From a virus, in the IMG/VR virus record IMGVR_UViG_3300034220_000038, positions 1 to 35,228 of that record: 35,228 nucleotides of DNA; one strand, given 5' to 3'. Each line of letters begins with the position of its first letter. The first letter of the stretch is position 1. The translations under genes were made by a program, and so were the position numbers. The notes beneath the pieces are model-generated. The model was not told where the DNA came from and did no database searches. It worked only from the letters and a program-made list of their open reading frames with translations. This document shows, piece by piece, positions 1 to 35,228 of the stretch.

Positions 1-143
1 GATGTTCATCGGACCTCTTCGACCTCCTGCCGGTGCGGACTCGCTCCGCTGCTGGTGCCGCCCGGGGGCGGTACCCCGGTGGATGCTTCGACTCTGCCAC
101 CCCGAGCGGCGTGCGGCTCCGCGGGCGACGGACGCCACAGATG
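1..143. other. Left-edge intergenic segment, no gene seen
   Basis: No reading frame here looks like a real protein; the open frames have random-looking composition and no ribosome binding site. The segment lies downstream of the leftward repressor. It contains a GC-rich hairpin (54-75), listed separately. A short TTCGACTCTGCCACC string near 88-102 vaguely resembles a tRNA 3-prime end, but no cloverleaf can be folded. An attachment site could lie here, as often happens beside a repressor, but nothing in the sequence proves it. Confidence 0.5.
54..75. terminator. GC-rich hairpin, possible terminator
   Basis: GGTGCCGCC (54-62) pairs with GGCGGTACC (67-75) with one G-T pair, leaving a loop of four bases. 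No T-run follows, which is common for terminators in high-GC actinobacteria. It lies about 70 bases past the repressor stop and could end that transcript or one entering from the left. Confidence 0.3.
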
Positions 144-170
144 TTACCGGCGGGTATCGGCTCCGGTAAC
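143..170. repeat. 8-bp inverted repeat at the repressor stop codon
   Basis: GTTACCGG (143-150) and CCGGTAAC (163-170) are perfect inverted copies separated by 12 bases. The left arm contains the repressor stop codon. It may be a transcription terminator lacking a T-run, a protein-binding site, or part of an attachment site. Confidence 0.45.
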
Positions 171-449
171 AGGGCGGGCGCTTTCGCTATCCGCGCGGCG
201 CGCAGCTTCCATGAGGAGAGACGAAATTGGCACGCCAATCGCGTGGGCGATTCTCTCCAGGTCGTCGGCGTCGATCGCCGTCGCTCCGGCGAGTCGCCGA
301 GCGGCCCAGGCCGGTGATTCGCCGACGAGGCGCGCGAGCCGGCGGCCGGTGACCTGCTGACGGGCGAGCTCGGCCCGCACCTCGGCAGCGAGTAGTTGCC
401 GGAAGCTGCTGACAGCAGTGACATCTTGCGTCGTGGCCGCGGTCGTCAT
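144..449 (-). CDS. XRE-type helix-turn-helix repressor (probable immunity repressor)
   Basis: Predicted DNA-binding protein of about 101 residues, transcribed away from the early operon, where a temperate phage keeps its lysogeny repressor. The middle (about residues 20-80) reads as a small all-helical HTH domain: EVRAELARQQ, VTGRRLARLVG, then a recognition-helix region and a closing IAHAIGVPISSLL. The same pattern occurs in the divergent gene at 552, so the two look like paralogues. I chose the ATG at 449 because a TTGACC/TACGCT promoter pair with an 18-base spacer places transcription start on it, giving a leaderless mRNA. An in-frame ATG at 467 would add six residues but has no ribosome site. 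An AGGAG lies only one base before 449, too close to act normally. Repressor identity is inferred from position and fold. Confidence 0.8.
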   Translation of the reverse strand: MTTAATTQDVTAVSSFRQLLAAEVRAELARQQVTGRRLARLVGESPAWAARRLAGATAIDADDLERIAHAIGVPISSLLMEAARRADSESARPVTGADTRR

Positions 450-456
450 GCTCCTG

Positions 457-486
457 AGCGTACGCATGTATCGCTAACCGGGTCAA
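457..486 (-). promoter_or_regulatory. Leftward repressor promoter (leaderless)
   Basis: Read on the minus strand, TTGACC (486-481) and TACGCT (462-457) are separated by 18 bases and followed by 7 bases to the ATG at 449. This fits a sigma-70 type promoter that initiates on the start codon. The operator-like half-site at 471-481 lies inside it, which suggests autoregulation. Confidence 0.5.
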
Positions 487-536
487 CGAACACGATTAGG
501 GTGACGCGCCTAGCTTGACACTGCTTCGCTAGGCGG
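471..536. promoter_or_regulatory. Operator cluster between repressor and Cro-like gene
   Basis: TCGCTAACCGG (471-481) and TCGCTAGGCGG (526-536) match at 9 of 11 bases. A third copy is inverted at 505-515 (AGCTAGGCGCG on the minus strand), and a weaker inverted one lies at 491-501. CGCCTAGC (507-514) and GCTAGGCG (528-535) form a perfect inverted repeat that brackets the -35 box of the rightward promoter. This is the arrangement expected for binding sites of the flanking HTH regulators. Binding is inferred. Confidence 0.55.
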
Positions 537-544
537 TCCACTGT
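515..544 (+). promoter_or_regulatory. Rightward early promoter (leaderless)
   Basis: A perfect TTGACA (515-520) is followed by an 18-base spacer, a weak -10 (CACTGT, 539-544, retaining the most conserved A and T positions), and 7 bases to the ATG at 552. The geometry is the same as the opposing repressor promoter. No Shine-Dalgarno sequence precedes the ATG, consistent with a leaderless message. Confidence 0.5.
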
Positions 545-551
545 ACTCCGT

Positions 552-809
552 ATGCCCCACGCTGACTCCCCCGTCGCGGCAGCCGTCAGGGCGGAGCTCG
601 CCCGCCGCAACATCAGCGGCCGCCAGCTCGGCCGCGATCTCGGCTGGTACCCGAACTACGTCTCGCGGCGCACCAGCGGCGCGGTCGAGTTCCGCGTCGA
701 CGAGCTGCACCGCGTCGCCGACTACCTCGGCATCCCGGTCGGCGCTCTCCTCGACCCCGCCCCGACGGCCCCGCTCCCCGCCGACCCCACCCCCGCCCGC
801 GCGTCATGA
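552..809 (+). CDS. Cro-like helix-turn-helix regulator
   Basis: This 85-residue protein begins the early operon and is divergent from the repressor. The HTH region (about residues 8-65) parallels the repressor: AVRAELARRN, ISGRQLGRDLG, then VDELHRVADYLGIPVGALL. A Pro/Ala-rich tail follows. The WYPNYVSRR segment is probably the recognition helix. By position it should act as Cro or as an early regulator competing for the sites at 471-536. An excisionase role is also possible. The ATG at 552 is the only reasonable start. The stop overlaps the next ATG. Confidence 0.75.
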   Translation: MPHADSPVAAAVRAELARRNISGRQLGRDLGWYPNYVSRRTSGAVEFRVDELHRVADYLGIPVGALLDPAPTAPLPADPTPARAS

Positions 810-1249
810 CCGCACCGACCCGAGACCCCCAGCAGTCCCACCTCCGCTACGTCGCCCCCACCGACCGCGCCGTCGGGCACCTGCTGCCCCGCCGCTGGGT
901 CCAGGAGCGCCACCGCCACCACGACGCCCGCCCCTCGCTCTGCGGCCAGCTCTGGACGAAGCGCTGGCGCAACGCCGAGCTGCTCGACCGCCAGGTCGAG
1001 GACTGCCGCCCCTGCTCCATCGCGGCCGGTCTCGTCGTCGACCGCCCACCCGTGGCGATCGCGACCGTCCCGACGCCGCGGCGCGCCTCGGTGCACCTCA
1101 CCTCTCCGTCGGTCCGCGCGGTGGTGCTCGACCCGCAGGGCGCGCACGCCCGGCTGCCGGAGGACCACCGCCTGGTGCGGGGTCCGTGGCTGGCCGGCAT
1201 CGCGACCCCACTGGACGAGTACGCGTCGTCCACCTGGAGCGACGCGTGA
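806..1249 (+). CDS. Hypothetical protein with possible zinc site
   Basis: This 147-residue protein is of unknown function. One cluster is suggestive: a single Cys in RPSLCGQLW followed about 30 residues later by a CRPC pair, a spacing often seen in small zinc-binding phage proteins. The N-terminal third is rich in Arg and His. It starts by ATGA overlap with the Cro-like gene, so it is probably translated by coupling in the early operon. No catalytic motif is seen. Confidence 0.65.
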   Translation: MTAPTRDPQQSHLRYVAPTDRAVGHLLPRRWVQERHRHHDARPSLCGQLWTKRWRNAELLDRQVEDCRPCSIAAGLVVDRPPVAIATVPTPRRASVHLTSPSVRAVVLDPQGAHARLPEDHRLVRGPWLAGIATPLDEYASSTWSDA

Positions 1250-1449
1250 CCCGCGTCGTGCTCCCCACTGCCTCGGCCGAGCGCCGGTCGGTCCTGGTGT
1301 CGCTGGCCGTGATCATCGGCTCGGCGGTGCTGCTCGCCGTGCAGGTCGTCCTGCACCCCGGCGGCGTGATCAGCGTGCTGATCGGCGTCGCCCAGTTCGT
1401 GCTCTTCGCGGCGCTGCTCAGCCCCGCGATCTTCCCCCGCACCAAGTAG
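1246..1449 (+). CDS. Small two-helix membrane protein
   Basis: This 67-residue protein starts at a GTG that overlaps the preceding stop (GTGA). An upstream in-frame ATG at 1186 lies inside the previous gene and is not favoured. Two hydrophobic stretches, about residues 14-36 and 40-63, should span the membrane as a hairpin with a short Pro-Gly turn. Two-helix proteins of this size can be holins, but an early-operon location away from a lysin argues against that. Function is unknown. Confidence 0.65.
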   Translation: MTRVVLPTASAERRSVLVSLAVIIGSAVLLAVQVVLHPGGVISVLIGVAQFVLFAALLSPAIFPRTK

Positions 1450-1507
1450 GTGGCGGCCCAGCGCCCGCCCGGCGCCGGGACCGCCCTGACCAGGAGGCCT
1501 TACCCTC

Positions 1508-1687
1508 ATGACCAGCTCGATCAGTATCCCCGACGACGGCGCCCGGGTTCCGCAGATCCGCGACCCGCACGAGCCGCCGCGCCGCGGCCGGCACCGAGTC
1601 ACCGACCGCACCCAGCCCCAGCACCTCGCCCGCACCCTCGTCGCGGCGCGGGCCGGGTCCCTGCTGCGCCGGTCGGTGGCGACGTGA
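1508..1687 (+). CDS. Small basic hypothetical protein
   Basis: This 59-residue protein begins with MTSSISIPDDGARVPQ and is rich in Arg and Pro. The start is supported by AGGAGG at 1492-1497, ten bases before the ATG, one of the few clear ribosome sites in the early operon. It follows a 58-base gap and its stop overlaps the GTG of the next gene. Composition suggests nucleic-acid contact at most; no domain is recognised. Confidence 0.55.
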   Translation: MTSSISIPDDGARVPQIRDPHEPPRRGRHRVTDRTQPQHLARTLVAARAGSLLRRSVAT

Positions 1688-1932
1688 CCGCCACCGCCCA
1701 GCAGTCGGCCGACCAGCTGCCCGACGTCGTCGAGGCCGGCGGCCGGTGGTGGAGCCGCGCCGAGGACGACCAGCCGCTCGGCGCGGTGATCGGGTGGGAG
1801 CTGGCGTGCCTGCTCGGCACGCCGGTCGACGCCGACACGCTTGCCCTGGCCGAGCCGGCGCCCGAGCTCGCCCCGGTGGTCGACCTCCGCAAGGCGACGT
1901 CGCCAGTGGCAGCGACCGAGGTGTCGACGTGA
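1684..1932 (+). CDS. Hypothetical protein
   Basis: This 82-residue acidic protein starts at the overlapping GTG. Its core reads GGRWWSRAEDDQPLGAVIGWELACLLG and looks like a small mixed alpha/beta fold. The C-terminal third is Ala/Pro/Val-rich. The frame is linked by 4-base overlaps at both ends, which supports translation. Function is not recognised. Confidence 0.6.
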   Translation: MTATAQQSADQLPDVVEAGGRWWSRAEDDQPLGAVIGWELACLLGTPVDADTLALAEPAPELAPVVDLRKATSPVAATEVST

Positions 1933-2288
1933 CCGGCCCGATCGTGCGCACCGGCCTCGTCGTGCCGGCGGGCGGCGACCGGCCGACCCGCACCGTCACC
2001 TGGACCGGTGACGCGCTGCTCGAGCTGCTCTACGGCGAGATCGGCTGCGACACCGTCGACGCCCTGCAACACGACGACCTCACTGTCTGGGTCGCCGACG
2101 ACGGCTGGTACCGCGAGCCGCGCCTGCCGCGCAACAGGCGCATCGAGAAGCTGCTCGCGGTGGACGACCCGCTGCTCGGCGCCGCCGTCATCACCGGCAC
2201 CGCCGACGCCGACGGCGTCACGCTCGGCCTGGACGCCGCCGAGCTGGCCCGGCTGATCAGCCTCTGCCCCACGGCGGTGACCCGGTGA
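1929..2288 (+). CDS. DUF3846-like protein
   Basis: This 119-residue protein starts at the GTG overlapping the previous stop. The layout of a short N-terminal strand, DALLELLYGEIGCDTVDAL, a strand pair (LTVWVADDGWYRE), NRRIEKLL, and a hydrophobic LLGAAVITG segment resembles the DUF3846 family found in phages and actinobacteria. The biochemical role of that family is not established. Family assignment rests on pattern recognition only. Confidence 0.6.
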   Translation: MTGPIVRTGLVVPAGGDRPTRTVTWTGDALLELLYGEIGCDTVDALQHDDLTVWVADDGWYREPRLPRNRRIEKLLAVDDPLLGAAVITGTADADGVTLGLDAAELARLISLCPTAVTR

Positions 2289-2821
2289 GCCGGCGGTGGT
2301 GGGGTCCGCGCCCGAACCCCGTGGTCGAGGAGCGGTGCGCCGGCGCGCTGCAGGCCGCGCTCGACCGGGCCACCCGCGCTGAGCGGGACCTCGCGACGAC
2401 CCGCGCCGCCCTGGACGAGACCCGCGCCGAGCTCGAGCTGCACGAGGGCCCCGCCGCTGCTGTCGACCTCGTCGCCGTGGCCGACACCGCGCGGGTCGAC
2501 GACTACCTCGGCACCGAGTGGCTGACCCGGCCCCGGCCGGGCGGCACCTGCTCCGAGCACCTCCCCGGCAACTTCGCCGCGCGCTGCTCGCGCCCGGTCC
2601 ACGACCGCGGCCAGCACCTCGCGACGAGCGGAGCCGTCGTCGTCGCCGTCTGGCCGCACGCTGGCGACGCCGCCCGCGACCGCGAGGTAGTCGACCGCGG
2701 CGAGCGGTACGGCGACGAGATCGACCGCCCCGCCCCGCGCCCCGCACGTCGCGTCGGCTCCTTCGCCGCTCCCAGCAGCCCCACCCTGCGCCACTTCACC
2801 GACCCCGAGGACCCCTCGTGA
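2285..2821 (+). CDS. Hypothetical protein with N-terminal coiled coil
   Basis: This 178-residue protein starts at the overlapping GTG. After a short basic start (SRRWWGPRPNP), residues about 15-60 form an Ala/Arg/Glu-rich helix with coiled-coil character (ALDRATRAERDLATTRAALD). The rest has one Cys/His-containing region (GGTCSEHL, ARCSRPVHDRGQH) that may bind a metal. Small phage proteins with a CxRPxxHxG-like pattern are common in actinophages, but no function is known. Confidence 0.6.
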   Translation: MSRRWWGPRPNPVVEERCAGALQAALDRATRAERDLATTRAALDETRAELELHEGPAAAVDLVAVADTARVDDYLGTEWLTRPRPGGTCSEHLPGNFAARCSRPVHDRGQHLATSGAVVVAVWPHAGDAARDREVVDRGERYGDEIDRPAPRPARRVGSFAAPSSPTLRHFTDPEDPS

Positions 2822-3204
2822 ACCGCCGCATCACCCTCGACATCCCCGAGCAGCCCCCCATCGGCAGCATCGTCATGAACGCCGCCGGCGTCGCCTACCA
2901 GCACCGGCACGACGGCGTCTGGTGCCCCGCCGTCACCGGGTCCGGCATCGCGTGGGCCGAGCTGATCGCCGCGCACCTGCAGCTCGACCTCATCCACACC
3001 CCCGGCGACGAGCCGCACCAGCCCCAGGCTGACGACGACCCGGCTGTGCACATCGTCTGGGACCGCTACGACCACCGGTGGGTTCGGCTCGACGACGGCT
3101 GGCACCCCGTCCTCGACGACGTCGCGGACACCCGGCAGCAGCTCGCGGAGACCAGAGGTCCGCTGCGAGACACCGCCGAGCCCGTCGCGGAGCCGGCGTC
3201 GTGA
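2818..3204 (+). CDS. Hypothetical protein
   Basis: This 128-residue protein is coupled to both neighbours by GTGA overlaps. It contains two similar aromatic blocks, YQHRHDGVWCPA and WDRYDHRWVRLDDGWHP, typical of small beta-rich modules, joined by an acidic linker. The C-terminus is a short Gln/Glu-rich helix. No enzyme motif is seen. Confidence 0.55.
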   Translation: MNRRITLDIPEQPPIGSIVMNAAGVAYQHRHDGVWCPAVTGSGIAWAELIAAHLQLDLIHTPGDEPHQPQADDDPAVHIVWDRYDHRWVRLDDGWHPVLDDVADTRQQLAETRGPLRDTAEPVAEPAS

Positions 3205-3842
3205 CCGTCTGGCAGATCGAGCCCCTCGGCGAGTGGGGCCGCCCCATCACCGCCCCCCGGGCGAGCAGCAGCCGGTTCCGCGCCGGCTGGGACGACACCC
3301 TGCGCCTGCTGCTCTCCGAGATCGAGCACCTGGTGCCGACCACCGCGATCGCGGTCCGGATCGACGTCCAGGACGGGGACCTGCGCCGCGACGGGATGCT
3401 CCGGGCCCGCGCGGCCGTCGACTTCCCCGGCGTGGTCGTGTCGTTCACCAGTGCCCTGCACGGGCCGCTGGCCTACGCCACGGACGCATACGAGCAGCGC
3501 GACGGCCGGGACCTCCCCGGCTGGCAGGCGAACCTCCGCGCGATCGCGCTGAGCCTCGACGCGCTGCGCGCGGTCGACCGGTACGGCGTCTCGCGCTCCG
3601 GTGAGCAGTACGTCGGCTGGCGCGCGATCGAGGCCGCCCCGGCCCCGTTCCCCTCGGCCGACGCCGCCCTGGCCTGGGTGATCGAGCAGTCCGGGTTGCA
3701 CGTCGGCGAGACGACGCCGTCTGCCCGCTCCGCCTACCTCGCCGCGGTGAAGCGGCTGCACCCGGACGTCGGCGGCGACCCGGGGGAGTGGGACCGCCTC
3801 GACGCCGCGCATCGGCTCCTGACCGCTGGAGGACTCCTGTGA
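3201..3842 (+). CDS. J-domain (DnaJ-like) protein
   Basis: This 213-residue protein carries a J-domain-like segment at its C-terminus. Residues about 173-208 read as helix II (SARSAYLAAVKRL), the diagnostic HPD (187-189), a Gly-rich turn and helix III (WDRLDAAHRLL). Only this core is visible; helix I may be the ADAALAWVIEQSG stretch. J-domains stimulate Hsp70 ATPase, so the phage protein may recruit host DnaK, perhaps for replication complexes or particle assembly. The N-terminal 150 residues are a separate alpha/beta domain I do not recognise. The start is the GTG overlapping the previous stop. Confidence 0.7.
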   Translation: MTVWQIEPLGEWGRPITAPRASSSRFRAGWDDTLRLLLSEIEHLVPTTAIAVRIDVQDGDLRRDGMLRARAAVDFPGVVVSFTSALHGPLAYATDAYEQRDGRDLPGWQANLRAIALSLDALRAVDRYGVSRSGEQYVGWRAIEAAPAPFPSADAALAWVIEQSGLHVGETTPSARSAYLAAVKRLHPDVGGDPGEWDRLDAAHRLLTAGGLL

Positions 3843-4282
3843 CCGCCCTGCCCCGCGAGCTCGACGTCCGCGCCCAGCTCCCCGCCCGACCCCGGCGCAC
3901 CGCGACGCGCAACCACGCCGAGGACCAGGCCGTCAACGCCGTGCTCGACGAGTACTACCGCGCCGCGCTCGACGAGGTCTACCCCGCCGACGACCGGATC
4001 CGCGCCGCCGCCAGCCTCATCAACGAGATCGGGCCCGACGCGATCGTCGCCGAGCTGCGCCGCCGCGGCGACCAGCACACCAACGCGGAGGACGTCGTGC
4101 CGCCCGAGTGGTGGCCGAAGGACCTGCACCCCGGCCCCGGGGTCGCCGTCCTCGCCTGCGCCTGCGGCGCGGCCATCGACGCCGCCGACATGCGCCGCGC
4201 CCAGCCCGTCCGGCCCGCCAGCCCCTCCGGCGGCTCCGGCGTCATCCGGCCCATCGTCTGCCCGAGCTGCGCACGCGCATGA
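3839..4282 (+). CDS. Hypothetical protein with C-terminal zinc-ribbon-like cysteines
   Basis: This 147-residue protein starts at GTG by 4-base overlap. A helical middle (EDQAVNAVLDEYYRAALDEV, then IRAAASLINEIG) is followed by a C-terminal CACGA and a CPSC about 40 residues later, a pattern fitting a zinc ribbon. A DNA- or protein-binding role is plausible; no function is assigned. Confidence 0.6.
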   Translation: MTALPRELDVRAQLPARPRRTATRNHAEDQAVNAVLDEYYRAALDEVYPADDRIRAAASLINEIGPDAIVAELRRRGDQHTNAEDVVPPEWWPKDLHPGPGVAVLACACGAAIDAADMRRAQPVRPASPSGGSGVIRPIVCPSCARA

Positions 4283-4659
4283 CCCCCACCGTCACGACCC
4301 CGCCCGACCTGCACACGAAGCTGCAGCAGGAGGTGTCCTGGTACTCCTGGGACGACGCCGGGTACCTGCACCGCCAGCCCCTAGAGCGGATGACCGACCG
4401 GCACCGCCGCTCCGTCATCACCTACCTCCGCGACCGCGCCGGCGAGCTCCACGACCACCACCGCCGCGCGCTCCAGCGGGAGCTGGCCACCGGCCGGGAC
4501 TACGCCGAGCTCGTGTCGGCCCTCGCCCAGCACGGCCGCACGCAGCCCGAGCTGTGGCTCGACGAGACCCCGCTGATGCGCCGGCTCCGCGAGCTGTCCC
4601 CTGACCAGCCGCCCGGCGAGCGCCGGCGCCGCTGGCTCCCCGCGAGGTTCCGGCGATGA
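4279..4659 (+). CDS. Hypothetical helical protein
   Basis: This 126-residue, mostly helical and strongly charged protein has an Arg-rich C-terminus (RRRRWLPARFRR). ATG start by ATGA overlap; its stop overlaps the start of the exonuclease gene in the same manner. It may be an accessory to the recombination module that follows, but no motif supports this directly. Confidence 0.55.
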   Translation: MTPTVTTPPDLHTKLQQEVSWYSWDDAGYLHRQPLERMTDRHRRSVITYLRDRAGELHDHHRRALQRELATGRDYAELVSALAQHGRTQPELWLDETPLMRRLRELSPDQPPGERRRRWLPARFRR

Positions 4660-5570
4660 CCGCTCCCTGGATCACCGAGCCTGGCATCTACGAGATGACC
4701 GACGTCGACTACCACGCCGACCCCGTCGTCGATGGCTCCCTGTCCTCCACCGGGGCCCGCATCCTCGCCACCCGCACCCCGGCGCACTTCGAGCACAACC
4801 GGCGCCACGGCCGGCCCGACAAGGCCGACCTCGACTTCGGCCGCGTCGCACACGCCCGCGTGCTGGGCCGCGGCTCCGACGTCGCCGTCATCGTCGGCAC
4901 CGGCAAGGACCGCAACGCCTGGCGCACCGACGCCGACAAGGCCGCCGTCGCCCGAGCCCGCGCCGCCGGGAAGACCCCGATCCGCTACAAGGACCACCAG
5001 GCCGTCGAGCAGATGGCTGCCCGGCTCCGCGAGCACGCCACCGCCGGGCCGCTGCTCGCCCGTCCGGGCCAGCACGAGTCCGTGTGGGTGTGGCGCGACC
5101 CCGACACCGGGGTGTGGCGCCGGCTCATGGCCGACTTCCTGCCCGACGTCCCCGACGGCGCCCGCCGCATCGTCGTCGACTACAAGACCTGCGCCGACGC
5201 CAGCCCGGCCGCGTTCGCGAAGAGCATGGCGAACTACGGCTACGACCAGCAGGGCGACTGGTACTGCGCCGGCGTCCATGCCCTGGACCCCCGCGACGAG
5301 CCCCCGCAGTTCGTGCTCATCGCGCAGGACAAGGAGCCGCCCTACCTCGTCACGGTGTCCTACCTCGACGAGCAGGCCCTCGCCCGCGGCGCGCACCGCA
5401 ACCGCCGCGCCCTCCAGCTCTACGCGCAGTGCACCGCCACCGGCCAGTGGCCCGGCTATCCCGTCGAGCCCGTCGAGCTGCGCCTGCCGGCGTGGGCCGC
5501 GCGGGAGTTCGAGGCCGAGCTGGACACCGCCGCGTTCCCCGTCGACTCCCTCGGAGGCACACCCGCATGA
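4656..5570 (+). CDS. RecE/exonuclease VIII-like PD-(D/E)XK nuclease
   Basis: This 304-residue protein resembles phage exonucleases of the RecE C-terminal family (PDDEXK nuclease superfamily), which resect one strand of duplex ends to leave ssDNA for annealing. Visible features are an N-terminal YHADPVVDGSLSSTGARIL segment, FGRVAHARVLG (61-71), E141, D160, the D-Y-K-T box at 175-178 that supplies the catalytic Asp and Lys, and a following Tyr/Gln-rich helix (YGYDQQGDWY). Length matches the family. It is coupled by ATGA to the RecT/Bet gene immediately downstream, the classic two-component recombination pair. Confidence 0.85.
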   Translation: MTAPWITEPGIYEMTDVDYHADPVVDGSLSSTGARILATRTPAHFEHNRRHGRPDKADLDFGRVAHARVLGRGSDVAVIVGTGKDRNAWRTDADKAAVARARAAGKTPIRYKDHQAVEQMAARLREHATAGPLLARPGQHESVWVWRDPDTGVWRRLMADFLPDVPDGARRIVVDYKTCADASPAAFAKSMANYGYDQQGDWYCAGVHALDPRDEPPQFVLIAQDKEPPYLVTVSYLDEQALARGAHRNRRALQLYAQCTATGQWPGYPVEPVELRLPAWAAREFEAELDTAAFPVDSLGGTPA

Positions 5571-6757
5571 CCGGCACCGAGATCGCCGTTCGCGACCCGC
5601 AGGCGGGGACGCTCGCCCTGTCCGGCGACCAGGTCGAGTGGTCGCCCGTCCAGCAGGCCGCGCTCGCCCACATCGGCATCGCCGACGCCCCGCCCGCCGA
5701 CCAGCAGGTGTTCCTGCACGTCTGCCAGCGGATCCGGCTCGACCCGTTCGCCCGCCAGGTCTACATGATCGGTCGTCGCGAGCGCGGCAAGGGCGGCGAG
5801 CCCGACACCGTGAAGTGGACCATCCAGACCGGGATCGACGGGTTCCGGCTCATCGCCGAGCGGCACGAACAGTACGCCGGCACGCTCGACCCGGAGTGGT
5901 GCGGCCAGGACGGCGTCTGGCGGGAGGCCTGGGTCGACCGGCAGCCGCCCGTCGCCGCCCGGGTGAAGGTCCTGCGCCACGACCGCGCCCACCCGATCAC
6001 GCTGCCCGTCCGGTTCACCGAGTTCGCCGCCACGTTCGGCGACGGGAACCTGCAGGGCCAGTGGCGCACGAAGCCGGCGCACATGATCGCGAAGGTCGCC
6101 GAGGCCGCCGCCCTGCGCAAGGCGTTCCCGCAGGAGCTGTCCGGGCTCTACACCGACGACGAGATGGACGGCGCCGCGTCCACCGGCCGCGGCCCGGCCG
6201 GCCGCGCCTCCTCGACGCCGGGCGTCACCGCCGCCGAGCTCACCGGCGCGCCCACCGTCGTCGACGCCGAGCCGGAGCCCGAGCCGCCGCGGGCCGCCAA
6301 GAAGACGTCCGCCCCGGGGAAGACGCGCACGAGCGCGGCGGGTGCGGCGACGCCGGCAGCGGCGGACCCGGAGGCCTCGTCGGGCCCGCCGCTGCCCGGC
6401 GAGGACGAGCCGCCGGCGGAGGACCAGGCGCCCGGCCCGGCCGACACCGACCCCGCGACGAAGCCGCAGAACGCCCACATGCACGCCCTGTTCCGCGAGG
6501 CCGAGGTGGCCGACCGCGACGAGCGGCTCAAGCTCACCGGCCTGCTGCTTGACCGCCAGCTCGACACCAGCAAGGGCCTCACCGTCACCGACGCGCGCGC
6601 CATCATCGACGCGCTCGTCCGGCTCAAGGACTCCGGCCACAAGGACGGCCTCGCCGGCGCCGTCAACGACCTGCTCAACCTCGCCGCGCTGCGGGAGGCC
6701 GAGGAGCAGGGCGACGGGCAGGACCGCTCGGACGACACGCGCCGGACCGAATCGTGA
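5567..6757 (+). CDS. RecT/Bet-type single-strand annealing protein
   Basis: This 396-residue annealing protein partners the exonuclease encoded just upstream. Residues about 25-202 carry the Bet/RecT core: QVFLHVCQRIRLDPFARQVY, the WTIQTGIDGFRLIAER block (84-99), and the AHMIAKVAEAAALRKAFP signature (171-188). A long Pro/Ala/Glu-rich linker (about 203-300) leads to a C-terminal helical domain (about 300-380), which may contact replication proteins or oligomerise. Such an extension is longer than in lambda Bet. Start is the ATG in an ATGA overlap. Confidence 0.9.
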   Translation: MTGTEIAVRDPQAGTLALSGDQVEWSPVQQAALAHIGIADAPPADQQVFLHVCQRIRLDPFARQVYMIGRRERGKGGEPDTVKWTIQTGIDGFRLIAERHEQYAGTLDPEWCGQDGVWREAWVDRQPPVAARVKVLRHDRAHPITLPVRFTEFAATFGDGNLQGQWRTKPAHMIAKVAEAAALRKAFPQELSGLYTDDEMDGAASTGRGPAGRASSTPGVTAAELTGAPTVVDAEPEPEPPRAAKKTSAPGKTRTSAAGAATPAAADPEASSGPPLPGEDEPPAEDQAPGPADTDPATKPQNAHMHALFREAEVADRDERLKLTGLLLDRQLDTSKGLTVTDARAIIDALVRLKDSGHKDGLAGAVNDLLNLAALREAEEQGDGQDRSDDTRRTES

Positions 6758-6993
6758 GCGTCCCGCACCCCGTCGACGGCGTACGGGTTGCCCAGGTCCT
6801 CGTCGACAGCAGCGTCGTGACCCTCTCGTTCCAGGGCGACCTCACCCCGGTCGAGGCCGTAGCCGCGTTCCTCCGCGACGTCGCTGACTCGGCCCTCACC
6901 CACGAGCTGCTGCTCCACGACCTCACCGACCAGCTCGACCCGCCCTACCTCGACCCGGCCGCCCCGACGGCCGAGAACGGAGCACGACCGTGA
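6754..6993 (+). CDS. Hypothetical protein
   Basis: This 79-residue acidic protein has a beta-strand start (VRVAQVLVDSSVVTLSFQGDL) and a helical middle (VEAVAAFLRDVADSALTHELLLHDL). It starts at GTG in a GTGA overlap after the annealing protein. It might be a small accessory of the recombination module. No family recognised. Confidence 0.55.
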   Translation: MSVPHPVDGVRVAQVLVDSSVVTLSFQGDLTPVEAVAAFLRDVADSALTHELLLHDLTDQLDPPYLDPAAPTAENGARP

Positions 6994-7232
6994 CCGAGAC
7001 CTACGTCCGCTTCCGCGGCACCAACGCCAGCGTCGACACCCTCGACATCGCCCTCGGCGACCGCGTCCAGTTCACCGCCTCCGGCGAGTGCGTCCACATC
7101 GGCACCGAGAAGCGCGCCGACGGCGAGCAGCGACCCGTCGTCACCGTCAAGGTCGACGAGGTCGAGCTCGGCGACGTCACCGAGGCCGAGAAGGTCGACC
7201 AGCTGCCCTTCGACGCCAGCGACGACGACTGA
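6990..7232 (+). CDS. Small beta-rich hypothetical protein
   Basis: This 80-residue protein reads as successive strands (YVRFRGTNASVDTLDIALGDRVQF, ECVHIGTEKR, RPVVTVKVDEVEL) with an acidic C-terminus ending DASDDD, similar in style to OB-fold-like or SSB-associated tails. Similar short acidic proteins sit beside recombination genes in other actinophages, from memory. Starts at GTG by overlap; its TGA shares one base with the next ATG. Confidence 0.55.
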   Translation: MTETYVRFRGTNASVDTLDIALGDRVQFTASGECVHIGTEKRADGEQRPVVTVKVDEVELGDVTEAEKVDQLPFDASDDD

Positions 7233-7525
7233 TGCTCGACGTCGAGACCCACAGCACCCCGCCGGAGCCCGACGCCGACGAGGACGGCGACGACACCCCG
7301 AGCACCCGGGTCAGCGTCAACTGCATCGTCCCGAACGACGTCCTGCACGACGCCAGCGTCCAGCTCTTCGGCACCCGCGCCACCGACCCCGACGACGTCG
7401 CCGACGCGCTCCTCAACGCCGTGCTCGCCCTCGGCCAGCTCCTCGGCACGGACCACGCCTGGGCGCTGCGCAGCCGCCTCGTCGCCTACGACGGGTCGAC
7501 GCCGCAGCGAAGGCCCGGGACGTGA
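7232..7525 (+). CDS. Hypothetical protein
   Basis: This 97-residue protein has an acidic disordered start (PDADEDGDD) and then a compact alpha/beta region, TRVSVNCIVPNDVLHDASVQLFG followed by ADALLNAVLALGQLLG. Its ATG overlaps the previous stop by one base and its stop overlaps the WhiB-like GTG. Function unknown. Confidence 0.55.
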   Translation: MLDVETHSTPPEPDADEDGDDTPSTRVSVNCIVPNDVLHDASVQLFGTRATDPDDVADALLNAVLALGQLLGTDHAWALRSRLVAYDGSTPQRRPGT

Positions 7526-7851
7526 CGTCCGCCGTGCGGTGGCTCGACCAGGCGGCGTGCGCCGGCGCCGACACCGAGCGGTTCTTCCTCGGCCCCCGCG
7601 ACGGGGGCCGGGGAAGGACCGCCGAGACCGCGCAGCGTCGCATCACCGAGACCGCCAACCGGTACTGCGCCCGCTGTCCCGTCGTCGCCGAGTGCGCCGC
7701 CTGGGCCGACAAGCACCGCTCCATCGGGCTCTTCGGCGGCTCGCTGCGCCGCGCCGCGGGCAACGGCGGTGGCGGGTACCGCCGCGACCGCCTCGTCCCC
7801 GCCGCCGCCCCCCGGGCCCGCCCTCACCGCCGCGCTGACGGCGCGGCGTGA
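7522..7851 (+). CDS. WhiB-like iron-sulfur transcription factor
   Basis: This 109-residue protein has the Wbl signature: four cysteines at 13, 49, 52 and 58 (the last three as CARCPVVAEC) that would hold a [4Fe-4S] cluster, and a GLFGG turn (69-73) equivalent to the family G-[VI]-W-G-G motif, followed by a basic SLRRAAG segment for DNA contact. WhiB proteins are restricted to actinobacteria and their phages and usually act with the primary sigma factor. A phage copy could redirect or silence host transcription. GTG start, 4-base overlap with the previous gene. The Arg-rich tail after residue 80 is variable sequence. Confidence 0.85.
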   Translation: MTSAVRWLDQAACAGADTERFFLGPRDGGRGRTAETAQRRITETANRYCARCPVVAECAAWADKHRSIGLFGGSLRRAAGNGGGGYRRDRLVPAAAPRARPHRRADGAA

Positions 7852-7884
7852 CCGCTCCCCGACATCGACAGGAGGGCCACTCGC

Positions 7885-8799
7885 ATGGCTCGTGAGCACG
7901 CCCGCATCCTGTGCTCGATCTGGCGCCCAGGCGACGACTTCCGTGACCGGTCGCCCGGGGCCCAGCGCCTCTACTTCCTGCTGCTGTCCCAGCGGGAGCT
8001 GAATAACGCCGGCGTCATGCCCCTCATGATCGGCAAGTGGTCGCGCTGCTCGGCCGCCACGACGCCGGACGACATCCGTGACGACCTGGCCGAGCTGGAC
8101 GAGCACCGGTACGTGGTCGTCGACCACGAGACCGAGGAGCTGCTGATCCGGACGTTCATCCGCAACGACGGGGTCGCGAAGCAGCCGAACATCCTCAAGA
8201 ACGCGCTGCGACTCGCCGTGCAGGTGGAGTCGCCCACGATCCGCGTCGCGCTGGGCCAGGAGCTGCTCCGGATCGGGGATCGGGGCGACGCCCTCGCGAC
8301 GGCTCTGGAGCTCGACCCGAACGCCCTCGACGAACACATCGCGCAAGTGCAGGCGATGGCCTCCGGTAAGGCTTCACACGAAGGGTCTCCGAACCCTTCC
8401 GCGGAAGGGTTTCCGAACCCCTCGTCCAGCCCTGCGGGGAGGGGAGGGGGTAGGGGAAGGGGGTCTGTTCCGTCTGTAGGTGGTTCAGGTGGGGGGGACG
8501 CGCGAGCGCGCGACGACGCCCCCGGCCCCCCGCCCCCCGCCCCCCAGGTCGATCCGACCAACCCGCGCTGCGCCCGTCACCGCGACGTCCCGGCCGACGA
8601 CCCCGGCCCGAACTGCCGCCAGTGCCGCGACGTCCGGCTCGCCGTCGAGGCCGCCGCCGGGCAGAACCCGACCGCGGCCGCCGCCGCAGCGTGGCGCGCC
8701 GCCGTCGACGCCTGCACCGAGTGCGACTCGAACGGCAAGCTCGAGCTCCCCAGCGGCGCGCTGGTCAGCCACCACGACGCTGTCCGGGCTGCGTCGTGA
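7885..8799 (+). CDS. Replication initiation protein with internal origin-like sequence
   Basis: This 304-residue protein is of the type found in the replication module of many actinophages. Residues about 1-110 form a winged-HTH-like domain (SPGAQRLYFLLLSQRELNNAGVM, IRDDLAELDEHRYVVVD, ELLIRTFIRNDG). The middle (about 166-225) is a low-complexity linker encoded by the palindromic repeats and G-runs listed separately. The C-terminus has a zinc-binding module: CARH, CRQC about 15 residues on, and CTEC followed by a late HH. Organisation recalls lambda O, whose gene contains the origin. AGGAGG (7870-7875) precedes the ATG by 9 bases, the best ribosome site of the early operon. Initiator role is inferred from architecture. 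Confidence 0.75.
   Translation: MAREHARILCSIWRPGDDFRDRSPGAQRLYFLLLSQRELNNAGVMPLMIGKWSRCSAATTPDDIRDDLAELDEHRYVVVDHETEELLIRTFIRNDGVAKQPNILKNALRLAVQVESPTIRVALGQELLRIGDRGDALATALELDPNALDEHIAQVQAMASGKASHEGSPNPSAEGFPNPSSSPAGRGGGRGRGSVPSVGGSGGGDARARDDAPGPPPPAPQVDPTNPRCARHRDVPADDPGPNCRQCRDVRLAVEAAAGQNPTAAAAAAWRAAVDACTECDSNGKLELPSGALVSHHDAVRAAS
8380..8420. repeat. Palindromic direct repeats, candidate origin iterons
   Basis: Two 17-base copies, GAAGGGTCTCCGAACCC (8380-8396) and GAAGGGTTTCCGAACCC (8404-8420), differ at one base and are spaced 24 bases apart. Their junction creates a perfect 20-base palindrome (8392-8411) centred between the copies. Each unit is also a small hairpin. Copies in phase with the reading frame inside an initiator gene are what an iteron-type origin would look like. 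Confidence 0.6.
8436..8463 (+). other. G-run cluster with quadruplex potential
   Basis: Five runs of four or five G (8436-8439, 8441-8444, 8446-8450, 8453-8456, 8459-8463) are separated by only one or two bases. This satisfies the standard pattern for an intramolecular G-quadruplex on the coding strand. It starts 16 bases after the palindromic repeats, inside the replication gene. Confidence 0.6.
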
Positions 8800-9311
8800 G
8801 CACGACCAGGACCCGGCGCCCGGCGACGCACCGGTGCCCGTGCGGCTGCGCCCGCCAGGTGCCCAACGCGATGTTCGCCTGCCCCGCCGGCTGGGCCCGG
8901 CTTCCCCGCGAGCTCCAGGAGCCGATCACCCGCCACCACCGCGGCAACCGGGACCGGCACGCCGACGCGATGCTGGCCGCGCGCGATTGGTTCCTCGACC
9001 ACCCCGCCCCGCGGGACCCGGACGCCGACGTCGCCGGCGTCTGCGAGCACTGCGACGGCGCGCTGCTGTGGCTCACCACCGCCGCCGGGAAGCGCATGCC
9101 CGTCGACGCCGCCCCAGACCCCGACCGCGGGAACGTGATCAGGACCGGCGCCGTTGCTGGCGTCCTCGGCCCTGGTCCCGCGGCCGCCGCCCGCGCCGCT
9201 GGCCAGCCCCTGTGGCTGCACCACGTCGTCACCTGCCCGCACGCCGACCGGTGGCGCAGCACCGGCAAGACCCGCTCGGCCCGAGCCAGCGCGGGCCGGA
9301 GGTCGTCGTGA
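8796..9311 (+). CDS. Zinc-finger protein, two fused Cys-rich modules
   Basis: This 171-residue protein has an N-terminal module HRCPCGCARQVPNAMFACPAG with a LPRELQEPI helix, and a C-terminal module CEHCDGALLW, KRMPVDAAPDP, ending in LHHVVTCPHA. Both styles occur as separate small proteins in actinophage genomes, and each probably binds zinc. The fusion places them in one chain next to the replication protein, so a role in DNA metabolism is plausible. GTG start in GTGA overlap. Confidence 0.6.
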   Translation: MSTTRTRRPATHRCPCGCARQVPNAMFACPAGWARLPRELQEPITRHHRGNRDRHADAMLAARDWFLDHPAPRDPDADVAGVCEHCDGALLWLTTAAGKRMPVDAAPDPDRGNVIRTGAVAGVLGPGPAAAARAAGQPLWLHHVVTCPHADRWRSTGKTRSARASAGRRSS

Positions 9312-9793
9312 GCCGCCGCGGCCTCGGCGTCGCAGCGGCCCTCGCGCTGCTCGTCCTGGCCGCTGTCATCGCGGTCCTCGGCGTGCTGCACGTGCACCCC
9401 GCGGTGCTGCTCGTCTGGCTCGTCCTGGCCGTCGTGCTGATCGTGTGGCTCGCGATCGTCGCGCACCGTCCGGCCCGGGCCTGCCGGGTGTGCGGCTGCA
9501 CCGACGACGACTGCTCCGCCTGCGTCGAGGCGACCGGCACGTCGTGCTGGTGGGTCGGCGAGAACCTCTGCAGCCGCTGCGTCCCGGCCGCGCACCCCGC
9601 GCCGCTGCTGCTCGTCGAGGACCGGCCCGGGCGACACCGCCCGCGCGAGCCCGACCCGCAGACGGCGATCGCGTACGTCCGCGACGCCGTCGCCCAGGAC
9701 CGCCACGTCGTCACGACCGCGGCCGCCGCCGCGGTGCTCGCCGAGCTGGACGCCGCCCGCTCCAGTTCCACCTTCCGGAAGGACCACCCGTGA
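9308..9793 (+). CDS. Membrane protein with Cys-rich cytoplasmic domain
   Basis: This 161-residue protein has two adjacent hydrophobic helices (about residues 6-28 and 31-52) followed by a dense cysteine block, CRVCGCTDDDCSAC, CWW and LCSRC (eight Cys between 59 and 91), which resembles a zinc-binding motif seen in many phage proteins. A helical C-terminus follows. The GTG start overlaps the preceding stop. Combining a membrane anchor with this motif is unusual. Function unknown. Confidence 0.6.
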   Translation: MSRRGLGVAAALALLVLAAVIAVLGVLHVHPAVLLVWLVLAVVLIVWLAIVAHRPARACRVCGCTDDDCSACVEATGTSCWWVGENLCSRCVPAAHPAPLLLVEDRPGRHRPREPDPQTAIAYVRDAVAQDRHVVTTAAAAAVLAELDAARSSSTFRKDHP

Positions 9794-10272
9794 CCACCAC
9801 CCTCGCCAGCACGCCGGCGCCCGGCCAGCGCCGCCTGATCGGGGGCATGGCTGCTGCGCAGATCGACGCCGCCCGCAGCGGTGACGGCCCCCGCGTCCGC
9901 GTGCAGCTCGTCGGCGTCGGCGACGAGCCCGCCGTGCGCGCTTCCCTGACCCGCGCGTGGCGCCTGGCTGGGCAGCCGATCATCGTTGTCACCACCCCAG
10001 GCATGGGCCCGGTCGGCCGGATCGCCGCGGACTGGGCTGCCGAGCACGCCGTCGCCGGGATCAGCCTCGAGGTGCGGTACACGCCGGCGTCGTGGCTGCC
10101 CCAGTGCGTCGAGGTCTCAGCGGCCGGCCCGGTGCCGTGGTGCGGCTGCGCCGAGCCGCCATGCCTACGCTGCGTCCCGGCCGCGGTCGACGGCCCGCCG
10201 TCGTGCGCCGGCTGCTCCAGCCCGCTGTGCCCCGACCACCAGCAGGTCGTGCAGCCCGGGGAGGTCCGGTGA
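9790..10272 (+). CDS. Possible SLOG/DUF2493-like protein with zinc-binding tail
   Basis: This 160-residue protein has a core (about residues 35-97) alternating strands and helices in the way of Rossmann-like SLOG folds: RVRVQLVGVGDEPAVRASLTR, PIIVVTTPGMGPVGRIAADWA, then ISLEVRY. SLOG proteins bind nucleotide-derived ligands. The C-terminus carries CGC, CLRC, CAGC and CPDH, a double zinc-binding cluster. The SLOG assignment is tentative because the usual Gly-rich loop is altered to PGMGP. GTG start in GTGA overlap. Confidence 0.5.
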   Translation: MTTTLASTPAPGQRRLIGGMAAAQIDAARSGDGPRVRVQLVGVGDEPAVRASLTRAWRLAGQPIIVVTTPGMGPVGRIAADWAAEHAVAGISLEVRYTPASWLPQCVEVSAAGPVPWCGCAEPPCLRCVPAAVDGPPSCAGCSSPLCPDHQQVVQPGEVR

Positions 10273-10472
10273 TCGACCTCGCCGTCCTGGTCGACGCGGA
10301 CCGCGCCCGTCGCGCCGCCGAGCTCGCCCCGTACCGCGCCGCCGTCCGGAACGCACCGTCGCTGCCCGCGCGGATCGCCGCGGCGCGCAAGCTTCGGGCC
10401 GCCGAGGCCTGGGTGAACAGCGCCCGGCACGCCCTCGGCGAGCCGTGGGAGCGGGAGGGCCACCGTGCCTGA
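10269..10472 (+). CDS. Small helical hypothetical protein
   Basis: This 67-residue, Ala/Arg-rich protein is almost entirely helical (DRARRAAELAPYRAAV, RIAAARKLRAAEAWVNSA). It is coupled at its GTG to the preceding gene and overlaps the next gene by 8 bases, the longest overlap in the early operon. Function not recognised. Confidence 0.5.
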   Translation: MIDLAVLVDADRARRAAELAPYRAAVRNAPSLPARIAAARKLRAAEAWVNSARHALGEPWEREGHRA

Positions 10473-11415
10473 CCGGACCCTCCTCGCGATGGCGATCGCC
10501 GCGCGCATCGACTGGGACCCGACCGTTCTGGCCGGCGCCGACCCGCGCGCGTCCATCGTCGAGCAGGTCCTGCGCCTCGCGACGCTGGAGCCCATCGGCG
10601 AGCTGATCGAGCGCTCGTCGCTCGGCACGCCCGCGGCGAAGGCCGCACGGGCCCGCGTCCCGGACGACGTCGCGCAGGCGATCCTCGCGCGCGTCCCCGA
10701 GATGCCGGACGTCCGGCAGGACGACGTCCTGCCGCCGTGCGCCGTGTGCTGGCTACCGATCGACCCCACCGAGCCGCACGTGGTGCTCGTCGAGCAGAAC
10801 GAGCGGCACGACCTCACCCCGCACAGCCGGAGCGAGTACCTGGCGTGCCTCGACGTCGACGCGGACCCGCTCGACGACGAGCTGGAGACGGCCCGCCGGG
10901 TGTGGGTGCGGCTGTCTCAGGGCCGCGGCGGCACGCAGCGCCGCACCGGGTGGCGGAACTACCAGGTGCCGCGCGGCAGCAGCATCGGGATGCCGGGCTA
11001 CCTCGAGGCCTACGTGCGCCGGATGGCCCCGGTGGCCGAGCGCCTCGCCCGGGTCTCGCTGGAGTGCCGGCCCGCCCTGGAGATCGTCGAGGCGTACGGC
11101 CGCACCGCCGACGGCGTCGTGCTCTACGTCGACCCGCCCTATCTCGGATCGACGCGTTCGGGACGGAACTACCTCGTCGAGATGTCCAGCGAGACGGAGC
11201 ACCTGGAGCTGCTCGCCGCGCTGAACACCTGCCGCGCGCACGTCCTGCTGTCCGGCTACGACAGCCCGATCTACGCCGAGCACCTCGGCGAGTGGGAGCG
11301 CAGGACCTGGCAGACCACGACCAACGCGCCTGACGGCAACCGCGCCGAGCGCACCGAGGTGCTGTGGTCCAACCGGCCGCTCGACGTCGAGCCCGGCCTG
11401 TGGGACACCCCGTGA
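10465..11415 (+). CDS. Chimeric D12-class adenine methyltransferase lacking motif I
   Basis: This 316-residue protein has a C-terminal part (about residues 117-316) that is unmistakably a phage N6-adenine methyltransferase: LTPHSRSEY (117-125), RRVWVRLSQGR (144-154), SLECRPALEIV, the catalytic DPPY (223-226) in VVLYVDPPYLGSTR, HVLLSGYDSPIY, and TEVLWSNRPL. Functional relatives begin with a FGGK and an EPFAGS-type motif I that bind S-adenosylmethionine. Here the first 115 residues are instead an unrelated sequence with CAVCW (92-96). No motif I is seen in any frame upstream. The protein is probably inactive as a methylase or has been repurposed. GTG start; the GAGGG at 10455-10459 is a usable ribosome site. 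Confidence 0.75.
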   Translation: MPDRTLLAMAIAARIDWDPTVLAGADPRASIVEQVLRLATLEPIGELIERSSLGTPAAKAARARVPDDVAQAILARVPEMPDVRQDDVLPPCAVCWLPIDPTEPHVVLVEQNERHDLTPHSRSEYLACLDVDADPLDDELETARRVWVRLSQGRGGTQRRTGWRNYQVPRGSSIGMPGYLEAYVRRMAPVAERLARVSLECRPALEIVEAYGRTADGVVLYVDPPYLGSTRSGRNYLVEMSSETEHLELLAALNTCRAHVLLSGYDSPIYAEHLGEWERRTWQTTTNAPDGNRAERTEVLWSNRPLDVEPGLWDTP

Positions 11416-12020
11416 CCGACGTCCTCGGGATCGACCCCGGCCTCGCCCGCGCCGCCGTCGCGCGCATCCACCACACCGGCCAGGTCCGCACCTGGCGCTG
11501 GACGTCCGACCCGCTCGCCGACGGCCCCGACGGCCACCCACCCCTCGTCGACGTCCTCGACCGCGTCTGGGCCGTCCGCGCCTGGGCCATCAGCCACGCC
11601 ACCACCAGCACCGTCCTCGCCGTCCTCGAGTGGAAGGCCCACGGCGTCCAGCACGCTGCGGCCGAGGACGAGCGCGCCACCATCCGGCTCCTCATCGCCC
11701 GCGCGCTCACCCGCGCCGGCGTCCCCGTCGCTATCGCCCGCCCCGGCACCATGGAGCGCCTCCTCACCGGCCATGGCCGCCCCGGGAAGGACCGCGTCCG
11801 CGAGGTCGTTGCCCAGATCCACCCCCGCCAGGGCCTCGCGGCCCGCAGCCACGACGAGACCGACGCCGCCGGCCTGGCCACCCTCGCGCAGATCAAGCTC
11901 GCCGCCCTCCACGTCCCCGGATGGTCCGGGCCCTGGCTCGACGCCCGCGCCCTGGCCGTCGACCACGGCGTCCAGTGGCCCGCCCTCGACCACCTCGACC
12001 GACAGGACACCTCGCCATGA
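11412..12020 (+). CDS. RuvC-like Holliday junction resolvase
   Basis: This 202-residue protein has a RuvC/RNase H-like fold. The first strand holds the catalytic Asp in GIDPGLARAAV (D8), a second acidic residue lies in VLEWKA (E73), a basic GRPGKDRV box is at about 122-129, and a closing HDETDAAGLATLA (147-159) supplies the last acidic residues, as in RuvC DxxDA motifs. Such enzymes cut four-way junctions made by recombination or replication, and in phages help clear branched DNA before packaging. GTG start, GTGA overlap. Confidence 0.8.
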   Translation: MTDVLGIDPGLARAAVARIHHTGQVRTWRWTSDPLADGPDGHPPLVDVLDRVWAVRAWAISHATTSTVLAVLEWKAHGVQHAAAEDERATIRLLIARALTRAGVPVAIARPGTMERLLTGHGRPGKDRVREVVAQIHPRQGLAARSHDETDAAGLATLAQIKLAALHVPGWSGPWLDARALAVDHGVQWPALDHLDRQDTSP

Positions 12021-12157
12021 CCGCCCAGCCGCCCCCGCCGCTGCGTCCAGCAGGGTCACCGCTCCGGCGCCGCATGCTCGCCGAGCTCGCCATCGCCCGC
12101 TTCTGGCTCACCCTCCTCGTGCACGCGGCTCGGCCGCGTCGGCGACGCTCCCCGTAG
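12017..12157 (+). CDS. Very small basic protein ending the early operon
   Basis: This 46-residue protein begins MTAQPPPPLRPAGSPLRRR and has one amphipathic helix (MLAELAIARFWLTLLVHAA) and a poly-Arg end. The ATG overlaps the resolvase stop (ATGA), the main evidence that it is translated. A membrane-surface or nucleic-acid role could fit. No family seen. Confidence 0.45.
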   Translation: MTAQPPPPLRPAGSPLRRRMLAELAIARFWLTLLVHAARPRRRRSP

Positions 12158-12203
12158 ACCCCCGGCCAGGCCTCCCGCTCCCCAACCACAGGAGACCCGC
12201 CCC

Positions 12204-13058
12204 GTGCACGACCCGCAGCACGACGACGCCGTACCCGACGCCGTACCCGACGCCCTCGCCCAGATCGCCGCCCTGCTCCGCATCGAGGTCGCCGTCGACC
12301 AGCTCACCCGGCCCGAGACCCACCAGCTCGACCGCGACCACGCCGCAGCCCGCCGTCAGCTCGACGAGCTCAACCGGGCGCACGTCCTGCACATCCGCGT
12401 CCTCCGCGCCCGCTACCGCGACGCGCACGACCGCGGCCACGCCGACGGCGCCGACCGCGCGCTCTGCGGCATGCGGTACGTCGGCGAGCAGCACCGCCGC
12501 CGCCGAGCCCGACTCGCCGCCGGCCTCACCCCCACCACCGCGCAGCTGCCCCCGCTGCTCGACCAGCTCCAGGCCGCGATCGCCAACAGCGGCGACACCG
12601 GCCGCTCGCCCGGCGGCCCCGCCGCGCACCGCAGCCCCGTCGGCCTCGCCGCCCTCGCGATCGTCACCGACATGCAGCGCCACGTCGGCGCCCGCCGCCG
12701 CGAGCACCTGCACGACGGCCTCGTCACGTGGGCCCGCTGCCCCGACCGCACGGCCGACGACGCCGAGCTCGCCGAGCACTGGGTCGAGCACGCCCGCGCC
12801 GTCCTCCAGCCCAACCCGACCGGCACCCGCGGCCTCCGCGGCCGCTGCCCCGCGTGCGGCCGCTCCGCCGTTAGCGTCCCCGACGACACCGGCGAGCTCG
12901 TGCACCGCAACGCCCTGCAGGTCGACCACACCACCGCCGTGCACTGCCTCGGCTGCGGCGACTACACCCCGCCCTGGCGGGCGCACCTGCTCGCCGAGGT
13001 CCTCGAGCAGCAGACCGACGACGCCCGCCGGTCCGGCTCCGTCAACCGTCCCGCCTGA
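12204..13058 (+). CDS. Hypothetical protein with C-terminal zinc ribbon
   Basis: This 284-residue protein starts at GTG with AGGAG (12190-12194) nine bases upstream, so it is translated independently of the early chain. Helical Arg/His/Ala-rich segments occupy most of it. A C-terminal region has CPACG (about residue 213) and CLGCG about 37 residues later, a probable zinc ribbon, with DHTTAVH between. A 12-base tandem repeat at the 5-prime end gives DAVPDAVPDAL. Related proteins are common, unnamed, in actinophage early regions. Confidence 0.65.
   Translation: MHDPQHDDAVPDAVPDALAQIAALLRIEVAVDQLTRPETHQLDRDHAAARRQLDELNRAHVLHIRVLRARYRDAHDRGHADGADRALCGMRYVGEQHRRRRARLAAGLTPTTAQLPPLLDQLQAAIANSGDTGRSPGGPAAHRSPVGLAALAIVTDMQRHVGARRREHLHDGLVTWARCPDRTADDAELAEHWVEHARAVLQPNPTGTRGLRGRCPACGRSAVSVPDDTGELVHRNALQVDHTTAVHCLGCGDYTPPWRAHLLAEVLEQQTDDARRSGSVNRPA
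12225..12254 (+). repeat. 12-bp tandem repeat
   Basis: GACGCCGTACCC occurs twice head to tail (12225-12236, 12237-12248), then a half copy. It is in frame inside the start of a gene and adds an AVPD unit each time. It probably arose by slippage. Confidence 0.6.
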
Positions 13059-13075
13059 CCGCCCTACCGCGCCAG

Positions 13076-13456
13076 TCAGCCGATCCCGTGACGACGCAGC
13101 TCACGCCGCCGAGCGCGCCGATACCGCCGCTGCCTCGACACCAGCCAGTTCCCCCAGTAGATCGGGCCCCACAGCCCGCACGTCACGACCGTCAGCACGA
13201 CGTGCGTCGTGTGCGGGAAGTCCGGCTGACCGTTCTGCACCGCGGCCTCGGCCGCGTACGTGTGCGCGACCGTCCGCCCCACCGCCCGAGCACCGTGCGC
13301 TGCGCCCAGCGCCGCATCCCGCGCCCGAGCGCGACTCGCGGCTCGCACCTCAGCTGGCGACGGCGTCGGAGCGGCGTTGCCCAGTACCGCGTCGGCCCGG
13401 CGGCGCGTCTCGTGTGCATCCCCCACACCCCGATCATCGCCACCGCGCCGGCGCAC
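13076..13456 (-). CDS. Leftward small membrane protein
   Basis: This 126-residue protein is opposite in direction to its neighbours. A charged Ala/Arg-rich N-terminus leads to one transmembrane segment (about residues 84-106) with the pattern HVVLTVVTCGLWGPIYWGNWLV, which resembles short phage and actinobacterial proteins with a THxxLTxxTxGLW motif. A basic tail (RRYRRARRRELRR) follows. GTG start assumed; no strong ribosome site. Reverse-oriented single genes in temperate phages are often expressed from the prophage. Function unknown. Confidence 0.6.
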   Translation of the reverse strand: MRRRGGDDRGVGDAHETRRRADAVLGNAAPTPSPAEVRAASRARARDAALGAAHGARAVGRTVAHTYAAEAAVQNGQPDFPHTTHVVLTVVTCGLWGPIYWGNWLVSRQRRYRRARRRELRRHGIG

Positions 13457-13546
13457 GTCAGCCCACCCACCCCGACATCACCAGAACGAGGGACCTCCTC
13501 ACCGGAACGGCCCCGCGGCCCGGTCACGGCGCGGCACCATGAACCC

Positions 13547-13729
13547 GTGACCGACCACGAACCCGACGAGATCCCCACCGTGTGGGACCGGCTCGCCGCC
13601 GCCGGCCTCCACCCCCAGCGCATCGAGTGGCACCTCGGGGCCGGCCGGGTCGAGCTGAACGGGCACGTCGTCACCGACCCACAGCGGGCAGCGCCTCGTG
13701 CTGCCCGGCTGATCGTCGAGGTCGGGTAG
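13547..13729 (+). CDS. Short S4-like hypothetical protein
   Basis: This 60-residue protein starts at GTG. The segment RIEWHLGAGRVELNGHVVTDPQRAAP follows the S4 RNA-binding pattern, in which a helix leads into a G-x-V-x-x-N-G turn and a strand. Only this core is present. It may bind RNA, but the match is short. Confidence 0.5.
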   Translation: MTDHEPDEIPTVWDRLAAAGLHPQRIEWHLGAGRVELNGHVVTDPQRAAPRAARLIVEVG

Positions 13730-13843
13730 TCCTTCGTGAGCTGCACCTGCCGCTCGCCGATTCAAAGCTGCAGAGGTGCGCCCAACGGGCAACACTGGTC
13801 GTTGAGCGGGCAGACACCGTTCACAGCTCCCGGGGAGGGCAGC

Positions 13844-14029
13844 ATGACCGTCGAGGTCATCCACTACACGTCCGATCAACTGAACGCCAAGCGGGCTGAG
13901 CTGCTTCAGCGCATCGGGGACCGGGCGGAGCTGCTCGAGCACGCGGAGATGCACATGATGACCCCCGACGAGCGGGACCTGCTGCACGATCTGGAAGAGG
14001 TCGAGTTCCTGCTCGAAGGCGCGGAGTGA
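13844..14029 (+). CDS. Small helical protein, first gene of a coupled pair of unknown function
   Basis: This 61-residue protein is mostly two charged helices: TSDQLNAKRAELLQRIG and TPDERDLLHDLEEVEFLLEG. A GGAGGG (13834-13839) before the ATG supports the start. It overlaps the next gene by GTGA. From memory, small proteins of this pattern (ending in an E/D-x-x-x-LL-G helix) stand beside the larger partner in many actinobacterial chromosomes. A small coupled upstream partner is also how toxin-antitoxin or regulator pairs are arranged, but that role is not shown here. Confidence 0.6.
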   Translation: MTVEVIHYTSDQLNAKRAELLQRIGDRAELLEHAEMHMMTPDERDLLHDLEEVEFLLEGAE

Positions 14030-14730
14030 CGTTCGACCTCTCCGCCGCGGCGCGGGTCTTCGCGCAGGACGTCCAGGACCTCTTCGACGGGGTATTCCGG
14101 GTTCCGGTGACGGCCCGGGATGGGGATCGTCGAGTTCAAGTTCTTGCTGCTCGCCGACACTTCGTGGTCAGGCTCGCGAACCCCAAGAGCCAGCTGACGC
14201 TGGTGAAGGACGGCCGGCCGGTCGCCTCGCTGAGGATCTTGTACCACTGCGTTCCCGACAGCAGCGGAAAGTACCTGGCGGTGGCCAGGTCGGACTTCGA
14301 GTTGTACTCGGCCCAGGAGAAGACGCCGCTGGTCCGGCTGGACTACCTGCGCGACGCGCACACCGTGCCGTCGGCGCATTGGAACATCCACGCCGAGCGG
14401 GGCTCGATGTCACACCTGCTGGCCTCCACCAACCAGGACCACCCCGGGCAGTTCTCGAAGCTGCACTTCCCTGTGGGTGGCGCCCGGATGAGGCCGTGCC
14501 TCGAGGACTTCCTGCAGTTCCTGATCGTCGAGTTCCGGATCGACACGAAGCACGCCGCCCTAGACTTCCTGGCTGAACGGCGGGAGAAGTGGCGCCGCGC
14601 GGAGATCGCGACACTGGTACGCGACGCCCCGGATGAGGCCGCTCGCGTTCTCGCGGGCCTCGGTTTCGGGGTGACGCCGCCGCCGGCAGGAACACCGGCT
14701 TCCCGCACGGACGTGCTGCGGCGCTGGTAG
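14026..14730 (+). CDS. Conserved-looking actinobacterial protein of unknown function, partner of the upstream small gene
   Basis: This 234-residue protein starts at GTG coupled to the upstream gene. It has a beta-rich first half (RRHFVVRLANPKSQLTLV, RPVASLRILYHCVP, GKYLAVARSDFELY, TPLVRLDY), a central histidine pattern (SAHWNIHAERGSMSHLL, then KLHFPVGG), a FLQFLIVEF helix, and a helical C-terminus (AALDFLAERREKWRRAEIATLVRD) ending in VLAGLGFGV. Histidines in HWNIHAERG could be metal ligands or catalytic. Third-position A/T is more frequent than in neighbouring genes, so it was probably acquired separately. No enzyme family can be named. Confidence 0.65.
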   Translation: MTFDLSAAARVFAQDVQDLFDGVFRVPVTARDGDRRVQVLAARRHFVVRLANPKSQLTLVKDGRPVASLRILYHCVPDSSGKYLAVARSDFELYSAQEKTPLVRLDYLRDAHTVPSAHWNIHAERGSMSHLLASTNQDHPGQFSKLHFPVGGARMRPCLEDFLQFLIVEFRIDTKHAALDFLAERREKWRRAEIATLVRDAPDEAARVLAGLGFGVTPPPAGTPASRTDVLRRW

Positions 14731-14773
14731 CCCAGCCCGGCACGAGGCTGGCGCTCGTCCCGATCCGACGACG

Positions 14774-14816
14774 TAGCATCGCCGCGTCGCGCTCCCCCGC
14801 GGCGGACCCGTCCGCC
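14774..14816 (+). promoter_or_regulatory. Possible promoter and two mutually exclusive hairpins
   Basis: TAGCAT (14774-14779) is a good -10 box but lacks a convincing -35. Right after it, CGCCGCG (14780-14786) can pair with CGCGGCG (14798-14804), while GGCGGAC (14801-14807) pairs perfectly with GTCCGCC (14810-14816). The two stems share four bases and cannot form together. The segment may terminate the upstream pair, act as a leader control for the gene at 14833, or both. Confidence 0.35.
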
Positions 14817-14832
14817 CACCCCGGGGAGCACC

Positions 14833-15099
14833 ATGACCGACCTCGACCCCGTCCTGCGCGCAGAGCTGCAGGGCCTGCGCGACCGCCACGCCGCCGACGG
14901 CATAGCGCCGCGCGTCACCGTCGACGCGATCGCCGAGGTGCTCGTCCGCGCCGGCCACGACTACGACGTCGCCTGGCGCACCGCCGGGCGCTGGCTCATC
15001 ACCCGCGACACCCTCGACGAGGCCCTGGCCGTCGAGCTCGACCCGCCCTACGACACCAGCCGCTCCCGACCGGGCACAGCCGGCCCCGGCCGAGGTTGA
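14833..15099 (+). CDS. Hypothetical protein
   Basis: This 88-residue protein is helical in the first two thirds (LDPVLRAELQGLRDRHAADG, VTVDAIAEVLVRAGHDYDVAWRTAGRWL), resembling a small HTH-like bundle. GGGGAG (14823-14828) sits four bases before the ATG. It stands apart from its neighbours and may have its own promoter. Function unknown. Confidence 0.55.
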   Translation: MTDLDPVLRAELQGLRDRHAADGIAPRVTVDAIAEVLVRAGHDYDVAWRTAGRWLITRDTLDEALAVELDPPYDTSRSRPGTAGPGRG

Positions 15100-15131
15100 G
15101 CAGCTCGTCCGGACTGGCCGGGCGAGCCCGG

Positions 15132-15144
15132 TACCGTTCTGCGC
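15132..15144 (+). promoter_or_regulatory. Possible leaderless promoter -10 box
   Basis: TACCGT (15132-15137) is exactly 7 bases before the GTG at 15145, the same spacing as the two promoters at the immunity region. No ribosome site lies between them, as expected for a leaderless mRNA. No good -35 is seen. Confidence 0.35.
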
Positions 15145-15507
15145 GTGACCAGCACTCCCGACCCCCTCGCCGCCGAACGTCAGGCCTGGGCGGAGGCGAG
15201 CCGCCGGTACATGGACGCGGCGCTTGACCTCAAGCTGGCCAACGACGCCGTCCCGACCTCGCTGTCCCACTCGTTCATCGTGCTGAAGGAGATGGCGGGC
15301 TTCCTCGATGCTGGTCTCGCCGCGATGCACGCGCTCGACCGGCTCGTGGAGCGCGCCGAGCAGCTGGGCGGGCTGGAGGACGGCGACGAGAAGCTGCGCG
15401 CCGCCCGGGCCGAGATCGAGCGTGACTACCACCAGGTCCGCGAGCGGGCGATCGAGGTGCTGACCGAGGCGCAGCAGCTGCCCCGCGCGCGCCCCATGCG
15501 GCGCTAG
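15145..15507 (+). CDS. Helical hypothetical protein
   Basis: This 120-residue, nearly all-helical protein has regular charged heptad-like stretches (MDAALDLKLAND, ALDRLVERAEQLGGL, KLRAARAEIERDYHQV), so a coiled-coil dimer is likely. The GTG start lacks a ribosome site and may be leaderless. Its TAG lies in a CTAG that also forms the stop of the opposing gene. Function unknown. Confidence 0.55.
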   Translation: MTSTPDPLAAERQAWAEASRRYMDAALDLKLANDAVPTSLSHSFIVLKEMAGFLDAGLAAMHALDRLVERAEQLGGLEDGDEKLRAARAEIERDYHQVRERAIEVLTEAQQLPRARPMRR

Positions 15508-15875
15508 CGCGCGACGCCGGTCTCCATCCACTCGTCGACCGCCACCGAGTACCTCTCGGCCTCGTCGTCCGGCAGCAGCCGCTCCATCAGCAGCGCGTGC
15601 GCCACCACCCGCAACCCGCCCTGCCGCAACTCCTGCAGCAGCACGTCGTCCGGGCGCTCCCGGTACGACATCGCCGTGTCCACGGCCCGAGGCGGCAGCA
15701 CCTGCGCCCGGTCGCCCGCCGGGGACAGCGTCGCCCGCACCTCGTCCGCCATCCACCCCGGGATCTCGTCGTAGTGCAGGTCCGCGGCCTGCGCCACCAC
15801 CACCCGCACGTCGTCCGGATCCACCCCGAGCTCCTCGCCCAGGGACTCCGCCGTGGCCACCGCGTCGTCGCTCAC
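15504..15875 (-). CDS. Leftward hypothetical protein
   Basis: This 123-residue acidic protein is on the opposite strand, meeting the upstream gene tail to tail at a shared CTAG. It reads as mixed alpha/beta (ELGVDPDDVRVVVAQAADLHYDEIPGWM, then LRVVAHALLMERLLPDDEAERY). GTG start assumed at the right end, next to the presumed late promoter region. Like the leftward gene at 13076 it may be expressed independently of the lytic operons. No family recognised. Confidence 0.55.
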   Translation of the reverse strand: MSDDAVATAESLGEELGVDPDDVRVVVAQAADLHYDEIPGWMADEVRATLSPAGDRAQVLPPRAVDTAMSYRERPDDVLLQELRQGGLRVVAHALLMERLLPDDEAERYSVAVDEWMETGVAR

Positions 15876-15919
15876 GCCGCCGACGGTACGACGCCGCCGC
15901 GGCGTACGACAGCGCCACG

Positions 15920-15950
15920 TTGCGTGACCCCCAGGTCAACGGGTTACAGT
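15920..15950 (+). promoter_or_regulatory. Possible late-operon promoter
   Basis: TTGCGT (15920-15925) and TACAGT (15945-15950) are separated by 19 bases, slightly long, in the gap before the first late gene. The direction and position suit a promoter for the packaging and structural genes. It is weak by consensus and may need a phage activator. Confidence 0.35.
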
Positions 15951-16011
15951 GCGCTCGCTCGCATCCTCTGTGCCCGCAGCCACCTGCAAGTTGCCGCCGG
16001 AGGTGAGGCCC

Positions 16012-16140
16012 GTGCGCGCACCCCACGGCCCCCGCACTCCCGCCGGCTGGATCCACCTCGGCGCTGTCCTCGGCCTCGCGATCGTCATCGCCGTCGCCCT
16101 CATCCTCGGGGTGCTCCTCGCCGGCCACCTCGGACCATGA
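16012..16140 (+). CDS. Short single-span membrane protein
   Basis: This 42-residue protein has one strong transmembrane helix (GAVLGLAIVIAVALILGVLLAG). I chose the GTG at 16012 because GGAGGTGAGG (15999-16008) lies just upstream; the longer frame from 15949 has no ribosome site. The stop overlaps the HNH gene by ATGA. First gene of the late region, function unknown. Confidence 0.55.
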   Translation: MRAPHGPRTPAGWIHLGAVLGLAIVIAVALILGVLLAGHLGP

Positions 16141-16451
16141 CCGTAGGCCAGTGGCGCTCCAGCACCCGCCGCGCGCGCCTACCCACCGACTGGCCAGCCC
16201 GCCGCCGCCGCATCCTCATCCGCGACCAGCACCGCTGCCAGCTCGACTACCCCGGCATCTGCGCCGAACGGGCCACCGACGTCGACCACATCATCGCCGG
16301 CGACAACCACGACGACCACAACCTCCAGGCCGCGTGCGACCCCTGCCACCAGCACAAGAGCTCCCGCGAAGGCGTCCACGCCCGCGCCGACCGAGCAGCG
16401 CAGCGGCTGCGCCCGCCCCGCCGACACCCCGGACGAAGGAGCGACCCATGA
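16137..16451 (+). CDS. HNH endonuclease
   Basis: This 104-residue HNH nuclease has an N-terminal Arg-rich segment, Cys34 and Cys42 in CQLDYPGIC, the DVDHIIAG metal motif (D50-H51), an Asn in DDHNLQAAC, and CDPCHQHKS (67-75) supplying the zinc pair and last histidines. HNH proteins beside terminase genes in cos-type phages assist end cutting during packaging, so this one probably does the same. ATGA coupling with both neighbours. Confidence 0.85.
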   Translation: MTVGQWRSSTRRARLPTDWPARRRRILIRDQHRCQLDYPGICAERATDVDHIIAGDNHDDHNLQAACDPCHQHKSSREGVHARADRAAQRLRPPRRHPGRRSDP

Positions 16452-16867
16452 AGGTCAAGCTCACCCGCAGGCTCGGGCTGAACAAGGCCGGCACCAGGCT
16501 CGACTACACCGACTCCGAGGCCGACTGGCTCATCACCCGCGGCTACGCCGTCCGTCTCCCGGACGCACCGCCCCCTCCCCGCGTGCCCGCCACACCCGCG
16601 GCACCGCCCGCTGCCCCCGTCGTGCCGCCCACCGAGGGCGCGGGCGTCGCCGAGCCGGGCACGTCGAGCGAGACCACCACGACCCCGCCCGAGCAGGTGC
16701 CCGCGCCCGCCCACGACGACCCCACACCCCCGCCCCGGTCCGGTCAGGGCTCCGGCCGCCCCGCCTGGGCCGAACACGCCACCCGCCTCGGCGTCACCGT
16801 CGCCGACGCCGCCGACCGCGGCGACATCATCGCGGCCGTCAAGGCCGCCGGACACCCGATCGACTGA
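16448..16867 (+). CDS. Two-domain linker protein upstream of terminase
   Basis: This 139-residue protein has an N-terminal module (about 1-38) reading DYTDSEADWLITRGYAV, a Pro/Thr-rich disordered linker, and a C-terminal helix-turn module WAEHATRLGVTVADAADRGD with IIAAVKAAG, similar to SAP-like or Lsr2 C-terminal DNA-binding segments. The N-terminal module resembles the one in the gene at 26560. It may bridge DNA or proteins in capsid assembly; that is inference. Confidence 0.6.
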   Translation: MKVKLTRRLGLNKAGTRLDYTDSEADWLITRGYAVRLPDAPPPPRVPATPAAPPAAPVVPPTEGAGVAEPGTSSETTTTPPEQVPAPAHDDPTPPPRSGQGSGRPAWAEHATRLGVTVADAADRGDIIAAVKAAGHPID

Positions 16868-16899
16868 CCACCCGCCGACCACCCCCACCGCGCCGACCC

Positions 16900-17003
16900 A
16901 GGGGTGGGGAGGGGCTCCCCCCGGCCGACCAGCGACACCGGTCGGCATAGCGCCTGCCTGTGCGTGTGAATCCGGACCGTCCGCGAGCTGCGCTGATTCA
17001 CAC
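16900..17003. repeat. Hairpin-rich segment before terminase, candidate cos/pac site
   Basis: This gap of about 155 bases (16868-17023) has no gene. It contains three inverted repeats: GGGGAG with CTCCCC around a GGG loop near 16905-16919; GCCGACC (16924-16930) with GGTCGGC (16940-16946); and a perfect 9-base pair, GTGTGAATC (16964-16972) with GATTCACAC (16995-17003), 22 bases apart. Phage packaging sites often sit just before the terminase small subunit. The first hairpin may instead terminate the preceding transcript. Confidence 0.45.
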
Positions 17004-17023
17004 CTGAGCGATCGGAGGTCGCG

Positions 17024-17458
17024 ATGCCAGCGACCGGCCGGAAGCCGAAGCCGGAGGGCCAGGCGGTCAACCGCCACCGCCCGACGCACGAGTGGAACGA
17101 CGTGATCGACGTCCCGTTCGAGGACGGCCCGAAGCTGCCCAGCCGGCAGCCGACCGGGCCGGCGTGGCCGGCGCGGACGAAGCGGTGGTGGTCGATCATC
17201 TCGGCGATGCCGCACTGCCGGCTGTGGACGGCGTCGGACTGGGAGTTCGCGCTGGACACCGCGCAGGTCGCCGCCGAGATGCACTCGGGCAACGTGCGCG
17301 TCGCGACGGAGCTGCGGAATCGGGAGCGGGTGCTCGGCACGACGGTCGACTACCGCCGCGACCTGCGGATCCGGTACGTGCCCCCGACCGTCGAGCAGGA
17401 GCTCGACGAGCCGGCGTCGGTGTCGAGGCTCGATGACTTCCGCGGCCAGTTCGACTGA
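17024..17458 (+). CDS. Terminase small subunit
   Basis: This 144-residue protein sits immediately before the large subunit, overlapping it by 26 bases. Its N-terminus (RKPKPEGQAVNRHRPTHEWNDV) and the WARTKRWW-like WPARTKRWWSIISAMPHCRLW block, followed by helices (EFALDTAQVAAEMHSG, ATELRNRERVLG), match the usual small-subunit style of actinophages. It recognises the packaging site and regulates the ATPase/nuclease. GGAGG (17015-17019) precedes the ATG. Confidence 0.8.
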   Translation: MPATGRKPKPEGQAVNRHRPTHEWNDVIDVPFEDGPKLPSRQPTGPAWPARTKRWWSIISAMPHCRLWTASDWEFALDTAQVAAEMHSGNVRVATELRNRERVLGTTVDYRRDLRIRYVPPTVEQELDEPASVSRLDDFRGQFD

Positions 17459-20228
17459 GCAGCCGCCGGGCTACTACGTCGACGCGGTCACCGGGGCATG
17501 GCTGACCCTGCCGTGGCCGGGCGACCCGGGCCTGCCGTTCGGGCATCCGGAGCGCACAGCGCTGCTGCCGCCGAGCCTGGGTCCGCAGGTGTGGGCGTGG
17601 TGCGAGCGGTGGCTGCTGCACCACCTGACCGGCGACTCGTGGCGGTTCACGCCGGGACAGCGCCGGTTCGTCTACCTCTGGTACGCCGTGTCGGCCGAGG
17701 GCCGGTGGCTGTACCGTTCCGCGGTGAAGCGGGGAGCGAAGGGGCCGATCGCGAACGACACCCCTGTCCCGACGCCCATCGGCTGGGTGAGGCACGGCGA
17801 GCTCGCTCCGGGGACGCTCGTCTACGCGGCCGACGGAACTCCGACGAGGGTGCTCGACGTCCATGAAGAGGTTCTCGAACCCTGCTACGAGGTGACGTTC
17901 CGGAACGGCGAGAAGGTGGTCTGCACCGGATCGCATCGCTGGCCGATGGCCGAGTTCCGGGGCGACGGCCGCGTGAATCGCATCGTCAGCGTCGAGGAGA
18001 TGCTGGCGGCTGGCGTCGTGTACGAGCGCCGTCTGACGAGCGGCCGAACGAAGGCGACGCGAGCAGGGGTTGCTCGGTGGCGCGGCCTGCCGTCTCCTGC
18101 GCTGCAGGGTGTGACCTGCGAGTTCCCCGTGCCGCCGTACGTGCTCGGCTACTGGCTGGGCGACGGGGACAGTGACCAGCCGCGGATCACTGCGCACCGA
18201 GACGACCTCGAGTCGCTGCGGGAGCAGTTCGAGGCCGAGGGGATGCCGCTCGGCGAGGCGAAGCCGACCCACGGCGAGACCTTCCGAGTGCGGTTCGGCG
18301 CGCGCGGGGTGGCCAAGGCCGCGCTGCGCGACGCCGGACTCCTGATGGCCAAGCACATCCCGGCCGAGCTGCAGCGATCGTCGGTGGAGCAGCGGTGGGC
18401 GCTGCTCCAAGGACTTGTCGACTCCGACGGCACGGTCTCGAAGGGCGGGAACGTCGAGATCAGCCTGAGCGATCCACGCCTCGCAGCCGACGTGTTCGAG
18501 CTGGCCGTCGGGCTGGGCCTGATGCCGACGAAGAGCGTCTCGGCGAGCTCGTTCCGGGGTCAGGCGTACCTACCCCGGACGCGGATCAAGTTCACCCCCA
18601 CTGCCGCCGAGATCGTGAGCCGGCTGCCGCGCAAGCTGGAGCGCACAGGACAGCCGCGGCGGCACGCGGTTCCGTTCTCGCGCTCGCGAACGGTGGTGTC
18701 GATCGAGCGCGTGCCCAGCGTGCCCGCCCGCTGCATCACTGTGGAGCACGAGTCGCACCAGTACGTGGTCGGCGATCGCAGCCTGGTCACCTGCAACACC
18801 GGGAAGGACCCGTTCGGCGGGGCGCTGGTCAACGCCGAGCTGTGCGGCCCGGTCGCGCTGGCCGGCTGGGAGGACGGCCGTCCGCTGGGCCGTCGCCACC
18901 GGATGCCGCTGGTGCAGATCGCGGCCAACTCGGAGGCGCAGGCGAAGGACCTGCTGCGCGTGGCGAACGCGATGCAGTCGCCGGAGCTGCGCCAGGAGCT
19001 GGGCATCGACCCGGGCGAGACCCGGACGACGATCTACGGCGGCGGTCGGGCGGAGCTGCTCACGGCGTCGGAGGCGTCGTCGGAGGGCGACCCGGTCACG
19101 GCGATCTTCCTGAACGAGACCCACCACGCGAAGAGCTCGAACGGTGGGCACGCGGTCGCAGCGACGGCTCGGCGGAACGCCGGGAAGTCCCCGGCCTACA
19201 TCCAGGCTCGGCTGGCCGAGCTGACCAACGCGCACGAGCAGGGCGCGGACTCGGTGGCCGAGCGCAGCTTCGAGGCGTGGCAGGCGCAGGTCAGCGGCGC
19301 GTTTAAGCGGGTCGACATCCTGTACGACTCGCACGAGGCGCCTCCGAGCACGCAGCTCGACGATGACGACTCGCTGATGGCCGGGCTGCGGGCGGCGTAC
19401 AACGACGCGCCGTGGGCCGACTTGGAGCGGCTGCGCGACGAGGCGCAGGACCCGCGCACGTCGACGGCGGAGTCGATCCGGTACTACCTCAACGGGTTGG
19501 CCGCGGCGGAGGACGCCTGGATCGACCCCGGAAAGTTCGACGGTCGCGCCCGGCCGGAGCTGGTGGTCGCCGACCGCGAGCAGCTGGCGATGTTCCTGGA
19601 CTGCTCGAAGTCCACGGACGCGACCGGCCTGGTGGCGGCGCGGCTCTCGGATGGGCACGTGATCACCCTCGGCGGGTGGCAGCGCCCGCACGGCGATCGC
19701 GGCAAGGGGTGGCTCGCGCCGCGCAGCGAGGTCGACGCGACGGTGCGCGCGGCGTTCGAGCGGTGGGACGTCGCGTGGTTCGGGGTGGACCCGTCGCCGG
19801 CTCGGGACGACGAGACCGAGGCGCTGTACTGGATGCAGCTCATCGACGGCTGGCACCGGGACTTCCGGGACCGGCTTGCGGTGTGGGCCACCTCGGGCGC
19901 CGGCGGGCACAGCGTGCTGTTCGACATGCGGCTGTCGCAGCCGGGTGGCGCGGCCCGCGTGCAGCGCTTCACCCTCGCCGCCGAGCAGACCCAGCTCGAC
20001 ATCGACGAGGACGAGACCCTCACCCACGACGGGCACGCGATGCTGCGGCTCCACGCGCATAACGCGCGCCGGCGCCCGAACCAGTGGGGCGTGAGCCTGG
20101 GCAAGGTGACGCGCGACAGCAGCAAGCTCGTCGACCTAGCCGTGTGCATGGTCGGCGCCCGGATGGGGCGCCGGCTGGCCCTGAACAGCGGCAAGACGAC
20201 CAAGAAGCGCAGCGGCAAGGTCTGGTGA
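17433..20228 (+). CDS. Terminase large subunit precursor with embedded intein
   Basis: This 931-residue precursor would leave a mature enzyme of 580 residues after removal of the intein (105-455). The intein splits the ATP-binding loop: the flanks RGAKG and TGKDPFGG join to give the KGTGKDP P-loop. The ATPase domain continues with MPLVQIAANSEAQAKDLL and IFLNETHHAKSSNGGH (Walker B/coupling region). The nuclease domain carries the acidic FLDCSKSTDATGLV and later VDPSPARDD and DSSKLVDLAVCMVGARMG. The protein drives DNA into the capsid and cuts it. The ATG lies inside the small-subunit gene. Splicing is needed for activity. Confidence 0.9.
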   Translation: MTSAASSTEQPPGYYVDAVTGAWLTLPWPGDPGLPFGHPERTALLPPSLGPQVWAWCERWLLHHLTGDSWRFTPGQRRFVYLWYAVSAEGRWLYRSAVKRGAKGPIANDTPVPTPIGWVRHGELAPGTLVYAADGTPTRVLDVHEEVLEPCYEVTFRNGEKVVCTGSHRWPMAEFRGDGRVNRIVSVEEMLAAGVVYERRLTSGRTKATRAGVARWRGLPSPALQGVTCEFPVPPYVLGYWLGDGDSDQPRITAHRDDLESLREQFEAEGMPLGEAKPTHGETFRVRFGARGVAKAALRDAGLLMAKHIPAELQRSSVEQRWALLQGLVDSDGTVSKGGNVEISLSDPRLAADVFELAVGLGLMPTKSVSASSFRGQAYLPRTRIKFTPTAAEIVSRLPRKLERTGQPRRHAVPFSRSRTVVSIERVPSVPARCITVEHESHQYVVGDRSLVTCNTGKDPFGGALVNAELCGPVALAGWEDGRPLGRRHRMPLVQIAANSEAQAKDLLRVANAMQSPELRQELGIDPGETRTTIYGGGRAELLTASEASSEGDPVTAIFLNETHHAKSSNGGHAVAATARRNAGKSPAYIQARLAELTNAHEQGADSVAERSFEAWQAQVSGAFKRVDILYDSHEAPPSTQLDDDDSLMAGLRAAYNDAPWADLERLRDEAQDPRTSTAESIRYYLNGLAAAEDAWIDPGKFDGRARPELVVADREQLAMFLDCSKSTDATGLVAARLSDGHVITLGGWQRPHGDRGKGWLAPRSEVDATVRAAFERWDVAWFGVDPSPARDDETEALYWMQLIDGWHRDFRDRLAVWATSGAGGHSVLFDMRLSQPGGAARVQRFTLAAEQTQLDIDEDETLTHDGHAMLRLHAHNARRRPNQWGVSLGKVTRDSSKLVDLAVCMVGARMGRRLALNSGKTTKKRSGKVW
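17745..18797 (+). other. Intein with LAGLIDADG homing endonuclease, class 3 features
   Basis: This 351-residue insertion begins PIANDTPVPTPIGW and ends VTCN before a Thr extein residue. It has no N-terminal Cys or Ser. It instead shows the W-C-T triplet that defines class 3 inteins: Trp170 in SHRW (block B), Cys434 in ARCITVEH (block F) and Thr453 before the last two residues (block G). The usual penultimate His is replaced by Cys454; Asn455 is the cyclising residue. Two LAGLIDADG motifs, LGYWLGDGD (238-246) and LLQGLVDSDG (324-333), make a full homing nuclease. Numbering is from the precursor start. Confidence 0.9.
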
Positions 20229-20253
20229 CCATGCTCGAAGGGCAGGTGGTGGC

Positions 20254-21636
20254 GTGCTGAGCAAGAGCGACGTGATCGACCTGGTCCGGGAACGGCTGTG
20301 GCCGGGCTACCTCCGGCAGCGCGCCGAGGTCGACCGCATCGACCGCTGGTACCGGTGGGACCAGGACGACATCACGCTGCCCCGGGAGGCGACGGCGGAG
20401 CTCAAGGAGCTGGCCAAGCTGTCGAAGACCCGGTGGCTCGGGCTCGTCGTGACGACCGTCGCGCAGTGCCTCTACGTCGACGGCTGGCGGACGCCGCTGG
20501 CCGAGCCGGGTGAGCCCAGCAACCCGTGGCGGACGTGGCACGCCAACTACTTCGACCACCGCCAGACGGCCGTCTACCGGGCGGCGCTGGCCCACGGCCA
20601 GAGCTTCGTCATCGTCCTGCCGGGCGAGCTGCTCGGGCAGCCGATGAGCGTCATGCGTGGCGCGAGCCTGCGCAACACCTACGCGGAGTGGGCCGACCCG
20701 GCCGAGGACGACTGGCCGCGGCACGTCCTGCGCGTCGTTCCCGGCGCCACGAGCGACGTCCACGTGTACGACGCCGAGGCCGTGTACGACCTCACGGTCG
20801 CCGGCGAGGGCACCGCGGCGGACATCAAGTTCGTCCGGGCCCGCGCGCACGACGCCGGCGTGTGCCCGGTGGTGCGCTACGCCAACGACCTGGACCTCGA
20901 CGGCCGCTCCCCGGGTGAGGTGGAGCCGAACATCGCTGCGGCGGCGCGGATCAACAAGACGTCCTACGACCGGCTGCTGACCCAGCACTACTCGAGCTGG
21001 AAGGTCCGCACCGTGGCCGGCATGGCCGAGCCGGACACTGCCGGCGAGAAGGAGCGCGCGCGGATGCTGCTGCGCCAGCAGGACCTGCTGGTCGCGGAGG
21101 ACCCGGACACCAAGTTCGGCACGCTCGACGAGACCCCGCTCGACGGGTTCGTGGAGGCGTGGCGGGCCGACATCGAGGCGCTCGCCGCGGTGACGCAGAC
21201 CCCGACGCACGCGCTCACCGGGCAGCTGGTCAACCTCTCCGCGGAGGCGCTCGCCGCGGCGCGCGCGGCGCTCACGCAGAAGGTCACCGAGCGGCAGAAG
21301 AGCTTCGGTCGCTCCCACGCCCAGGCGCTGCGCCTGGCCGCCGGCCTGGCCGACGACGCCGCCTCGGCGGAAGACCTGATGGGGCGGGTGACCTGGCAGG
21401 ACATGGAGATCCGATCCATGGCTCAGGCCGTCGACGCGCTCGGGAAGGCCGCCACGATGCTCGGCGTGCCGCCGAAGGCGCTGTGGGGACGGATCCCCGG
21501 GGTCGAGAAGTCCGACGTCGACGAGTGGGCCGATCTCGCGGCCGAGGCCGACCCGGTGGCGCGGCTCGACCGGACGCTGGAGGCGCAGGCCCGCACGGAG
21601 TCGGTGCTCGGCCGCGTCCCGGGTCCAGCGGCCTGA
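20254..21636 (+). CDS. Portal protein (SPP1 gp6-like family)
   Basis: This 460-residue protein lies directly after the terminase, as portals do. The YLRQRAEVDRIDRWYRW start, the RWLGLVVTTVAQCLYVDGWR block, a clip/wing-like beta region, GEVEPNIAAAARINKTSYDRL, and LTGQLVNLSAEALAAARAAL before the long C-terminal helix all fit the family. It forms the dodecameric ring at the capsid vertex through which DNA passes. GTG start; AGGTGG (20243-20248) lies five bases before it. Confidence 0.9.
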   Translation: MLSKSDVIDLVRERLWPGYLRQRAEVDRIDRWYRWDQDDITLPREATAELKELAKLSKTRWLGLVVTTVAQCLYVDGWRTPLAEPGEPSNPWRTWHANYFDHRQTAVYRAALAHGQSFVIVLPGELLGQPMSVMRGASLRNTYAEWADPAEDDWPRHVLRVVPGATSDVHVYDAEAVYDLTVAGEGTAADIKFVRARAHDAGVCPVVRYANDLDLDGRSPGEVEPNIAAAARINKTSYDRLLTQHYSSWKVRTVAGMAEPDTAGEKERARMLLRQQDLLVAEDPDTKFGTLDETPLDGFVEAWRADIEALAAVTQTPTHALTGQLVNLSAEALAAARAALTQKVTERQKSFGRSHAQALRLAAGLADDAASAEDLMGRVTWQDMEIRSMAQAVDALGKAATMLGVPPKALWGRIPGVEKSDVDEWADLAAEADPVARLDRTLEAQARTESVLGRVPGPAA

Positions 21637-21639
21637 TCC

Positions 21640-22455
21640 GTGGCTGACGCCGGACAGCGGCTCGTCGAGGACCTGCGCCGCCAGCAGCTGCAGGTGCGCG
21701 CGGTCATGCTCGGCCAGCTCGTCGAGACGTGGCCGCTGCTGGACCCGCTGCGGCTCGACGACACCGCTGCACCGTGGCTGCGCCTCACCGCCGGCCTGGT
21801 CGCCGTCCAGCGGGCCCGGTCAGCCGCAGCGGCAGCCCAGACCTACGCCGAGCTCCGCGAGGTGCGCACCGGGCGGCGCGACGCCCCGCCGCGGCCGGTG
21901 CTCGACTGGGCCGACGCCGACGCGGCCGCGGCCGCGTCGATGCGGATCCTCGGCCCGGTCGCGATCAAGTACGCGACCGGCACAGGCCAGGATCCCGAGG
22001 TGGCCGCACGGCGCGCGATGGTGCGGGTCGCGGGCGCAGCGGGGCGACACGTCCTGCACGGAGGCCGGTCGATGCTGCACGCCAGCGTCGACGCCGACCC
22101 GGCCGCGGTCGGGTACGGCCGCTACGCCAGCGCCACGGCGTGCGCGTTCTGCCGGATGCTCGCCAGCCGCGGCGCGGTGTACCTCACCAGCGAAGCGGCC
22201 GGCCAGACCACCGGGGCGAGCCGCCGCGGCTCGGGACGTCGCTACCACGACGAGTGCGCGTGCCTGCCGGTCGCGATGTTCAGCGAGGACGACCCGCTGC
22301 CCCCAGGCTCCCAGGAGGCTGAGCAGCTGTGGCTGCAGTCCAGCGCCGGCCAGCGCTCCGGCGCCGAGGCGAGGGCGGAGTTCCGGCGCCTGGTCGAGCA
22401 GTCGCGCCGACCAGCCGCCGCGGCTGGTGAACGCCGACCGACACGCACCGCGTGA
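21640..22455 (+). CDS. MuF-like capsid maturation protein
   Basis: This 271-residue protein is encoded between portal and scaffold. An Ala-rich helical first half is followed by the MuF/VG15-type signature YGRYASATACAFCRMLASRG and YHDECACLPVAMF; the Cys and His residues probably bind zinc. MuF proteins join the portal and capsid during assembly and may enter with the DNA. GTG start three bases after the portal stop. Confidence 0.8.
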   Translation: MADAGQRLVEDLRRQQLQVRAVMLGQLVETWPLLDPLRLDDTAAPWLRLTAGLVAVQRARSAAAAAQTYAELREVRTGRRDAPPRPVLDWADADAAAAASMRILGPVAIKYATGTGQDPEVAARRAMVRVAGAAGRHVLHGGRSMLHASVDADPAAVGYGRYASATACAFCRMLASRGAVYLTSEAAGQTTGASRRGSGRRYHDECACLPVAMFSEDDPLPPGSQEAEQLWLQSSAGQRSGAEARAEFRRLVEQSRRPAAAAGERRPTRTA

Positions 22456-22585
22456 CGCTCCAGGCGCCGCGGCACGACCCACAGATGTCGAGGGGCTCGA
22501 CCGACCAGGTCGGGTCCTTCGTCGTTCCCAGCCGCCGCACCGGCTGCTGGGGCACCGCACAACCCGCAACGGGAAGGACGCCGCA
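22456..22585. other. Gap between MuF-like and scaffold genes, no firm gene
   Basis: A frame starting at the GTG at 22452 overlaps the MuF stop by GTGA, the spacing used elsewhere in the phage, and begins MTLQAPRHDPQMSRGSTDQ. It runs on to 22781 across the scaffold gene, where its composition looks like shadow sequence, so I do not call it as a gene. The scaffold ribosome site GGAAGGA is at 22572-22578. Confidence 0.35.
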
Positions 22586-23203
22586 ATGGCCGACGAGCAG
22601 GACGACACGACCTCGCAGGACCGCGAGGAGCGGGGCCGCGACGACGACGTGCGCAAGAGCGATGCGGGCGACCGGGCAACCCGGCGCGACGCTGACGACC
22701 GCGACGACACGGGCGGGGGCAACGACGAGAAGGACGCGAGCCAGCTCGGCGACGCTGGGAAGCGTGCCATCGACGCGATGAAGCGCGAGCGCAACGCCGC
22801 GAAGAAGGATCTGGCCGACGTCCAGGCCGAGCTGCGCAAGTTCACCGACGCGCAGAAGTCCGAGGGCCAGCGCCTGCAGGAGACCGCCCAGCAGTCCACC
22901 GCCCGGGCGGACAAGGCGGAGTCGGGCCTGCGAGCCATGCAGGTCGCGCTCGACCGGGCCCCGGACGGCGCGACGATCGCGCAGGTCCGGGCAGTGGCCA
23001 AGCGCGTCCGCGGGGACGACGACGAGGCCCTGGAGTCCGACGCCGACGAGCTCTACACCTTGCTCGCCCCGGGCAAGCCGGAGCAGCAGACGAAGGTCCC
23101 GACCACGCGACCCACGGAACGCCTCCGAGGTGGCACGTCTCCCGAGGACGACCTCGAGGAGACCGACGCGGGGAAGCTCGCCGACCTGATCAACCGCAAC
23201 TGA
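22586..23203 (+). CDS. Scaffolding protein
   Basis: This 205-residue, highly charged protein has an Asp/Arg-rich disordered N-terminus, a long coiled coil (about residues 60-120; MKRERNAAKKDLADVQAEL, SEGQRLQETAQQ) and a C-terminal segment ending LADLINRN. Size, composition and location just before the capsid gene are those of siphovirus scaffolds, which template procapsid assembly and then leave. GGAAGGA lies seven bases before the ATG. Confidence 0.85.
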   Translation: MADEQDDTTSQDREERGRDDDVRKSDAGDRATRRDADDRDDTGGGNDEKDASQLGDAGKRAIDAMKRERNAAKKDLADVQAELRKFTDAQKSEGQRLQETAQQSTARADKAESGLRAMQVALDRAPDGATIAQVRAVAKRVRGDDDEALESDADELYTLLAPGKPEQQTKVPTTRPTERLRGGTSPEDDLEETDAGKLADLINRN

Positions 23204-23270
23204 ACCCACCGCGCGGCCACGGCACAGCTGGCCGGTCAGCGGGAATCCGCCCTACTGATGGAGGTCTGCT

Positions 23271-24197
23271 GTGGCCAACGTGTTCCTCAAGTCCCAGAAG
23301 CTCGTCGACGTCGGCCTGGAGCTGCTCGCTCGCGACGTGGTCATCCCCGCCCTCGTGTGGCGGGACGCCGCCGGCGACTTCGCCGGCGCCGCCGACTCGA
23401 CGATCTCCATCCGCGTGCCGGCGCGCACCACCGCCCGGACCCGCCCCCTCGGCCAGGCGCGGCCGACCGCGTCCGAGGGCAACGGCATCATCACCATGGA
23501 CGAGCTCGTCGAGCAGAAGGTCGACGTCACCCTCACCGACGCCGTCTACTCCGCCGTCGCGATCACCGACGAGCAGCAGGAGCTCGACATCGTCAACTTC
23601 GGCCGCCAGGTCCTGGCGCCCCAGGTGAGCGCTGTCGCCGAGGGCTGCGAGAACGCGCTCACCGCGGAGATGGTCGGCGCGACCTACAAGACCACGCTCA
23701 CCCTCGACGCGGCCGACCCCTACAAGACGCTGGTCGACGCCCACGTGGCGCTGAACAAGGCCAACGTGCCCCGCGACGGCCGGGTCGTGCTCGCCGGCGC
23801 CGACATCGAGGGCGCGATCCTCAAGTCCGACCGGCTGTCGCGCGTCGACCACTCCGGCTCCGACGCGGCCCTGCGCCGCGCCGAGATCGGCAACCTGGCC
23901 CGGTTCCCCGTGTACGTCAGCAACGCGCTGCCCGCCGACTTCGCCGTCGCGTTCCACCGCACCGCGTTCGTGCTGTCCATGCGGGCCCCGAAGAAGCCCG
24001 AGGGCGCCACCTACGGCACCTCGACGTCGAAGAACGGCCTGGCCATGCGGCACATCAAGGACTACGACTTCCGCAACGTCCAGGACCGTTCGCTGGTCGA
24101 CGTCTACATCGGCACGAACATCGTCACCGACCAGGACGGCCCCGACGCCGACACCGACCGGGACTTCGTCCGTGCCGTGAAGATCACCGCCGCGTGA
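23271..24197 (+). CDS. Major capsid protein (P22 coat-like, HK97 fold)
   Basis: This 308-residue protein starts at GTG with GGAGGT (23260-23265) five bases upstream. N-terminal NVFLKSQKLVDVGLELLARDVVIPALVWRD, the SIRVPARTTARTRPLG and DELVEQKVDVTLTDAVYSAVAITDEQ blocks, and the long DFAVAFHRTAFVLSMRAP strand fit capsid proteins annotated as P22 coat-like in actinophages. It builds the icosahedral shell. No protease gene is seen nearby, so maturation likely does not involve a delta-domain protease. Confidence 0.9.
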   Translation: MANVFLKSQKLVDVGLELLARDVVIPALVWRDAAGDFAGAADSTISIRVPARTTARTRPLGQARPTASEGNGIITMDELVEQKVDVTLTDAVYSAVAITDEQQELDIVNFGRQVLAPQVSAVAEGCENALTAEMVGATYKTTLTLDAADPYKTLVDAHVALNKANVPRDGRVVLAGADIEGAILKSDRLSRVDHSGSDAALRRAEIGNLARFPVYVSNALPADFAVAFHRTAFVLSMRAPKKPEGATYGTSTSKNGLAMRHIKDYDFRNVQDRSLVDVYIGTNIVTDQDGPDADTDRDFVRAVKITAA

Positions 24198-24670
24198 GGT
24201 CGGCGCTCACGGGCGCCGACGTCGACCTGATCGGTGACCGGATCGGGCGGCCTCTGACCGACCCGGACGAGCTCCGCCGCGCCGCCTCGGCCCTGCAGGA
24301 CGCGTCGGAGCTCGTCCGCGAGGCCGGCCGCCCCGCCGCGTGGGCGGTGTACGCCGGCGACGCCCCGACCGGCGACCAGGTGCCGCCGCCTGCGGTCATC
24401 ACCGTGACGGTCCAGGCGGCCCTGCGGCAGTTCCGCAACCCGGACGGCATGGTCGTCGAGACCCGCGGGCCCTTCACCCGCCGGCGCGCGGACGGGCAGA
24501 TCACGATCTACCTCTCCGACGAGGAGGTCGCGATCATCAGGCGGCTGCAGCCCGGGGCGCGCTCTCGCGGCCTGTGGTCGCTGGAGACCACCCGGAGCGA
24601 ACCGGGCGGGCCGGGCCGCTTCGTCGACGACCAGTACGGCACCGAGCCCTTCCCGGTCGGGGAGGGCTGA
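24194..24670 (+). CDS. Head-tail adaptor (connector) protein
   Basis: This 158-residue protein starts at the GTG overlapping the capsid stop. The helical start (LTGADVDLIGDRIG, ELRRAASALQDASELVREAG), the ALRQFRNPDGMVVETRGPF core and a C-terminal EVAIIRRLQPGARSRGLWSLETTR are characteristic of gp6/Ad1-like adaptors, which attach below the portal ring. Location supports this. Confidence 0.8.
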   Translation: MRSALTGADVDLIGDRIGRPLTDPDELRRAASALQDASELVREAGRPAAWAVYAGDAPTGDQVPPPAVITVTVQAALRQFRNPDGMVVETRGPFTRRRADGQITIYLSDEEVAIIRRLQPGARSRGLWSLETTRSEPGGPGRFVDDQYGTEPFPVGEG

Positions 24671-25041
24671 TGCACGCGGGGTACGGCACGGTCCTCACCG
24701 TGCGCCGGCAGCGCCGCGACGACGACGGAGACCTCGGCGGTCCCGCCGTCGACGTCGTCCTCCGCGGGTACGAGATCGCCCCCGAAGGGTCGACGGAGCG
24801 CGCCGACGGGGCCCGGGAGACCACGACGGAGCGGGTGGCCGCCTACGGGGGTCCGCCGCAGCCCGACCTCCGGCCGGGCGACCTCGTCTACCTCGAGGGC
24901 GACCCACGGCACGACGCGCAAGGCCGCCCCGTTCCGCCGCCCTGGTACGTCGTCGGTGCGGCGGAGGACTGGGGCAGCAGCACCTGGCAACCAGGGCACG
25001 TCGTGAAGCTGCAGCGCCACCGACAGCAGCATCAGCGCTGA
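24670..25041 (+). CDS. Head-tail stopper protein
   Basis: This 123-residue beta-rich protein (GTVLTVRRQRRDDDGD, DVVLRGYEIAPEGST, GDLVYLEGDPR, PPWYVVGAAEDWGSSTWQPGHVV) fits the stopper position between adaptor and tail completion proteins. It closes the channel after packaging. ATG shares one base with the previous stop. Confidence 0.7.
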   Translation: MHAGYGTVLTVRRQRRDDDGDLGGPAVDVVLRGYEIAPEGSTERADGARETTTERVAAYGGPPQPDLRPGDLVYLEGDPRHDAQGRPVPPPWYVVGAAEDWGSSTWQPGHVVKLQRHRQQHQR

Positions 25042-25050
25042 GGAGACAGC

Positions 25051-25344
25051 ATGGACGTGAAGCTCAACCGGGCCCTGTCGCGGCAGATCCGCAACGCCCC
25101 CGCCACCGCTCGCGCGCTCGAGCAGGCGGCCAGCCGGATGCTGCCGGCGGTCGTGGCCGCCACTCCGGTCGACACCGGCCGCACGGCGGCGTCGACGCGC
25201 GTCGAGGGTGGGCACCGCTCGGCCGACAGCCGATCGGTCGCAGCGCGCATCGTGCAGGGCGGCGCCGCCGTGCAGCAGCAGTTCGGGAACCGCAACGAGC
25301 GGACCCCCGCACGGCAGTTCGACCGGGCCCGGGGCGCACGGTGA
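25051..25344 (+). CDS. Head-tail joining (HK97 gp10-like) protein
   Basis: This 97-residue protein contains the ATPVDTGRTAAS signature of gp10-like neck and tail completion proteins after a helix (ALEQAASRMLPAVVAATP). It has a short basic C-terminus. GAGGAG (25039-25044) precedes the ATG. Position after the stopper fits. Confidence 0.7.
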   Translation: MDVKLNRALSRQIRNAPATARALEQAASRMLPAVVAATPVDTGRTAASTRVEGGHRSADSRSVAARIVQGGAAVQQQFGNRNERTPARQFDRARGAR

Positions 25345-25769
25345 CCGCGCAGTCGCGGCCGAGGTTCCTCGACCAGCACGGCTGGCCGGTCATCGACCGG
25401 CTGCTCGCCGAGCTGTTCCGCCAGCGGCTCGTCGTCCCCGACAAGAGCATCACCGTCGGCACGGTGCTCAACGACGACGTCGCCTACCCGGCCGTGCTCG
25501 TCGAGCGCATCCCGGGCGGAGGGCGCAACGCCGACGACTACGAGGACGTCAACCGCATCCAAGTCACGACGTTCGGCACGACCCGCCCCGAGTCCGACTC
25601 GCTCACCGCTCAGGTGCGCCACGAGCTGGCGAACCTGTCCGACGACGAGTTCGACGACGTCGGCGTGGACCGCATCACCGAGGAGACCGGGCCCGGGCGC
25701 GTCCCGGACCCGGACCAGGACCTCCGGGCCGTCCCGACCACGTGGTCCGTGATCGCCCGCCAGCAGTAG
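25341..25769 (+). CDS. Tail terminator protein
   Basis: This 142-residue protein starts at GTG by GTGA overlap with the joining protein. The VIDRLLAELFRQRLVV helix, YPAVLVERIPGGGRN, RIQVTTFGTTRPESDSLTAQVRHEL and the closing strand VPTTWSVIARQQ are typical of terminators, which cap the tail tube and join it to the neck. Position between neck proteins and the major tail protein agrees. Confidence 0.75.
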   Translation: MTAQSRPRFLDQHGWPVIDRLLAELFRQRLVVPDKSITVGTVLNDDVAYPAVLVERIPGGGRNADDYEDVNRIQVTTFGTTRPESDSLTAQVRHELANLSDDEFDDVGVDRITEETGPGRVPDPDQDLRAVPTTWSVIARQQ

Positions 25770-25842
25770 CTGAACGACCCGTGCCGGCGCCCGACCAGCC
25801 GCCGGTCGACCCGTCACCCCACACACCCCAGGGAGGCCCGCC

Positions 25843-26520
25843 ATGGCCAACTCGATCGAGGCGCTCGCGGTCAACGAGCTCAACCGCCAGCACATCCTGA
25901 AGGGCAAGAAGGTCGCGGTCGTCGTCGCGAAGATGACCGTCCCCATGCCCCTGAAGATCACCACCGGTGGCATCACCGGCACGCCGGTCACGCTCGCCGA
26001 GCTCACCGGCTTCGAGCCGATCGGTCTGCTCCGCAAGGACGACGGGGTCACGAACTCCCGCGAGCGCGAGCGCACCGACGTCAACGCCATCGGCTTCGCC
26101 CAGCCCGTCCGCTCGGACTTCGACACCGACACGTTCAGCTTCACGATGGTGCCGCTGGAGACCCGCCGGCAGACCATCGAGCTCCACCTCGGCGTGGACC
26201 TGTCGGAGTACGCCCTCGACCCGAACACCGGTGAGCTCAGCTTCCCCCAGCCCTCCGACGGGATCCTCCGGCACAACCGGTACCTGCAGCTCGCACAGGA
26301 CGGCGTCGGCACCGACCGCGTCTGGTGGGGCCGCGGGTTCTCCGCGGGAGTGGTGGCCGAGACCGACGACCAGTCCGTCGGCGGCGAGGACCCGTGGACC
26401 TGGCCGATGACGATCTCCTCCGAGACCGACACCGACCTCGGCTGGGGCGTCTACCACTACTTCGGCGGGCCGGGCTGGAAGAAGCGCGCCGAGTCGATGG
26501 GCTTCGGCGACCTCACCTGA
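25843..26520 (+). CDS. Major tail protein
   Basis: This 225-residue protein has GGAGG before the ATG at 25843. Beta-rich sequence with alternating polar and hydrophobic residues (KKVAVVVAKMTVPMPLKITTGG, DTDTFSFTMVPLETRRQTIELHLG, WPMTISSETDTDLGWGVYHYFGGPGW) fits a tail-tube subunit, as does the position between the terminator and tail assembly chaperones. It probably polymerises into the tube. Confidence 0.85.
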   Translation: MANSIEALAVNELNRQHILKGKKVAVVVAKMTVPMPLKITTGGITGTPVTLAELTGFEPIGLLRKDDGVTNSRERERTDVNAIGFAQPVRSDFDTDTFSFTMVPLETRRQTIELHLGVDLSEYALDPNTGELSFPQPSDGILRHNRYLQLAQDGVGTDRVWWGRGFSAGVVAETDDQSVGGEDPWTWPMTISSETDTDLGWGVYHYFGGPGWKKRAESMGFGDLT

Positions 26521-26559
26521 TCCCCTCTCCACCTCCCCGACCTGCGAAGGAGCACCGAC

Positions 26560-26757
26560 ATGGCCAAGAGCATCGAGATCCCGATGCGCGACCCCGACGG
26601 CGAGCCGTGGATCGCCGACTCCGAGAGCGAGGCCCACGAGCTCATGGCGCGCGGCTACAAGCGCGAGGACGGCGGCAAGCAGGCCCCGCCGGCCGGCGGC
26701 GCGAAGGGCAGCGGCGGCACGAAGGGCGGCTCGTCCGGCGACGCCGGCAGCAGCTGA
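26560..26757 (+). CDS. Small protein with DSESEAxxLMARGY module
   Basis: This 65-residue protein has a folded N-terminal half (MRDPDGEPWIADSESEAHELMARGY) similar to the module at the start of the 16448 gene (DSEADWLITRGY) and a Gly/Ser-rich disordered tail. GAAGGAG before the ATG. Probably a minor structural or assembly protein; function unknown. Confidence 0.55.
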   Translation: MAKSIEIPMRDPDGEPWIADSESEAHELMARGYKREDGGKQAPPAGGAKGSGGTKGGSSGDAGSS

Positions 26758-26761
26758 CGAA

Positions 26762-26815
26762 CTCGGGGTCGACCACCGCCGGAGTCCTTCCGGGGGGCCG
26801 GTGGTCGACCCCGGG
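26762..26815. terminator. Long perfect hairpin after the major tail genes
   Basis: GGGGTCGACCACCG (26765-26778) and CGGTGGTCGACCCC (26799-26812) form a perfect 14-base stem, extended at the base by three further positions and inside by CCGGA (26779-26783) with TCCGG (26789-26793). No T-run follows, as in many actinobacterial terminators. It lies 5 bases after a stop codon and about 110 before the tail chaperone start, a good position to reduce transcription beyond the abundant tail-tube message. Confidence 0.6.
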
Positions 26816-26876
26816 ACCCACCAGGGTCCGACCCCCAACCCCGCCCCCCGGATCCGACGCCCCCCGGAGGAACCCC

Positions 26877-27293
26877 GTGCCCGACACCACCGGCGACGCC
26901 CAGCACGACGTCGTCCCCATCGACTCCATCGTCGACCTCGACCTCGACTCGCAGACCGACGACGTCGAGGACTACCCGCCGTTCCGGATCCGCGTCGGCG
27001 GCCAGACGTTCTCGATCAACCAGCCCGACGCCGGGCTGGTGATGGAGGTCGAGGGCGCCCGCACCACCGAGGTCGGGCTCGCCCTGATCTTCGACGAGCA
27101 GTGGCCCGACGTCCGCGCGGCCCTGGCCGGGAAGGACCCCACCGCCCCGGTGAAGATCGTGCGCGACTGGGCCGAGCACTTCGACCTCGACCAGCAGGGC
27201 CTCATGGCCGCGATCTCGCCCGGCAACCGCGAGGAGCGCCGCCAGGCCGAGCAGCAGCGCCGCCGTCGGCACGCGACCCGCCGCCGGCGCTGA
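26877..27293 (+). CDS. Tail assembly chaperone (first frame)
   Basis: This 138-residue protein starts at GTG after GGAGG (26866-26870). An acidic start, a compact domain (PPFRIRVGGQTFSINQPD, EVGLALIFDEQWPDVRAALAG, KIVRDWAEHFDLDQ) and a Gln/Arg-rich end are typical of the G-type chaperone ahead of the tape measure. The following reading frame is in the minus-one phase. In many phages a programmed frameshift fuses the two. No canonical slippery heptamer is found, so independent translation is also possible. Confidence 0.75.
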   Translation: MPDTTGDAQHDVVPIDSIVDLDLDSQTDDVEDYPPFRIRVGGQTFSINQPDAGLVMEVEGARTTEVGLALIFDEQWPDVRAALAGKDPTAPVKIVRDWAEHFDLDQQGLMAAISPGNREERRQAEQQRRRRHATRRRR

Positions 27294-27316
27294 GCACCTC
27301 CACCGGCCCCGCACCG

Positions 27317-28168
27317 GTGGACGACGAGCCCGGCGACGTCGAGCCGTCGCTGTTCGAGCAGATGTGCCACGACGCCGCCGGGCCGTTCGTCATCGAGCTG
27401 CCCGACGGGCCCGGGCACGTCATCGAGTGGACCGTCGACCGGCCCGACGCCGACGGGGTGTGCGAGCTCGACCAGCTCGACCACCCCTCGGACATGATCG
27501 ACGTGCTCGTCGGCGACGACGACGTCGCCGACGAGCTGCTCGACCACCTCGACCCGCTGCCCTACACCGAGACCTTGCAGGTGTGCGGCAGGCTCCGCGG
27601 CCACTTCGCCCTGACGGTCCTGCCGCTCGGGCTGTGGCAGCACCTCGTCGAGCGCATCGACTGTTACGGCGCCGCGGTCGAGGCCGACCTGTTCGACCGC
27701 GGTCACGACCTCCTCGACTGGTTCCGTGGCCTTCGGCCCTGGCCGCAGCTGGCCCGGGTGCTCGACCACCTTCCCGAGGGGTCGCGGTACCGGGCCGCGA
27801 TCCTCGACGACGAGGACCTGGCGCTCGAGCGCATCGAGGCCGGCATCGAACCGCCGACCTCCACGGCGACGCCACCGCTGGAGGGCGAGACGCAGGACCG
27901 CATGCTGCTGCGGGCCCTGGTGTCCACGGCTCAGCGGATCGAGCACGCCACCTACGCCGTGCACGCGAAGAAGGGCGCCGCCGGCCGCCCGCCACGGCCC
28001 CTGCGCGGTCCGCAGACCGCCGAGGACCGGCTCCGCGAGCAGTACGCCGACGCAGACGTCGAGGACCTCTTCGACCAGGTCACCCCCGGCTGGCGCGACC
28101 GACGAGCTCCCGATCCTCCGCCGGCCGGGTTCACCGAGCGCTCCAGCGGGCTCTACGTCCCCTCCTGA
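27317..28168 (+). CDS. Tail assembly chaperone second-frame protein
   Basis: This 283-residue protein, taken from the GTG at 27317, is the second part of the chaperone locus. The segment LPLGLWQHLVERIDCYGAAVEADLFDRGHDLLDWFRG followed by LPEGSRYRAAIL, and ATYAVHAKKGAAGRPPRPL near the end, resemble the extension domain that binds the tape measure in actinophages. The N-terminal domain (SLFEQMCHDAAGPFVIELPDG) is additional. Without a ribosome site at the GTG the true form may be a frameshift fusion with the preceding frame. Confidence 0.65.
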   Translation: MDDEPGDVEPSLFEQMCHDAAGPFVIELPDGPGHVIEWTVDRPDADGVCELDQLDHPSDMIDVLVGDDDVADELLDHLDPLPYTETLQVCGRLRGHFALTVLPLGLWQHLVERIDCYGAAVEADLFDRGHDLLDWFRGLRPWPQLARVLDHLPEGSRYRAAILDDEDLALERIEAGIEPPTSTATPPLEGETQDRMLLRALVSTAQRIEHATYAVHAKKGAAGRPPRPLRGPQTAEDRLREQYADADVEDLFDQVTPGWRDRRAPDPPPAGFTERSSGLYVPS

Positions 28169-28212
28169 CCACCTCACCTGCAGCTCGCGCCCGCGAAGGA
28201 GGTGGCCGACCC

Positions 28213-31200
28213 ATGGCTCCCTCCTACGAGGCCGGCACCGCGTTCCTGCAGATCCTGCCGAGCGCGCGCGGGTTCGGCGCTCGGCTGCGGCGCGAGCTCG
28301 CGGGCGTCGACGTCGGCCACACCGTGCCGCTCGACGTCGACGTCGACGACGGGTGGCAGCGCACGCTGCGCGCCGCGATCCGGGCGCTGCCGTCCCTCGT
28401 GCTCGGGGCGGACGCCAGCTCCGCCGACCGCGAGCTCGCTGCGATCCGCGAGCGCATGCAGCGGCTGTCGCAGATGCAGATCGGGCTCGACATCTCCGGC
28501 GAGCAGGCCCGCGCCGAGATCCAGGCCATCGAGCAGGACCTGGCCCGGCTCTCGGCCAGCGCGCCGCAGCTGTCGGTCCGTGTCGACGCGGCCGCGGCGG
28601 AGGCCTCGCTCGAGCGGGTGCAGCACGAGGCGCGCCGGCTCGACGGGCGCCGGCTCAACCTGCAGGTCGCCGTCGACGCCGCCGCCGCGGTGCTCTCCCT
28701 GACCGGGATCGCGCTCCTGGCGAACAAGCTGGTCAACCGCGACTACCGGTTCGGGATCTCGGCCGACACGGCCGGCGCGGTGCTGCGCATCGCCGCGCTG
28801 TCCACGCTGGTGTTCGGCCTCGGCGGCGCCACCGGCGCGATCCTCGGCCTCGGCGGCGCGATCGCCGGGCTCGGCGCTGCAGGTGCCGTCGCGGCCGCCG
28901 GGGTGATCCCGGCGGTGCTCGGGTTCCGCGGGGTGTTCGACGCGGTGAAGGCGCTGTCGGCCCAGCAGGAGACGGCCGCGGTCGACGCGCAGGCCGCCGC
29001 GCAGAAGCAGAGCGCCGCCGCGGCCGCCGTGGCGTCGGCGCAGAGCCGCGTCGGGACCGCGACGCGCGCCGCGGGACGGGCCCGGGCCGATGCGTCCAAG
29101 CAGGTCGCCGAAGCCGACGCCCGGCTGCGCCGCGAGACCGCGGACCTCGAGCGGGCCCAGGCCGAGCTCACCCGCGCGTGGGAGGCGGGCCGGCGGTCGC
29201 TGCAGGACCTGCAGGACCAGGTCGACGGCAACGCCCTGGACCAGCGCCAGGCCGCGTTCGACCTGGCCGACGCCCGCAAGGCCCTGCAGGAGGCGCGGGA
29301 CACCGGCGACGCCGACCAGATCGCCCGCGCCCAGCTCGCCGTCGACAAGCAGATCGAGTCGATGGACCAGCTGTCGAAGCGGACCGAGCGGGCCACGGCG
29401 GACAACGCCGCCGCGCAGGCCGCCGGCATCGCGGGCAGCGAGCAGGTTCTCGCCGCCACCGACCGCATCGCTAGCGCCGAGCGGGGCGTCGCCGACGCCA
29501 GGTCCGCCCTCGACCAGGCCCGCATCGACGGCGCCGAGCGCATCGCCGACGCCGACCTGCAGGTGATCGAGGCCCAGCGCGCGCTGACGCAGGCCCTGGC
29601 CCAGACCGGCGACACCGGGTCCAGCGCCGCGCAGAAGGTCCAGCAAGCCTTCGCCGACCTGTCCCCCGAGGCCGCCTCGTTCGCGCGCTACATCTTCGGG
29701 CTCAAGCCGCTGCTCGACGAGCTGTCCGGCACCGCCGCGACGGCGTTCTTCCCGCCCCTGCGCGACGGCATGGACTCCCTGATCACCCGCGCCCCGCTGA
29801 TCAACGGCGTCGTCGGCCAGCTTGCCGGCGCCATGGGCACGGCGCTCGGCTCCGTGCTCACCCAGCTCTCCTCGCCCTACTGGACGTCGTTCTTCCAGCT
29901 GCTCGGCAACGCCGGCGTCACGCTGATCCCGGCCCTGTTCGACTCACTGCTCACCCTGGCCGGCGCCGGCACCGAAGTGCTGCGCGTTCTGCTGCCGCTC
30001 GCCCCGGCCGGCCTGGCGCTCCTCGACCAGTTCTCCGCGCTGCTGGTCATCCTGGCCCCGTTCATCGCCCAGTTCCTCGGCGGGCTGATCCCGGCCGCGT
30101 CGGCCCTCCTCACCGCCCTGGCGCCGCTCGGGACCGTCCTCGCCGCGCTGACCCCGATCCTGGCCGTCCTCGGCGAGGCCTTCGCCACGGTGCTGCTCGC
30201 CGTGCTGCAGGCGCTCGCCCCGATCCTCGTCGCGCTCACCCCGCTCATCGAGGAGTTCGCCACCCAGTGGGCGGTCGGGCTCGTCTCGGCCATCACCACC
30301 GCCACCCCGCTGCTGGTCACCCTCGCCGAGTTCCTGTCCCAGAACGCCGACACCGTGGTGTGGCTGGTCGGCGTCGTCGGCGGGCTCGTCGCCAGCCTGC
30401 AGCCCCTGATGTGGATCCTCGGGCTCATCGTCACCGCGCTCGCCCGCTGGATCATCATCGGGGCGATCGGCGCCGCGCTGAGCGGGTTCGGCGCGGCCGG
30501 CGCCACCGTCGCCGCGATCATCACCCGCCTGCTGTCGCCGATCTCCCTGATCCGGCTCGCGCTGCCCTACATCGGCCAGGCGCTCGCGTTCGTCGGCCGG
30601 ATGATCCTCGGCGCCCTCGGGCCCATGGGCATCCTGCTGACCGTCCTGGGGTTCCTCTACAGCTCCAACGAGCAGTTCCGCAACGCCGTCAACCAGGTGT
30701 TCGCCGTCCTCGCCCAGCTGGTCGGGCTGCTCATCGCCTCGGTGATGCCGGCCTTCGAGCAGATCATGGCCGCGATCGCGCCGCTGATCCCGCTGCTCAT
30801 CGGCGCCCTGATGCCGGTGCTCAACACCCTGATCGGGGTCTTCCTCGACCTGGTGTCCACCGTGCTGCCACCGCTGATCGCGTTCGTCGTCGGCCAGCTC
30901 ATCCCCGTGGTCACGACCCTGGCCCACATCTTCGCCACGGTCCTGGTCTGGATCATCACCAACGTCGTCGTCCCGGCCATCCAGATGCTGGCCTGGGTCA
31001 TCACCAACGTCGTCGCCCCGGTGATCCTGTGGCTCTACGAGAACGTCGTGAAGCCCGCCTTCGAGCAGATCGGCGCGTTCATCTCGTGGGTCTGGACCAA
31101 CATCATCAAGCCCGCGTTCGACTTCCTGGTGTTCGTCCTCACCCGCATCGTCGGCCCCGCGATCGAGTGGCTGTGGCGCAACATCGTCGAGCCCGCTTTC

Positions 31201-33006
31201 GGTGCCATCGGCGTCATCATCTCGACGGTCTGGGAGAACGTCATCCGGCCCGCCTTCGACGCCATCGGCGGCGCGCTGGGCTGGCTCGGCCGCGGCTTCG
31301 ACGACACCGTCCGCATGATCGGCGACATCTGGAACGGCCTGCGCAACCTGCTCGCCGTGCCGATCAACTTCCTCATCGGCACCGTGTTCAACAACGGCAT
31401 CCGGAAGGCGTGGAACCTCGTCGCCGACCTGCTGCCCGGCGTCGACCCGATCGGGGAGCTGCCGCTGATCCCGGAGTTCCGCCGCGGCGGCGTGTTCGAG
31501 GGCGTGCGACCGGGCTACACCCCGGGCCGGGACAACGCCCTGATCGCGGTCGGCGGCGGTGAGTCGGTCATGCGGCCGGAGTGGACCCGCGAGGTGGGCG
31601 GCCGCTCCTACGTCGACGCGGCGAACTACGCAGCCCGCACCGGCGGCCGGCAGGGAGTCCGGGACTTCCTCACCGACACGGCCGGCGCGACCGGCCGCGA
31701 CGTCGGGCAGGTCCGGCAGCGGCTGATGGGCCGGTTCCCCCTCGACAACGGGGTGAACGTCGGCCTGCCGGCGTTCGCCTACGGCGGCGTCGTCCCGCAC
31801 GTCGCCGCCGCCGGCCAGGAGATCGAGCGGCTCTTCGGCCGGATGCCCGGCGGCATCGGCGGCGTCGGGGCCCGCGCGAACGCCTCCGACCACCCGCGGG
31901 GGCTCGCGCTGGACTTCATGACGATGGCCGACACCGGGCTCGGGAACCGCGTCACCGCGCACATGCTGACCAACGCGCGCCGCCTAATGGTCAAGTACAT
32001 CATCTGGCAGCAGCGCATCAACTCCGGCGAGGGCTGGCGCGGCATGGAAGACCGCGGCAGCCCCACGGCCAACCACATGGACCACCCCCACGTGTCGTTC
32101 CTCAAGGGGAACCTGGGCGGGGCGTCCAAGGACTTCTCCGACACAGGAGGTGGGTTCTTCGACTTCCTCGGTGACCAGATCCGCGGCTTCTTCACCGACC
32201 TGACCAACCCGCCCATCGACGCGCTGCGGCGCACCTTCCCGACCCCGCCGGCGTTCATGGCGATCCCGGCCGAAGCCGCCACGCTGCTACGGGACAAGGC
32301 GCTGGACTTCATGCTCGGGCAGGGCGAGCAGACCGGCCCCGCCAACGAGCCGCCCGGCTCCGGAGTCCTCCGGTGGACCCCGGTTGTGTCCCAGGCCCTG
32401 GCCATGCTCGGGCAGCCGCTCGCCTACATCCCGACCACCCTGCGCCGGATGGCCCAGGAGTCCGGCGGCAACCCGCGGGCGATCAACAACTGGGACGTCA
32501 ACGCGCGCCGAGGCACGCCGTCGAAGGGCCTGATGCAGGTCATCGACCCCACGTTCCGGACCCACCGGGACGGCCGCGCCCCGAACGACATCTGGGACCC
32601 GCTGGCCAACGTGCTCGCCTCGATGAGGTACGCGCTGAGCCGGTACGGATCCCTTCCGCGGGCGTACGACCGCCGAGGCGGCTACGACTCCGGCGGCGTC
32701 GGGAAGGGCATCGGGTGGATGTGGAAGGGCACCGGCCTCGACGAGCGCGTGCTGCCGCCGCAGGAGACCCAGGCCTACCCGACGCTGACCGTGCTGGCCC
32801 GCGAGCTGGAGGCCGACCGGCTCCGGCCCCCGGCCGGCCCGACCGACCAGCAGCTCGCGGCCGCGCTGCGCAACCGGATGCCCGCCAGCGCCGGCACCCG
32901 CACGGGCCGCGGCCTGCACATCGAGAACGCCACCTTCGTCGACCCCGTCGACGTCGACGTGCTCGGCCAGCGCCTGGAGTTCGCCACCCGCGGGGAGAGC
33001 CTGTGA
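28213..33006 (+). CDS. Tape measure protein with peptidase and transglycosylase domains
   Basis: This 1597-residue protein sets tail length and travels ahead of the DNA. An AAGGAGG site (28196-28202) precedes the ATG. Order: coiled coils (1-150, 240-490), a hydrophobic cluster (about 155-240), a large membrane-like region (about 500-900), tandem WxNxVxPAF-type repeats (about 910-1030), then two enzymatic domains. Residues about 1200-1300 resemble a metal-dependent peptidase of the ARB_07466-like type (D1226-H1227, D1234, and H1288, H1291, H1293 in NHMDHPHVSF). Residues about 1395-1500 form a lytic transglycosylase (E1416 in AQESGGNP, SKGLMQV at 1437-1443). At about 1.5 angstroms per residue the tail would be roughly 200 nm or more. 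Confidence 0.9.
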   Translation: MAPSYEAGTAFLQILPSARGFGARLRRELAGVDVGHTVPLDVDVDDGWQRTLRAAIRALPSLVLGADASSADRELAAIRERMQRLSQMQIGLDISGEQARAEIQAIEQDLARLSASAPQLSVRVDAAAAEASLERVQHEARRLDGRRLNLQVAVDAAAAVLSLTGIALLANKLVNRDYRFGISADTAGAVLRIAALSTLVFGLGGATGAILGLGGAIAGLGAAGAVAAAGVIPAVLGFRGVFDAVKALSAQQETAAVDAQAAAQKQSAAAAAVASAQSRVGTATRAAGRARADASKQVAEADARLRRETADLERAQAELTRAWEAGRRSLQDLQDQVDGNALDQRQAAFDLADARKALQEARDTGDADQIARAQLAVDKQIESMDQLSKRTERATADNAAAQAAGIAGSEQVLAATDRIASAERGVADARSALDQARIDGAERIADADLQVIEAQRALTQALAQTGDTGSSAAQKVQQAFADLSPEAASFARYIFGLKPLLDELSGTAATAFFPPLRDGMDSLITRAPLINGVVGQLAGAMGTALGSVLTQLSSPYWTSFFQLLGNAGVTLIPALFDSLLTLAGAGTEVLRVLLPLAPAGLALLDQFSALLVILAPFIAQFLGGLIPAASALLTALAPLGTVLAALTPILAVLGEAFATVLLAVLQALAPILVALTPLIEEFATQWAVGLVSAITTATPLLVTLAEFLSQNADTVVWLVGVVGGLVASLQPLMWILGLIVTALARWIIIGAIGAALSGFGAAGATVAAIITRLLSPISLIRLALPYIGQALAFVGRMILGALGPMGILLTVLGFLYSSNEQFRNAVNQVFAVLAQLVGLLIASVMPAFEQIMAAIAPLIPLLIGALMPVLNTLIGVFLDLVSTVLPPLIAFVVGQLIPVVTTLAHIFATVLVWIITNVVVPAIQMLAWVITNVVAPVILWLYENVVKPAFEQIGAFISWVWTNIIKPAFDFLVFVLTRIVGPAIEWLWRNIVEPAFGAIGVIISTVWENVIRPAFDAIGGALGWLGRGFDDTVRMIGDIWNGLRNLLAVPINFLIGTVFNNGIRKAWNLVADLLPGVDPIGELPLIPEFRRGGVFEGVRPGYTPGRDNALIAVGGGESVMRPEWTREVGGRSYVDAANYAARTGGRQGVRDFLTDTAGATGRDVGQVRQRLMGRFPLDNGVNVGLPAFAYGGVVPHVAAAGQEIERLFGRMPGGIGGVGARANASDHPRGLALDFMTMADTGLGNRVTAHMLTNARRLMVKYIIWQQRINSGEGWRGMEDRGSPTANHMDHPHVSFLKGNLGGASKDFSDTGGGFFDFLGDQIRGFFTDLTNPPIDALRRTFPTPPAFMAIPAEAATLLRDKALDFMLGQGEQTGPANEPPGSGVLRWTPVVSQALAMLGQPLAYIPTTLRRMAQESGGNPRAINNWDVNARRGTPSKGLMQVIDPTFRTHRDGRAPNDIWDPLANVLASMRYALSRYGSLPRAYDRRGGYDSGGVGKGIGWMWKGTGLDERVLPPQETQAYPTLTVLARELEADRLRPPAGPTDQQLAAALRNRMPASAGTRTGRGLHIENATFVDPVDVDVLGQRLEFATRGESL

Positions 33007-33866
33007 TCACGAAGGTGCGGCTCGTCGAGGGCGACCAGCAGCTGGTGCTGCTCGACCGGGCCGCGTTCCGGCTCGACCTCATCCTCACCAGCCTGGAGGC
33101 GCCGTCCCCGGAGGTCCGCGAGGTCGCCGAGTCGCGCACCGACGACGACGGGGAGGACGACGTCACCACTCTGCACGGCGCCCGCGCGGTGTCGGCGACC
33201 GTCGAGCTGCGCGACACCGCTGACGCGCTCGTCGACGAGCTCAACGGGTGGATGCACCCACGGCGGCGCCCCTACCTCGTGGTGGTCAACGACGAGTGGG
33301 CGCAGGAGCGGCGGCTGCGGCTGCGCAGCACGCAGTTCAGCTCGCCGATCACCAGCTCGCAGCTGCGCCGGCGCACCGAGCAGCTGCAGTGGAAGGCCCC
33401 GGACGGCGTGTGGGAGGCCGTCGACGACGTGCTGGCCGTCGTGAACGCCGACGGCGGGCAGGCCGCGGGCCGGGTCTACCCGGAGGTCTACCCGAGGTCC
33501 TACCCGGCGACGGTGTCCGTCGGCGGCTCGAACGTGGTGAACCCCGGGAAGGCGTGGTCGCACCAGCGGGTGCTGCTCTACGGCCCCGCAGTGGGCCCGC
33601 GCTGGTCGAACGACCTCACCGGCGAGACGTTGACCTTCACAGAGGAGCTCGCGATCCCGGCCGGCGAGTACCTGGAGATCGACACCGCGTCCCGGACCGC
33701 GAACTACATGTCCGACCCGTCGCTGTCCCGGCTGCACCTGCTCGACTTCGAGGTCAGCACGTGGTGGCGCATGGCACCAGGCCTGAACCGCGTCCGCTAC
33801 CACCCGTCGGCCGGGACCGGCGTCGGGTCGGTCGCGCACGCCCACTACCGCCCGACCTGGCTGTGA
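33003..33866 (+). CDS. Distal tail (Dit-like) minor tail protein
   Basis: This 287-residue protein starts at the GTG overlapping the tape measure stop. Sequence starting with ITKVRLVEGDQQLVLLDRAAF, then TLHGARAVSATVELRDTADALVDELNGWMHPRRRPYLVV and a C-terminal beta domain (LTGETLTFTEELAIPAGEYLEID), is the usual two-part layout of siphovirus Dit proteins, which form the hub at the tube end. Position after the tape measure supports this. Confidence 0.75.
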   Translation: MITKVRLVEGDQQLVLLDRAAFRLDLILTSLEAPSPEVREVAESRTDDDGEDDVTTLHGARAVSATVELRDTADALVDELNGWMHPRRRPYLVVVNDEWAQERRLRLRSTQFSSPITSSQLRRRTEQLQWKAPDGVWEAVDDVLAVVNADGGQAAGRVYPEVYPRSYPATVSVGGSNVVNPGKAWSHQRVLLYGPAVGPRWSNDLTGETLTFTEELAIPAGEYLEIDTASRTANYMSDPSLSRLHLLDFEVSTWWRMAPGLNRVRYHPSAGTGVGSVAHAHYRPTWL

Positions 33867-33876
33867 GGAGCACACC

Positions 33877-34752
33877 GTGACCCTGCTGAAGCCCCTCTGG
33901 ATGCAGGCGGCGTCCGGGGACGCCGACATCTCCTACAGCGCCCAGCAGGACCGGGCGGCGCTGCTGTCGGCGATCTTCTCCCGCGAGGGCGTGCTGGACG
34001 TCGACGCCGGCCAGCTGCAGGTCCGTCAGCGCGCAGCCGGCGCGAACTTCTCCGTCGACATCGCCGCCGGCCGTGCGGCGATCGTCGGCGACGACATCTC
34101 CGACCAGGGGACCTACGTCGTCACCAGCACCGCCACGGAGAACCGGACCATCCCAGGCGCACCGGCCTCGGGAAGCCGCACCCACCGCGTCGTGGCCCGC
34201 GTGAAGGACAAGCTGCACAACGGCACCTGGACCGGCTACGAGTGGACCATCGAGGTGCTGCCCGACACCGGGTCGGGCACCCCGGCCGTCCCGGCGTCGG
34301 CCGTGCCGCTCGCCCGGGTTGCGGTCGCGGCCGGCCAGTCCTCGGTGCAGACCGCCAACATCACCGACGACCGCTCCCGCGCCAGCGTCGGCACGCCCGA
34401 CCGCACCGGCACGTTCAGCCTGTTCCCGCCCTACAACGCCTCGGACGTCAACCGGAAGACGGGCTGGACGGTGAACCCCGACGGCTGGGTCAGCCTGTCG
34501 GGCTGGTGCATGTGGAACGCGCCGAACCAGGTCATCCCGGCCAACACCCTGACCCAGATCACCAACACACCGCTGCCGGCCACCATCCTGGGACCGGGCC
34601 GGATCCGGGACTTCGTCCTGTCCACCTTCCACGGGCCCATCCACGGGGCCATCGGCGCCGACGGCCACCTCAAGTACCGGTTCCAGGAGGCCACCACGCT
34701 CATCCAGGGCGTGACCTGGTGGTCGTTCGACGGGTGCGGCTACCGGTTGTGA
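33877..34752 (+). CDS. Minor tail protein, possible receptor-binding or baseplate component
   Basis: This 291-residue protein begins TLLKPLWMQAASGDADISYSAQQDRAALLSAIFSREGV, a start often seen in actinophage tail-tip proteins. A beta-rich middle (NFSVDIAAGRAAIVGDD) and a C-terminal domain (WTVNPDGWVSLSGWCMWN) suggest a trimeric baseplate-like fold. GAGGAG (33865-33870) lies before the GTG start. Exact role in adsorption is not shown. Confidence 0.65.
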   Translation: MTLLKPLWMQAASGDADISYSAQQDRAALLSAIFSREGVLDVDAGQLQVRQRAAGANFSVDIAAGRAAIVGDDISDQGTYVVTSTATENRTIPGAPASGSRTHRVVARVKDKLHNGTWTGYEWTIEVLPDTGSGTPAVPASAVPLARVAVAAGQSSVQTANITDDRSRASVGTPDRTGTFSLFPPYNASDVNRKTGWTVNPDGWVSLSGWCMWNAPNQVIPANTLTQITNTPLPATILGPGRIRDFVLSTFHGPIHGAIGADGHLKYRFQEATTLIQGVTWWSFDGCGYRL

Positions 34753-35228
34753 CAGCGTCCTGGACGTGGGTCGTCGGACCGTGGAACGGCGGCCCGCAGC
34801 ACGAGCTCACTGCGGCCAAGGGCCGCAAGTTCATGGCCAGGCTGAACGAGCCGTCGACGGCCAGCTTCTCGATCAGTGGACGGCACCGCGAAGCCGAGTG
34901 GATCGAGGAACTCGTCACCGACCTGCACGTGCTGCGCCGCCCCGGGCCCGGGCAACGCGCGCAGCGGCTCTACCGCGGCCGCGTCGGAGCCACCTCCGAC
35001 GACGTCGACGCCGACCGGCACACCGTCAGCGTGCCGACCGTCGACTACCGCGAGGTCCTCAAGCGTCGCCAGCTCGGCATCGGCAGCCCGCTCACCTGGA
35101 CCCAGATCGACGAGGCGGCCATCGTCGCCGGGCTCCTCGCCGACACCCAGGCCCGTCCCGGCGGAGCGCTCGGGATGAGCGTGGCACCTGAGGCGACCGG
35201 CAACCTGCGCGACCGCACGTTCGAGCTC
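34749..35228 (+). CDS. Tail protein, partial (cut by the right edge)
   Basis: This frame starts at GTG overlapping the previous stop (GTGA) and remains open for 160 codons to the window end. It begins VTASWTWVVGPWNGGPQHEL, followed by beta-strand-rich sequence (LNEPSTASFSISGRHREAE, DLHVLRRPGPGQRAQRLYRG, HTVSVPTVDYREVLKRRQL) resembling the gp37-like tail-hub proteins that follow Dit in siphoviruses. The remaining length and end lie outside the window. Confidence 0.75.
   Translation, partial: MTASWTWVVGPWNGGPQHELTAAKGRKFMARLNEPSTASFSISGRHREAEWIEELVTDLHVLRRPGPGQRAQRLYRGRVGATSDDVDADRHTVSVPTVDYREVLKRRQLGIGSPLTWTQIDEAAIVAGLLADTQARPGGALGMSVAPEATGNLRDRTFEL

Follow-up and report, generated by a model that had tools for sequence, protein, structure and literature searches.

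In the window analysed here, the whole of a virus record of 35,228 bases (~74% G+C), a gene for the terminase large subunit (TerL) carries in its Walker A loop what we judge, with a probability of about 93%, to be a mobile, full-length class 3 homing intein. The borders of the insertion, its splicing blocks, its nuclease and the modeled fold all bear on this reading, and the residue before its terminal Asn is Cys where class 3 inteins nearly always have His.

Terminase gene and insertion site

The interrupted gene, its parts and the gene preceding it are as follows.

17024..17458, + strand: gene occupying the small-terminase position (matches phrog_226, whose label is minor tail protein; Gordonia phage counterpart)
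17433..20228, + strand: TerL precursor with intein, 931 aa (phrog_9 match; neighbouring genes)
17433..17744, + strand: N-extein, residues 1-104, ending within the Walker A loop, after its first half RGAKG (collinear with empty terminases)
17745..18797, + strand: class 3 intein, 351 aa, residues 105-455 (empty-site alignment, blocks, model)
18798..20225, + strand: C-extein, residues 456-931, opening with the +1 Thr456 and the rest of the Walker A loop, TGKDP (empty-terminase alignment)

Against terminase large subunit profiles, the open reading frame at 17433-20228 (+) matched phrog_9 over residues 494-926 (E 1.6e-47). Genes for portal, protease, head-tail adaptor, tail assembly chaperone and tape measure proteins lie 3' of the terminase, and the terminase region is closest, among annotated phages, to those of Tsukamurella, Gordonia and other actinobacterial phages. 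In the Gordonia phages matched over this region, the gene preceding TerL is annotated as terminase small subunit. A profile match, a fold with a Walker A loop and an adjoining portal gene, the features by which TerL was identified, were all found, with the fold taken from the moderate-confidence model of an empty relative. This model (L029; mean pLDDT 68, N-terminal part better) gave HK97 terminase (E 1.3e-12) and T4 gp17 as best matches and puts the site between strand 95-99 and helix 108-119, in the loop that connects them; the model supports a Walker A location of the site, although the motif is deviant (GKD). Just 5' of the small-terminase position, the gene at 15597-16451 has an HNH endonuclease-like C-terminal half (phrog_333). 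Two long open reading frames elsewhere in the window (4732-6552, 606 aa; 11773-13542, 589 aa) had no PHROG match at E 0.001 and are likely spurious, because G+C is high.

The intein could be delimited to 17745-18797 exactly because 84 related terminases covering the site run across it without a gap. These empty alleles, collected by blastp and aligned, read ..RG(A/S)KG|(T, rarely V/I)GKD.., and on aligning the window terminase to them residue 104 joins residue 456 directly, with 351 window residues between G104 and T456. The same coordinates had been proposed in a preliminary description of this DNA made from its letters, and the empty alleles leave them unchanged. An in-frame insertion precisely absent from homologues is what marks an intein, and this one falls at AKG|TGKD, three residues ahead of the classic GK|T position. 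No intein at the same terminase site was present among the matches listed from the phage collection, and genomes G001 and G002 gave no match. In the terminase of phage Gaia (gp2, L035), which is 51-60% identical to the window exteins, the Walker A site is empty and a class 3 intein is found further along instead, at a position described as the Walker B site (PMC5050341).

Splicing domain, nuclease and proposed splicing route

The following positions, all on the + strand, were assigned within the intein.

17745..17747, + strand: Pro105, first intein residue and not a class 1 nucleophile (empty-site alignment)
17934..17942, + strand: block B His168-Arg169-Trp170 (B:10, B:11, B:12), the Trp being the W of the WCT triplet
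18144..18173, + strand: first LAGLIDADG motif, LGYWLGDGDS (motif; nuclease fold in the model)
18402..18431, + strand: second LAGLIDADG motif, LLQGLVDSDG (Pfam PF14528/PF05204)
18732..18734, + strand: Cys434 (F:4), predicted initiating nucleophile, the C of WCT
18756..18758, + strand: His442 (F:13), candidate helper of Asn cyclization
18789..18797, + strand: Thr453-Cys454-Asn455, being the G:5 Thr of WCT, the G:6 penultimate Cys in place of His and the G:7 terminal Asn

Class 3 inteins are defined by the WCT triplet together with a non-nucleophilic position 1 (PMC5050341, PMC7664689, PMC7891396). Both were found in the window intein, whose blocks read GSHRW for block B (TGSH-R-W), ARCITV and a following His for block F and V-T-C-N for block G, ahead of the +1 Thr456. 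The triplet is formed by W170 (B:12), C434 (F:4) and T453 (G:5), the last of which stands two residues ahead of the terminal Asn and is distinct from Thr456. After de-duplication, 87 class 3 relatives drawn from viral contigs and phages were compared, and five residues are invariant in them: the His at B:10, the Trp at B:12, the Cys at F:4, the Thr at G:5 and the terminal Asn. The class 3 assignment made in the preliminary description on these W-C-T residues therefore stands, as does its reading of position 1 as Pro with neither Cys nor Ser. The special character that it gave to this Pro was lost on comparison, since Pro1 is common (18 of the 87 relatives). The observation that it had named as speaking against class 3, namely a start elsewhere at a class 1 nucleophile, was looked for with the 84 empty alleles; these place the junction at G104|P105, with Pro first and no Cys or Ser nearby, and the alternative start was rejected. 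With the fold and blocks also matching class 3, there is a negligible chance that the start was misplaced in what is really a class 1 intein, or that the element is no intein at all.

The AlphaFold model of the intein, built from 43 rows, has a pLDDT of 94 and contains a HINT domain. Compared with solved structures, the full-length model aligns with PI-SceI at Z 28.3; for the splicing part, two class 3 inteins were matched, 6bs8 from M. smegmatis (Z 21.5, rmsd 1.3 Å over 124 residues) and 6rix (Z 21.3, rmsd 1.6 Å). The intein thus combines the HINT fold with blocks A, B, F and G and a terminal Asn followed by Thr. Pfam models PF14528 (LAGLIDADG_3) and PF05204 (Hom_end) score above their cut-offs, both LAGLIDADG motifs are intact with their acidic residues, and the model has the pseudo-dimer fold of a two-motif monomer, in agreement with the complete LAGLIDADG nuclease described earlier. 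No useful intein model was found in NCBIfam, and a pattern scan with Ser at +1 returned no matches.

The order of steps proposed for splicing is that of established class 3 intein chemistry. Cys434 would attack the Gly104-Pro105 bond to give a thioester in block F, the N-extein would then be transferred to Thr456, cyclization of Asn455 would release the intein, and conversion of the ester to a peptide bond would restore RGAKG-TGKD. Until splicing, the ATP-binding loop would be split and packaging should wait, so that gating of packaging by splicing is plausible. Cleavage of empty terminase alleles by the LAGLIDADG nuclease is expected at the conserved codon run, which would spread the intein. 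The penultimate Cys, standing in place of the His that speeds cyclization, would retune the last step, with His442 (F:13) providing the catalysis. We infer splicing, homing, nuclease activity, packaging gating and tuning for this intein. That it no longer splices and has left a dead terminase in a degraded phage is very unlikely: the contig may be a fragment, but the 931-codon frame is open, the catalytic residues and both nuclease motifs are intact, and the head and tail genes are in normal order.

The penultimate residue at the terminase site

The Cys before the terminal Asn, noted at the outset as atypical, is indeed Cys454 and is moreover conserved at this insertion site. Residue G:6 was surveyed by an intein profile search with seed patterns in the nuclease motif and block A, in which every kept match was read; this search was added because a T-C-N-T-G-K-x-P scan itself selects for Cys. 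Inteins inserted before (T/S)GK in terminases (n = 12) have nine Cys, two Gly, one of them in L104, and one His at G:6, versus 73 His, one Ser and one Arg at other sites (n = 75), an association with a Fisher p of 3e-11 when relatedness is ignored, the rows being related and not 12 independent events. The codon scan of viral contigs for T-C-N-T-G-K-x-P gave six inteins, all in terminases at the window's site, whereas its His-for-Cys version gave two, neither of them in a terminase at that site. Two of the site inteins (L063 and L065) were found only through the Cys scan, and without both, 9 of 10 are non-His. Intein loci from Actinomycetes genomes served as an outside control; most of them occupy P-loop sites of the GK|S type, and all 30 end in His-Asn. 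Outside the terminase site, the penultimate His is missing only in L034 (Gordonia phage YungMoney terminase, Arg) and L157 (Ser).

The same-site inteins in viral contigs share the insertion point before (T/S)GK, the WCT triplet and, mostly, the penultimate Cys. Whether built from whole inteins or from splicing domains, trees divide them into two well-supported groups that do not join. The first lineage (window, L054, L057, L060 and L079-L083) has Pro1 and HRW, with inteins 40-59% identical; the second (L056/L107, L063, L065, L104 and L152) has Ala1, with inteins ~35% identical and a terminase of a distant family, only ~25% identical where measured. The earliest branch of the first lineage, L083, retains the penultimate His, so the Cys of that lineage was probably acquired once the intein was already established at the site. 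L060 (7859-8848), which lies at this terminase site too, is a mosaic intein, with the splicing domain of the first lineage (50-65% identity with the first group against 41-47% with the second) and the nuclease of the second (48-54% identity with the second group against 31-36% with the first). Trees of the two parts place it accordingly, the whole-intein tree puts it with the second group, and it was recovered independently, as L025, via its terminase extein. The Cys codon could itself have been moved by recombination at the shared site, and two independent losses of the penultimate His are for that reason likely, short of proven.

The G:6 His normally assists Asn cyclization (PMC4031507, PMC7891396), and conservation of this His is low in class 1 inteins of mycobacteriophages (PMC5050341). 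Its loss can be tolerated and its re-addition can stall splicing, as in RDF G316H (PMC5050341) and AceL G145H (PMC7891396). The F:13 His is kept in 13 of 13 inteins without the penultimate His, compared to 35 of 74 that have it, which suggests that F:13 carries the cyclization step where the G:6 His is missing. Because the published cases show an added His harming splicing, we lean slightly toward the penultimate Cys being a retuning of the C-terminal cleavage step at this site, as opposed to drift or a redox switch. Two points weigh against tuning: His precedes TGK in another protein (L076) and in the same-site terminase intein L083, so the TGK context does not force His loss, and the lineages with His loss number at most two or so. 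The rule that a +2 Gly forces His loss was discarded, as L151 and L076 have His before T-G. Arg at B:11 as a specific, AceL-like compensation was likewise discarded; it is present in 6 of 6 first-lineage Cys members but also in 13 His-bearing inteins, and the second-lineage Cys members carry Gln at B:11.

A neutral origin of Cys and Gly, with the His dispensable and the site association due to descent and recombination, is a tentative alternative. Several inteins tolerate loss of the G:6 His (PMC4031507, PMC7664689) and the site lineages have recombined, as in the L060 chimera, but the His was lost in two separate lineages while being kept in 73 of 75 inteins elsewhere and in 30 of 30 from Actinomycetes genomes, Cys persists across inteins ~40-57% identical, and every other catalytic residue is intact. 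It is doubtful that a Cys434-Cys454 disulfide pauses splicing, and hence packaging, under oxidation. Although M. smegmatis DnaBi1, a class 3 intein, is reversibly halted by a disulfide on its F:4 Cys (PMC6195587), and Cys is the most frequent G:6 residue at the site (9 of 12), the two Gly and one His among site members imply that a thiol is not required. The partner cysteine in DnaBi1 also differs, and the matching Cys151 of the window is not kept in several site members; it is absent in L054 and in the second lineage and was rejected as a conserved partner for a DnaBi1-like disulfide. Selection at this terminase P-loop site for class 3 inteins that carry two active-site thiols (F:4 plus penultimate Cys), serving as a redox or timing switch that holds packaging off until conditions or capsid assembly permit splicing, is improbable.

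Relation to known inteins

TerL is the commonest intein host among mycobacteriophages, with its two commonest sites in the Walker A loop, and five representative terminase inteins splice, while two cleave empty alleles (Kelley et al. 2016, PMC5050341). A 2020 survey listed 1701 class 3 inteins, 82.5% of them with LAGLIDADG motifs (PMC7891396). A class 3 intein with a nuclease in the terminase P-loop is a known kind; the preliminary description had singled out its presence in a packaging-motor P-loop as noteworthy, and such TerL inteins were published in 2016 (PMC5050341). Like the TerL1-a and TerL1-b inteins (PMC5050341), for example that of Baka gp6, the window intein lies in the Walker A loop of a phage TerL and carries a LAGLIDADG nuclease. 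The Baka intein, in which we read the class 3 residues, spliced and cleaved the empty allele (PMC5050341). The two are ~34% identical, the Baka intein has the penultimate His where the window has Cys, and it is inserted after the P-loop Lys (..RQNGKG|S), whereas the window intein lies ahead of the T of TGK, three residues before GK|T. TerL1-a and TerL1-b sites are those at GK|T or one residue away; AKG|TGKD falls outside this range and is absent from the list of the 2016 mycobacteriophage survey.

The mycobacterial DnaB class 3 inteins MsmDnaBi1 (6bs8) and MchDnaB1 (6rix) share the WCT triplet, the internal Cys nucleophile and the fold (1.3-1.6 Å rmsd) with the window intein, but differ in having no nuclease domain, a penultimate His and a helicase host. 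The AceL NrdHF class 3 intein (PMC7891396), which splices well, is likewise without the G:6 His and has Arg at B:11; it differs in being split, with an MCT triplet, Gly at G:6 and no F:13 His, where the window has W and the F:13 His. No description of site-linked loss of the penultimate His was found in the openly readable literature that was searched.

The window intein brings a further insertion site, three residues away from the usual P-loop one, at which the near-invariant penultimate His of class 3 inteins was lost in step with the site, in two lineages. For protein engineering, the inteins of this site offer naturally occurring class 3 forms that carry Cys or Gly at G:6, and whether an intein adjusts its final cleavage step to suit the active site of its host protein becomes a question open to a direct and inexpensive test.
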